In this document: positions 1-60,000 of the stretch, piece after piece
How the letters are laid out: every line of letters starts with the position of its first letter
How positions within the stretch are numbered: the first letter of the stretch is position 1
NCBI RefSeq assembly: GCF_026151205.1
Contig: NC_087075.1
Location: forward strand, 6,158,858 to 6,218,857
Origin: Bolinopsis microptera
Taxonomy: Eukaryota; Ctenophora; Tentaculata; Lobata; Bolinopsidae
Direction of reading: 5' to 3'
Length of the DNA stretch: 60,000 nt
Made by a program: the position numbers and the translations under genes
Notes under the pieces: generated by a model
Told to the model about the DNA's origin: nothing
Database searches by the model: none
Seen by the model: the letters and a program-made list of their open reading frames with translations, nothing else

Positions 1-779
1 GACGAGCCCCTTTCTTTCGGATTGTGAAGTGTAATGTTAATGTTTTATGTAGCTGTTTAACGTCGAAAATTGTTAGTTTGTAATTTGTAATTGTTTTTGA
101 GAAGCAAAATAATTAATCTGAGAAGTGTTTCCAGTTTTATAAAGCTCAGGCATGGGCACCGTATTGTTTATTTAGTTATATTTTATACAATATCTTTGAC
201 CTTTGTCGCATTAAGTTGTAGTACTACTACTAGTAGCCGGGTAGTACTAGTAAATACTGAATACTGTGTTTCGTTTATTCTATAAGTATATAAATATTGC
301 ATTGTGTATCTTTGTCGCATAGTACATAGTATAAGTTGATAAGTAGCGAGGTAGTTAATACTGTTTCGTGATGTATTTTGATCGTACAATCTTAATTATT
401 CGTATTATTATACCGCAATTCCTGTATTTTATCGTCTAAAAGTGAACAATACCAAATTAAAATAAACAAGAGGCATTTATAGCCTTCGATAAGTATAAAT
501 AATCGCACACGATGTACGTGCACCCGGGGTTAAATACGACGCAATTGTCAGCACTGCGCGCGCGCACACGTACCATCTTATGTGTGCTGATCTGTATGTG
601 CCTATCCTACTTGTGAAACAAGCGCGTCACGCAGTACGCGTAGGCACATGGCTATGTGAAATTGTTAATGGTCTGGCCCGGCGCGCGCTACTTCGTAGCA
701 CTTGCCGTCGGGCCAACATTTCGAGAAGAAAGCGGCGCGCGCTACTTCGAAGAAATTTAGACGAGTAACATCCGTCAAG
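1..779. other. No gene recognised
   Basis: AT-rich at first, then GC-richer with CG-rich runs around 545-690. Short open frames exist but none shows a domain, signal peptide or splice support. I see nothing assignable here. Confidence 0.5.
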
Positions 780-889
780 GTGAGGCACAATGGTGCATCT
801 CGCCGATCTACCGAAGAATTATGGTTGCGAGAAGAATTATTTGATGCGCGGCGCGACCCAGTAGTGCATCGCGCTACAAGATGCTTTCT
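780..889. repeat. Dispersed repeat, copy A
   Basis: About 105 bases beginning TGAGGCACAATGGTGCATCT recur with few changes at 1283-1380. Both copies run through ATCTCGCCGATCTACCGAAG and end at TGCATCGCGCTACAAG. Copy A has extra bases after the CCGAAG block. It is probably part of a transposable element; no terminal repeats or target duplication could be fixed. Confidence 0.7.
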
Positions 890-1282
890 TAATTCGCAGA
901 GAAACGATCTGGAAGGGTTGACATCGTTAATCAATTATATATTTGCTAGTCCGTAGTCTATTACTCCATATTATGTTGTCCTTATAGCTTCTTGTATGTT
1001 TATAACCTACCAAAACGCGCGCTGAGTTTCGAAAACAAATATTTTACAAGTATCACCCGTTAAATAGCTTCCTGTTCAAGAAGTATGAAAAGAACGCCGC
1101 GCACAGGGATTGGCGAGCCAGGTAAGTTATCGAAAGGCCGTAGGTCCAAGTAAAACGCTGCTTGAACATTAAAACCAATTCCAGAGGTCCCTTACCTGGG
1201 GACCCCAGGCTATTATGTTCATAAACAACGATTAGGGATTAGGCGGAATGATTGATTCACGATGTCAATCCTTCGCAGCTCG

Positions 1283-1380
1283 GTGAGGCACAGTGGTGCA
1301 TCTCGCCGATCTACCGAAGTGTGGTTGCGAGAAGAATTATTTGATGCGCGGCGCTACCCAGTAGTGCATCGCGCTACAAG
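1283..1380. repeat. Dispersed repeat, copy B
   Basis: Second copy of the repeat at 780-889, same orientation. Just upstream, at about 1190-1250, is a motif with TTACCTGGGGACCCCAGGCT and TTATGTTCAT that recurs near 30190-30245 and, inverted, near 34440-34520. This interval is therefore a mosaic of at least two repeat families. Confidence 0.65.
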
Positions 1381-2705
1381 CGGAATGACAGGCTGAGCGC
1401 GGCCCAGTAAGAGGTTCCCAAACACTAAAGATTTGATTGTATCTTCGCAATCTCGATTCAAGCGAATTATCGTGAAACAGTGACTGAGGGTTAATTGATG
1501 AAGGAGACTGCCAAAAATTTTTGTGAAGGTTCACAACCTCAGTTAATCAGTTGATCAATCAAGTTGTAAGTATATTCTAATCAAGCTTAATGTTACCTTG
1601 AATGATTTATGTTCCCCTCAAATGTGTACTGAAGGATGCCTCTACAGAATTCGAGATCAACATTGTGCCAACATACATTATAGCCAAAAGTTGTGACCCT
1701 GAGGCAGACGAGTTCTTTTCTATATTTAACTGACACTGTTATGTCAGGACAGCGAAAAATTGTAAGTTCAGGCTTGGCCAAGTGTAGATAGAGAAGCAAC
1801 ACACAAGTATGAAAAAGAAAGAACTTCAATGTTATGTGTAGCAGCATAGGTGAATTAGAATTGAAAATTCGTCATTATAATGATTATATCATGTCTGAAC
1901 AGTCAAGAAAACAACAATTTCAAGAAAACAACAATTTTATTTAGTATCAGTTAAAGCAGACAAAAACATATTTTATAACTATAACTAGCGCGAACTTTAG
2001 ACCATATATCTTAGGGGACTTGGAGTAGCAAGAGAGTGACCAGAAAGTATATATACTTTTACCAAAAATACGTTGAAAAGAATCCAGGGTGATACAGGAT
2101 CGGAGAGTGCAGACCATAAAGTTTACGCACCCACCCTTGCCTCCTGAATTCTTGGTTGGATAGACAATTATGCAAAATTGGTCGTCAATATCAAACTTAA
2201 TGGGTGATACTCGTAAAATATCTGTTCCATACAGGACCGTCGACAAGTCCAACTCGGCGCGCGTCCTGGTAGGTTGTAAACCTACAATATCAGACTAACA
2301 GTGGCAATATGATGAACCCGCAAGGTAATCGAGAAATAAAATTTAGAGAAACAAAGTTTAGTTTTATTGACAGGTTCTAATCATTGGCAATGACTGTTGA
2401 TGCAATCATGTAATTCTGGTAACACCAAAGGAAAATATTACTGCTCCAGAACATAAAAGCTATATGTACCCAGAAACATATTGTCTGAAATAATGATTAT
2501 CTCTAGTAGGGTCTTCGGAGGCCTTTGCTGATCCAAGAATAATTGTTAGTTTATATTATAGCTTTTAAGTCACTTGGTCGTTTTAACCTCAGTGACTTCG
2601 TGTTGTCCCCAGGCCATTGGAACCCTACTCTCTTATTAATTATCACTGTATTTATTTAGCCTTAAATTATGTTACCAGACTGGTTATATTTACTGCTCTA
2701 AAATT
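1381..2705. other. No gene recognised
   Basis: AT-rich sequence with short open frames of 65-101 codons on the minus strand that lack recognisable domains. The segment near 1485-1510 resembles the SINE tail motif GAGGGTTAAATGAGGAG, so part of it may be decayed SINE. Confidence 0.4.
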
Positions 2706-2708
2706 AGA

Positions 2709-2905
2709 GGTGGGCTAGGTGGCCTAGTGGTTAGAGCATCCGCCTTCTGCGCAGGGTTCGAATCCCAGTGTCACCTAGTCTAGCGAGTAGTGAAGGATCC
2801 ATTGGATCTATGCGTTCTCCTCGGTCGACTAAGCCGAATGATAGGAAACTTAATTGAGGGTTAAATGAGGAGGGGTATCTGTTAAAAGTTCAAGAAACTT
2901 CCTAA
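2709..2905 (+). mobile_element. tRNA-derived SINE
   Basis: The head looks like a tRNA. The acceptor-like arms CTAGGTG and CACCTAG pair, there is an A-box-like GTGGCCTAGTGGTTAGAG and a B-box GGTTCGAATCC. The body then carries CGGTCGACTAAGCCGAAT and GAGGGTTAAATGAGGAG. The same body motifs occur in the element at 31029-31260, whose tRNA head is different, so the two belong to one SINE superfamily with swapped heads. It lies just upstream of the FoxM first exon. The anticodon arm is shortened, so it is not a functional tRNA. Confidence 0.75.
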
Positions 2906-3075
2906 GATACTTATTCAGTGCATACTGTAAACATAGTACTTTAACTATTACTAACTATTAACTATTAAGAAATTTTTAACTGAATTGTCTTAATGGAAAT
3001 AATGATTATTATTCCAGCCAATCAAAGTTTTGATTCTTTAGAAGCTTACTAACATTTTGAAAAACCTACTAAAGG

Positions 3076-6000
3076 ATGTTGAACGGTACCTCATACAAGT
3101 CGAACCGTTACCTGTCCCCCAACACCTCCCACAACATCCTACCTGGTAGCTCCACTACTACCAGCGAACCCTTTCTTCCCTACACAAACAACAGTGAGTA
3201 AACTTTATATTGTATTATTGTTATTTCTGATTGGTATTTGCTGTCTGGCAAATCTTCTCTATGACTTTGCTGGTGTTACTGCACAGTGATAAATTTTAAA
3301 TTTGATAAAACCAGGTCAGTGTAGTGCAAATTTGTAGAATTTTTAACAGCATGAAAAACAGGGCTCTGGTTATTTTGACCTGGACAACTAGCAATCATAT
3401 TTGTTATCTTCAGGAGATAATAAACATTCAGTGTTCCAATACCCAAAAACTGAGTGCTTTGAGCAATGTTACAAGACTAACCCGGCTGCATTGCCTCCAG
3501 CTCAACATGGCAAAGGTATTTATTGACATTTCAAGATGTATTTTCATCTAGTTTAATTTCACATCTATTTAAAAAATGTATAGTACACCTTTAGTGAATT
3601 ATTTCTACGTTTTCCTTGTTCCATCATAAGAATTTCTCTAGAACTTGCGGATGAGGGACTCATCGTGGATTTGATTGGCACTTGCAGGAGTCTATATCTA
3701 ACCAAAACATTGCATTAGATTCACATGGTAATTGATCATTACTCAGCCATCGGTCATTACCCAGCCACTCAGCCAACTGCTTCAGGGCTGATTCAGATCT
3801 TTGAGCACCTTTATTATACTAATCTACAATTATCATTATCGACAAAGTCATTAGTTCCATTAGTTGAAATGACAGGTACCAACAACAAATTACCGCTCAT
3901 ATTCAAGTCTGATTCAGTGGTATGCCGACTGTCTCTTATAGGGTGAGGATATATATCTAGACAGTGTCCCTGAAGTTCCTGTGAATATTGTCTGAAATGA
4001 TTACGGAATAATAACATGCCAAGTTATTAGCTATTGTCAAGATACAGAATTGATGATTCCGAAGTTCCGAATAATGAGTCGCATTGATAGTCTAGTTTTC
4101 AGGGTCTGGATTCTTGTGATATTAGATTTGTGAACATGATATGAATACTGATCGTTCGTCTATTATCCAATTACAATATTGTCATAACTTATGCCTATGT
4201 TGTTTATGCTTTGTACTGATAAGCCGGAAATAACGGAACTATTGACCAATTTGGCTCGTGATTTGAAGAACTCACCCTGAAGTCCTGTGTCATTGTGTGT
4301 CCTAGCTCCACAAGAAGCTTGTCTTTCCAGTTACAATATGCTTCATTATTCAAGTTTTAAAACTTTTACTCTGGCTATTTGGCACAGGGACAATTTGGCA
4401 CGTGTTCTTTAGTATAGATAATAACTTCTTATTATTGACTCGTTTGACTAGTATAATGTCAATATCAGACATATATGTATGATATCAATCAATTGTGAAT
4501 CAATAAATGAAGATAAAATTACCCCACAGAGAGGTCTAGAGGGGGTCCAGAACCGGACGACAGTCTGACCAACATGGAGTGGCTGCCAGAAGTCTCAATA
4601 CCCTACATGCAGCAAGTCAGATGTAAGATCTCTCAGGAGGACATGAAGAAAATGCCAAGAAAACGGAACAGGAACGTCCCTTCTACTAGTGGTGAGTTGG
4701 AGTTGCTTCTCGGTTGTTTAGGGGCTTATGTTGTTATATTCAAATTCTGAAAAAATGTGGGAATCATCACCGCGCCGATTCCATGAACACGAGAAATCTT
4801 ATAATTATAAAGACGATCCTTGGTGTTGGTTGAAGAGGTGATTCTCCAACCAAATCTTACGTGTATTGGTATGAACTAGGACAGTACGAGTGCACGAAGT
4901 TACAGAGCGTGGAAAAATATATAATATTTTGCGTGAAATTGTAAACAAAAGGGTGATAATTCCACATCACTATCATCCCCCGGGAGTTACGGCCCCGACT
5001 GCCGTGCAATTATTTCAAGTAGAATTGTTTTGTTTAAAAACTGAGAAATTCTTTTTATTGAGGAGAAAAATTGCAAATATGAGCTGCTATTAGTTCATAA
5101 ATGTTACAATTTTATAAATATCTCCGGGATTTCGACGCGGGATCATATTATCACTCAGCCCGGCCCGCTGTTAGATAAACATCTCAAGGTGATATCATCC
5201 CGCCCCGGAAATTTGTATAAACCCGGCCCGCTTTTTAGTCGTAACTGATGTTTATCATCAATTCTCCGACTTACAATAATCAATGATACTGCTGATTAGA
5301 ACAGTTAGACGCGCGATCACGTGGGCGCGTCACGTGCGTACCACGTGCCACCAATAGCATACGCCGAGTCTATACCACGTGACACGAAAGCGCACCACGT
5401 GATATGAAACATCGTAACCGTCCACTTCTTTTACACGCAAATTCCTGGGAACGTTGCCAAAGCAGCTAATTCTTGGAATTTCTCCAACGCGTGGCGTGAG
5501 AAGTTGGCGACTAGCCAGCTACCCTTATCCGTGCCCTAAAAATAGTATTGTTTTGCTTGCTCTCCTTCCAGCTCTTGTTCCTGCTAACGTTCAAGCTATT
5601 GCTCCACTATGACAGATCGGTTTGACATTCAGATTGATGAACTGAATCCCTTGTCGAAATCGCCGGAGATAATTATAATCCATAAACACTTCACGCTCAG
5701 GGCTAAATAAATGTAATCCCTCAGCTGGCGCTTCGGGATTACATATTAACACAAAACTCGTGCGCTGCGCGCACTCGTATGTGTTTATCAGATCATCCCG
5801 CTAGCGCGGGATGATCTGTTATATAAACCCTTTGCGTGGCGGGTTTATGTTATTGTATTTTGCTCCTTACTCAAAGTAGACTTTTGATGAATTTTGGCTC
5901 TTTTCTAAGAAATTTACAATCTCTTTTCTACGAGGTTCCAAAAGAAGACAAAACCTGCAATTGTACTATGTACTGAAAAATCTCGAGACTTCAGGTCTCG

Positions 6001-9000
6001 GATTTTTGATTAGTTCAATCCCGTACACAAAACTGTCCAAGAACAATGCAATTAATCATCTTAAACGATCCCTAATTTGAATCCCCTTGTTCTTGCAAGC
6101 AGTTCCAAAAGGTCAACATAAAGCAAATACCCCTGACAAGACCCGCTCTGTGGCATTCTGTGGTTTGTCTATGGCCTATGCAAATAGTGCTGAGTAATTA
6201 TTGAACCCTAATACCTGTCCACTAAATTGGTTCTTAGTCAATGCATCACGGGAAACCGCAATTGTCACTTTAAGTATCCGCCATTCAATGAGGGGCCCTC
6301 GTTTTGTATAGTGCTACCAGATTACCAGGTCGAACCTTGAACCCTTTGGCAAAGACAGCACAACTATTTCACCACATGAAATACAGCATGAACTACCGTC
6401 TATAGATCTGGTCAATGGTGGGTAGGTGAACTGTATCTGTTTTGACACATGACAGTGATTCTGAGCTTTGATTGGCCAATACTGGAAGCTGATTGGTAAA
6501 TCACTGTCATGTGTCAGATATAATATACCTTCCCACCAGTTGCCAGATGAACACTACGTGTATATAATACTACACACACAAGTTAGAGTGCAGTGACTAC
6601 TCAATGTGAAGCACCCTTTGGGTTGATTTTGTCTGAAAGTGCACCGTAATGACTCACCAGGGCTCAAAGTGTCTATAGATCTGAGAACACCTTGTTCATG
6701 GTGGACATTAAACTCTAATTTTAGGAAGGGCCGAGTGTTGGTGAATGTAGCACCTTGCACTTTCTCCGAGAAAGTGCACATTCCAGTCTAACTAATAACT
6801 AGATAGCAGGAAATGTTTTTTCACTTTTAAAAGCCCTAGTTTTTCGGGGGGACGCAATTAGCCCCTGGCTTTTTATCGTAAGCTGTGTCATTTGTCAAAC
6901 ACCTTGACGCCGACTTCTTGCACTTAAATATTAAATAGCTTAAACTACAGAATTTTAAGATATTCATTCAAATTCAATCATTGAAATCTCGACATTTATT
7001 TTCAATAAAGATAAAACAAAGCCTTGACATTAAAAGCAATTCACATTTTACCATCTCCCTCTACAGTAGGTCGACACTTAATAGCTAATCATAGACAACC
7101 CTAAGTGTGCCAACTTAACAATACACTTAATTTTAATGACTTAATTACTCTCAACACTCGTGCACCACAATTACAAAGCCATCAATCAAGATCTTTGACC
7201 GAGGGCAGCCAATCAGGAAGCAGTATTTACACCACGTGACAGGTGATTTGTATCACGTGATGCAGGATGTGAGGCATGTTTATTTGTCAATGATATCCCT
7301 TAGGGGCCTGAACGGCACTTATTGGGCCTTATTTCATTATCGACTTCTCAATTGGAACACTGTTACCGTTTGTATTTGATGGTACAATGTTATACTAATT
7401 GGTAGCTAGAACGTCACACGTGGGAAAATATTAAATTTATCCGCTTCAGCTGTCTCCTCCCCCCAATTACAACACTAAAAATTTAACACATTTATTCAGT
7501 ATAATGGAATGGAAAGGTTTTAGCCAGGTTTAGCCAGTCCACACCCTGGCTACATAATATGAAGGACTTGTTTTAATGCTAAATGAAAAGCTCGTATAAA
7601 CTCAAATTAACCTGATCATCAACTCGAACTAAAATAAAATGAATGGTTATGCACACGATCCGCTATCTTTTTTAGCAGCTAATTTTTTAAGCAGCTAATT
7701 TTGATTTCAGTATATGACATACATATAACAAAACCGCTCTAAAATAAAATAACAGACCAACCTTATTTGATCCGGTATGTTTCAGGAGTTAAAGCATGTG
7801 CTACAAGTTACAGAAAACCAGAGTACTCGTACGCAATGTTAATATTCAAAGCTATCAACGACACAGAGGAGAAAAGAATGCAGCTGTTCCAGATCTACGA
7901 GTGGATTGAGAATCATTACCTCTACTACAAACAGAACCCTGGAACTCATTGGAAGGTAAATATTCGGGAACCGACCAGATTATTTGATTTAGCTGTTGTG
8001 GTGAATATCTTGTCGGGAAAAATGGAATCTGGAATGTTGATGGTATCTTGAAATCAACTATTTATTCACCAATCACGACTTATTAAGATTTTCTAAGGGA
8101 AGTTAAATCAATATCATTGCTCGGAAATAACATGACTCCCTGAATGGCCATTTTAAAACAGCGATCCATATTCTGATGGCCATTGCTTACTATTTTCTGG
8201 ATACAAGTTTTAGGACCGATTTTTCCCACAGTGTCCATAAAAACATGAGTTAGTAACTGTGAGCGTTCTAGAAACTCTGCAAAACGTCCCCTCAAAGTTT
8301 CTCCTAATTAGCATCTCTCATTAATTAGGTATAGCTAACAATATGTAATAACCCTCCCCAACCTGACTCTAGCGTACAATGTGCCCCTTCAGCTGCTAAA
8401 CTATTTAAATTCGACCCACAAAGCATGTCTCGTTGACTACTCACGTCACGTGTCACCAAGCTCTTGTCTGATTGGCTGGAGATTGCTCACGTGATTGGAG
8501 GTGCGTGTGTTGATTAGTTCACGTGGGTAGCCATGGGAACGTGTCCCCCTGAGGGGAGGAGTAGACATTGGTGTGAAGAACGCCTCCATGTGCCATGTTT
8601 CAAATACCACTCAAATATTACTAGAGACCCCCACGAGCCCTAAACATATTCCAGACATTGTTAGAATATTTGAAACACAGTTTTTCACTTTTTTGCCCAG
8701 AGGGTTTTATGATAACTTCTGATAATTATGTCAATGAAACCCAATTATGTAAATGGGAGAGTCTCTCAATCCATCGAACACTTTTACAATGTTGTACTGT
8801 TCTAGTATACTTCCAAAGAGATTTAGAATTTCAGAACGTTTCAATTCAACGAATGTTTTTATGTTTCAACTTTCGACCAAGAAATTTGTTATGTTACAAC
8901 TTAGAGCCTACATAACTAAGTTTCGTGAGGAATAATGTGAATAATTATGTGAAAATTCTTAGACTGAGCACATCTATATTCCATAACTGAAAAGATCAAA

Positions 9001-12000
9001 AGATAAAATTTGATGTTGGTAAATCGCTCAATATGTGATGTATTAATTATACAATATACATTACAAAATTTTAGAAGTTACAATATTAAGAACATTCTAC
9101 CGCAATCTGTGAAATTTCACCAATTTTATAACATTATCCCAATTAGAAATCCAGCCCGCTCGCAATCTGTGAAATGTTATCCAACCACTCCCATCTGAGT
9201 CGATAATCGTATCAGTGAGCTGTAAATTCCAGAACAATTGACAGGGAAATCTATCTGAACTAATGGCACTCAATCAGTAAAAACTCTACAATTCTCTTAC
9301 AAAGACCAGTTTTTGGCACCCATATCATATTATATTGTTACAGCGTATTGGATATCACGTGGTCTCTTGTCACATGTTCGTGTAAATAAGAAGTGTCGAG
9401 GGAAAATATATTTGGTGCAAACTCAGATCCGTGTACCCACCAAACTTTACACCGTTCTCGTCAATTCCCCTAATTTATAACTAAACTTCTGACTTCACGC
9501 CGCGCCTGGCAGCCTGACAGCCTGGCTGCATAGCCAAGATAGCAAGTCCTCTAATACTCCACAGTGCTTTACAATTGCACGTGACATGTTACCATAGTCA
9601 CCTCGACAGTTGAACGTTTGATAGAGCGTGTGCTTGTAAACATGGCTATCAAGCAAAGACAGCCCCACGTTCTGTTGAAGTGTATCTATTATAATGGGAG
9701 GAGTGGGAGTAGCACACTTCTCGTTCATTTTAGTGGCTATTTTAGTGGTAGGAAGTGATGTATCACAGGTAGGTGGTGCACGTTTGTTTTCACACGTGAC
9801 AGCCCTTAACCACGCAACTTGCAAGGGCAACCATTCTCATCTACCGGTTGAACTATCGTTTATCTCACTGTTCTCACAAGTTCCCTAAATTTACTGCGAC
9901 AATTCCAAAAGATGAGCCCATATTGACACAATTTAACACCTTAAATAAGTTCCGTGAAAAAGTTAATAAAAGAATATGGAATAAATAGTATGGTTGATTA
10001 CCTCAGCATGCCAAAAGGGCTGCGAAAGGGCTGCATGTTGTAACTGCCCGATATAGTGAGACATGGTTATTTATAGCCGGTTGCGAACCGTTAGTTCCCG
10101 TTATCCAAGCTGACTGATTGGGCGTATTTAAGCGAGGTGATCTAATTAAGTTTAACTGATTGGAACGTTGTTACCAGGACTCTGGTCGTTAACCGTCTCA
10201 ACAGTTTCAATCATTTAGCTTAAATCTCTATGATCTGCTAAAAGGTTGTTACATTTTAAGTATTTAATTAGCTATTTAGCGAGATCGCGCCTTTTTCAAA
10301 AGTTACAACTTGCCATGATACACATTGGACTTGGAAGAGTGTAATTCGCTGTACTGAAACACGATGTAGCCCACGAAGTAACAACAATTTTTGTATAATT
10401 TCAGCTAAAAATTAATGATTAATTTCAGTAGAAATAAATTGAATGACTTAGTCAATCCTAATCATTTATATTTTCAGAGTTCTATCAGGCACAATTTATC
10501 GCAGCACAAGATATTCGTGAAAGAGCTCCCCCCACCCAGCCTCAAATCCAAAGGATCGTTCTGGGCACTAGACCGCAGAATGGCCGAGAAGGATCTACTC
10601 TTGCAAATTCAACCTAAACGTCCTCGACTCTCCCGGATTTCGGTTGGTTATTTAAAATCGTATAATATTTTCATATTGTATCATAGCTACACTTTACAAA
10701 ATGTTACGATCAATAATATTGATGAGTACAATTTCCTTTTTTTGCGAAAATTGTAAATACATCTGACATAAAACCCTATCTTAAAGTTACTATCCGAGGC
10801 CACTCCTCTTCAAATCGGCGGAGAATTTTCTTCGATATCGATACCCTTAATTTCTTGCGAGTGTAAGCTCACTGTAAATTTCAGTCAAAATATTTGACTG
10901 CAGTTCTATAATAGTGTGATAAAACAGTTGAACAACCACAGCTGGTGATTATTAACTTTGGCTCTAGAAGCAGCCCTAAGGGGACTTACAAGCCTACATG
11001 TGCGGCCTCATTAATATTATAAGCCATTGTAGTGCGATACTATTATATAATATATGTGAATTGAGGGACTGCAGTGCCGGCCCAAAACTTGCTAAATGGT
11101 CCGGACCAGGATCCCATGTTCCTTGAACGTTTTGACACCTTTTTGCCAAGAAGTATATCTTTGTGGCAGTACAGCTAAAATGTGCGATGATTATGATTAG
11201 TGTTGCAAGCTGGTACGGGGTGCTGCATTGTCAACAACTCATCATTAGCTGCCATTTAGACCTGTAAAAGTGCCTTCTCCTATTTGGCCCCTGTATGATC
11301 GTGTTAATTGCACTGTCTTTTTCATTTAATAATTGGATAATCACTATTCAATTAGAGGGTGGTGCAGCTCTGTCCTGATTGTTATATATGCCGTTTTATT
11401 GTTTACTGGCCTGAAAAGGAGTAAGGTAACATAACCTATTAGAGACACATGCATATGTCAGCTAATCGTATTATATATTATGCTTGGCTGCCCTAAATGG
11501 TAACAGTACGTGATATTTAGTGGTAACTGTACGCCATTTTGTGTGGCGGGGCAGTACGCCGTACGGGGCAGTACGCCGTGATAGTAGTTTATAATGGAGT
11601 TCTTTTTTATCAGAGGTTTAACCAATGAGTAAAATTACTGGCATACAGAAATACTTGACAACACATGCATATTGAAGAGTACTATAAATATTTATGCTGA
11701 CCCTTCTCGTTTCTTTTATAATTAAACTGTTTTGTAACTGCAAATTCTCGGTATTTGTGGAAGTTTGCCAGAAATAAGTTTAATTAACTTGATTAGTTTG
11801 ATTAAGGTAGATGCAGGTTATAGTGGCATTAGGAAGAATTTGGGCGGAACGAAACAAAATCTTTGATGGAGAAAGAGAAGTGGACGGTGGAGTAACGGTG
11901 GATACAAAAGGACAGTATTTTTAAAATATGGGGTCATTTGCAGGCGGAGAAGGGAGTAATGGGAAATATTAGGGGAAAATCATGACGAGGGTGAGAAATT

Positions 12001-14174
12001 CAAGCTTTGAAGGAAACAAGCACTTGACTGTGGAGAAATGAGTGAAGTGAGGGCAGGCTAGGGTTTGTTTGAGATATAGTGAGATAGTTGTGGGTATGGG
12101 AGGGAGATAAGGGAGAACCTCATGTGAGAGGTGATAAAAAGGGAGTTACGATGATTCAAATTGTGAGATGGTATGCAGATTTTGATCTGATTTTGCATTG
12201 TATAGAATAAGTAGGATAGCGAAGAGAATTGGAAAGTGGACCAGTCTTGAAGATTTTCAGTCTACAGAGTTGAGCACTATTAATTCGTAATTTGAATAAC
12301 GTTGAATTTTAAGATCATCAGATTTTAGGGTTAATGTTGATAATTTCGAGTTGAAACACTGTCACAAGTAATTGGTGAACCCAATTAGTTAATTGCCGAT
12401 TGCACGTGCAGATTCGGACTACTGTCAATCTAAATTATGACGGTGGACGCGAAAATTGTCACGCCAAACACAATGTTAGAGACTAGAGTGCCTTTTTAAT
12501 CATCTAGTGTATCAGTGAGATTTCGCGCGCAGTTGAGGCGCGCAATTTAGCGGCACCTTCGAATAACGAAATCGTACCGGTCGATCTATTTTTAGCGATT
12601 TTGAATTTCATTTGCACCAAAATTTGTGGCTGATGCTCCCTGGATTTAAAGATTACGTAATAAGTTGGACTTCTAACGAATCAATCCAACCAGTAACTCA
12701 CTCTGGTTTTAGATGTTCTGAAGATGAGTGCGTAGTACAGACTACAGTTGGCAAAAACCGAGATTATTTCCGAGTATTTTTTTTCCTTCGATGTACTCTT
12801 GTTCTGTTACTACAGTTACTACACTACTACAGTTGAACTTTAAGTTTAAGTTTATATTTCAGAATGGAGAGTCAGCCTGCGTCAATGGTCGCATCTCCAA
12901 AGGACCCTACTGCGCTGTCCTTCCTCACTACAACCCGCACCCAAACCACCACCAGTACAACCTTCATCCTCACAGACAGCCCCTTTACCAGCACGTGCGG
13001 AACGTGTCGCGCGGCACTCAGCACGTGCAATATCGACAACCTCCACAGCGGGTCCAGAACTATCCAAACAAACGGGAAGAAAAACCTGGAGAGGTCCATA
13101 CTTATAGAAATAGGCCCAACATACTATCTAAGGTAAGGTCTACCATAAGGAAAGAATTTATCGATTAATAAATGGACATAGGCACACATTTCGAAGACTA
13201 TATTTCCAAATTGGATGAGAATATATTTTCCATGATTATTTGTATACCTCTCTAAGTGTCTGATCTAGTACATATCACCAGGTAGTTCGACGGGACGAGA
13301 AAGATACAAGCTCACCTCCCGGAACCTCACTCCTGAACCTCAACCAACTCTTCCACACCAACAACAACCTGGAGAACATCTCCCCTGGCAGTAGTTCCTA
13401 CGAGAGTGGCTACTCCTCCAGCTCACTTAACGACACTTCCAATAACTCCCCTAAACCCAAATCTTTCGTTTGCTCGACACCCGTTAAGAACGGAGTTTGG
13501 AGTTCTCCAGAGTTCGGTGGATTCAAGAGTAGTCCCCAGATAACATCCTTCCCGCTGTCAGGTGAAGAGCTGCCTAATCTCTCTCACTACATGGCTCCTG
13601 CTGCAGATCCACAGTTACAATCTTGTGTTAAAGAAGAAGAAAAGGTTGAGCCCTCCGGTGAGTTTTGGTCCCCAACTTACGGTAAACACCAAGTTTTCTT
13701 CTCTCCGACAAAAGGGGATGGAAAACAGCCAAGATACGAGGTAGAAGGAGAAGTCACAGTTCCGTTTTGACTCAAATCGCAATGAGTGACTCATATACCG
13801 CCTTCCCTACCGCGGAATCTCCTTGCATCAAGGAGGAAATAGATGAGGCAAAGGAGGTTGTCCTAATTGAGACATCTCAAAGGGTGGATTCAAACGACAC
13901 TGACGCCAAGGAAGAAATTCAGGAGGTAAAGGAGGAACCGATTGATTGTTTGCCCGGGCCAAAATCAGAAGACAAGAACTGTGACATAGCTGATCTGATC
14001 ACTCAATTTATTAACGAGGGGGAAGTATGCATGCTGAACGGAACTTTTAGTACCACTCCATTACGACAGTACTTGACCGAGGAAGAGAGCTCTCTTGCAT
14101 TAGATCTTGACAGTCCGAAACGCTCCAAGAAGAAGACTCCTATAAGAAGATCACTAAATGAGGAAATGAAGTGA
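3076..14174 (+). CDS. FoxM: FoxM-like forkhead transcription factor (7 exons)
   Basis: Nuclear DNA-binding factor; FoxM proteins drive G2/M cell-cycle genes (family knowledge). Proposed exons: 3076-3193, 4530-4691, 7786-7955, 10478-10642, 12863-13132, 13282-13657, 13729-14174. All use GT-AG, junction phases agree (1,1,0,0,0,1) and the total is 1,707 nt, 568 residues. Exon 2 encodes DDSLTNMEWL (about residues 49-58), matching the conserved FoxM motif before the forkhead. The forkhead spans about 104-192, split by an intron after HWK: YSYAMLIFKAINDTEEKRM, IYEWIENHYLYYK, SSIRHNLSQHKIFVKE, GSFWALDRR. The AINxTExKRM and IYxWIExH pattern fits FoxM better than FoxN, FoxJ or FoxK. The C-terminal half has many SP/TP sites, SUMO-like IKEE and VKEE, and a basic KRSKKK. 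Weak points: the exon 4 donor (GTTGGT), the last intron, and possible further 5' exons. Confidence 0.8.
5110..5850. mobile_element. Possible transposon with CG-rich inverted ends
   Basis: Both edges carry related short words: GCGGGATCAT, CATCCCGC and AAACCCGGCCCGC on the left; GATCATCCCGC, GCGGGATGATC and GGCGGGTTTATG on the right. The right part includes a hairpin around GATCATCCCGCTAGCGCGGG. A short frame at 5610-5711 starts MTDRFDIQIDELNPLSKSP. I could not define exact ends or a target duplication, so this may instead be a composite of smaller repeats or a regulatory block. Confidence 0.35.
5318..5401. promoter_or_regulatory. Cluster of five CACGTG E-boxes
   Basis: CACGTG occurs at 5318, 5331, 5342, 5376 and 5396, five perfect palindromes in 84 bases, with a CCAAT at about 5351. 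CACGTG is the canonical site of bHLH-Zip factors such as Myc/Max and USF. A function as an intronic enhancer or alternative promoter of FoxM is inference. The motif is also frequent in repeats elsewhere in the window, so transposon origin is a real alternative. Confidence 0.5.
6417..6537. mobile_element. Short hairpin MITE
   Basis: Perfect 18-bp arms TGACACATGACAGTGATT (6443-6460) and its reverse complement (6499-6516) sit inside weaker outer ends GGTGGGTAGG and CCTTCCCACC. The loop carries two ATTGG/CCAAT words. No target duplication is evident. Confidence 0.6.
6757..6780. repeat. Short perfect-arm inverted repeat
   Basis: Arms TGCACTTTCT and AGAAAGTGCA are separated by about three bases. 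It lies in FoxM intron 2, downstream of the MITE at 6417-6537. Confidence 0.55.
8447..8525. promoter_or_regulatory. CACGTG triplet with CCAAT box
   Basis: Perfect CACGTG at 8447, 8488 and 8520, with the inverted CCAAT word ATTGG at about 8471. A second pair, at 7233 and 7254, lies before exon 3. Arrangement and spacing resemble a TATA-less promoter, but no transcript start can be read from the sequence. Confidence 0.35.
9694..9888 (+). CDS. Possible small secreted ORF or signal-peptide exon
   Basis: ATG starts MGGVGVAHFSFILVAILVVG, a strongly hydrophobic stretch that would serve as a signal peptide. After SDVSQ a GTAGGT donor-like site follows (9769-9774), so this could be a first exon; unspliced it would encode 64 residues. 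It lies inside FoxM intron 3 on the same strand. I recognise no family and no matching downstream exon, so chance is quite possible. Confidence 0.15.
   Translation: MGGVGVAHFSFILVAILVVGSDVSQVGGARLFSHVTALNHATCKGNHSHLPVELSFISLFSQVP
10643..12862. other. FoxM intron 4
   Basis: A 2.2-kb intron, AT-rich with a purine-rich block at about 11860-12130 and a short local duplication of GGGGCAGTACGCCGT at 11546-11580. No exon or element with defined ends was seen. Confidence 0.5.
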
Positions 14175-15778
14175 CTAAGTGATAGGGGATAACTATTCGG
14201 GATTGGTTAAGTTAATAGTCAGCCAAAGCTCACCATTTGAGCATTAATAATTTTCTGCACAAATATTCGTTGATAGAAATGAGAAAACCGAATCAACTGA
14301 GTCATTATTGACTCGAACCCAAGTCATGGCTGCTTGAATATAGTTAAAACTATGTGATGGCTGCTGCTATATTTCAAGCAAGTTGTGAATGAGGTACTTT
14401 TGACTATTGTTGGAACTTAATTATCGACTATAAAAGTTACAAGTTAATTTTTTTGACTGATTTACGGATTGAAGTTTAAGTTATGTTACTTACCATATTA
14501 CACACCAATATCGTGGTGAATTGTCGCGATATGTTTTGCACACGGCGACTTATAAAGCAATTTGTTAATGGTTTGTTCGGCTATAATATCAATTGTTTGG
14601 TCACTTAATTGATTACTTACTTGATCAGATGTTGTCTTAAAAAACTTCGTATTGGTGATTAAGTTTTTCAGTTTGAACTTATGCGACTTATTTCAGTCTC
14701 CGTTTTTGGTTTATTTCTTCGTTGTTGCATGCTCTTTTTTTGTGTTTGCTCTGAATTTAAACTATATGATATTTTGTTTTTTCCGGTTTAGTGGCCGAAC
14801 ACTTCATGTAAATGATACTTAATCTTGTCTTCATAATCACCGATATTTGTTCAGAATATAACTTAAAAGATTTCGACATTAATGAAATGGAGTCACGGAG
14901 AGTTCAAGAACTACTTTCCAATTATGCATAATTTTAGATAAAAATGGATTGGTGGGTTACGATAATGAAATGTTGTTCAATGTCCATGATTGTCCCTGCT
15001 AATAAATTACCTTATTACTTGTTCAAACATAATATTTATTTTTGATTAAAACATTGACATTTAATAGGGAACCCAAATCGTATCTTCTAAGTAGCATACT
15101 TCGGCTTCAATAACTAAGGAAAAGGAAATAGTCATAGTTGGAAAGTTATAAATTTCACTTTTGTTAAGCATTCGATATAATTCACCGTTATTATACCGTT
15201 TTTCTCACTAAGTATTGCTGTATGCTGTAATGTGTAAAGTAATTTACTTTTATATTCCAACCGTAACTTTTGAATAATAATTGAGCTGTTTTATTTTTAT
15301 TCAAAGGAAAAAATAATCTGATAGTCTGATTTAACAATTGAACTACGCGTATTAAATTTAATCTATGACCTGTCAGTTAATGATTGATAATTCTTCTGGA
15401 AACTACCATAAAGTTCCTAATTTCTTGGTCGATACTCTTGATAGTTCATAAACCAATGTTCCCTCCCTCTGATCGCCGATTGTTGAGAATCCTTAGGATT
15501 TTCCAATTGTGACAACGTCCGCAATAGAGTCCATGGACCTTACGAAATCAGAAAACATTCCCAAATCTGGAGCAGTGCCCTGAAACACGATCATTATTAG
15601 TGGTTAATTTCATTCTGTGTAAACATAAGAATATTCTGTATATTATGTTTCGAATTTGTGAATTGTGAAGTGAGACAGCGAGTCTTATACAATACAGCGA
15701 GTCTTGTACAACTGTGGCAGGACACCGCATACCTTATAACCTAGTACTATGCCATATTATGTTGTGATCGTATTATGC

Positions 15779-15877
15779 GTTACAGTGTTAAGGTGTTACA
15801 GTGTTATGAGTTACAGTGTTAGGGTGTTACAGTGTTATGAGTTACAGTGTTAGGGTGTGTTAAGGTAGTGTTAGGGT
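15779..15877. repeat. Short tandem repeat (GTTACAGTGTTAGGGT)
   Basis: Repeated words GTTACAGTGTTA(G/A)GGT and GAGTTACAGTGTT with irregular units of about 14-26 bases. It is an imperfect minisatellite with no associated gene. Confidence 0.8.
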
Positions 15878-16520
15878 GTGTTGTAGATGCTAGCTATATA
15901 CTTATATACTAAACCTAAAAACTTATTACTTGTCTAATAAGATTGATAATAATTGATATGACGGTGGCGATGCTAAATCGTACAGTAACCAACATGTTCA
16001 GTGTACACGTGTGGGCGGAGTGCGCGCGTTGCACGTGACAAATTATTCGTGTTACCAGGTCACGTGATATTTGAACATTGCGCGTGTAGACGCATCTTGT
16101 CTTGCGTTAAATGTTTAATTTTCCCGCTAAAAAAGGGTGGCTGTTGATTGAATTATTTTGAATTTTCTTGGCGATTGTAAACTGTAAATCGCACGGGGTA
16201 TTTTGTCGTTAATGCATTTTATTAGGTTGCACCTTTGCAGGTCGCAACCCCTTGGTAACAAAAACATTCTCACTATGTACAATATATGAGTGTATTTTTG
16301 ATCTTCAACCAATTAAGTCCGGAAAAAATTATGTTTCAGAGACGAAATGGTCGAATTTCGCCAACCCTATTGTTATAAGGTAAAAGTGAGCGCTAAATAA
16401 AGACAAGCTTGCTTTACAACCGGCACTTTGCACTTTGGCCGCTGTTCGTAGCTTTAAAAATGTATTTTATTAGTATCATTTATTCTGAGCTATCTGGCTA
16501 ACGAGTTAATTCTGGCTGTA

Positions 16521-16525
16521 CACTT

Positions 16526-16574
<49 letters not shown>
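16521..16574. repeat. (CACTTT)n microsatellite
   Basis: Nine uninterrupted CACTTT hexamers, polypyrimidine on the plus strand. Confidence 0.95.
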
Positions 16575-17075
16575 CTACTTACTCCCAGTCTTTGTGCTTC
16601 CTCCATCAGCTCTTTTGCTTCTTCTATCTGAAAAATATACCCTCTTAAGTAATAAGTTCGGAATTCCATGCTTTTAGATATATGATTTAAAGATTTTATC
16701 AGTCTAATATAACCTCTATATCTAATATAATGAGTACTTACCATAGACTCTACTACTCCTATGATTTTGCTCAGCTGAAATTAAAATATTTTTGGTTTGA
16801 AATTAGTGTTAGCAGAAAAAACAGTACATTCTCGAAATAAATAGTCCTAATTTTAGACGAAAATATTCGCGATCTTATCGAAAGCTTGTAGTCGATATCT
16901 ACATATATTGTGTGTTGTTGCCTTTTTATTTGCGTTAAATTTAGCGAAACAAATTGTGTAATCAAAAGTTGGTGACGCTATCTAATTGTATCCTGGAGAC
17001 TTTGTGATGACATCAACTGTGAAAGGCTGCAGAATTAAATTCCAATAAATATTTTTAAAAACTAACATTGTCAGC

Positions 17076-17147
17076 GGCTCAATGGTCTAGGGGTATGATT
17101 CTCGCTTTGGGTGCGAGAGGTCCCGGGTTCAAATCCCGGTTGAGCCC
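17076..17147 (+). tRNA. tRNA-Pro (anticodon TGG)
   Basis: A 72-base cloverleaf. The acceptor arms GGCTCAA and TTGAGCC pair perfectly with discriminator C. The D-arm includes A-box TGGTCTAGGGG. The anticodon stem CTCGC/GCGAG encloses loop TTTGGGT, anticodon TGG. The T-arm carries B-box GGTTCAAATCC. A T-run (CTTTTTC) follows within ten bases as Pol III terminator. The copy at 17394-17465 is identical, so both are probably functional. Confidence 0.97.
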
Positions 17148-17211
17148 GATCTTTTTCATTTTTTCGAGGTATATTATAGTGGCTGATTCAGAATCGCATG
17201 CAATACTCATA

Positions 17212-17277
17212 CGGCAAATTGGTTTAGCAGTATGATTATCGTTCCGGGTAATTAATGCCAAGGGTATCAATCACAGG
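17212..17277 (+). pseudogene. Decayed tRNA-Pro copy
   Basis: TTGGTTTAGCAGTATGATTA aligns with the D-arm region of the flanking tRNA-Pro genes (TGGTCTAGGGGTATGATT). It is followed by TCGTTCCGGGT at the anticodon position and a weak GGTATCAATCAC at the B-box position. Stems no longer pair. It lies between the two intact copies, which suggests a third, decayed member of a local tRNA-Pro array. Confidence 0.45.
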
Positions 17278-17393
17278 TGAAATTTGTTATGTCCGTTTTT
17301 ATATATTTATAAATATGCCTATTCAATGTTGCGAAAAGGTATAATTGTAATTACAAAATATAATTTGTACTGGCAAAATGAAGTATTTGCAGC

Positions 17394-17465
17394 GGCTCAA
17401 TGGTCTAGGGGTATGATTCTCGCTTTGGGTGCGAGAGGTCCCGGGTTCAAATCCCGGTTGAGCCC
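17394..17465 (+). tRNA. tRNA-Pro (anticodon TGG), second copy
   Basis: Identical over all 72 bases to the tRNA at 17076-17147, including the AGC just before it. The downstream T-run (TCTTTTATTTTTTC) provides termination. Flanks diverge beyond a few bases, so selection or gene conversion probably maintains the identity. Confidence 0.97.
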
Positions 17466-17883
17466 GGTCTTTTATTTTTTCAAAATATTAACTGCTTCAT
17501 TACTTATGATAGCCTAAAAACCGGGTTCCATAATTTTATGATTACGATTACTTAAATTATTTGTCCCTCGAATAATTATGATAATCTAAGATCCATTCTA
17601 AAGTACTAGGCTTATACATTTTCTCATATAATACCACATAGGATATGCATTTTAATGTACATTGTACATATATGTAGTATTTCGATTATCACTACATGTC
17701 GACCACCAAATGGCTGTACTCATCACCTTCTCTTTTGTTTTGTAAAGCCAACTACCACTTACGACCATTTCTCACCGGTTTCATCGTCAAAATAACCGCG
17801 GAATTTTGCCAATTATCCTCATCCAACAAATCTAATAAAGTGAATAAAACGCGATATAATTGGGAAATCTGCCCCCCCCCCTA

Positions 17884-18006
17884 GCTTGTGGTATATAGTA
17901 GGCTTGTGGTATATAGTAGGCTTGTGGTATATAATAGGCTTGTGATATATAATAGGCTTGTGGTATATAATAGGCTAGTGGTATATAATAGGCTTGTGGT
18001 ATATAG
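17884..18006. repeat. 18-bp tandem array
   Basis: About seven copies of GCTTGTGGTATATAGTAG with small substitutions (TATAATAG, GCTAGTGG). Confidence 0.9.
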
Positions 18007-18316
18007 GCTAGGTGTGATACACGCCAGCTGTTGATGGCGCTTCATGGTACACACTAGTATTACAGCTAAGCTATAACCGTAACACTGTGATGGGCATAGC
18101 TATATTTAGAATTTTGAACGAGAAGAAGGCTCTTATTTTGCTCACCTTTTTGTTTATGCCACTCCAAGAAGTCATTGTTGAATCAGTTTAATCACTAGAA
18201 ATCTTTTTTGCCCCTAGAAAAGTTATTCAGTCACTTTCTATTTTTTGTTTGTTATTGAACTTAGAATTAGCGATGTACAATACAATACAATGTAGTGCTC
18301 AATACAACTGTTAATA

Positions 18317-18565
18317 ATGTATTGTATTAGCGAATATAAATGTAAACTAAAGGAGATAAAAGGTATACTAAAAGAGGTGAAATTTAGACTAAAAGAGTTG
18401 AAATCTAGACTATTAGAGGTAAAATTTAGACTAAAAGAGTTGAAATGTAGACTAACAGAGGTAAAATGTAGACTAGAGGAGATAAAATGTAGACTAGAAG
18501 AGATAAAATGTAGACTAGAAGAGATAAAATGTAGACTAGAAGAGATAAAATGTAGACTAAGATAG
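18317..18565 (+). repeat. 21-bp array encoding perfect heptads
   Basis: About eleven copies of a 21-base unit such as AGACTAGAAGAGATAAAATG. An ATG at 18317 reads it in frame for 82 codons as RLEEIKC and RLKELKC heptads, a predicted coiled coil ending in TAG. The unit length (3 x 7) makes the heptad pattern automatic once the frame is open. The last four units are nearly identical, indicating recent amplification. I regard it as a minisatellite first and a possible small protein second. Confidence 0.75.
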
Positions 18566-19470
18566 GTAAATATCTAAGAGCTGTATCAAATCCAGCAAAG
18601 AAATGGTATAAGTGAATATATTGAAACCCTAAATTGAACTTGCTCAAAAAGACACAGCACAACACTGGCAACTGAAAGAAGTGACTGGGTAGATTGAGGT
18701 GGTGGGAGTGTGGGAGTGTGGGCACTGTTGAGAATACTGGTGGGGGCTGTTGAGAGTAGTGTTTCACTGTTGAGGTCTATTAATGGACAGAGTGTTGCGA
18801 CCATTGTACCCTTTTAAACATTCTGAAGCTCATTAATCAAAAAGAGATATTTCAATAATTCTCCCGATAATAAATTGTAAATAGGGATTGATTACTGATT
18901 AGTGGTGTCGGTAATATGAGGAAGTTTTCATTACAGTTAATGAAGTAATAAGGGAAATAGTTGCCCACGTAGATTGTCCAATACATTTTCATGGTTATTA
19001 AGAGGTTAAGAAGCCCTGTGAAAGATACAATTTTGATTTACAGAATTCGCTGATTTTTACTGTTTTTGGAAACCAGGGTTTTGGGAGGTTTTACATTGAA
19101 CTATCTGATTTAGTTTTATTGTGTTATTGAGTTTCTTTTCGTTCTTTCAAGAATATTTCCGATCCTATTTTACAAGACTCAATAATAACGATGTTATAAT
19201 AAACAAAAGGGAATTCTATGTAAAGCTACTACATAAAAAGTCACATTCATTCTTTGAAACTGGTATTCAATACGAAATATCTCGACTCATACTAAAGATT
19301 TTACGATTTAATTTCAAATCTATAAGCACTAAGCAGTCCCAAAGAAATAGTTATAAGATATAAAATAGTATATACCTTACGAGACATATTTATGTTTAAC
19401 ATAATTCCAGTGACCTAAACAAAAATATGGGAATTTTTTCCGAAAACCGTCATATTTCGTACCCCAAATT

Positions 19471-21293
19471 CAGGGGTGTAGGAATGATTTTCTTCATGGG
19501 GGGGCCAAATTCAAAATATTTTTTGGCGCTTCGCGCCACACCCTAAATTTTTTGGCGCTTCGCGCCAAATCCTGAATTTCGAGGGTAAGGGCAAAAGGAA
19601 ATTGCAGCATGTGCGGTATCGCGATTTTTCACGTTTGCCGCGACAAATCGCGATTTTTCAGATTCTGGCCTCTCGACAAATCGCGATTTTTTTCAGTTCT
19701 CCGCGTCAAATTGCGCATTTTCCTTTAAATCTACGGACCAAATTCTCGTTTTCTATAATTAGTATATGAAACCAATCAGTATCGCATCCACAACCTTCCG
19801 AATGTAGGCACGGACTTCAAAAATCCGAAAACAGAAAAATACATTTTCGGCTCATAATGATCAAGGTAGCATGAAACATGAACTAAAGTAATTTCCAGAA
19901 AAACTTTGAAAAATTTTGACTTAGAAAATTTTCGGTCCGAGTCATTCTCGATACGTACCTCTGAAAGCAGAGCTCCCGCTTCCGAGCTCGTATTGCGAAG
20001 GGGAGGCCTGCCTTCCGAGATCGCATTACAAAGGCCAAAGGGGAACCCTCGAGTCCAAAATCATATATCGAACTTCGAAAACCGAAAAAAATATTTTTGG
20101 CTCACAATGATCAGGGTAGCATGAAACATGAACAAAAGTAGTTTCCAGAAAAACTTTGAAAAATTTTGACTTTGAAAATTTTCGGTCCGAGTCATTCTCG
20201 ATACGTACCTCTGAAAGCAGAGCTCCCGCTTCCAAGCTCGTATTGCGAAGGGGAGGCCTGCCTTCCGAGATCGCATTACAAAGGGGAACCCTCGAGTCCA
20301 AAAACATACATCGAACTTCGAAAACCGAAAAATATATTTTTGGCTCATAATGATCAGGTTAGCATGAAACATGAACAAAAGTAGTTTCCAGAAAAACTTT
20401 GAAAAATTTTGACTTTGAAAATTTTCGGTCCGAGTCATTCTCGATACGTACCTCTGAAAGCAGAGCTCCCGCTTCCGAGCTCGTATTGCGAAGGGGAGGC
20501 CTGCCTTCCGGGATCGCATTACAAAGGCCAAAGGGGAACCCTCGAGTCCAAAATCATATATCGAACTTCGAAAACCGAAAAAAATATTTTTGGCTCACAA
20601 TGATCAGGGTAGCATGAAACATGAACAAAAGTAGTTTCCAGAAAAACTTTGAAAAATTTTGACTTTGAAAATTTTCGGTCCGAGTCATTCTCGATACGTA
20701 CCTCTGAAAGCAGAGCTCCCGCTTCCAAGCTCGTATTGCGAAGGGGAGGCCTGCCTTCCGAGATCGCATTACAAAGGGGAACCCTCGAGTCCAAAAACAT
20801 ACATCGAACTTCGAAAACCGAAAAACATATTTTTGGCTCATAATGATCAGGTTAGCATGAAACATGAACAAAAGTAGTTTCCAGAAAAACTTTGAAAAAT
20901 TTTGACTTTGAAAATGTTCGGTCCGAGTCATTCTCGATACGTACCTCTGAAAGCAGAGCTCCCGCTTCTGAGCTCGTATTGCGAAGGCTAGGGGATGCCT
21001 GCCTTCCGAGAACGCATCACAAAGGGGAACCCTCGAGTCCAAAATCATACATCGAACTTCGAAAACCAAAAAATATATTTTTGGCTCATAATGATTATTT
21101 TATAATAAGTCAAAAACTTTGAAAAATTTTGACTTATTATAAAATTTTTGACTAAATAAATTTTCGGGGAAAATTTTTTTTTTCCCAAAAATTTTTAGAA
21201 ACCTAAATTAAAAAGTTGGCCCTTTTTGGCCCCTTGCCCAGATTTCATGGGGGGGCGATGGCCCCCCCTGCCCCCCCGCTTCCTACACCCCTG
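19471..21293. mobile_element. Non-autonomous hAT-type transposon, 1,823 bp
   Basis: Ends are inverted: CAGGGGTGTAGGAA at 19471 and its complement TTCCTACACCCCTG finishing at 21293. Both ends are flanked by the identical 8-bp word CCCAAATT (19463-19470 and 21294-21301), the target duplication size of hAT elements. No transposase frame is present. The interior is mostly a 245-250 bp satellite. A poly-G/poly-C stretch lies next to each end. The duplication is exact, so the insertion is probably fairly young. Confidence 0.9.
19850..21115. repeat. Dimeric satellite inside the hAT element
   Basis: Five units of about 243-250 bases, each containing GCTCA(T/C)AATGATCAGG, TAGCATGAAACATGAAC, AAAATTTTGACTTTGAAAA and GCAGAGCTCCCGCTTC. 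Two unit types alternate: one has CAAAGGCCAAAGGGGAACCC, the other lacks the GCCAAAGG. The higher-order period is 493 bases, with long stretches at 20156 and 20649 matching essentially base for base. The predicted frames on both strands are by-products. Confidence 0.92.
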
Positions 21294-21532
21294 CCCAAAT
21301 TATATCATGGTATTTGGGGATTTTTTCACCTCCTTATTTTACAAAAATGAAACCTCCTGTTTAATCAATGAAGTTTCTGTTTCGAAGATGTCAAATTTTG
21401 GTTTGCGACGACTGCTGTCTTGAAGCATCTTCTAAAATCTAAAAGTTACCAATGTACACAATATTTTTGTCGGGAGGTTAGGGCATCTTTCTACTTTCGA
21501 GTGTAATTTCATTGAGAATTGTTGGATAACGA

Positions 21533-23808
21533 TCAACTGCACCGATGCATTCTTGAAACGAATCTTCTCCAGCATCTCCAGAAACAAGAGTATATATTCT
21601 TGTAAAGTTCACTGTAGAAAATAGGGTTCAGAATGCTGTTGATGGGTAGAACCAGCAGAGCTAGCACTTCAAACAGTACGGGAGGAGGACTATCACTAAC
21701 TATTTGGAAGTACACGGCAGCCCCGATGAAAGTCAACCAACTTGCTAGCTGTGTTCCTATTATCAGGGAAATCTTCAGAGCTAGTGAGGGGGCTGCAGCG
21801 TTTTGTCTGTTCATCCCACCTCCAATGTCTCCCACCTCACGTCGAGACGTTAACTGCTTTCTAACTATGATGAGGTAAGTGAGAGTAACTATGACCAGAA
21901 GTAGGGACACTGTGATAAGGTAGGAGAGTTTATAGATGAGGTAGGATTGTTGTTCTTTAAAGACGTTGTGAACACACAGACGGGTGTTTCCATAATATCC
22001 GATCTCTTTGATATCGAATATGTTGTCTGTACTGGTGATGATGTTGAGGTCTCTGACTGTTGTGTACAGATCAGTTTTGTTATATGTTTCATGTAGGTGG
22101 TTTAACCTGGTCATGTTTACATAGCTAGAGCTGATGAAGGGATTATCTAGAAAGTTTTTAAAGAACACGTCTGTGCGGAAGATATTTTGTATGGCAACCA
22201 AAGGAAGGATGGGAATCAATGCGTTGATCACATTTATGGCAATAAGTATTGCAGATGTTATGAATACTGTTTTGTGTTTGGTTTGATGGTGTACTCTGAC
22301 ACAATTAATACACCTGACAATACTCATAAGGGCTATTGCACTGAGGGACCCATGTGAAGCTATTGAGAATGTCAGTCCAAGTACCTGGCAGAAGATGCTT
22401 GATCTCCAACTTTCATCTTGAAGACAGTAGTTACCATTTGCACGAAGAATCAGGGCTGCGACCACAACACCACAGTTATACAGACCCATACTACCATCAA
22501 AGAAAAGAACCTGGAGACAAAACAATCTGTCAACTTTGCCGGCTGATGTGGAGGGAGTGTTGTTGTAGCATCTGATTCCTCCTCTCAAGTTCAGTATGAT
22601 CATTGAAACTCCTGCAAAAGCTGTGAAAGAAAGCAGAAAGTAAGAACTGAGGAGTAGGTTGGATGACCCATCTGAGTTACAGGGGTCACATTCGTCACGT
22701 CCGTTGGAGCAGTGTTTGATATTATCACAAGTTTTATCAGGAGTCACCCACTCTGTACTCTCAGAGGTATTGAGGGAGCAATAGAAACGTGCTGGACATT
22801 CTGCCTCATCCGCACCGTTAGAACAATCTAATTCTCCGTCACACAGTTTATATAATGGGCAGGTTTCATAGCTTTCGGGGGCACAACTGAAATGAGCCTG
22901 TGTAAACATACCCATATATATTAACACAATTCTTTCGCAAAACTTATCCCATTTGCCTTCAGCAAAGTCAGGAGTGTCAGAGCAGTTTGTTTTACAGTAG
23001 CTAGAAATATCTCCATGGTTATTATCAACGAGCGCTTGTATGATAATATAGTTGAGGCATTGGTTAATAGGGTTGATGGGGTTGATGATAGGGTTTTCAT
23101 TATCCAAAATTGCAGAGCAGTCAAAAGACTCAATATTACGAAAGGTGCATGAATAATTTAACTGTGAAATTGCGTCCTTTTTTCACAATATTCTCTTTGT
23201 GACAAGCAAATACTAGAGGAGTTTAGGATAGGACATTGTAATTCCACGAAACCCTCACATAAACACTCATCAGCGCCATCAAGACAATCATTCTTACCAT
23301 CACACAACTGTGGGAAGGTAACACATCCAGTGCGTTTTGGACAAAAGAAGATATCCATACTGCTGTTGGTACAGCAACATTCGTCTGTCAGGCAATCAGA
23401 AATCTTGTCGCAGTACCGGTTGTCATCGATCTTGCAGAACCAGGGTACTTCAGAGATTGATGCTATCCATGAAGGAGCTAATCGTTTTTGAAGCATAAAA
23501 TCCACAGCGCCAACTGAAACTTGACACACACCTTTCGTTTTATTTTCATTATGACTAATGTTTATAAGATTGAGTGGACGAAAGAAGTCTCCATATTTGA
23601 TATGCAATGAATCTGTGTAAGCTTCTTGGCAGGTGATTCTTTTATGTAGAAGCATTTGCATTTCATTTAAGTTGAAGATATTGGGAATAGTTAGTGGGTC
23701 AGCCATGGGGGGTTTGTCAGGAGAAGGTTCGTCAGGAGGGGGAGGCATACCAGGGTTGATGAGACAAAATAAGGTGAACGCGATCAGAGTTATCAAAAGT
23801 TTGAACAT
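21533..23808 (-). CDS. LDLa-bearing rhodopsin-class GPCR (one frameshift)
   Basis: Intronless receptor in two frames. Part 1 (23808 to 23158) starts MFKLLITLIAFTLFCLINPG, a signal peptide, and carries Cys-rich LDL-receptor class A modules with CDGKNDCLDGADEC. Part 2 is open from about 23185 to 21533. It adds CDGELDCSNGADEAEC and another degenerate module, then seven hydrophobic helices: TM1 after SSNLLLSSYFLLSF, a TM3 end MSIVRCINC replacing the usual DRY, and TM7 with NPIFY matching NPxxY. The parts overlap out of frame; an A6 run on the coding strand (T6 at 23178-23183) lies in the overlap, and one extra base there would join them into one protein of about 750 residues. Similar LDLa receptors (GRL101-like, relaxin-receptor-like) are common in cnidarians and molluscs. 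No leucine-rich repeats are seen. The ligand is unknown. Confidence 0.85.
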
Positions 23809-26765
23809 CTCTTCTGTCTACTGAATAATTATAGGTGTTAAGAGCCTCCGACAGTTGAAACCAACTTAAATCGATGTACAGGGTGGGCCAAAAGTCAGTG
23901 GGCATACGTTGGCCTTAATAGATCAGTCACTGTGTGACCAATTGAAATAATTTTTTCTGGTACGACTTACTTACCACCACTGGTTCGAGGAATTTGTCAA
24001 ATCAAAAAATATTAGAGTTCATTTTTTTCAAATGAAGGTTCATTTTTACATTTATTTGATAGTTTGGATAGTCGGAACGAGCTAAATTTTATTGAATTTT
24101 GTTTGGCCATTCGAATTACGTTTGTCCTGAACAAACTACAGTTGTAGCTTCTCGTATGGCCGAGAAACGAAGCATAACGATTTAATTCATTACGTGTGAT
24201 CAGGTGATTGGCTTACCTTATCACGTGATAAGGTCACCCCGTTAACCAACCCATTAAACATTATGGGAATCGTTAAGCTGCCCAATTAAGGTGTCGTGTC
24301 ACGGTGTCACATAAAGGATTTCAAAGGATTTCAAGGAATTCAAAATAAGATGATCATTACAGTAAACATTGTGTCGGATCTAAATTTTAAAAAATAAAGA
24401 TAAAATGAAAGTCAAAAACGAAAAAACCGAAACCTGTCCTGAAAAATGCACGGTTGACGGTTATAGTCTAAAGAGTTTAAAAACCGAGCTATTCTAAAAA
24501 GGAATGTTCATGACGCGAACAACCAGTCCTTTGTGTCCATGCCTAAGATCCACACATAAATTCCACACTAAATCAAAAGTGTGAAACGCACACGAAAAAT
24601 AACACACTGTCGGATCCACGTTTCGCATGTTGAGTCCGTGAGTCATGTTTTTAGTCCTTCCTTTTCTTTTCTGTCACTCGGGGGGAACCTCCGCTTGTTC
24701 ACTTTACTCAAGAATCTGGCAGTTTCTCTGATCAATAGGATATCCTTGAAGAGGTCGGCAAAGGTCTCCGCTCCAGAGGTGATCATAGTTCTCGCCTGCT
24801 GACCTATGTTTCGCCTCAGGTCGTCGTAAAGCGAACAGTCCGTGAGAACGTGTTTCTCATCTTCAATGATCGGCTCAAAAATTGGTAGCTCGGTCAGTAT
24901 ACCGACAGCTTCAAGGTCTGATGAAGAACAGTGCTTACAAATGCGACTGAGCGGATTTTCACGGTTGATGGCGTATCTACCGGTCTCGATGTTGAACTTA
25001 TGAGCACTCATTCTGAACTGCGCCAGCCGCTTCACCTCTTCTCCACTGAGCTGCAGGTTCAGGTACGCTTCAGCTGTAAATTCACTTTTGATAGTGTTGT
25101 AGAAACTGAGCTTCCGGTTGTTTTGCCGCTCCTCGTTCCAACAGTTAATAAAAGTACTACGTAGTGCTGTTTTGAATTGGTTGGGGTAGGTCAACCTGCG
25201 AGATGATACTGACTGAAGGCTTTGTCGGAGATCTTCTATACCTTTGTACCATGGCAGATTGAGTGTGCGTTGTTCTATGAACGCCTGTCTGGCTAGACTT
25301 GTGCAACCAGCTCTGTCCATTTGCTCAAGTCGGTTGAAATACCCAAATACTTGTTTTGATGCCTTTATCACTAGGGGGCAGCGGCCTGTATCACCCCATA
25401 CACTCGCATTTGAGGTTTTTCTGCCCACTCCTAAGGTCCACTTGAGGAATGAGAGATGAAGCTTTTCGAGAGGATCTCTTGCAGTCTCCTTCAGGAGAGA
25501 TTTGGTGTTGATATTATCTTGATAGTTTCTGACAAAGAGAGTCTCTGGGAGCCACACCTGACATCCGTATGTCACAATCGGTACCACAAGCGCGTCGAAT
25601 AGCTTGAATACAATTGTTCGCCTGAAGTGTCTTAAGTCAATACTGCTTTTTAGCGCGAAGTAGCTTCTGAGACCTTTTTGCTTCAGTTTGTTCTGTGCTA
25701 CTGCTGAAGAACCGTTGAGGGTAAAGGTTATCCCGAGGTAGCAATATTCTCGAACTGATGTGATGTTGGTTTCGCCGAGTTGGAATGTCAGACTATCTTT
25801 AAGGAGCCTCCCGGAACGGTTGAACACCATCACTGCCGTTTTTCCGATGTTAACGGTTAGTCCCCATTCGATACAGTAACTGTGTAAAACGTTTAGAAGT
25901 TTCTGTAGTCCAGTATGATCAAGGGCAAGTAGTATAAGATCATCTGCCCAGAGGAGATGAGTGATATTAACATTATTCAGTTCAGGGACGTTGACTTCCT
26001 CAGCGTTATCCAGATCTAGGGAGAGTTGGTGGATGAAACACTTGAACAGCTCAGGAGACATCGGGTGACCTTGCTCAGTCCCACAGTGAATGTCGATTGT
26101 CTCTGACAATTTGTTCAACAGTTTGATTTTTGCTGAGGAATGTGAATACATCTGCTCGATACATTGAAAGTATCGACCTCTTACTCCTAGCTCCCAGAGT
26201 ATATAGAGCATGGCATCTCGGCACACAGAGTCGAACGCCTTCGCGTAGTCGACGAAGCATCCATATAGCCTCTTTATCCGTTGCGTTACATACTTTTGGA
26301 TGCAAGTTGAGAGTGTTAGTATGTGGTCACTCGTCTGTGCTTTTTTACAGAACCCTAGCTGGTTTATGGTGTCTGGACAGTTCAGTGACCGGAATGTGAG
26401 TAGGCGCTGTAATAAGATAGTTGAAAACAGCTTCCCAACATTGCTCGCCACGGCTATCGCCCGGTAGTTGTTCGGATCGTATACACTCCCCTTTTTGTGC
26501 AAGGGGGTAACTAGAGAGGTCGTCCATGGATACTCCCCGAGTGGTTGAACAGGTTAAGAACAGCTGACAGCATTGGTTCATCTGACGAAATGAGGAACTC
26601 ATTCAGGATTTTATCTTCGGCGATGGCTTTCCCTTTCTTAAGGCCTTTGATGGCGGTCCGAAGTTCCTCTATTTCGATATCTTTGTCCAGAACTTCCACG
26701 AGTTCATGAACACGAGGTTCAGTCTTTCTGCGTTCCGTGAAGTCAGCAGTTTCTTCATTCGGGAG

Positions 26766-27526
26766 CTAAGATGAGAAGTATGTATCATACGTACTTTTCA
26801 AAGTATTGTACAAGTACGTACTTTTAAAATACTGCGGAAAAGTACGCAGATACAATAATGTAGTGCACCTGAGAGAACTCGAGCATTACATGCTAAATGT
26901 GGACAGCGAGGGGCTCAATTTATACACCGAAGTGGATTCGTTGCAGAATCTACCAAATCCTATGTTGTATTGGAGATACTATAGCCCACAGAGTTATGAG
27001 GTTCTCCATTTGATCGCTAGAAAAGTTTTTAGTGTTCTGACTTCTTCCTCAGTCTGTGAACAAAATTTTAAAGACATGGAGTATATCTACTGCAGTAGAA
27101 GACTACGCACTAAGCCTGAGAGATTCAACAAATTGATCTACATCTACTCTAATGCAAAACTGAAACGTTATTAAAGCTGAAATTAAATTTGATCTGTTGA
27201 AATGATGATGCTAGAAAGTTCATTGTTTTTTGTTTTGATGAAATGATGAAGCTTATTAAACTTTCTTTGTTATCTGCGATTGAGTGTTTCTATTATCTCC
27301 ATGAATATGGCTTTCAAAACCATCATGACAATGAAATTTCAATCGTGGAAGTCGGGAGTTTCCATTAAATAAAACGTCGGATCTAAAAAACTTTACATCG
27401 CGCCTGTGATTGTGAAAAGAAGTTTGAAAATTGTTTGAATCGTACACTGAGGTATCATACGTACTTTTCAAAATAAAGTACAAGTACGTACTTTTCGCCC
27501 GGTATCATACATACTTCTCATCTTAG
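26766..27526 (+). mobile_element. hAT transposon remnant inside the LINE
   Basis: Perfect 20-bp terminal inverted repeats CTAAGATGAGAAGTATGTAT, flanked by the exact 8-bp duplication TTCGGGAG (26758-26765 and 27527-27534). The plus-strand frame (to 27174) encodes the hAT C-terminal dimerisation region: PMLYWRYYSPQSYEVLHLI, RKVFSVLTSSSVCEQNFK, SRRLRTKPERFN. The catalytic part is missing, so this 761-bp copy is internally deleted. Removing it with one duplication leaves the host LINE frame continuous (SLPN then EETAD), which confirms the boundaries. Confidence 0.93.
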
Positions 27527-27637
27527 TTCGGGAGGGAAGGTTTTGAGTACAGCTCTTTGAAGAATTTACAGAAGTTCATCATATCGAAAACGTCCAGCTT
27601 TGTGCCATTTGAGGAGAAGCTTTTAAGTTTCTTGATA

Positions 27638-28262
27638 GTCTATGTAATAAGCGCCATGAGCTGGCACAGAATTTTTTGTCTCTGATTTTGATAAATTTGG
27701 TACCAAAAGTTGCCTCTAAGTGTGAATAATGAAAATTCACCGTGTAGCACGATAACGTCGAGCTGTATGTGGGCCTTTTGCGCATCACAAGAGTGTACAA
27801 AGGACGAAAAATGGGTAATTTATTGCTTAAAATGCCTATAACTCCTAACATATTAAATATTTTGAAATAATTCATACAGGATCGTAATGAACTTAGCCAG
27901 ACGCAACTTTTAATACCAAAATTATAATATTTGAAGAACAAAAATGTTCAGATTAAAAATTTTTGAAAATAATTTTCCTTTAAATCTTAAAATATTAGTA
28001 TTAAAAGTTTCGTCTCGATGAGCTGATTACGATGCCATAATAATTATGCGATTATAACTGAAAATGTGAAATTTATAGGCCAAAAACTAAAAATTTGTGC
28101 GAAAAAAGCACGCGCGGCGAACAAGCGCCGTGTAGCATTTTTAGCGAAAATTGCTACACGGTGGATTTATTTTATTCACATTTTTAGACAACTTTTGGTA
28201 CCAAATTTATCGAAATCGGAGAAAAAAGTTCTGTGCTCGCGCTTGGCGCTTATTACACTGAC
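27638..28262. mobile_element. Inverted-repeat element (~625 bp) inside the LINE
   Basis: Imperfect terminal inverted repeats of at least 130 bases: left includes TGTAATAAGCGCCATGAGC and GATAAATTTGGTACCAAAAG; the right inverted gives TGTAATAAGCGCCAAGCGC and the same GGTACC block. The LINE frame resumes on either side (NWSRF, then IKKLK), implying a 2-3 base target duplication (TA or TAT). A strong internal hairpin, GTGTAGCATTTTTAGCG with its partner, lies near 28120-28160. No transposase was seen. Confidence 0.8.
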
Positions 28263-29098
28263 TATAAAGCGACTCCAGTTTATGTCGCGCCCCTCGTCAA
28301 CATCACGACAAAGAGATTCCACGAACTTGGCCTTCTTCTGTCTCACGAGCTTTCGATATTCGCGGCGTTTGTTGTAGTAGCTGTCTCTCAGTTCTTTATC
28401 AAGAGGACTTTTACCGTTACATGTTTTAGCTAATCGATTTAGTTCACGTTTTTCGATGATGCAGGCAATATCAAACCATGGAGACTTCGGTTTTGCCCTT
28501 TTGTATCCCCGAGTTTTCCTATTGAGGGGTTTTTGTTTATGTTTTCTAGGTCTTGGTAGGGCCTGATCAGCCATATCACGATAAATGCCGACGATGTTTT
28601 CATTGAGCTTAATGACATCCTCCTTTTTTACGCAAACAGCTTCAACCAGTTCCGCGATTCTGCTTGCAAACTGGGGTTCTTTTTGGACATCTAGGAACTG
28701 CTGTTTATTCTCTGAAGCATTCTCGTCCCATTTGTGTTTTATTGGGGCTGGCTAAATCACCATAATCACCCAGTCAATTTTGTTAACGAGATACACAAAA
28801 TGCTTGATAACTTCGTCATTTCTAATCCGTTTCACGTCATTTTTTCAGATCAGATGCAACATTCAATAATCTACCGTCTCTGAAAAAAATCAGGCGTCCA
28901 GTATGTTTAGAGAAAACAATATAGGTTTTTTAATTTTGAATGGGCGTGGTCTAAAATATTCGAATTTTCAAAATTTTGACGACGGAATCCTCGAACCAGA
29001 AGGTACAGTATACCATCTGAAAAGCAACAGCTCTCAAATATAAAACACGGCGGAGCTATTAAGGCCAACACATGCCCACTGACTTTTGGCCCAACCTG

Positions 29099-29403
29099 AA
29101 CTTTCGGACGCTGATTCCGAATCACCTCGCATGACATAGGGTTAAAATGCTCCAAGTCCACTGGCAAGATTTTGGCGAAAAACTGTCTCGATCACGTGAT
29201 ATGACCGTATAAGGAAGTTGGTCTAATTTCTCGTTAGGGTTAGGGTTTCAGCATATGCTTTTGTTAGGGATTTGGTTAGACTTAGAGTTAGGTTAGGGAT
29301 CAGATTAGAGGGCTAGGGTTTCGAATAGTCGTGCAGGACCAGCTAGAGAACGGGTTGAAAAAGTCACGTGACAGTCGAGTGTAGAGTGATTAATCATCAT
29401 CCG
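29099..29403. repeat. Dispersed repeat, intact copy
   Basis: Runs from CGCTGATTCCGAATCACC through ATCACGTGATATGACCGTAT, a telomere-like GTTAGGGTTAGGGTTTC and CACGTGACAGTCGAG to TTAATCATCATCCGC. A second copy of the same repeat is split across 30345-30437 and 31643-31852, so this copy shows the uninterrupted state. Confidence 0.85.
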
Positions 29404-30344
29404 CCATGACTACCAGTAACATTCACACCATGGTTTGGTAAGTGACGGATGCCCTTCAGTTTTGAGATCTTGGCCCAAAAAAGAATAAAGACATGATTTA
29501 AGTACGAACGTCAATGAAAAAACTAATCGTTAAGTCTTTAAAAGTTTCGTCGGAATATTATCATTTTTGAACACTGAATTAGATATCGAATAAATGGAAG
29601 GGAATCGCAAAATTGATATATGCTAATAGCTAATGTTATGCGAGGATTATGTTTAAACTGGGGTAAACTATTCGACTTTGATATGGTATGTTGAGCCTTG
29701 AGCGATTATTTTATCATTTATTTGGTGTAAAAGTTTGGTTACGAAAGGTTTCTTCCAACTTCAGATTTGATGGAAATGATAAACATACAATATGTCTATT
29801 TAATTGTTGAATTTTCGGAATAAGCATAGAAAAATACACCGAATGACGCTAAGTATACTTTCATATAACATGATCAGGGCCTTTCTGTAAAAAAATTAAA
29901 AATATTTGGTGAGTGATTAAGTAGTGCAGATCGTGCTACAAGTACAAGCTCTTAATTTTATCATAAGATGAGATTTTGGCTAAATCAGTTTTACTTTTAG
30001 GACAATTACTCTAAAAACTAAGCATTCTTGGCCATATGTTGCGAACAGTTTGGGTGAAGAGAGGGGAAATAGAGTCGAGCAGTATAAGACAGAAACAAAG
30101 TCATGCTCGGGCTGATTCTCAGGTATTTTGTAACCCGGATAAAAGAATCATGCTCCATTTGAAATACTTTTTTATTCAACTTTTATATCATTAGGGGACC
30201 CCGGTACAGGCTATTATGTTCATTTAGAGATTTGGCGGAATGACGAGAGCGTGCTAAATCACTTTGCAGTCGATCTTCGAGATTGTTATAACAGTGGAGT
30301 TCCCACCTACGAGTGGTGACTGAGAGGTGGCGCACCTGAGAGGT
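29404..30344. other. No gene recognised
   Basis: AT-rich. Contains a motif block at about 30190-30245 (GGGGACCCCGGTACAGGCTA, GGCGGAATGACG) related to blocks near 1190 and 34440. Nothing coding was seen. Confidence 0.45.
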
Positions 30345-30437
30345 GTCGCTGATTCCGAATCACCCCCTATGACATAGAGTTAAAATGCTCCTCTAGCGTG
30401 ATATTGACGAAAAACTGTCTCGATCACGTGATATGAC

Positions 30438-31642
30438 GGGAGTGGACTGTTGAGCGTAGGACTGTATATACGAAAACTGGATACTCCGTGATATTTATAC
30501 CATACCTTCGAAATCCTAACAAGATATCGCACTGCGATGGATCTGATCTGAATCAGTCCCGTCACCAGATTGATGAACATGAGATATCCTTAGTAGGCGC
30601 TAAAGCGTCACGCGATGCGATCCTCATTCCTAAATGATCTGCACGAACTTGATCGGTACTCTGCTTAGCGAAATCACAATCACATTGATACGAACAGTTC
30701 ACTAAAATGCCGAAGACACGTTTTACATTTTTGAGTAGCAGGGGAATATTTCAATCATTTGGAAGACGTTGAGACCGACCAATAATCTTAAATCAAGTTA
30801 CACTATAATATTAGTAATGAAATATTTATAATAAGTAAATGAAAATGTTCATTAACTCCATGACTCTTTAATAAAGTTATCATCCTAGAATGTCATGAAA
30901 ATAATCAATCACGAGTTACAATGTATAACTTAGCTTCGTTGAGTGTTCAATCTTCAAATTCTCAACCGCTATAGGGTCCTCATGTTATAGGAGGGTACCG
31001 CTCTAGAGTCCTCATGTTATGGGATCTAACGGCCAGGTAGCGCAGTTGGTTAGCCAGCTTTGCAATCGTGAGGTTGCGGGTTCAAATCCCACTGCCTGCC
31101 TGGTCGTGGGGTGAGTGTCGTTGACATTCAGCTAAGGATCGTGAGTGGTATATGCAGCCCCCCGGTCTACTCAGCCGAATACTCGAGAAATCGGGTGTGA
31201 GGGTTAAATGAGGAGCTGCACATTGCAGCAAAGTCTCGGGCGAAGAAAGTATGGTACACACTACCTTAACCGTCACTGGCTAAAAACAAACCCTTCGGCT
31301 TCCTGTAATTGGCTGGTTGCACTTGTGTAACAATATGGCTGTTGGAATACTCCGAAGTAAAATAAGTGTCTAGATAAAAAATAAGGGAGGGCCGCTCTGC
31401 AGTCCTACTTCCGACCTTCACCGACCTTCACCGGCCTACAGTCAACCGCTCAACAGTCCACCGCTCTACAGTCCTCATTTTAGGATCGTACCGCTCTAAA
31501 GTCCTCATGTTGTGAGATCTATAAGGGCGGCCGCTCTAGAGTCCTACCCTGGCGATTTGACACCGCTCTACAGTCCTACTTCCGACCCTCACCGACCTAC
31601 AGTCCTACGCTCAACAGTCCTCCGCTCAATAGTCCTACAGCC
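30438..31642. mobile_element. DNA transposon insertion, 1,205 bp, 8-bp duplication
   Basis: Splits a copy of the 29.1-kb repeat. GATATGAC stands on both sides (30430-30437 and 31643-31650) but only once in the intact copy. Ends are imperfectly inverted: GGGAGTGGACTGTTGAGCGT on the left, GGCTGTAGGACTATTGAGCG read inverted from the right. Subterminal words such as CCGCTCTAGAGTCCTCATGT and ACCGCTCTACAGTCCTAC are repeated. No transposase. A tRNA-derived SINE has inserted within it. Confidence 0.85.
31029..31260 (+). mobile_element. tRNA-derived SINE, second head type
   Basis: Head GGCCAGGTAGCGCAGTTGGT with B-box GGTTCAAATCC and a pairing 3' arm CCTGCCTGGTC resembles a complete tRNA of Ala/Cys type. 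The body carries GGTCTACTCAGCCGAATACT and GAGGGTTAAATGAGGAG, as in the SINE at 2709-2905. It lies inside the transposon at 30438-31642. Confidence 0.8.
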
Positions 31643-31852
31643 GATATGACCATATACGGAAGTTAGTATAATTTCTCGTTAGGGTTAGGGTTTCAGCATA
31701 TGCTTTTGTTAGAGATTGGGTTAGTGTTAGGGTTGGGATCAGATTAGAGGGCTAGGATTTCGAATAGTCATTCAGGGCCACCAAGAGAACGTGTTTAAAA
31801 AGTCACGTGACAGTCGAGCTGTCGAGTACGTAGAGTGATTAATCATCATCCG
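31643..31852. repeat. Dispersed repeat, right part of the split copy
   Basis: Continues the sequence interrupted at 30437: GATATGACCATATACGGAAG, GTTAGGGTTAGGGTTTC, CACGTGACAGTCGAG, TTAATCATCATCCGC. Matches 29196-29403 with scattered substitutions. Confidence 0.85.
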
Positions 31853-32630
31853 CAAGTGATGATATCTTTATTTGAAATAATTGATCATACGACCGAAGAG
31901 CATAATTTTGAGGTCGTGGTATTTTGTTTGTAGAATATAAGACCGAGATTATTATTTGTAAATGGATTTAGTTCCATCATGCATGCGAATCAACGACCGA
32001 TATCATTTTTTCTTTTCATATCTTTATAAAAAGCTTTAGCCATCGAAAATAAAGCTTTTTATCATCAAAATCATACGTTAAGCGATAAGATCTTCCTTTG
32101 AAATACTTGGTTAAACGGCAGAAAAGTTTCTAACGTGGTTGTGCTTTGTTTGTCGAATATGAAGCTGTGATTTTTACATGGATATTTAAGTGGAATGAAG
32201 AGTTTCGTCATTTTTAAGAGGATTTGATATTTTCATCATGTCCGCGAAACGTTTACCTAGCTTTGCTAATCTGTAGTCAAAGTCTCTTTCTCGCTTCTCT
32301 TCAGTGCAAGGAGTTCGAAAAGATGGCCTTGCATAGGGATTGGCGTGCCAGCCGCCAGGTAAGTGAAACTTTCATTAATTATTGAAATTGAATTTCGATC
32401 ATATCAAGCAGTAGAATATAATATATAAAAATTAATATTTTTTTCTATACTACGTATAACAAAATACTGAAAACTCACGGCTCTTAAAGGCTATACTAAG
32501 GGGGATTACACCTAATTTGGTCAACAGGAGCCCTAACGGCCTAACAGTTGGTTGAGAGATCAACAGTTAGGATCGTACGATCATATTTACTACTAAATAA
32601 GGCTGACGGACAACTAAGAACCTGTCAATT
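31853..32630. other. No gene recognised
   Basis: AT-rich. At about 32310-32370 it carries GCATAGGGATTGGCGTGCCA, related to GCACAGGGATTGGCGAGCCA near 1105, so a short dispersed repeat is present. The end (32600-32630) shares sequence with the inverted copy at 37120-37215. Confidence 0.45.
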
Positions 32631-32634
32631 TTAA

Positions 32635-33622
32635 CTACCCTAGAATGGGGGAACTTCGCCATGTTTTACAGCTATTTCATGTTATTTAGAAAATACGACA
32701 CGAGTACTTGAAAAAGTTTATAGCTCATAATAGTCAGCTAGATTGGTGCCACTGAAATCAGGGCGAAGTTACCCTGCAATATGGGGTAACTTCGCCATTC
32801 TGAAACTATACCATATTTTTTTTACCAAACTTCGCCGAACAAATGGGATCAGAATTCTGATCCCATTTGTTCGGCAAAGTTTGGCGCGAAATTCGCGCGC
32901 GGCTGGCGAAGTCACGCACGTGTATTGGCGAAGTTCGACTACATTTCTACTTCATCCCGGCGATGTTACCCGCAGCATGGCGATGTTACCCCCGCGACCA
33001 AATTGCCCATTGTAACACGCAGGCTAGGGCTAGATAAATAAAATTGGCAGGTACATCAAGGAAATATAATTGAGTTTCGAGTGGTATGGTGCTTAGCACC
33101 GAATATATGGTATAGTTTCAGAATGGCGAAGTTACCCCATATTGCAGGGTAACTTCGCCCTGATTTCAGTGGCACCAATCTAGCTGACTATTATGAGCTA
33201 TAAACTTTTTCAAGTACTCGTGTCGTATTTTCTAAATAACATGAATAGAGGGTAACTTCGCCACACACAAATTTGAAAACTTTATAATATCAGTTGTGTG
33301 TATGATGGCTAACTAAATTCACCCTTAAATGAACAGGACATATGCTAATGATGTCACACAGAATTTATTAAGGATGTAATTGTAAAATAATGGAAATATG
33401 CAAGCGGGAAGTTTTAGTCACTTTATTGCATTATTTCATGTTGCCTGAGGTTAATTAACATAGTAAACGTTTATTTTTGAATAGGAATACCTTTATAACC
33501 ATTTGTTCAACACAATACTATACAAAAACTAGATCTCCTAACAATTCAACACAGTAAAATGATTATTTGAAAAATAGTGGCGAAGTTCCCCGACAAGGCG
33601 ATTTTACCCCAATCTACGGTAG
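32635..33622. mobile_element. Foldback element with TTAA flanks
   Basis: TTAA at 32631-32634 and 33623-33626 flanks inverted ends CTACCCTAGAATGGGG and CTACCGTAGATTGGGG. Inside, two arms of about 130 bases (near 32687-32817 and 33100-33242) are essentially exact inverted copies, and GGCGAAGTTACCCC recurs many times in both orientations. A related sequence at 37090-37215 (inverted) lacks the insert. TTAA is the piggyBac target, but no transposase is present. Confidence 0.8.
32834..32875. repeat. 42-bp perfect palindrome
   Basis: A self-complementary sequence with no spacer, centred on GAATTC, each half running from GCCGAACAAATGGGATCA to the centre. It sits between the long arms of the foldback element. 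Confidence 0.95.
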
Positions 33623-34162
33623 TTAACTAATTAAGATGCTAGCTTTGGAAATCCAATCAGCTCCGACAACTAAGAACCAACCATAACATATACCCGACAA
33701 CTAAGAACCTTTGGAGATATTTTAAAGTTGTTTAGAGTAAAGACGATTTTTTTGAGAAAAGCGGGTATGATCACACGTCGCCACTCACATTACCACAGCT
33801 GGTGAAAGGACCCAAGCGCTATTAAGCTTTTATGAGCCCTGGTTGGCTGCTGAGAGTGGCGACGGGTCCGGGGTCTGAAATTAATTTTATTTTCCTTATA
33901 TTCCAGTAAAATTAAGTTATATGATTGTCATGCGATATTGTCAAAGCTGCTCGCAATACATAATTGGTTATAAAATTGTTAAATATGCTCGCTCACTTTT
34001 AGATACCGAATGTATATGTTCATATTAGCTCATAACGTTGTTACCTACCTTAGCATGGAGCTTTAGCTGACTCTTAATCATAAAGGTGAGAGTACATCTG
34101 TTTCATTGGTGACTGAAGTGACTACGATCTACACACCAGAAGAGTAAAGAGTGGAGACGGCT

Positions 34163-34374
34163 ATGGAAGAACAAATGAAATCAGCGCAGGCCAGTTTGGT
34201 TTTGTTGTTGAAGCACAACAAAGAAATGTCTGAGAAGATCACAGCCCTGGAACTAGAGAACCGAGAGATCAAGAAGAATGCTGGCAATGTTCAGGAGCGG
34301 ATCCAGGAGAATAAAGCGAAGTAGGAGGATATGAACAAGGAAGCAGTAGAGTTGTTCCAGCGGATGACAATATA
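34163..34374 (+). pseudogene. Coiled-coil coding relic with in-frame stop
   Basis: ATG at 34163 gives 53 codons rich in Glu, Lys and Leu (EMSEKITALELENREIKK), then TAG at 34322. The same frame continues after the stop with EDMNKEAVELFQRM before running into a repeat. The continuity suggests one coiled-coil segment broken by a nonsense change. It resembles gag-like or ORF1-like coiled coils of retroelements, but no family can be assigned. Confidence 0.45.
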
Positions 34375-34434
34375 TCCAATGGATTATTTAAATTCACCTT
34401 ATGAAATCTGTCAAATTAGATGTACTTATGGCTT

Positions 34435-34530
34435 ACTGGGCGGCGCTCAGCCTGCACTGTCATTCCGCCGAATCTATATCTATGATTATGGACATAAATA
34501 TGATAGCCTGAGGTCCCCAGGTAACTTATG
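34435..34530. repeat. Dispersed repeat, inverted copy
   Basis: Contains GCACTGTCATTCCGCCGAAT, GGACATAAATATGATAGCCT and GAGGTCCCCAGGTAA. Inverted, these match the GGGGACCCCAGGCTATTATG and GGCGGAATGA words near 1195-1250 and 30190-30245. A fragment, GGCGCTAAGCCTGTCACTCC, also occurs near 58290. This is a small non-coding family, perhaps a MITE. Confidence 0.6.
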
Positions 34531-34534
34531 GCTT

Positions 34535-35660
34535 GACTTGGTTACAGGATGGTCTCTAGGTTTGAATTTCACAGTTTTAACTTTGTGGTTCCACAGCTCA
34601 TCGAAGCTTATGAGGCCGCCGGATTTGATGGATTGCGGGATCTCCGGTTTTGAAGAGCCTGCCAGCTTTCCTCCGTATGTTGGCAGCATACCAGGGAACT
34701 GCTTCTCGGCATGGCGGGCCACTTGGGGAGCAAAGTCCACAATAGATATTGACGGAATATGCTGCCATGATCTAAGGAACTGAACGTAACCCGATGCCCA
34801 TTCATGCAGGTAGAGGACCTTAAACCCTACACATATTCCATGTGGACACTGTGAGAAGTCCACCACTCTTCTCAGCAATCTGTACAAACTTTTTAGTGAA
34901 CGAATAGTGATCTGTGTTCTGTTCTACATCCGCTTTTCTGCTTGGGGATGTTCCACAAGTCATCAAATTGTATGGAGTAGACATCAGGTTTGCCGTAAGA
35001 GCCTTTATCTATTGCTTTCACGTCAAAGAGGATGACAGGGGGATGCCTCCCACACTCTCTACAGGACAGGAGGTCTTGAGGTGTCTCCTTCATGCCCATA
35101 TAGAGGAGGAAGGCATTCCTTAGGATCATGTTGGTGGTAAGGTGGGGACTGTCAGACTCCATTAGGAAAGTTTCGTCTGTCTCGGATATGGGGTGTCCAA
35201 ACAATGTCAGTCTGGCGAAGATGGTTTCCAGAAGCTGACAGTCTACAATTGTATGGTCGTTGTTATTGAACAGTGAACACCCCTTCCGAGACATCGGTGT
35301 ATCGATATGGAGTCTGGCAGGTGAAACAAAACTTAACATGTACAATGTATGTCAACAGTCGTCACTGCCTTCTTCTGTAACCACCTCCCCTGGTTACAGT
35401 GGGTGTAGACTTTGCTCGGAGGGAATAAGTTTTGACAGGGATTTGACTGGTTCCGTCTTACACACGAGTGGAATGCGTTTGTTTGCTATCGCATGTTTTA
35501 GCATACGCTCTACAGTTGAATCACCTCTCGGTGGATATTACATAGGCAGCCCCGAGGCAGATAAATCAAATTCATCGAAGGACAGAGAGGATCTCAACAG
35601 CTGGTGGACACGGACGGGTACATCTACTCCAGAAAGAAAGCTAAAGATACAGCCATGACC
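34535..35660 (-). pseudogene. KDZ transposase / HMGXB3-like relic
   Basis: Two minus-strand open stretches, 35345-34893 and 34887-34535, form one degraded coding region. The upstream piece has CRECGRHPPVILFDVKAID, a Cys-pair plus Asp pattern; the downstream piece has CPHGICVGFKVLYLHEWASG, SISIVDFAPQVARH and GHRVTF-type flanks. The CPHG followed by VDxAxxVAxH pattern is that of KDZ (Kyakuja-Dileera-Zisupton) transposases and the related HMG-box-containing 3-like proteins abundant in marine invertebrates. A stop near 34890 and further breaks at 35360-35540 mark it as dead. Assignment is from motif memory only. Confidence 0.5.
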
Positions 35661-36150
35661 AGAGGCGGCTATTGAGGGCGTCCAGGCGTCCGTGGACACC
35701 CTAAAATTATTATTTGGTGGCTGATGCTTGAAAATACAAATAGTGATTAGTATAAATGGTATTCGGAAATATCTAACCGCAATATAAAGCTCTCTATTCA
35801 TTCAAACGTTCGAATGTAAGCGCACGCATGATGTTTGTGCAATTTTGTGTTGTAGGGTGTCCAATCCTCGTTTGGACAACTAAGACGCGCAGTTTTAACA
35901 CATGGTTAATTGTAAACGATACAAAGCACATCTTAAGCGCATCCACTACAGGTAATTTATATGATTTGGTTGTCCAGGACACCTTGCAATCTGAACTGTA
36001 ATTATGATACTGCGCGGCTGAGATCTTACACGTGTGTGTCCTGTTTCACTCATGTTATAAGTTTTTGTTTTTGTTTATTTGCTTTCGCCTGTGACACATT
36101 ACATATACATGAGGCACTGTGGCCTGTGTGTAACTGTAATGTCCCCCCAG
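35661..36150. repeat. Repeat also present inverted at 39.7-39.95 kb
   Basis: The stretch around 35930-36130 (TTTATATGATTTGGTTGTCC, CATGTTATAAGTTTTTG, ACATGAGGCACTGTGGCCTG) recurs in inverted order at about 39725-39960. It directly precedes the FLYWCH-MULE relic and is probably the 5' part of the same element family. Confidence 0.7.
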
Positions 36151-36159
36151 TCGGTCGGA

Positions 36160-36958
36160 CACCCAACAAAACTGCCAGCCAGCTCCCACGAGCCGCCTCT
36201 GCAGCCATCTACTCTGCTTGGCGATGCCGGAAGCACAACCCTCCTACCAAGTGTCCCAATCATGCCTACCTCAACCTGTCAGATAACTCTTTATCCCTTG
36301 GCTCCAAACTCCACAACCACCCTGCTGACAACGCTGCTCCACAGAAGCGTGAAGTCCTCTCCTCACTGAAGCGGAAAGCTGCTGAACAGCCCTTGTCGGT
36401 GACCCAGAACCTCCTCTCTGAAGTTCTAGCAGATCCAACCTCAGAAGCTAATCAGACGCTACCGAACATGGAATCCCTCGCTCGGGTGGTACAACGCAGT
36501 AGAGCCAAGGCGTCCGGATCTGCACAGCACTCTGAAGCGAAGACCTCATAAGAATTCCTCCTTCCCTCTACCTGCACCTCCACGAGACGGGACGAGCCCT
36601 TTGTTCTCTTCGACGGGAAGACAGTGAGGAAAGGGTTCCTCCCAAGTTTCCTTTGACGTTCTGGAATCACTATTCCAAGACGTTGGAGGATCCGGAGTTT
36701 CCTCGGACCTCTAACATGGTCGAGGGTTTTCATCGTGGATTTAAATCCAGGGTGAATCGACGGGAGCAGCAGGTAATCACTGATTACCATATCGATCGAC
36801 TGGGTGTTGCAAAAACTCCTTCTAAGAAAAGGATTAAAAGGAAAACTTCCAATGACCAGTTGTTCCATATCTGTTCCAAATACTTGGATTGCTCTAGCAA
36901 GGTTGACTATCTGTTTGAGATTGCCAAATACGTTGGCCATGAGATTGATATTGAGTAA
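36160..36958 (+). pseudogene. FLYWCH zinc finger / MULE transposase relic
   Basis: Frame to 36551 encodes a FLYWCH-type finger: YSAWRCRKHNPPTKCPNHAY then LHNHPAD. FLYWCH-MULE elements carry such a finger before the DDE core. After a frame change, EPFVLFDGKTVRKGFLPS resembles the segment preceding the core. The frame at 36635-36958 then carries FPRTSNMVEGFHRGFKSRV, the Asn-Val-Glu-Gly region of the MULE C-terminus. The intervening DDE core is missing, so this copy is internally deleted and frameshifted. It ends in TAA at about 36956. Confidence 0.6.
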
Positions 36959-37089
36959 TGTATTCTGTATGTAATTATTATGTTGAGTTTGAGCTATCAT
37001 TATCTTGAAAAATATCTTTGTCTCAATTAATAAGTGTAAATATATATACAGCACAGCTGTGAAATCAGTGGACACCTGAATGTTTAAGG

Positions 37090-37216
37090 TATCTCCAGAG
37101 GTTCCTAGTTGTCGGGGATATGTAATGATTGGTTCCTAGTTGTTGGAGCTGATTGGATTTCCCAAGCTTGCATGTTAATTAGTTAACTAGGTAAAATTGA
37201 CAGGTTCCTATTTGTC
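37090..37216. repeat. Inverted copy of the 32.6/33.65-kb flank (empty site)
   Basis: Reverse-complemented, this reads GACGGACAAATAGGAACCTG, TCAATTTTACCTAG, TTAACTAATTAACATGC and CCAATCAGCTCC. The same order is seen on either side of the foldback element at 32635-33622. It is therefore a related copy without the insertion. The extra CCTAG at the site could be a footprint or simple divergence. Confidence 0.75.
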
Positions 37217-37740
37217 CGTCAGCCTCTCAACCTGATTCAGGATAGGTTCATCAACAGTAGATGGATTCTTACTGTCTTTCGATTCTGGTTTTACATTAAT
37301 AAAGAGCTGGGGCGCAATTTGCGTGACATACTGATTTGTAATCAGTTCATGAATGCAGCAACCTTTGATGCTCTTACCAACAAACAGCTTTGTTAAGACT
37401 CTACCCAATTTTGAGTAATAGGAGCACCTTTCGTCGTTTTTTTCTGGTACCCTGATTCGGACAGATGTCGCTGTCGGACAGATGTCGCTGTCGGACAGGA
37501 GTCGTGTTACCGCACCTTTCTGAAGCAGCTAGGGCAACCGAAAATAAAAGATCTTCTGGTCTGATTTGTTCAGGTCTTCTACATTTCCATTAAAAAACAC
37601 CACTATGGGATACTGGGAAGCCTGACATAATTTCCTTATGCTGTCTCCTCGATCGTTCGAGAGCGTGGAGAGGAACAATTCGTCTACCTTAAAGGTAGGT
37701 AAGCCGGATATTTTGGCCTTCTTACTGCTTAGCCCCGTCC
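37217..37740 (-). pseudogene. Unrecognised coding relic with one stop
   Basis: A continuous minus-strand frame with protein-like composition: PTFKVDELFLSTLSNDRG, YPIVVFFNGNVEDLNKS, KIFYFRLP, then TAG, then LLQKGAVTRLLSDSDI, VRIRVPEKNDERCSYYS, LGRVLTKLFVGKSIKG, and a stop at 37217. The RVPxK...LGRVLTKLF pattern faintly recalls BEN-domain proteins but is not convincing. The segment GACAGCGACATCTGTCCGAC within it recurs at 39490-39520. It may be a captured gene fragment inside a transposon, or a host gene inactivated by one stop. Confidence 0.4.
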
Positions 37741-38082
37741 ACGTTTGTTTGCAAAACCTCGGTAAAACTCGGCTTGGTAAAGTTTTTATCGTACATTTTG
37801 AACGTTAAGATCCGACGGTTTCGATTTGAATCAGTAAAATGTACTACTATGATATGCCTTCAAACTAGTGATTTGACTTTACATATTGGTGATTTAAGTT
37901 CTGTTAGACGACACTGCAATTCAAACATCAAGCATTTGTGAGATCAATTATCAATAACCGTTGCATAGAACAAATTATTTAGATGGATTTGAGCATGACG
38001 AGTGACGAGATATGTAACTCGAGATCATCCAATCATAAACTGTGAACTGAACCCATAAAACCGGCAATATCCAAGTATCCCG

Positions 38083-38242
38083 ATGGCCGACAGGCGACAC
38101 GTGTTCTCGAACAGTTTTTGCACTTGTACTAACCGATTTGACAGTGCTGCATGTCTTAATATCAGGTTTCTTGATATACGGCTTCTTGATAACAGCTTTC
38201 TTGATAGCAGGAATGCTCTCAATCTTCGGATTACTCTTTGGC
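38083..38242 (-). other. Possible lysine-rich exon
   Basis: Minus-strand frame after a good acceptor (polypyrimidine then TTTTAG at 38243): KSNPKIESIPAIKKAVIKKP then YIKKPDIK, a low-complexity Lys/Pro/Ile repeat. A small exon with donor GTAAGT ends near 38393 and joins in frame (SDDFLP). This could be the upstream part of the relic ending at 37217. Support is only splice signals and composition. Confidence 0.25.
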
Positions 38243-38442
38243 TAAAAAACAATAGTTATTTTAATGAAGGTATATACCGAATGAAAACGAATGTAGGATA
38301 GTACACATTGCTGCGATAAGTTATGAAGCGTGTAACAACATACTATGTTACATCGATTCTTTGACATTTGACAAGATATACTTACAGGAAGAAAATCATC
38401 CGAGATCGAACTGTGTGCTGTCAAGTAGCCTCTTCTTTACAA

Positions 38443-39484
38443 ATTTCTTGTTCTGCAGAACAGTTATTATTATTATTTAGATAATGGATGCACGAATAAG
38501 AAAGTGTTCCTGTTTAGAAAGTGTTAGAATAATCACGTGAAAGCTAAAGAAGATCAGACCAGCACCAGAAAGTCGTTGTTTATGTTCATTGTTCATAGTA
38601 AATAGTAACTCATACGATACATGGTTCTAGTGACCGAGATCACTAGGATAGATCATATTATTATGGTTGTTTTGAACAAGGTCTTGGAGCAATTCGTTCA
38701 TTTGTGATGAAATATTGTTCCTGGGCAGGTAACAGTTAAATCGAATAAGTTTTGGGATGTAAGTCAAAACCGTGTAAATCTATTAAGTTGATTAACCAAA
38801 TAATGGCATAGGTGGTGTCCAACCGTGTTCATGTCACGGCGCAAAGGCTCAGGTCGTTGCACTTTTAAGAATAACAATTTTAATGATTGTGAACCACTTA
38901 CAACTGGTGCAGCTGGCAACCTCTGAGTTACGGATTTCGTCTCTACTACATCGGCTAAACGTTTACTCTGCGGTTAGATGTGTCCCATTAGCTTCAATCA
39001 AAATCTATAAGTCGATCGTGATAGTTAAAGTATTAGGAAATAGTTTGGCCCCACCACTAAAATCTTGTTTTAAGAAACACCAATAAAAGCAACACTTTTG
39101 GTTCATACCTTTACGTAAAAAAGCATGTAACTTTTCACGTTTGTTATATCAGATATAATGGTCACCACGTCATCATTCTGTCGAGTCCAAGTTCCTGCAA
39201 TTTATACTCTATAAATGAAAATCGATGATATCAATCACAAACAATCTTCGTAACTTAACTTGTTACAATATTTTAATTGCATAACTTGACAAAGACTCAC
39301 CACTACGTTCCCTATACAGTAGCTTATGATATCAGTCAGTAGCTCTCCATTCATTCAATCGTTCAAATACTAACTTTCAGCAGACAAAGCTCCAAACTTT
39401 TACTATGCAGTCTATACAATGTAATTCAGATAATATTATAATTTTAATAGACTCAAAATTAAATAACATTAAAAGAGTTTGGTA
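38443..39484. other. No gene recognised
   Basis: AT-rich interval between the two inverted copies of the MULE-associated repeat. Nothing assignable was seen. Confidence 0.45.
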
Positions 39485-39960
39485 ACACGACATCTGTCCG
39501 ACAGCGACATCTGTCCGACAGCACAGAGGCGGCTCGTGGGAGCTGGCTGGCAGTTTTGTTGGGTGTCCGACCGACTGGGGGAGGGGGGCTTGGGGCCGCC
39601 CCAAGCTCCCCCCCCCCCCCCTAAACTGCCGATGTCTATTCACTGATGACTGCATACAATACCATTACCATAGCAGAGAGTTAATTAATTAAATAAATTA
39701 TTCCAACGTACATTACCATTACAGTTACACACAGGCCACAGTGCCTCATGTATGTAATGTGTCACAGGCGACAGCAAATAAACAAAAACAAAAACTTATA
39801 ACATGAGTGAAACAGGACACACACGTGTACGAGTACGATCTCAGCCGCGCAGTATCATAACAGTTCAGATAATTGCAAGGTGTCCTGACAACCAAATCAT
39901 ATAGATTACCTTTAGTGGATGGTCTTGATGTGCTTTGTACCGTTTGCAATTAATAGACAG
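39485..39960. repeat. Inverted partial duplicate of the 35.9-37.5 kb region
   Basis: Contains ACATCTGTCCGACAGCGACA (compare 37460-37500 inverted), then CAGAGGCGGCTCGTGGGAGC to GGTCGGACACCC-complement (compare 36148-36205). After a C-run and unrelated sequence (about 39583-39724) come the complements of 35930-36130. The order shows a rearranged or deleted copy of the same element in opposite orientation. Confidence 0.75.
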
Positions 39961-40837
39961 TTTTTGGGAGTTCCAAATAATTTCTGATTATTCTGATTTC
40001 TTGCGACAAATGATACTGCACTGTTAGGATAAACTGTATGTATTTAGGTGTATGCATGGTTTTCAATAAACATTGAGTAGGTGACGACAGATAATTCCTA
40101 TCGTGAGGTTTAAAATGATCATTCGTGTTTGAGGCACCATTTTCAGCCATGTTTTTGTTTTAAACGAACAAAATTAAGTGGTTGAATAATGAATATGTGG
40201 GACATCCCAATGATTTCATGGAACTTTGGATTGAAGAAATTGACATTAAGAATAGAAAAACTGGAAGGTTATTTTTAAAATGCATGTTATCATGAAGTAG
40301 TAAGAATGTTGAGCAAGTTGACCTTGTATTACAGATATTGAAATCAGTTCCAAATCAGGTTATAAAAAGGTGCGGTGCACTTTCCGCTGGATAATTAAAA
40401 TAACAAGATTAATTTTACGGTTTCAAAAAAATATAAATTGATTGAGATAAAACATTTTTACATGTAACTTGAAGTTGCTGTCAAAAATTGTTTCACCGTT
40501 TTGTAGGATTCAGTTTTAGCATGTACATTAGTTTATGTAAATTTTAAGTTGTTTTTATCTCAAAGAAGTGTCAAAGTGATCTTTGTAAATTATTTTTTGT
40601 ATCGTCAAGATGAGGTGATGGATCCAGCTTTACAAATGTGGTTTTAAAATTCTGAAGTTGCAAAATCGGTAACCAAAAGCGGAACTAATTTCGATATATA
40701 ACTTGTACTACATTTCCATGTAATGCGAGAGAATGACATTAAACTCAAAGTATAAAATATAACACAAAACAAAAATCCTTTGTAAGTTGTACTCTTACAT
40801 TTTTAACGAGGTGAGAATTATCGCCCACCACCGCAAT
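39961..40837. other. No gene recognised
   Basis: AT-rich sequence with no domain, element end or RNA gene that I can identify. Confidence 0.45.
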
Positions 40838-41164
40838 CGTCTACTGATATTACCTGGGGACCCCATATTATTACTGATAGCGATCATCTACTGATATTAC
40901 CTGGGGACCCCATATTATTACTGATAGCGATCGTCTACTGATATTACCTGGGGACCCCATATTATTACTGATAGCGATCATCTACTGATATTACCTGGGG
41001 ACCCCATATTATTACTGACTGCGATCATCTACTGATATTACCTGGGGACCCCATATTATTACTGACCGCGATCGTCTACTGATATTACCTGGGGACCCCA
41101 TATTATTACTGATAGCGATCGTCTACTGATATTACCTGGGGACCCCATATTATTACTGATAGCG
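40838..41164. repeat. 47-bp tandem array, seven copies
   Basis: Unit CGATC(A/G)TCTACTGATATTAC CTGGGGACCCCATATTATTA CTGATAG, almost invariant; two copies have GACTG or GACCG in place of GATAG. The core CTGGGGACCCCA is palindromic and also appears in the dispersed repeat near 1195 and 34505. Confidence 0.95.
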
Positions 41165-41235
41165 TTTTAAATCTGATCGGGCTCCTTTCAAGTCCCTCAG
41201 TTCCTCGGCCCACAAATGGGCGAAAATTATAATCT

Positions 41236-41886
41236 GAGTGTAACTCCTTGAGCCAGGCTAGTTTGCCGGATAATCCGAGTGTAACTCCTTGAGCCAGGCT
41301 AGTTTGCCGGATAATCCGAGTGTAACTCCTTGAGCTAGGCTAGTTTGCCGGATAATCCGAGTGTAACTCCTTGAGCCAGGCTAGTTTGCCGGATAATCCG
41401 AGTGTAACTCCTTGAGCCAGGCTAGTTTGCCGGATAATCCGACTGTAACTCCTTGAGCCAGGCTAGTTTGCCGGATAATCCGAGTGTAACTCCTTGAGCC
41501 AGGCTAGTTTGCCGGATAATCCGAGTGTAACTCCTTGAGCCAGGCTAGTTTGCCAGATAATCCGAGTGTAACTCCTTGAGCCAGGCTAGTTTGCCAAATA
41601 ACCCGAGTGTAACTCCTTGAGCCAGGCTAGTTTGCCGGATAATCCGAGTGTAACTCCTTGAGCCAGGCTAGTTTGCCGGATAATCCGAGTGTAACTCCTT
41701 GAGCCAGGCTAGTTTGCCGGATAATCTGAGTGTAACTCCTTGAGTCAGGCTAGTTTGCCGGATAATCCGAGTGTAACTCCTTGAGCCAGGCTAGTTTGCC
41801 GGATAATCCGAGTGTAACTCCTTGAGCCAGGCTAGTTTGCCGGATAATCCGAGTGTAACTCCTTGAGCCAGGCTAGTTTGCCGGAT
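41236..41886. repeat. 41-bp tandem array, about 16 copies
   Basis: Unit TAATCCGAGTGTAACTCCTT GAGCCAGGCTAGTTTGCCGG A with a handful of point changes (CCAAATAACC, CTGAG, GAGTCAGG). Near-identity suggests recent amplification or conversion. Separated from the 47-bp array by about 70 bases of unique sequence. Confidence 0.95.
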
Positions 41887-42327
41887 TTTAAATCGGGTCT
41901 CCCAATTCTCACATCTTCCGCTCTCTCCGTTTCCCAACGAATGACGAGCTGCAAAACTTAACCACACAATCGCGTCCATTCCTTCAAAACGTAAATATTG
42001 GAAATTGACATAAATTAACTATGACAGAAATCCTAACAGTCAGATACAAGATTTGGGGCAACCAACTATGAACTATCTAACTATACTTTCTTCTCAGTCC
42101 CAGCAGACAAGGAGGGCTGGACAATCGAGACGGTGTGCTGAGTGCTCGAGGACGTATTTCCCGCTACTTGCAATAACAACTGCATTAGATTATCGACTGC
42201 ATTAGATTATCGATGATGCTGGGAGTAAACCAGTTGTAAAGAGGGGCACTAAACCAAGTCAACGAAACGCAAGTTTTTAAAGCTATTAATAGAGAGTGAC
42301 TAAAAGTAAAGGATATAAATAGTTATA
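41887..42327. other. No gene recognised
   Basis: Sequence between the 41-bp array and the inverted-repeat transposon. Short duplication of CTGCATTAGATTATCGA near 42180-42213. Nothing else was seen. Confidence 0.5.
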
Positions 42328-43149
42328 TACCTTATCGGACCTTATTTGGACGGAAATTAAATGAACGGACATAATTATGAACGGACATTAATATGAACGC
42401 TAGAAGGCATTCAAAGCCATCAAAAATCCGAATTCTTTTTCTTATTTTTTGACGTTTTTTATTTCAGCAAATGATTTTTAAATCCATTTTTTATACAGTG
42501 GGATTTCGTGCATGAAATACTAATTAGTCCATGCTTAAAGCATCAGTGATTTCTAGCTTTATGGAAACCTTTTTTCATCAAACTACCCCGGTCCTGCATT
42601 TCAGTGTTAACTTTCACAAGCCATTCGGCGTGAAGTGGTTTTATCTTAGACAACTTTAGGTTAACCTTAACATCACGTGGAGCTTTCCTAGCACTGTTTC
42701 ATTACCTCCCCTGAGTAATATGAACTATAACAACGTCGGACAATTTCCTTGGCAACACGATTTACCGTAATATCTAGAGGCTAGAACAAGTTTGTCATGT
42801 TGGCGGGGACTAGCTCATGAACTATGTCATTGAGTACCATAATTTCGTTGACTTTTTTCGCCAAGTGACCCTTGAAAACATCATATACTAGTAAAGTTTT
42901 CTATGCCTCCGGCAGACCAAGGAGAACCGTTCCGTTGTTAACTTACCGCTAACGGCACAATAAAGTTCTTATAGTTGTCATATTCTGAACGAAAAGTTAG
43001 AATTTTTGAAAAAATTTCAACGGACTTTAACTTGGACGGACCTTAAATGAACGGACTTTATTTGAACGGACATTAAGATGAACGTTATATTAGGGCCTCC
43101 GCCCTCCAGCGTTCAATTAATGTCCGTCCAAATAATGTCCGATAAGGTA
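42328..43149. mobile_element. Inverted-repeat DNA transposon, ~822 bp
   Basis: Ends TACCTTATCGGACCTTATTT and its complement finishing at 43149. Subterminal direct repeats of GAACGGACATTA and GGACGGACCTTA face inward from both ends. A TA duplication is possible at the edges. No transposase frame. A right-end fragment recurs at 52264-52353. Confidence 0.8.
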
Positions 43150-45861
43150 GTTAGCTAGGAGTATTCCTTAAAAGAAAGTTTCAATCACATCAGCAAAATA
43201 TCCATCCCATACAGCCCAATGAAACATAAAATTAAAACACTTTGAACACAACACAATTGCCACAAAACCGATAAAAATGCTCTTCCAGCAACCTTTGCTT
43301 ATCTTGTCAAATTCTAACTTGTTCTATTCATTGCTTCGCCAGAGAATCTGCAACAAACAAGTATATTATATTTGAGTAATAGTTAAGATTCTGTGATTGT
43401 TTTTACCAAACCCCAAAATTGGGTAGAGTGGACTGTGGCCACTGTGTCTGTATTTCCTTTTTCGGCCCGCGTTATAGCGAGGGGCGTTTTACTTGTAGCG
43501 AGGTACTTCTGTAATTACTATGGAGTTATCGTAATGTAACTGTCACTCCTTTCTCAGCTCCAATAGCTCATTGTCCGTTTATTTCTAGATTTCCATAGAA
43601 GCCACTAAGTAAAAGACTAGATTCTGAATTCAATGGTAAAACGATTAACCATGCCCTCAGTAACTTGCCACTAGGATCATTGTGCTAAGAGAATACATAC
43701 TATAACTATTGCAGACACTCTAACTCTTGTTAAACTTACCAAGCCTGTCTGTCCTTGTTAATCTCATACGGGATTACAAACAGACTAAGTCATCTTTATA
43801 TTCAACAGGTTGAAAAGAGAAGAACAAAAAGCACCGTTTAGGGCACCACGAGTATTAGCCGGGCTGCTGTAAGCTTAGCGTATTTATTCAAGGTACTGCA
43901 AGTGAGCCTGTTCGTATAGTCGTTAGCCATAGGAAGATCGATTAACTCCAAGTAGAATTATAAAGGAACGTGAGGACTGAGAGGATTTTCAGGACGCGAC
44001 TCTGCAGTGGTCGATTTGAGGGATACCTGAGGAAAATCAAATTTGGGTAGGAAAAATTGTATTTACCAAACTGTTAGTCAGAAATTTATAAAAGTTTTAG
44101 TTTACAATAAGTTTGATGATATTTTTTTGACTTTCAGTATTTTTATAATTATTTGTCAGACCCATCATCTTTTCGTAGACGAGACAGTAAAGGTGGTTTG
44201 TTGTTCTGTACAAATGATTACACTCACATCCATCTACCTTAAAAATTCCCATTCTTCTAATTATTAAAAAACGGCTCATGAATTGTCGTTCTAAGTTGCA
44301 TTTTTCTCTAAATATGCAGTAGAGTTGTTATAAAAAAAGTCTGTTAATAACTGACTGGACCGAATTATATTGACAAGAATTTACCGTCTTCGCAAAAAAC
44401 TATATTCTATTTCTATAAATCTGTCTAAAACATCTCAGTCCACTATTTCCTAACAGCACTGTGTGTCCCTTTGTCCAGGCGGGTTTAACCGGTTTTCATT
44501 ACTGCACTCGGCAAATGCCAGCCTCTTCCACGAGAAATCGTAATAGTTCGCGGGGTATTCGAGGGAGGCTGACTTAGACTGGAGGATCCCTGGAAGAGGC
44601 GATCTATAGATTCTTAACAGCTCGGTCCTAATCACATAATGGGCCGAATGTGGTGAATAGAATGACGCGGTTATATAGGAAACGATTAGCCGGGCTGCGA
44701 GCTCAAGCTCGACGCCGGTTCTGATCACTTAATGGGCCGAAGCCCGAATGTAGTGAATAGAATGACGTGAATAGAATTCTGGTAAGAATAAATATTCATA
44801 TATTCAGATCTGCTGTACTAGGAGAAGAGACCTGATTCTTTCACTGACCACTTGGCTGGCCCAAATTTTCTAGTAACGATGAATATTCAAACCTACAGAT
44901 GAGACCTGATTCTTTCACAAATCATTAGGCTGCCCCAACTCACCAGCTTAATCGTGCATTAGTTATCAGCTTATCTAAGAACCTCGTAAGAGGCATCAGG
45001 TCAAAGGCGGTTGCAAGGCGATGGGTACACGTGACACACAAAGATCACCTCGGAATAAAACAAATATTATATTCAAATCTCTTTATTCAACAATATTAAA
45101 TCATTATAGAACCTAATTTGTGGCTTGATCGTTATGTTAGGGCTATTCTGTTAGCTGATGCTGACAGGCACTGCATGGGGCAGAGACTTAGGACCATTAC
45201 GCTGGAGGCTTACAATGACCCTTAATATACCTCGGTCCTTTTCTTGTAGATCAGTACACTATTTAAGGGTTAGGGTCAGGGTTTTCTTTTGCACGCTCTC
45301 ATATCTAGAACACTGAACAGCGTACAAATTATTCGATTGATGCCGGCTGCACATAAACTTTAAGGGCTAACGCTATCCTAGCCTCGTGTATCACTATCGC
45401 GTCGGGGGGCTTATCAAAGTCTTCTTCTTTACCATTAGTTCTTACCATTATTCTTTTTGTTTAAGGAAAAACTTATGATGAAAAATAATATTTTTTGAGA
45501 CAGACTTTAATATTTCATAAATCTGTGCTCAGTAATCGAAATGAGTTTATTGTCTTTTTCATATAGTTTTATCTTATCTATAAGGTGTCCAGTTCCATGG
45601 ACGTCAATCATGTCCCTAATCCATTCCACGCAGTGATTTCGTAACAGAATTATAGGGATCATACAGTCGATTAAAAATCGTTTAGATTCTGTCAAATATT
45701 TTTAAGTCTTGGCTGATATGAGATTATCAATAAATAAATATTTTTGTCACATTTAATATTTAAGGTAAAAATATTTCTGTTGTTATATTTGATTTATCAC
45801 TTTATCAGTCGTAATAAATTACATAATATATAAAAAAATTAAATATATCAGAAGCCAGAAC
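43150..45861. other. No gene recognised; decayed repeats
   Basis: A tail-like fragment at about 43405-43440 (ACCCCAAAATTGGGTAGAGT) resembles the end of the hairpin element at 52543. Around 44620-44770 a block with AATGGGCCGAA and GTGAATAGAATGACG is duplicated. Remaining sequence is AT-rich with no coding support. Confidence 0.45.
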
Positions 45862-47384
45862 ATGAAAACGACGGTGATAATTATTACGACTTTGCTTTGG
45901 TTACCCCTAAAAGGTAAGGATAAATTTAGTTTAATGATAAATTTAAATTTTAATAAGTATTATTATACAGTAGCTTACCTCGTTATAACGCGCATCGATG
46001 GAGGAGATTATTCCTCAGGAGATAATTTAGCCCAAAAAACCGCGTTATAGCAAGGTCTGCATTTTAACGAGGTTTGATTTTGAAGGCAAATTATCACATA
46101 CCGAGGTCCGAGCTTGTGTTATAAGAAGTTTTGTAGAGGTAAACACATATTATGTAAGGTCAGTGTTTGGTGCACATATTCTCTTGATGCTATTTTATAC
46201 TGAAAGAGCTTTGTCATGAACAAATCCATACTACACAGTGCAACTTTTAGTTTATCGTAAACTTAAATTGTAACTTTAAGTACTATTTTCATTTTGCATA
46301 TTACATTGTAAAAGAGGGAGGAAACCCCAAATACCGCGTTATAACGAGGTCCGTCGCGTCGCTTTATTATAGTGGTCAGGTGCGTTTTAACGAGGTTATA
46401 CAGCAATATCATTCGGTTTAAGTTAGACAACAAATTGATCAATCAGGATACATATTACACATATTATGTAATTATGTAATGCTGGTTTTTATAATTTATT
46501 CAAATCAACACTATTTCTTTAATTTGACTGATTGAAAATGGTATAAATTATAATGTGACAATCTCTTAAAGTGTTCACTACTTCAGGTGCACTAAGACCG
46601 GAGGAACCAGGAGAGATAGTACCTGCGTCTGTGTCTCAGTCTGCGACTTATAATAATGACGTGGTTAACTATGGAGCAGATAATGCTATAGACAGTGACC
46701 TGAACACCCGGGCTTCTGCAAAATCAGTAGGAGATAATAAGGCCTGGTTTAGAGCGTCTCTAGATAAGGAACACTGCATTAAGCAGGTAGTGCATTATTT
46801 GCACTCAGCTAACAACACTCACACCTGCTCTAATGACTCGTGTACCTGTCAGGGAAAGCTGTGTGACAATTATCCCCTCACAGTGTACCATGAAAACACG
46901 GTCCCTGGAGACTATGTCCCCTCCGGGTGTAAACTTGGGGACACTATAGAAATAACATCTGAAGTAATTTATGTCAGAGTGCATGAAATAGTGATCATCG
47001 AAAAATTAGGTAGTCTATTTAACTCATTAATTTTAAGTTGCTTTTCCTGATATTATTCAGAAATTATCAAATTATGTCATGTCATAGCTTCATAAGTTAT
47101 ACTTAGCTATATTTTTAAAGCGACATAAGATTAAGACAATATTTCACGACAATTAACTAGTTGCGCGATAAAACGACATTCTAAAATTATAATATCTACC
47201 GAAGGTTGCGAGGAACTGAGCCTAAAAAACGTCGTATCAACGGAGCCTGGACTTCCTGTAGCACATGGAACACTGATGACGGTACAATGCGAAACAGGCT
47301 TCATCAACAAAAGAGGGAAAGCGAGGTGTATGGATGGAGAGATAGTTGGCCTTGTCTATGATGCACCACTTTGTGATATTATAA
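45862..47384 (+). CDS. Secreted galactose-binding-fold plus sushi protein (5' exons)
   Basis: Three exons with matching phase-1 junctions: 45862-45913, 46587-47009, 47205-47384. Exon 1 is a signal peptide, MKTTVIIITTLLWLPLK. Exon 2 (about 140 residues) has the pattern of F5/8-type or fucolectin-like galactose-binding domains: SQSATYNN, NYGADNAIDSDLNTRAS, AWFRASLDKEHCIKQVV, with further cysteines CTCQGKLC. Exon 3 is a sushi/CCP module: GCEELSL, VQCETGFINKRGKARC, PLCDI. Donors are GTAAGG, GTAGTC and GTAAGT; acceptors are TTCAG and CGAAG. The final phase 1 means more exons follow. Such multi-domain proteins are extracellular or membrane-bound and often bind carbohydrate; the partner here is unknown. 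Confidence 0.75.
45966..46410. mobile_element. Pogo-like MITE in intron 1
   Basis: TACCTCGTTATAACGCGC near the left edge and, inverted, AACCTCGTTAAAACGCACC near the right, with CCGCGTTATAACGAGGTCCG repeated inside. Such CCTCGTTATAACG ends are known from pogo/Tigger-like elements of invertebrates. Exact edges and the TA duplication are not certain. Confidence 0.55.
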
Positions 47385-47950
47385 GTAAGTTAACACCTTA
47401 AAAACCACTTAATAAGATTATTATTTAAACTCTTAAATTAATATTATAATAATATGTCATGCACGAGGAAGAGGTACTGCGAATTTCTCGAATATGTTAG
47501 CGCGAGTTACTTTGGTAACTAAACCGCAAAGCAAAATAAAAATTTCGAGATTGCGATGAGGCGCTGCAAACATTCCACACTATAAGTATAATTCTGTCTG
47601 GTCAACAAAACTTTATTAACATAATAATGGCGCGAAATCTGGCAACAACTCAATAATTTTGGAATCGGTTTAGGTTAATACTTTAGCTATTTTCCTTACC
47701 ATAGATATCATACGAACCTACAAATAAAAGTTTGATTATTTAGCAGAGTATGGCGGTGATCAGTGAGTACAATGTTCAATAAATGTTGTGTTATGTAAAT
47801 ACAAAAATCTCGACAAGTAAAATATTGATTCAGGAATCATGTTTCTAGATAAATAAACAAATTCGTTGTGAAAATGTACATTATGCTTAAGCATAAAAAG
47901 ATAAAAGGGTTGGTAAGGCAGTTATTAAGCTATCTAAAATTTTAGAAAAA

Positions 47951-49012
47951 CAGAAGAGAGAAGAAACTTGAAGGAATCATGACCACGGAAAGAAAGATGT
48001 CAAGACGGTAAGCATTAATTGGTTATTCTCAGTATCGATAGGGTAACTTTCATTCAATTACGTGGGCATTAGAAAGTCTCAATAAATAAACTCTCAATAA
48101 TGATAAATATTTAATAGTCTCATGAGGTATTATTCTATTTGAGCGATTGTGTGAAACTCAGCTTAATTGAATAACACATTACTTTAATTTTAATTTCGAA
48201 TAACACATTACTCTCTGCAGGGACAGTTGGTAAACTGCAAACCAGAATGAACGAAGGTGACACGGAGCAAACCACACACTTTGAACTTGAACAGGTACCA
48301 CTTCAGGAACTAAACAATCGATTGTATTTGTGTTTGCATTTGAGACCAGTTCCCATTCTCAAATATGAATTTGATAGAACTCAGTTTTCAGTATAACTAC
48401 GGTCATTTTCTCAAAGATTATTCATCATAATTATTTCTAGTTCTCTAAAAGTCTAGTCAGAGTTACACTTATTTGGATCGTTATCGTAATATTAGTACTT
48501 CGTGATATCGATCCAAATTAATTCTAATCAGTTAGATCTTAGCTAAATAGTGCGGACTCAAGTAGGAAGCTTTCAGCTCAAACAAATACCACGGTACGTG
48601 CCTAAATAACAAAAACTATACAGCACCGTTAATAAAGAATAAAGGGGCCGTATCAAAAGTTAATTTTTAATATTTAGTCATAACTTTCTTAAGATCTTGA
48701 AATTAAATAGCGGTTGTGAAACGTCGCTCTTCTTAAAGGAGTTTTGAAGTAGACTTGTGAAATAAGAATTTCAAATGTAATTGTTTGATTCTATTGATAT
48801 TTGATTGACTATTAAAATCATCAGCTACTATTTCAGACAACGGACTAGATGAAAACTCTCCGCCGAAAGAAGCGTCAACTGTCTGGAGACAAATTAAAGG
48901 ACTGACCTTGCAGCTAAAAAACTTGCATATCATATATTTATATATGCATCACTATCAGAGACAAATTAAAATAACAAATTACCCTTACGGCCTTACTCAA
49001 ACTGATATTTAG
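47951..49012 (+). other. Candidate 3' exons of the sushi gene
   Basis: Three open segments have splice-like borders. 47951-48009 follows TTTTAG, precedes GTAAGC and reads NRREKKLEGIMTTERKMSR. 48221-48294 follows CTCTGCAG, precedes GTACCA and reads TVGKLQTRMNEGDTEQTTHF. 48837-49012 follows TTTCAG and reads NGLDENSPPKEASTVW to a TAG. Their phases do not all agree with one another or with the sushi exon, and no membrane segment is evident, so at most some are real. Confidence 0.25.
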
Positions 49013-49492
49013 TTTAACTTGTTAAGTTATTTTCCAACTTATAGTATCATTATGATATATGGTTTCAAAACATTTTGAACATATATGGTTTCCAAACATT
49101 TTGAAACATTTTAAAAATCTATTTTCTTGGTTTAAAAATCGATCTTTAATAGGGGTGAATTTTAATCTACTGCGGCGTATTTTCTATTGAAATGTTATTA
49201 CAAGATTTTGAAACTTTTATTTGCATTTTGCAAGGTGACAATTGATTTTATCATACCTGTTTGTCTTTGTGCCATTGTAAGGTTAGTATTTATTTAACTG
49301 GGATTTTAGGCAATTTAAATAATTTTTCGGTTTAAGTAAGTGGTTAGTACATGAACTAAAACGGTTAGTACATGTACTGTAAATTTTAAAGCACAGTTTC
49401 CTAGAACGTCCAAGAAGAAATATACAACTGCTGGATTCAGATTTCAGATGGCTGCATCTACTCTCTTCGCAGCTCCCTTTCTTTACTTCTTA
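49013..49492. other. No gene recognised
   Basis: AT-rich; a short local duplication of ATATGGTTTC(C/A)AAACATTTTGA occurs at about 49058-49106. Nothing else was seen. Confidence 0.45.
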
Positions 49493-49727
49493 GGGGCCGT
49501 TCATATATTATGTAATCACTTATTGGACAATTTTTACGCCCCCCCCCCCACCACATAGCTATTATGTCAAAATTACACAAGCTTAATCATTTGGAAACTC
49601 CCCTCCCTCTCGGCCGATTACGTAATACTTGTTTTCGTTTTGAAAGCTGCCTCGTTGTTGCGGGGTTTGTTACCCAAAACGAGGTAGTTGTCTGAGAGAT
49701 TGCAGGTTGCAGCACCGCCAGCCAAAT

Positions 49728-49760
<33 letters not shown>

Positions 49761-49800
49761 CTTTTTCCTTGTCCTTCTTCACAGAGCTGTAGATGTAGCC
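49493..49800. mobile_element. Repeat element with C-run and G33 tract
   Basis: Starts GGGGCCGTTCATATATTATG followed by a poly-C run, a layout seen in short dispersed elements of many invertebrates. GATTACGTAATACTTG lies at 49617. An uninterrupted run of 33 G lies at 49728-49760. Ends and target duplication not fixed. Confidence 0.45.
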
Positions 49801-50343
49801 ATCTGAATGCAGCAGTTGTTTAGTTATTCTCGTACTTTCTAGGAATGAAACAAAACATATTGGCATGTTGGATTAGAATATGCAATTTGACCACTCGTCT
49901 TTCAGTATTTACCCAAGGTTACATGATATCTCGTATACTTCGTTCAGGGGATTTTTCTTGGGTGACATGATCTGATCACCGTGGGACCCTGGGTCTCAAG
50001 CGGTGGGTTGTAGCAGGTCGTTTACCAAGATTCGAAATTGACGAAAAAGGTATCAGATTCGAACAAGCAACAACAACAGCATGGCTATTACCTAGCAAGT
50101 TAGGAACTAGGGCCGATTCCTTTTCTTTTATTATAGTCAGGACGCAACTCCAGGCATATGCAGTAGTGTTATTCTCGCAGCTCTTTGATGAGTGATGACG
50201 GCCCTTCAGTTGGCCTTGGATCTCAGAAGGGCTAGTAGTCAGCCACCCGTGGTTTGCGTGGAATTAAGACCTACGAGTGTCTTTCTTGATGGTGGAACAG
50301 CATGATACTGATAATAATTGATGAGGTGGTTCAACTTCCGAGT

Positions 50344-51174
50344 GGGTCGTTATTGACCCAGTTGATCGATTTTAAAAGTTAAATCAACGTACAGGAGTAA
50401 TGACCAAGATATAACATGTTTTTATACTAATATTTGTAAAAGTTTGACAACATTATATTTAATTAATCAATTTTGTGGTCCTAGTGGGTCGCTAATGACC
50501 CATTTAACCGATTTTTCGCAGTTTATGATGATTATCACTTGCTGAGAAGCGATTTTGAACTTATGATGTCATGCTTTAGGCTGAATTCAAGAAGTTACAT
50601 GGACATATGTAGTAATAAGCAAGTGAGCCGAGTGGGTCGTTAATGACCCAAATTCTTTATTTTTAAAAAGTTAGAGTTACACAGTATTGACCATATGTTT
50701 TTAACTTATGCTACAGTTTTTATTTTATCCTAACGTCTTTGTTTCAGAAGTTAAAGCCGAAAAACCGTGATGGGTCGTTTGCGACCCGGACGAGTGGGTC
50801 GTATGCGACCCGGACGAGTGGGTCGTATGCGACCGCAGTTAGTAAACAGCGTCTAGCTCTGTTTGTGAACATCTGATTATCACGGGCTTTTCATATGTCT
50901 CAAGGAAATCGTTGCCCGCAACTATTTTGTCCTCAACAAAATAAGCCTACATAAAGTTTAATGTCCCAATCAAGGCAAGAAGTAAAGTGAAATATTTTCC
51001 AATTATGACGACTAATTAGCCTAATTATTTAGTTGTTAGTAATTAATTGGGTCTCGACTGGAAAGTCAATAATGTAGCCCAATAAATTTTGAGCATATGT
51101 GCGAAAGATTCGTTGCGTTTAGTATTATGGTTTGTCCTCTATAGCCTCTAGAAAAGGTGGGTCGTAAACGACCC
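50344..51174. repeat. Seven GGGTCG(N4)CGACCC-type palindromes
   Basis: Imperfect palindromes start at 50344, 50486, 50634, 50773, 50797, 50821 and 51159 (GGGTCGTTATTGACCC, GGGTCGCTAATGACCC, GGGTCGTTTGCGACCC, GGGTCGTAAACGACCC and variants). The first four are spaced 142, 148 and 139 bases, then three follow at 24-base spacing. The last is followed by CCCTAATGGGTTAA. Words of this kind occur at ends of some DNA transposons (piggyBac-like in my recollection), but I see no transposase. Confidence 0.8.
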
Positions 51175-51834
51175 TATCGTCCCTAATGGGTTAATGGAGT
51201 TAACATTATTTACAGTCGCGGTTTAGTACACTTTAGGTTATAAAATTAATTGAAACGGAGTATTCTGGATTTGGCGTTTACAGATTTTGTTAATAATAAG
51301 ATAATAGGTGTTCTGATTTCAAAGATGTATTAGGATGGGAAATTAGTTTGAGCTAGGTTTATTATTGTTGGGTTATAAGATGTCACGTGATAATTATTTT
51401 TCTAAAAATTTCTAAAGTAATTTGAACATTAGCCCACTTCAGGCTCCTGAATATCGCAGTAGTTACTTGTACAAAGCATTAAAATACACTACAATCAAAA
51501 TTTAATTTAATTCAAATAAAAGTTCAACCAGTTTCACATGAAAGTTTTGATTTTTTACTTTACTAATCGTCTAATCTATTTACATCAACTTTATCAACCG
51601 AATGTGAGATTTAACTGGCTAATAATTGGTTATATTATCATATTATATTATATAACTTTATTCAAATCAAAAATAGAACAAAATGAACATCTTAAAGATC
51701 TGATAAGTAGCCAGAAAAAAAGAAATACTGATTGGTCATTAATCAACTATTGACTGGCTATTACCTGGCTATTTACTTATTAACCAGCAATTAAGCAATT
51801 ATGATGAGTGATGATTTAAGAACTCTAACTGGAT
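51175..51834. other. No gene recognised
   Basis: AT-rich, with a 71-codon frame at 51538 (MKVLIFYFTNRLIYLHQLYQ) that lacks any recognisable feature beyond hydrophobicity. Probably non-coding. Confidence 0.45.
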
Positions 51835-52264
51835 TTTAGCCTGCTGTTAACCGGCTATTAACCAGCTATCAACCGGCTATTCACCGGCTATTAACCAGCT
51901 ATAAATCAGCTATTAACCAGCTATTAACCAGCTATTAACCGGCTATTAACCAGTTATTAACCGGCTATTAACCAGCTATTAACCGGCAATTAACCGGCTA
52001 TTAACCTGCTATAAACCGGCTATTAACCAGCTATTAACCGGCTATTAACCGGCTATTAACCGGCTATTAACCGGCTATTAACCGGCTATTAACCAGCTAT
52101 TAACCAGCTATAAATAAGCTATAAACCAGCGCTATTAACCTGCTATAAACCGGCTATTAACCAGCTATAAATCAGCTATAAACCAGCTATTAACCTGCTA
52201 TAAACCGGCTATTAACCAGCTATTAACCAGCTATTAACCGGCTATTAACCGGCTATTGACCGGC
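51835..52264. repeat. 11-bp tandem array (CCGGCTATTAA)n
   Basis: About 38 units of C(C/A)(G/A)GCTATTAA with occasional TATAAA or one-base indels. It ends exactly where the transposon-end fragment begins. Confidence 0.93.
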
Positions 52265-52353
52265 TATTGACCTTTATTTGAACGGACATTAAGATGAACG
52301 TTAGGGCCTCCAGCGGTCATATAATGTCCGTCCAAATAAGGTCCGATAAGGTA
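52264..52353. mobile_element. Solo end of the 42.3-kb transposon
   Basis: ATTTGAACGGACATTAAGAT then GAACGTTAGGGCCTCC and AATGTCCGTCCAAATAAGGT to CCGATAAGGTA match the right end of the element at 42328-43149 (about 43055-43149). It abuts the 11-bp array, so the left part was lost or replaced by array expansion. Confidence 0.8.
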
Positions 52354-52542
52354 GAACAGGAAGAGTGCTAACGGAGGAAGTTCTAGTCACTAGTCAGCGG
52401 CGGATATATACGGAGCAAACTAACTTTTGAGAAAATATTTGAGATCTACAGCTTCCTGAAGATTGCTGTAGTTTAATCACTGTAGTATGAAACTTAAAGT
52501 TTAACTCATCATTTGAACTTTGTTTCATTTGTTCTTTATACG

Positions 52543-52911
52543 GATATTTGACCAAAACCCATAATCATGGGTAGAGTGGACCGCTGCCAGACTGTTTGGG
52601 GAAGAGAGACACTGGCAGTGCCAGTGTCTCTCTTTCCCAAACAAAAGGAAATGATATTAATTTGACTGACTGTTCTAATATGCAAATTGATACCGAGAAT
52701 GAAATCGGTCGCTCGCTTTTCCTATTCAATAAGCTTTATTGCAATTCGTAAGCCGTGAATGAATGGGAAAAGCGAGCGACCGATTTCATTCTCGGTATCA
52801 ATTTGCATATTAGAACGGTCAGTCAAATTAATATCATTTCCTTTTGTTTGGGGAAGAGAGACACTGGCAGCGGTCCACTCTACCCATGATTATGGGTTTT
52901 GGTCAAATATC
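52543..52911. mobile_element. Hairpin (foldback) element, 369 bp
   Basis: Starts GATATTTGACCAAAACCCAT and ends with its complement. Arms of about 150 bases match almost exactly, including AAAGGAAATGATATTAATTT and ACCGAGAATGAAATCGGTCG. The left arm has an extra small inverted insert around CACTGGCAGTGCCAGTG. The loop is under 50 bases, so transcripts or single strands would fold into one long hairpin. A related end lies at about 43405. Confidence 0.9.
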
Positions 52912-53539
52912 ATCTCTTTTTGATTGTAATGTCAGAGTATTTTATAAAGTCGAAATATAAACTGATATCTTCATTAATAAGGAGGAAGTTTCAACAATTT
53001 CGAAATTTTTCCTTTAAAAACTCAAATATAATGTCATTTAACTGTCATGTTACTGTTAACATGGTTAAAGCAGGAACTAAATCTAATCGAAATAAAGAGA
53101 GTGAAGTTTTCACTTTTTGCAAACTTTGAGCGGACGTTGCATGCGCATCCAATATCAAATCACCGTACAATTTTGAATTTTCGTATTTCTTATGTATTTT
53201 AATAAGTGTGCAAAGTTTCAGAATATTTTAGGAAGAACTCGCATCACAACGGGACTCCAAAGCTGATAAAAATCGTGAAAATAACAATTTTCAGTGATTT
53301 TAGCAATTTTCTATCAATTTGGGAGTGTCCCCACGTGTGCAACTTTTCGATTTTTAACTTTAAAACTAGCCTATAACACAATTTAGACCTTTAAGAAGCA
53401 AAATTGAGCTCCACCACCCAAGAGATGGCCCAACACCAGAGAATACTAATTCACAACTTTTGTGTTTTTATAAAATTATTCTTCAAAAAAGCACTAACTT
53501 CAATAGCAAATATCTTTATGAAGGAGCAAGGTAGAAACA

Positions 53540-55241
53540 TTTTCCGGTAGATTTTCAGAATGCTTGAACAATTATCTATGTCGGCTATTTGTTGGGGGAA
53601 CAGAAATCCCCAGTCGGGAGGGTACAACCCAAGGCGATAACCTGGCAATGTCGCTCTTTGCCATTGCAACTTTACCAGTACTACGGAAATTAGAAGATCA
53701 CGAAAAAGTGGCACAAGTGTGGTTAGCAGATGAGGCCACAGGGGTGGGTACTCTTCACGCACTTTTAGGCTGGTGGAAAGATATCATTGTAGAAGGACTT
53801 AAGTATGGCTACTTCGTGAACCAGGAGAAATCTTGCTTAATCCTGAAAAATCCTGAACATTTACATTCCGCTCAGGAAATATTTTCAGATTGCAATATAG
53901 ATATCAGGATAGATGGTCAAAGGCATTTAGGAGCTGTGCTGGGGACGCCTGAATTCAAGGATACCGACATTAACAACCTGGTAGTTGAGTGGAGTGATAT
54001 GCTAAAAAAGTTAGTACATTTTGCCAAATCACAACCTCAGGCAGCCTACGCTTGTTTCACACACGGTGTCCGCCACAAATTTACATATTTTATGAGGACA
54101 CTAGATATCAGCTCTTATATGGGCCCTCTTGACAAAATTATCACCCATGAGCTCATTCCGACTATATTTGGTTGTCCAATATCTCCTATACACCGAGAGC
54201 TTATGTCATTACCATTAAAGAACGGAGGTATGGGAATGCCACAGTTGGAGTATTTGGCAAAAAGAGAGCATGCTGCATCGCTTTTGGTAACCCGGGGACT
54301 GGTAAATTCCATGAAAGGCAAATCGCTTGCTACAACCTTCTCGGAATCGACAGATGAGCTTCAAGATATTAAAACAACGTGTTTCTGAATATAAAGTACA
54401 ACAAGAGAACATACTTAAAAAGGTTGATAAGAAGACTGCAAGGGTTTTGGATCAGATTAGCGAACCAGGGAGCTCAATTTGGCTCTCATGTCTACCACTA
54501 AGAAAACATGGATTCGTTCTAAATAAATCTGAATTTAGGGATTCTATCAGATTGCGGTACAACTTAGATCTGGATCTTTTACCATCACAATGTCCATGCG
54601 GAAAAACTTTTGATGTGAACCATTCTCTGAATTGCCACCTTGGTGGCTACATCATTATCAGACACAACGAAATTAGGGATTTTTTAGCAGGCTTGTTGAA
54701 GACGGTTTGCTCGGACGTGGAAGTTGAACCTCAGCTTCAAGAACTAGAAGGAGAGCAGTTCACGAGGTCTTCGACACTTACGGGTGACCAGGCGAGACCG
54801 GATATAAAAGCTCGTGGTTTCTATAGGGCAGGCCAAGTGGCTTTTTTCGATGTTAAGGTAATTAATCCTAATTCTAATTCCTACCTTCAACATTCGACAA
54901 AGAAAGTCATGGAGGATGCCGAGAAACAGAAATCCAGATGTTACAACGAAAGGATTTTAAATGTAGAGCACGGATCATTTGCTCCATTAATCTACTCAGT
55001 GACGGGTGGCATGGGACCGCAGGCTAAGACGTTCGATAAACTACTATGCAATAAACTTGCATATAAACAAAAACAGAATTACAACGATATTATTAATTAT
55101 TATCGGTGTAAGTTATCTTTTTTAATTAGAAAAATGATTTTATTATGTATAAGAGGATCTAGAAAAACCTCAAATAGAACTGTAAAATTATCTAACATGG
55201 ATGATTTAGAATTTAACTCTTTCGAATCGAAAGTTAATTAA
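53540..55241 (+). pseudogene. Non-LTR retrotransposon with restriction-like endonuclease, truncated
   Basis: First frame (to 54388): the rear half of an RT: REGTTQGDNLAM, then LADEATGVG at the position of the usual ADD motif, then AAYACFTHGVRHKFTYFMRT and LPLKNGGMGMP. Second frame (54327-55241) follows a frame change near 54350-54380. It has the CCHC finger CPCGKTFDVNHSLNCHLGG, RHNEIRD, and a PD-(D/E)XK-type endonuclease ARPDIKARGF, QVAFFDVKV. RT plus finger plus endonuclease in that order is the layout of R2/NeSL-type non-LTR elements. The front of the RT is missing, and ADD is changed to ADE, so this copy cannot be active. The C-terminal frame is otherwise intact for 304 codons. Confidence 0.8.
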
Positions 55242-55304
55242 TTTTTTCAGTCCCATGGACTGGTTTTTATTTTTGACAATGATGATATTCATTATATATA
55301 ACCT

Positions 55305-55347
55305 GTAATACTATTCTGTATATATGATATATACAGAATAGTATTAC
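55305..55347. repeat. 43-bp perfect palindrome
   Basis: Two 21-base arms, GTAATACTATTCTGTATATA and so on, around a single G. It lies about 60 bases after the retrotransposon frame ends, so it may belong to the element's 3' UTR. Confidence 0.95.
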
Positions 55348-55975
55348 AGATATATTATATCTAATTTCGTTTTCCAAAAAAAAAATTATCTAAGGTGAAA
55401 ATTTCCTCAGATTTTGAATAAAATTACTCCTTAATGGTGTTAAATTGATTTGAAAAGTTGTTATTTTGTCAATAATCAAGATTTAAAAACGCTTAATTTG
55501 ATGACGTCATCAAGTGGTGACGATGACGTTAAATTGTCTTTTGATATAATGTAAACTAAAGTGTAAACGATTATCTTCAAGACCTATGGTTGGAGATGAC
55601 TGCATTGTTTATACTTTTGAATCTACAGATACTTGAATGTAGGCTCCAATTTAAGACAAATTGACTGCCAAAGCGTCTATAGATATACTTCACGACAATC
55701 TGTTGTAAAACAGAGGTTCCAGAAAACCCACTTCCCGATACTCCTGAGACTTGAAACTTTTTTTACAGTCGATTTGGTCAACATCTAGACACCCTGCAAA
55801 GTTTCAAATCTCTAACTCAATTTTAACAGGGTTTTTAAGGCACCTGAATATGGCGATTTAGGGTTTTTTTACCTAATTTCGTATAACATGCTGGCGCGTA
55901 TTTTGCGCAAATTTCTCAAAAACCTCCACATAACTATTTCTTATTCCTGTCATCTTTAACACTGAATTAGAATGG
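55348..55975. other. No gene recognised
   Basis: AT-rich sequence, possibly retrotransposon 3' tail at first. Nothing assignable. Confidence 0.45.
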
Positions 55976-56088
55976 GGGTAAGCAGTAAGGGGGGTAAATA
56001 GTAAAGGGGGTAAATGGTAGAGGGGGTAAATAGTAAAGGTGGGTAAATAGTAAAGGGGGTAAATAGTAAAGGGGGTAAATAGTATTGT
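55976..56088. repeat. ~17-bp tandem array (GGGGGTAAATAGTAAAG)
   Basis: Six or seven units of GGGGGTAAATAGTAAAG with small changes (AGCAGTAAG, TGGTAGAG, a GTGGG unit). Confidence 0.85.
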
Positions 56089-56230
56089 GAATATAAGGGC
56101 GACGGTCATGCTTGCCAGCATTGTGACATATATTATTAATATGTGTATAGGTGAGGTATGGTCGGCTAAAACATGATTGAATCATTAAGAAATGAGGGAA
56201 CACGTGACTTTAGGGAGATATCAGATAGGA

Positions 56231-57105
56231 ATCACATGTGGCACTAGGCAAGCCTGTGTGGCACTAGGCAAGCATGTGTGGCACCATACCAGCCTGTGTG
56301 GCACCAGACCAGCCTGTGTGGCACCAGACCAGCCTGTGTGGCACCAGACCAGCCTGTGTGGCACTAGGCAAGCCTGTGTGGCACCAGACAAGCCTGTGTG
56401 GCACCAGGCAAGCCTGTGTTGCACTAGGCAAGCCTGTGTGGCACCAGGCAAGCCTGCGTGGCACCAGGCAAGCCTGCGTGGCACCAGACAAGCCTGCGTG
56501 GCACCAGGCAAGCCTGTGTGGCACCAGGCAAGCCTGCGTGGCACCAGACAAGCCTGCGTGGCACCAGGCAAGCCTGCGTGGCACCAGGCAAGCCTGCGTG
56601 GCACCAGGCAAGCCTGTGTGGCACCAGACCAGCCTGTGTGGCACTAGGCAAGCCTGTGTGGCACCAGACAAGCCTGTGTGGCACCAGGCAAGCCTGTGTT
56701 GCACTAGGCAAGCCTGTGTGGCACCAGGCAAGCCTGCGTGGCACCAGGCAAGCCTGCGTGGCACCAGGCAAGCCTGCGTGGCACCAGGCAAGCCTGCGTG
56801 GCACCAGGCAAGCCTGCGTGGCAACAGGCAAGCCTGCGTGGCACCAGACAAGCCTGCGTGGCACCAGGCAAGCCTGCGTGGCACCAGGCAAGCCTGCGTG
56901 GCACCAGGCAAGCCTGCGTGGCACCAGGCAAGCCTGCGTGGCACCAGGCAAGCCTGCGTGGCACCAGGCAAGCCTGCGTGGCACCAGACAAGCCTGCGTG
57001 GCACCAGACAAGCCTGCGTGGCACCAGACAAGCCTGCGTGGCACCAGACAAGCCTGCGTGGCACCAGGCAAGCCTGCGTGGCACCAGGCAAGCCTGCGTG
57101 GCACC
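56231..57105. repeat. 20-bp tandem array, 44 copies
   Basis: Unit GGCACCAGGCAAGCCTGCGT and variants (AGACA, AGACC, CTAGGCA, TGTGT). Since 20 is not a multiple of 3, each strand cycles through frames every three units, and the unit lacks stops in most frames. This yields long apparent frames on both strands (for example 320 codons on plus, 288 on minus). A 280-base block (14 units) is duplicated: the rare TGTGTTGCACTAGGCA variant at 56417 recurs at 56697. This is a minisatellite, not a gene. Confidence 0.96.
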
Positions 57106-58321
57106 GTGCCGAAATAGTATACGATCCCACGTTCCTCAGAGCTCTGAGTCTAGACAGGCCTTCATGGAATCTGATCTACAATGATTTTTGTGCAGTTGTA
57201 GTTAACGAAGTTGTAATTGGGTTTGGTATTGAGTGATTGAGCACCCTAGTAGGGTCGCTACTATGTTGATTGGGTAACTCGGTTTAACTAGGTGAAGTTG
57301 TTGCAACCTATCAGAACTTAAAGAATTGCAACTTTCATGATTTTCTTCAGCTTTGGCGATTAATTCGAGGCATTTTATACTGTTAACCGTATTTCGGAGT
57401 AACTGTTTACCATTATGAGTATTATCCCTACTTAACTGCACTGGTCCCACGGTAACTACTTCTACTACGCGGTAACGTGTATATAACGTGTACTTAATGG
57501 AGGCAACCTCCGCACACCATCCTATTCCCTGATAAAACAGCTAATATCAAACACATTACCTAACTAGTAAGTAGCACGTTAAATACAATATGGTGGCAAT
57601 TCTGGTAGTGATGTTAGAGATAACAGCCTTGTTAGTGTTTACTTTCAGTTTCAGAAAATATAATTTATTTTTAAGACAGTTCTCATCTGTGTACATTTTA
57701 CTGTTAAATGTTGCAGTAAATAAAGTTAATTGTGGGAATGTTTTAAATTCGGAATAGACGCGTTACTAAAATATCATTATAAAACGATTTAGAGTTTTTT
57801 TAAAGTTTAAAAAGATTTAAACAAATATCATGACAACAAAACGATAAACAAATAGAGTTGCATCAAAGCAATATATATAAATACAACACCATTATCAGTA
57901 TTTTATTAATTCTATTCATATCGTGGAGGGAATTGGAAACACGAGGGGGTGAAAGTATTAATATTATTCTAGCCTGACGCCAGAATCTTAGTCTTGGCCC
58001 CAATTTCATTTCATTTCGTGATAACGTTATTTCATGATAACGTTGTCGTGCAACTATGTCAGTAATTCAACTGTTCGGTTGAAAGTAGTTCAGGAAAGGT
58101 CACGACTGAAAATGATTATAATTTTTAAATATTCGCACGTTCTTTTAATCAAAAAGAGCCTGTACCGGAAAAGGCCGGGAAAACTTACAGTTGAATACTA
58201 TAATTGAAAATCATTTCTAATAACATGTCTTAATTAAATTCATCTGGCTTAAATTAGTTAATTATCTGCAACTGTTTGTATTACTGGGGGGCGCTAAGCC
58301 TGTCACTCCGCCAAGCACTAA
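57106..58321. other. No firm gene; one small hydrophobic ORF
   Basis: AT-rich. An ATG at 57590 opens 55 codons starting MVAILVVMLEITALLVFTFS, a possible signal peptide or membrane segment, but without a family or splice partner. A block near 58290 (GGCGCTAAGCCTGTCACTCC) is a fragment of the repeat at 34435. Confidence 0.4.
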
Positions 58322-58935
58322 GCCTTCTCAGAATCACACTAAATAGTGTGATCTACTCGTCACATTCCCCCTCAGAATCACACTAAATAGTGTAATCTAC
58401 TCGTCACATTCCCCCTCAGAATCACACTAAATAGTGTAATCTACTCGTCACATTCCCCTCAGAATCACACTAAATAGTGTGATCTACTCGTCACATTCCC
58501 CTCAGAATCACACTAAATAGTGTAATCTACTCGTCACATTCCCCTCAGAATCACACTAAATAGTGTGATCTACTCGTCACATTCCCTCTCAGAATTACAC
58601 TAAATAGTGTGATCTACTCGTCACATTCCCCCTCAGAATCACACTAAATAGTGTGATCTACTCGTCACATTCCCCTCAGAATCACACTAAATAGTGTAAT
58701 CTACTCGTCACATTCCCCCTCAGAATCACACTAAATAGTGTGATCTACTCGTCACATTCCCCCTCAGAATCACACTAAATAGTGTAATCTACTCGTCACA
58801 TTCCCCCTCAGAATCACACTAAATAGTGTAATCTACTCGTCACATTCCCCTCAGAATCACACTAAATAGTGTAATCTACTCGTCACATTCCCCCTCAGAA
58901 TCACACTAAATAGTGTAATCTACTCTTCACATCCC
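58322..58935. repeat. 43-44 bp array of hairpin units, 14 copies
   Basis: Unit of CCCCTCAGA, palindrome ATCACACT-AAAT-AGTGTGAT and CTACTCGTCACATT. Arms of 8 bases pair around an AAAT loop. In eight copies the right arm is AGTGTAAT, breaking one pair; six keep AGTGTGAT. Unit length varies by one C. There are no unique spacers between units. Confidence 0.95.
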
Positions 58936-60000
58936 CCCTAAATAGCTATTTAGTTCTGCTCGTCACATTACTTTTTACTGCAGCTGAGTGACTGATAAAT
59001 TGATTATCGGTTCACATGTATCATTATATACTTTTCAATAGTCGCACGTAGCCGAGTAGCTAGTAATACACTATAACAGCTATTCCTCCTCAAGCTGAAA
59101 CACAATAAAAAGCACTTTATTTTAACAACAAAAACTTAAAAAGTAATTCGCACGCTAGAACAGTGAAAAGAAAACAAATACAATGAGCTACATGTGTTAA
59201 CATTATCCTCCGCATGCATCCCAGCACACCACTGGTAGTCTCCCTCCGCACTGGTAGTCAGTAAATGAGAGCGGGTAGTCACGTGACACTCCCCCGTCAC
59301 GTGAGCAGCACTGTTTTACAAGGCAAGACAGATTGTTGTTTTGAATGTAGGCGCATCTATAACAAGCAGGAGAGAGAGCACACCTCTCTCTCACTCACCG
59401 CACCTCGATCTGATCTCCGTATTATCGCTGTTTGTTCCCTTCTCAATTGTCTGCTTCCAATAATCGAGCGCTACTCACGGTCTATTTTACTCCGCAAACA
59501 GTAGAATATTTTAAATGAGGGCGGGACACGCTCATTGTTTTAATTTCTTTATTTTTTCATACGCAGAGCAATCGTTAGAGATTCCCATATTCGCATGCAT
59601 TAGTTTTAATAATGATAAATAGCAGTAGCATGTCTTGATCATGGAATCAATTTCAAGCAACGTTATTTTTAAAACAAACAATACTAGTAGCTAAACTGAT
59701 TATACACTGTCTCTCCGTATGATGGCTTACTACTGAGATGAAGAGCAATTTTAAGCACGTGTTATTGGATATCGGAGATCAAAATTTCGGAGATCACATG
59801 TAATTTACGAGGCTAAATTCTGTGATGTACAGTAATTTAATGTTTCATTGTATTCAAAATATTTACTTAGTGGAGGCCAATTCATGGATCAAATATTATA
59901 TGGCGCAGAAATTTGTCTTGCAAAAATTAAGTTTATCATATTTAGAGAACTACAAGCGCTCTTGAGGCCTTAATATATCGTTAAACTATTTTATCAAAAC
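58936..60000. other. No gene recognised
   Basis: AT-rich with CACGTG at about 59280 and 59297. Short frames of 60-80 codons show no domain. Nothing else was seen. Confidence 0.45.

Follow-up and report, generated by a model that had tools for sequence, protein, structure and literature searches.

A nest of at least five transposon layers in the Bolinopsis microptera genome, ordered by empty insertion sites

The window, i.e., the whole stretch of 60,000 nucleotides analysed here (C4:6158858-6218857), contains a nest of at least five transposon layers. An element called R5 encloses a MITE, probably of mariner type, the MITE encloses a LINE, and the LINE carries two separate inserts, a hAT element and a foldback MITE. 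The nest starts 31 bp (counted from R5) or 70 bp (counted from the MITE) upstream of the first ATG of a neighbouring open reading frame, whose product has a signal-peptide-like start and a weak match to the LDL-receptor class A domain. Two paralogues of this gene (C4:2.597 Mb and C5:0.738 Mb; 89%) match the window up to position 23841, continue with ca. 45 bp of other sequence, and match it again from 29584. It is worth mentioning that the segment 29403-29583 lies outside all five named layers.

The stretch was analysed by a repeat scan, followed by an inspection of reading frames and domains and by a genome search with each layer, covering 264,652,675 bases (264.7 Mb) in 232 contigs. The best 40 candidates were scored for each query, and the numbers of first-look candidates given below are not copy counts. 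Every layer was found to have many dispersed relatives in the genome; the nest is not a product of chance, since each of its layers is a repeat dispersed through the genome. A previous reading of the DNA, made from the sequence alone, had described four nested transposons. The nesting itself is borne out by the empty sites found in the genome, while the number of layers had to be raised to at least five owing to the presence of R5 outside the MITE.

R5 is a high-copy element of ca. 375 bp with terminal inverted repeats (TIRs) and 9-bp target duplications. The window copy consists of a left remnant (23840-23876, plus strand), with matches of 92-95% elsewhere, and a right part (29102-29402, plus strand), which ends with ...TTAATCATCATCC and shows ca. 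90% identity to dispersed repeats. The whole 702-bp query used for this part gave 2265 first-look candidates, of which the best 40 were scored. With both of its ends present, R5 measures 373-375 bp, and 9-bp duplications were found in 4/4 such copies (six were tried, two of which had no recognisable end). The evidence for the duplication comes from these other copies, the left end of the window copy being missing; comparison of the 375-bp copies with the 329 aligned bases indicates a loss of ca. 46 nt. This missing left end makes for a non-textbook junction. Target duplications of 9 bp are linked to Mutator; R5 is not assigned to that group here. The site occupied by the MITE in the window is empty in six of the nine R5 loci examined, with the left and right parts joined into a continuous R5; in the copies L086, L087, and L089 the empty site reads CGATG-TA-TTTTCGG. 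The loci L082, L083, and L084 are incomplete or rearranged at this position and count neither way.

The second layer is a MITE of ca. 769 bp, split into a left part (23879-24314, plus strand), bearing the TIR CAGGGTGGGCCAAAAGTC, and a right part (28761-29098, plus strand), which includes the second copy of the LINE target duplication. Positions 23879-29098 are the exact span of the element without its TA target duplication, the left copy of which (23877-23878) is intact, and the right copy (29099-29100) now reads AA. The outer inverted repeat is 49 nt long and 90% identical (23876-23924 and 29053-29101), and a minus-strand reverse transcriptase domain, RVT_1, is found between its arms; mariner-like ends do enclose a minus-strand LINE, as had been proposed. 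The left part gave 1595 first-look candidates, the best 40 of which were scored and showed 90-96% identity in long matches, and the right part gave 1624, again with the best 40 scored. TA flanks the MITE relatives on both sides in 8 of the 14 copies compared, and each of the 14 has it on one side or on both. The LINE site is empty, with the MITE arms abutting, in 13 of the 19 distinct copies, a count that leaves out the MITE fragments in L054 and L027; the remaining six copies (L003, L005, L009, L016, L018, and L023) are uninformative, being incomplete or having indels at the junction. The arms overlap at the empty site by 5 bp in 11 copies, by 4 bp in L019, and by 2 bp in L020, and it is the 5-bp overlap that identifies CATAA as the target duplication of the LINE.

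The LINE (24315-28753, minus strand) is 5′-truncated and 98-99% identical to the best dispersed copies, the relatives extending beyond 28753. It comprises ca. 3,038 bp of LINE-derived sequence by coordinates. The two copies of CATAA, corresponding to the arm overlap in the empty MITE copies, are located at 24310-24314 and 28761-28765, the latter being preceded by a 7-bp filler, AAATCAC (28754-28760), at which the LINE relatives differ and without which the MITE arms abut. The 3′ end of the LINE, at 24315, is composed of short tandem TGAAATCCTT-like units. The reverse transcriptase domain is recognised by its Pfam match (RVT_1, E 1.6e-26, minus strand), and a longer relative, L026, has both a reverse transcriptase domain and an endonuclease domain (Exo_endo_phos_2, E 4.4e-08), the latter gone from the window LINE through the truncation at 28753. 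The window copy starts at ca. residue 303 of the relatives' frame and has its own frameshifting deletion of 10 bp near 26540. A query with the 3′ part gave 99 first-look candidates (best 40 scored, the top ones at 98-99%). Divergence between the window LINE and five relatives is 0.9-1.1%, against 0.16-0.43% within this group of five. In each of the four longer relatives the frame stays open for at least 1207 aa, up to the edge of the sequence fetched. The window LINE is a dead copy from a young, or very young, family.

The hAT insert (26766-27526, plus strand) is situated within the LINE and flanked by the 8-bp duplication TTCGGGAG (26758-26765 and 27527-27534). The earlier description of a 761-bp hAT remnant with an 8-bp duplication and a perfect 20-bp TIR was accurate on all three points, to which a Pfam Dimer_Tnp_hAT domain (E 2e-07, the C-terminal part only) can be added. 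The hAT query gave 98 first-look candidates, of which the best 40 were scored. The 11 relatives examined, 606 to 1292 bp long, all carry the same TIR, and each is flanked by a perfect 8-bp duplication. A complete hAT transposase was found neither in the window, where the longest relevant open reading frame is 134 aa long, nor in the 1,292-bp relative L042; the insert is a non-autonomous, internally deleted member of its group. The sites of both inserts were read in 20 of the 22 scored non-window LINE copies reaching there (C3:6193357 and C2:15241720 were left out), and all 20 are paralogous copies lacking the hAT as well as the foldback element. At the hAT site they have a single octamer, immediately behind which the LINE sequence continues. 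The octamer is variable among the LINE copies, three of the 20 reading TTCGGGAG as in the window. The LINE frame resumes exactly across the hAT, which accounts for 769 extra bp.

The foldback MITE (27638-28262) had been noticed as an inverted-repeat element of ca. 625 bp cutting the LINE, and it is indeed 625 bp long, with the ends GTC...GAC and with relatives flanked by TA (14/14 visible ends in 11 relatives). Its query gave 812 first-look candidates, of which the best 40 were scored. The two halves are inverted copies of each other (68%), and the DNA hairpin is far more stable than those of 20 shuffles (z -12.7). The 20 LINE copies read are uninterrupted at this site, TTTCTT passing directly into AAAGC, and comparison with them shows that the bases GATA at the left junction (27634-27637) and TAT at the right one (28263-28265) are missing from the relatives. 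In terms of the relatives' frame, the 632 extra bp of the window fall between residues 464 and 465; they are made up of the 625-bp element, one TA, and five further bases, owing to which the LINE frame is not resumed exactly across the foldback. The statement that the reading frame resumes across both inserts holds exactly for the hAT and fails for the foldback. Similarly, the junctions, all of them called exact, have exact coordinates, but the 5′ junction of the LINE contains the filler, and the foldback site the extra bases.

These five bases form a non-textbook junction. The simplest parse of them is an expansion of the site before the arrival of the foldback, and two later indels would be equally adequate. 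A rather unlikely variant is that two elements used one and the same TA of the LINE in succession, the first, of TA type, having gone in and out and left five bases (three plus TA), and the foldback having come into the altered site afterwards. Three bases plus TA is the size of a mariner-type footprint. If such a double use were true, both an insertion and a former excision would be recorded at the foldback site.

Genes of mariner type are present in the genome. Three loci, L072-L074, contain open frames of 398 aa in which the second and the third D are separated by 41 residues (DD41D), and have TA at their ends and the TIR arms CAGGGTGTTTCGAGACTCG or CAGGGTGTTGCAAGACTCG; further relatives are L077, which is shorter, and L078, which is more distant. 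Judged by the translations, L075, and by its frames L076 too, resembles a retroelement more than a mariner. The presence of such genes, together with the aphid rosa-type TIR and MITEs mentioned below, makes a mariner-type origin of the MITE likely, but the MITE has only CAGGGTG and the TA target in common with the DD41D elements of this genome. Among the 13 matches to the DDE_3 domain, of which 9 loci were read, no transposase was found that bears the ends of the MITE, of the foldback, or of R5. A search with PF01359 gave 0 matches in the genome and likewise 0 in 14 controls, hence it is uninformative.

The nesting, the target duplications, and the empty sites are all directly observed, and it is on nesting and empty sites, not on divergence, that the chronology rests. 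The order of insertion, with R5 first, then the MITE, then the LINE, and finally the hAT and the foldback, is secure, as empty sites are available at each step; the sequence-only reading, which placed the mariner first, the LINE into it, and then the hAT and the other element, had this order right for the layers it recognised. The data do not separate the hAT and the foldback in time. The expectation that age measured by divergence would fall inward was not borne out. Private substitutions number 16/329 in R5, 7/768 in the MITE, 22/3035 in the LINE, 7/752 in the hAT, and 8/625 in the foldback, counts that are affected by the number of copies compared (5, 14, 5, 11, and 11, respectively, the R5 set including L082, which has no left part). 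The four inner layers show no difference from one another (Fisher p 0.22 to 1.0), and R5 is more decayed than each of the other layers (0.7-1.3% there; p 0.002 or less). The terminal branches, whose lengths hinge on the relatives that have survived and on those fetched, are 1.85% for the MITE, 0.75% for the LINE, 1.2% for the hAT, and 2.2% for the foldback (1.7% in a partial alignment), the foldback branch being longer than that of its host.

This longer branch would suit a foldback older than the window LINE copy and brought in by the source copy of that LINE. Such an origin is very unlikely, for the site is empty in every one of the 20 LINE copies read (among 99 first-look candidates, many of which may not reach it), and the private substitutions of the foldback and the LINE do not differ (p = 0.22). 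With the foldback site empty in the other LINE copies, we take the distance to the nearest fetched relative to be something other than the age of an insertion. Even less probable is an origin of the mariner-like ends from two MITE copies, with the LINE brought between them by a rearrangement. The abundance of the MITE, reflected in its first-look candidates (1595 with the left part), speaks for it, as does L004, in which two MITE copies lie only 8 bp apart, but the arms in the window share the 5-bp LINE duplication exactly where the empty copies are continuous. Moreover, L002 and L004 are among the closest relatives of both arms (ca. 95-96%, among the best 40 scored per arm), from which it follows that the ends belong to one copy; two unrelated MITE ends were rejected on the basis of the shared duplication and the shared nearest relatives. 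That the LINE travels as cargo of the TIR element, the two forming one recurrent mobile unit, is scarcely credible and was rejected, since, even though the TIRs enclose the LINE here, 13 of the 19 distinct TIR copies have abutting arms and no LINE, 0/5 flank-bearing LINE relatives have a MITE arm at the 3′ junction, and L027 alone has a MITE fragment, 113 bp long and ca. 1.4 kb off.

The nest has almost certainly arisen from ordinary transposition events that were independent of one another. R5, an element with TIRs and a 9-bp duplication, came first, upstream of the neighbouring gene, and the TA-inserting, probably mariner-type MITE followed into a TA within R5. The LINE then entered the MITE, presumably by target-primed reverse transcription, in which only the 3′ three kilobases were copied and the 5′ end was sealed with 7 bp of filler. 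Finally, the non-autonomous hAT and the TA-inserting foldback MITE inserted independently into the dead LINE, ca. 100 bp apart, presumably moved by enzymes supplied in trans from elsewhere. The enzymatic mechanisms and the supply in trans are suggested here by what is known of the respective families. All the parts are of known, ordinary kinds, the reconstruction is ordinary transposon palaeontology, and such nests would be expected given the abundance of the elements. The view of how these elements work is not changed.

Among known systems, the closest to the MITE is that of the rosa-type mariners, of which DD41D is the mark (PMC5490172). That paper gives the TIR of the aphid rosa-type element as AAGGGTGTCTCAAAAAG (beginning with AAGGGTGTCTC...) and mentions MITEs with that TIR; the window MITE resembles these mariners and MITEs in its TA insertion and in a similar outermost TIR. 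Beyond CAGGGTG and TA, the DD41D elements of the genome itself differ from it. A limited literature search for the TIR strings gave matches for one 11-base string only, none of them on transposons by title. The hAT insert is like other members of the hAT superfamily in its 8-bp duplication, short perfect TIR, and C-terminal dimerisation domain, and differs by the internal deletion, with no full transposase in the copies read. The LINE family shares with LINEs encoding an endonuclease and a reverse transcriptase both domains, present in its relatives, as well as 5′ truncation and a short target duplication, while the window LINE differs by its 3′ end of short tandem units. The 625-bp insert is alike to foldback or long-TIR MITEs inserted at TA in its long inverted arms, TA duplication, and many copies. 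It is worth noting that a very young LINE family is found here beside high-copy MITE families. Nesting has reportedly been used in TRANScendence to order insertions in time. It is also used for that purpose in REANNOTATE, as described in PMC2672092, and to the chronology of nested elements presented there the nest adds one more case, in which empty sites supply the order. It is a clean worked example, in which five layers are put in order by empty sites within one genome, and it cautions that a ranking of nested elements by their distance from the nearest relative can run against the order of their nesting.

The LINE family to which the minus-strand LINE of the nest belongs, sampled at genome loci L026–L030, has perhaps been active recently, since its copies differ from one another by only 0.16–0.43% in pairwise comparisons and the four longer ones contain open frames. 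L026 and L027 also have ca. 350 bp of 3' flank in common. Two hAT copies, L032 and L034, are located on different contigs and share both their flanks and the duplication (gaattgtg), which places them in the same repeat or in a duplicated segment.

R5, the high-copy TIR element forming the outermost layer of the nest, carries internal telomere-like TTAGGG stretches, found in the window (29230–29325) and in the genomic copies L082 and L087–L090, and may therefore scatter interstitial telomeric motifs. A second, partial R5-like stretch lies close to the nest, at 30347–30437. Long tandem arrays in the window occupy positions 19826–21095 (period of 243 bases), 41229–41886 (41 bases), 56238–57105 (20 bases), and 58327–58939 (44 bases).

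The nest is adjoined by a minus-strand ORF (23158–23817), whose first ATG, at 23808, is separated by 31 bp from R5 and by 70 bp from the outer MITE. Its start reads as signal-peptide-like, and a domain scan gave a sub-threshold match to LDL-receptor class A (20.8 bits vs. the cut-off of 24.1). The genome search revealed relatives of 89% identity at C4:2.597 Mb and C5:0.738 Mb, and further ones of 79–84% near C4:12.0–12.1 Mb.

At L004 (C1:17303609–17305159), the outer mariner-type MITE is present twice in the same orientation, with a few bases between the copies. Loci L072–L074 comprise a DD41D mariner with 398-aa open frames, CAGGGTG ends, and TA flanks.
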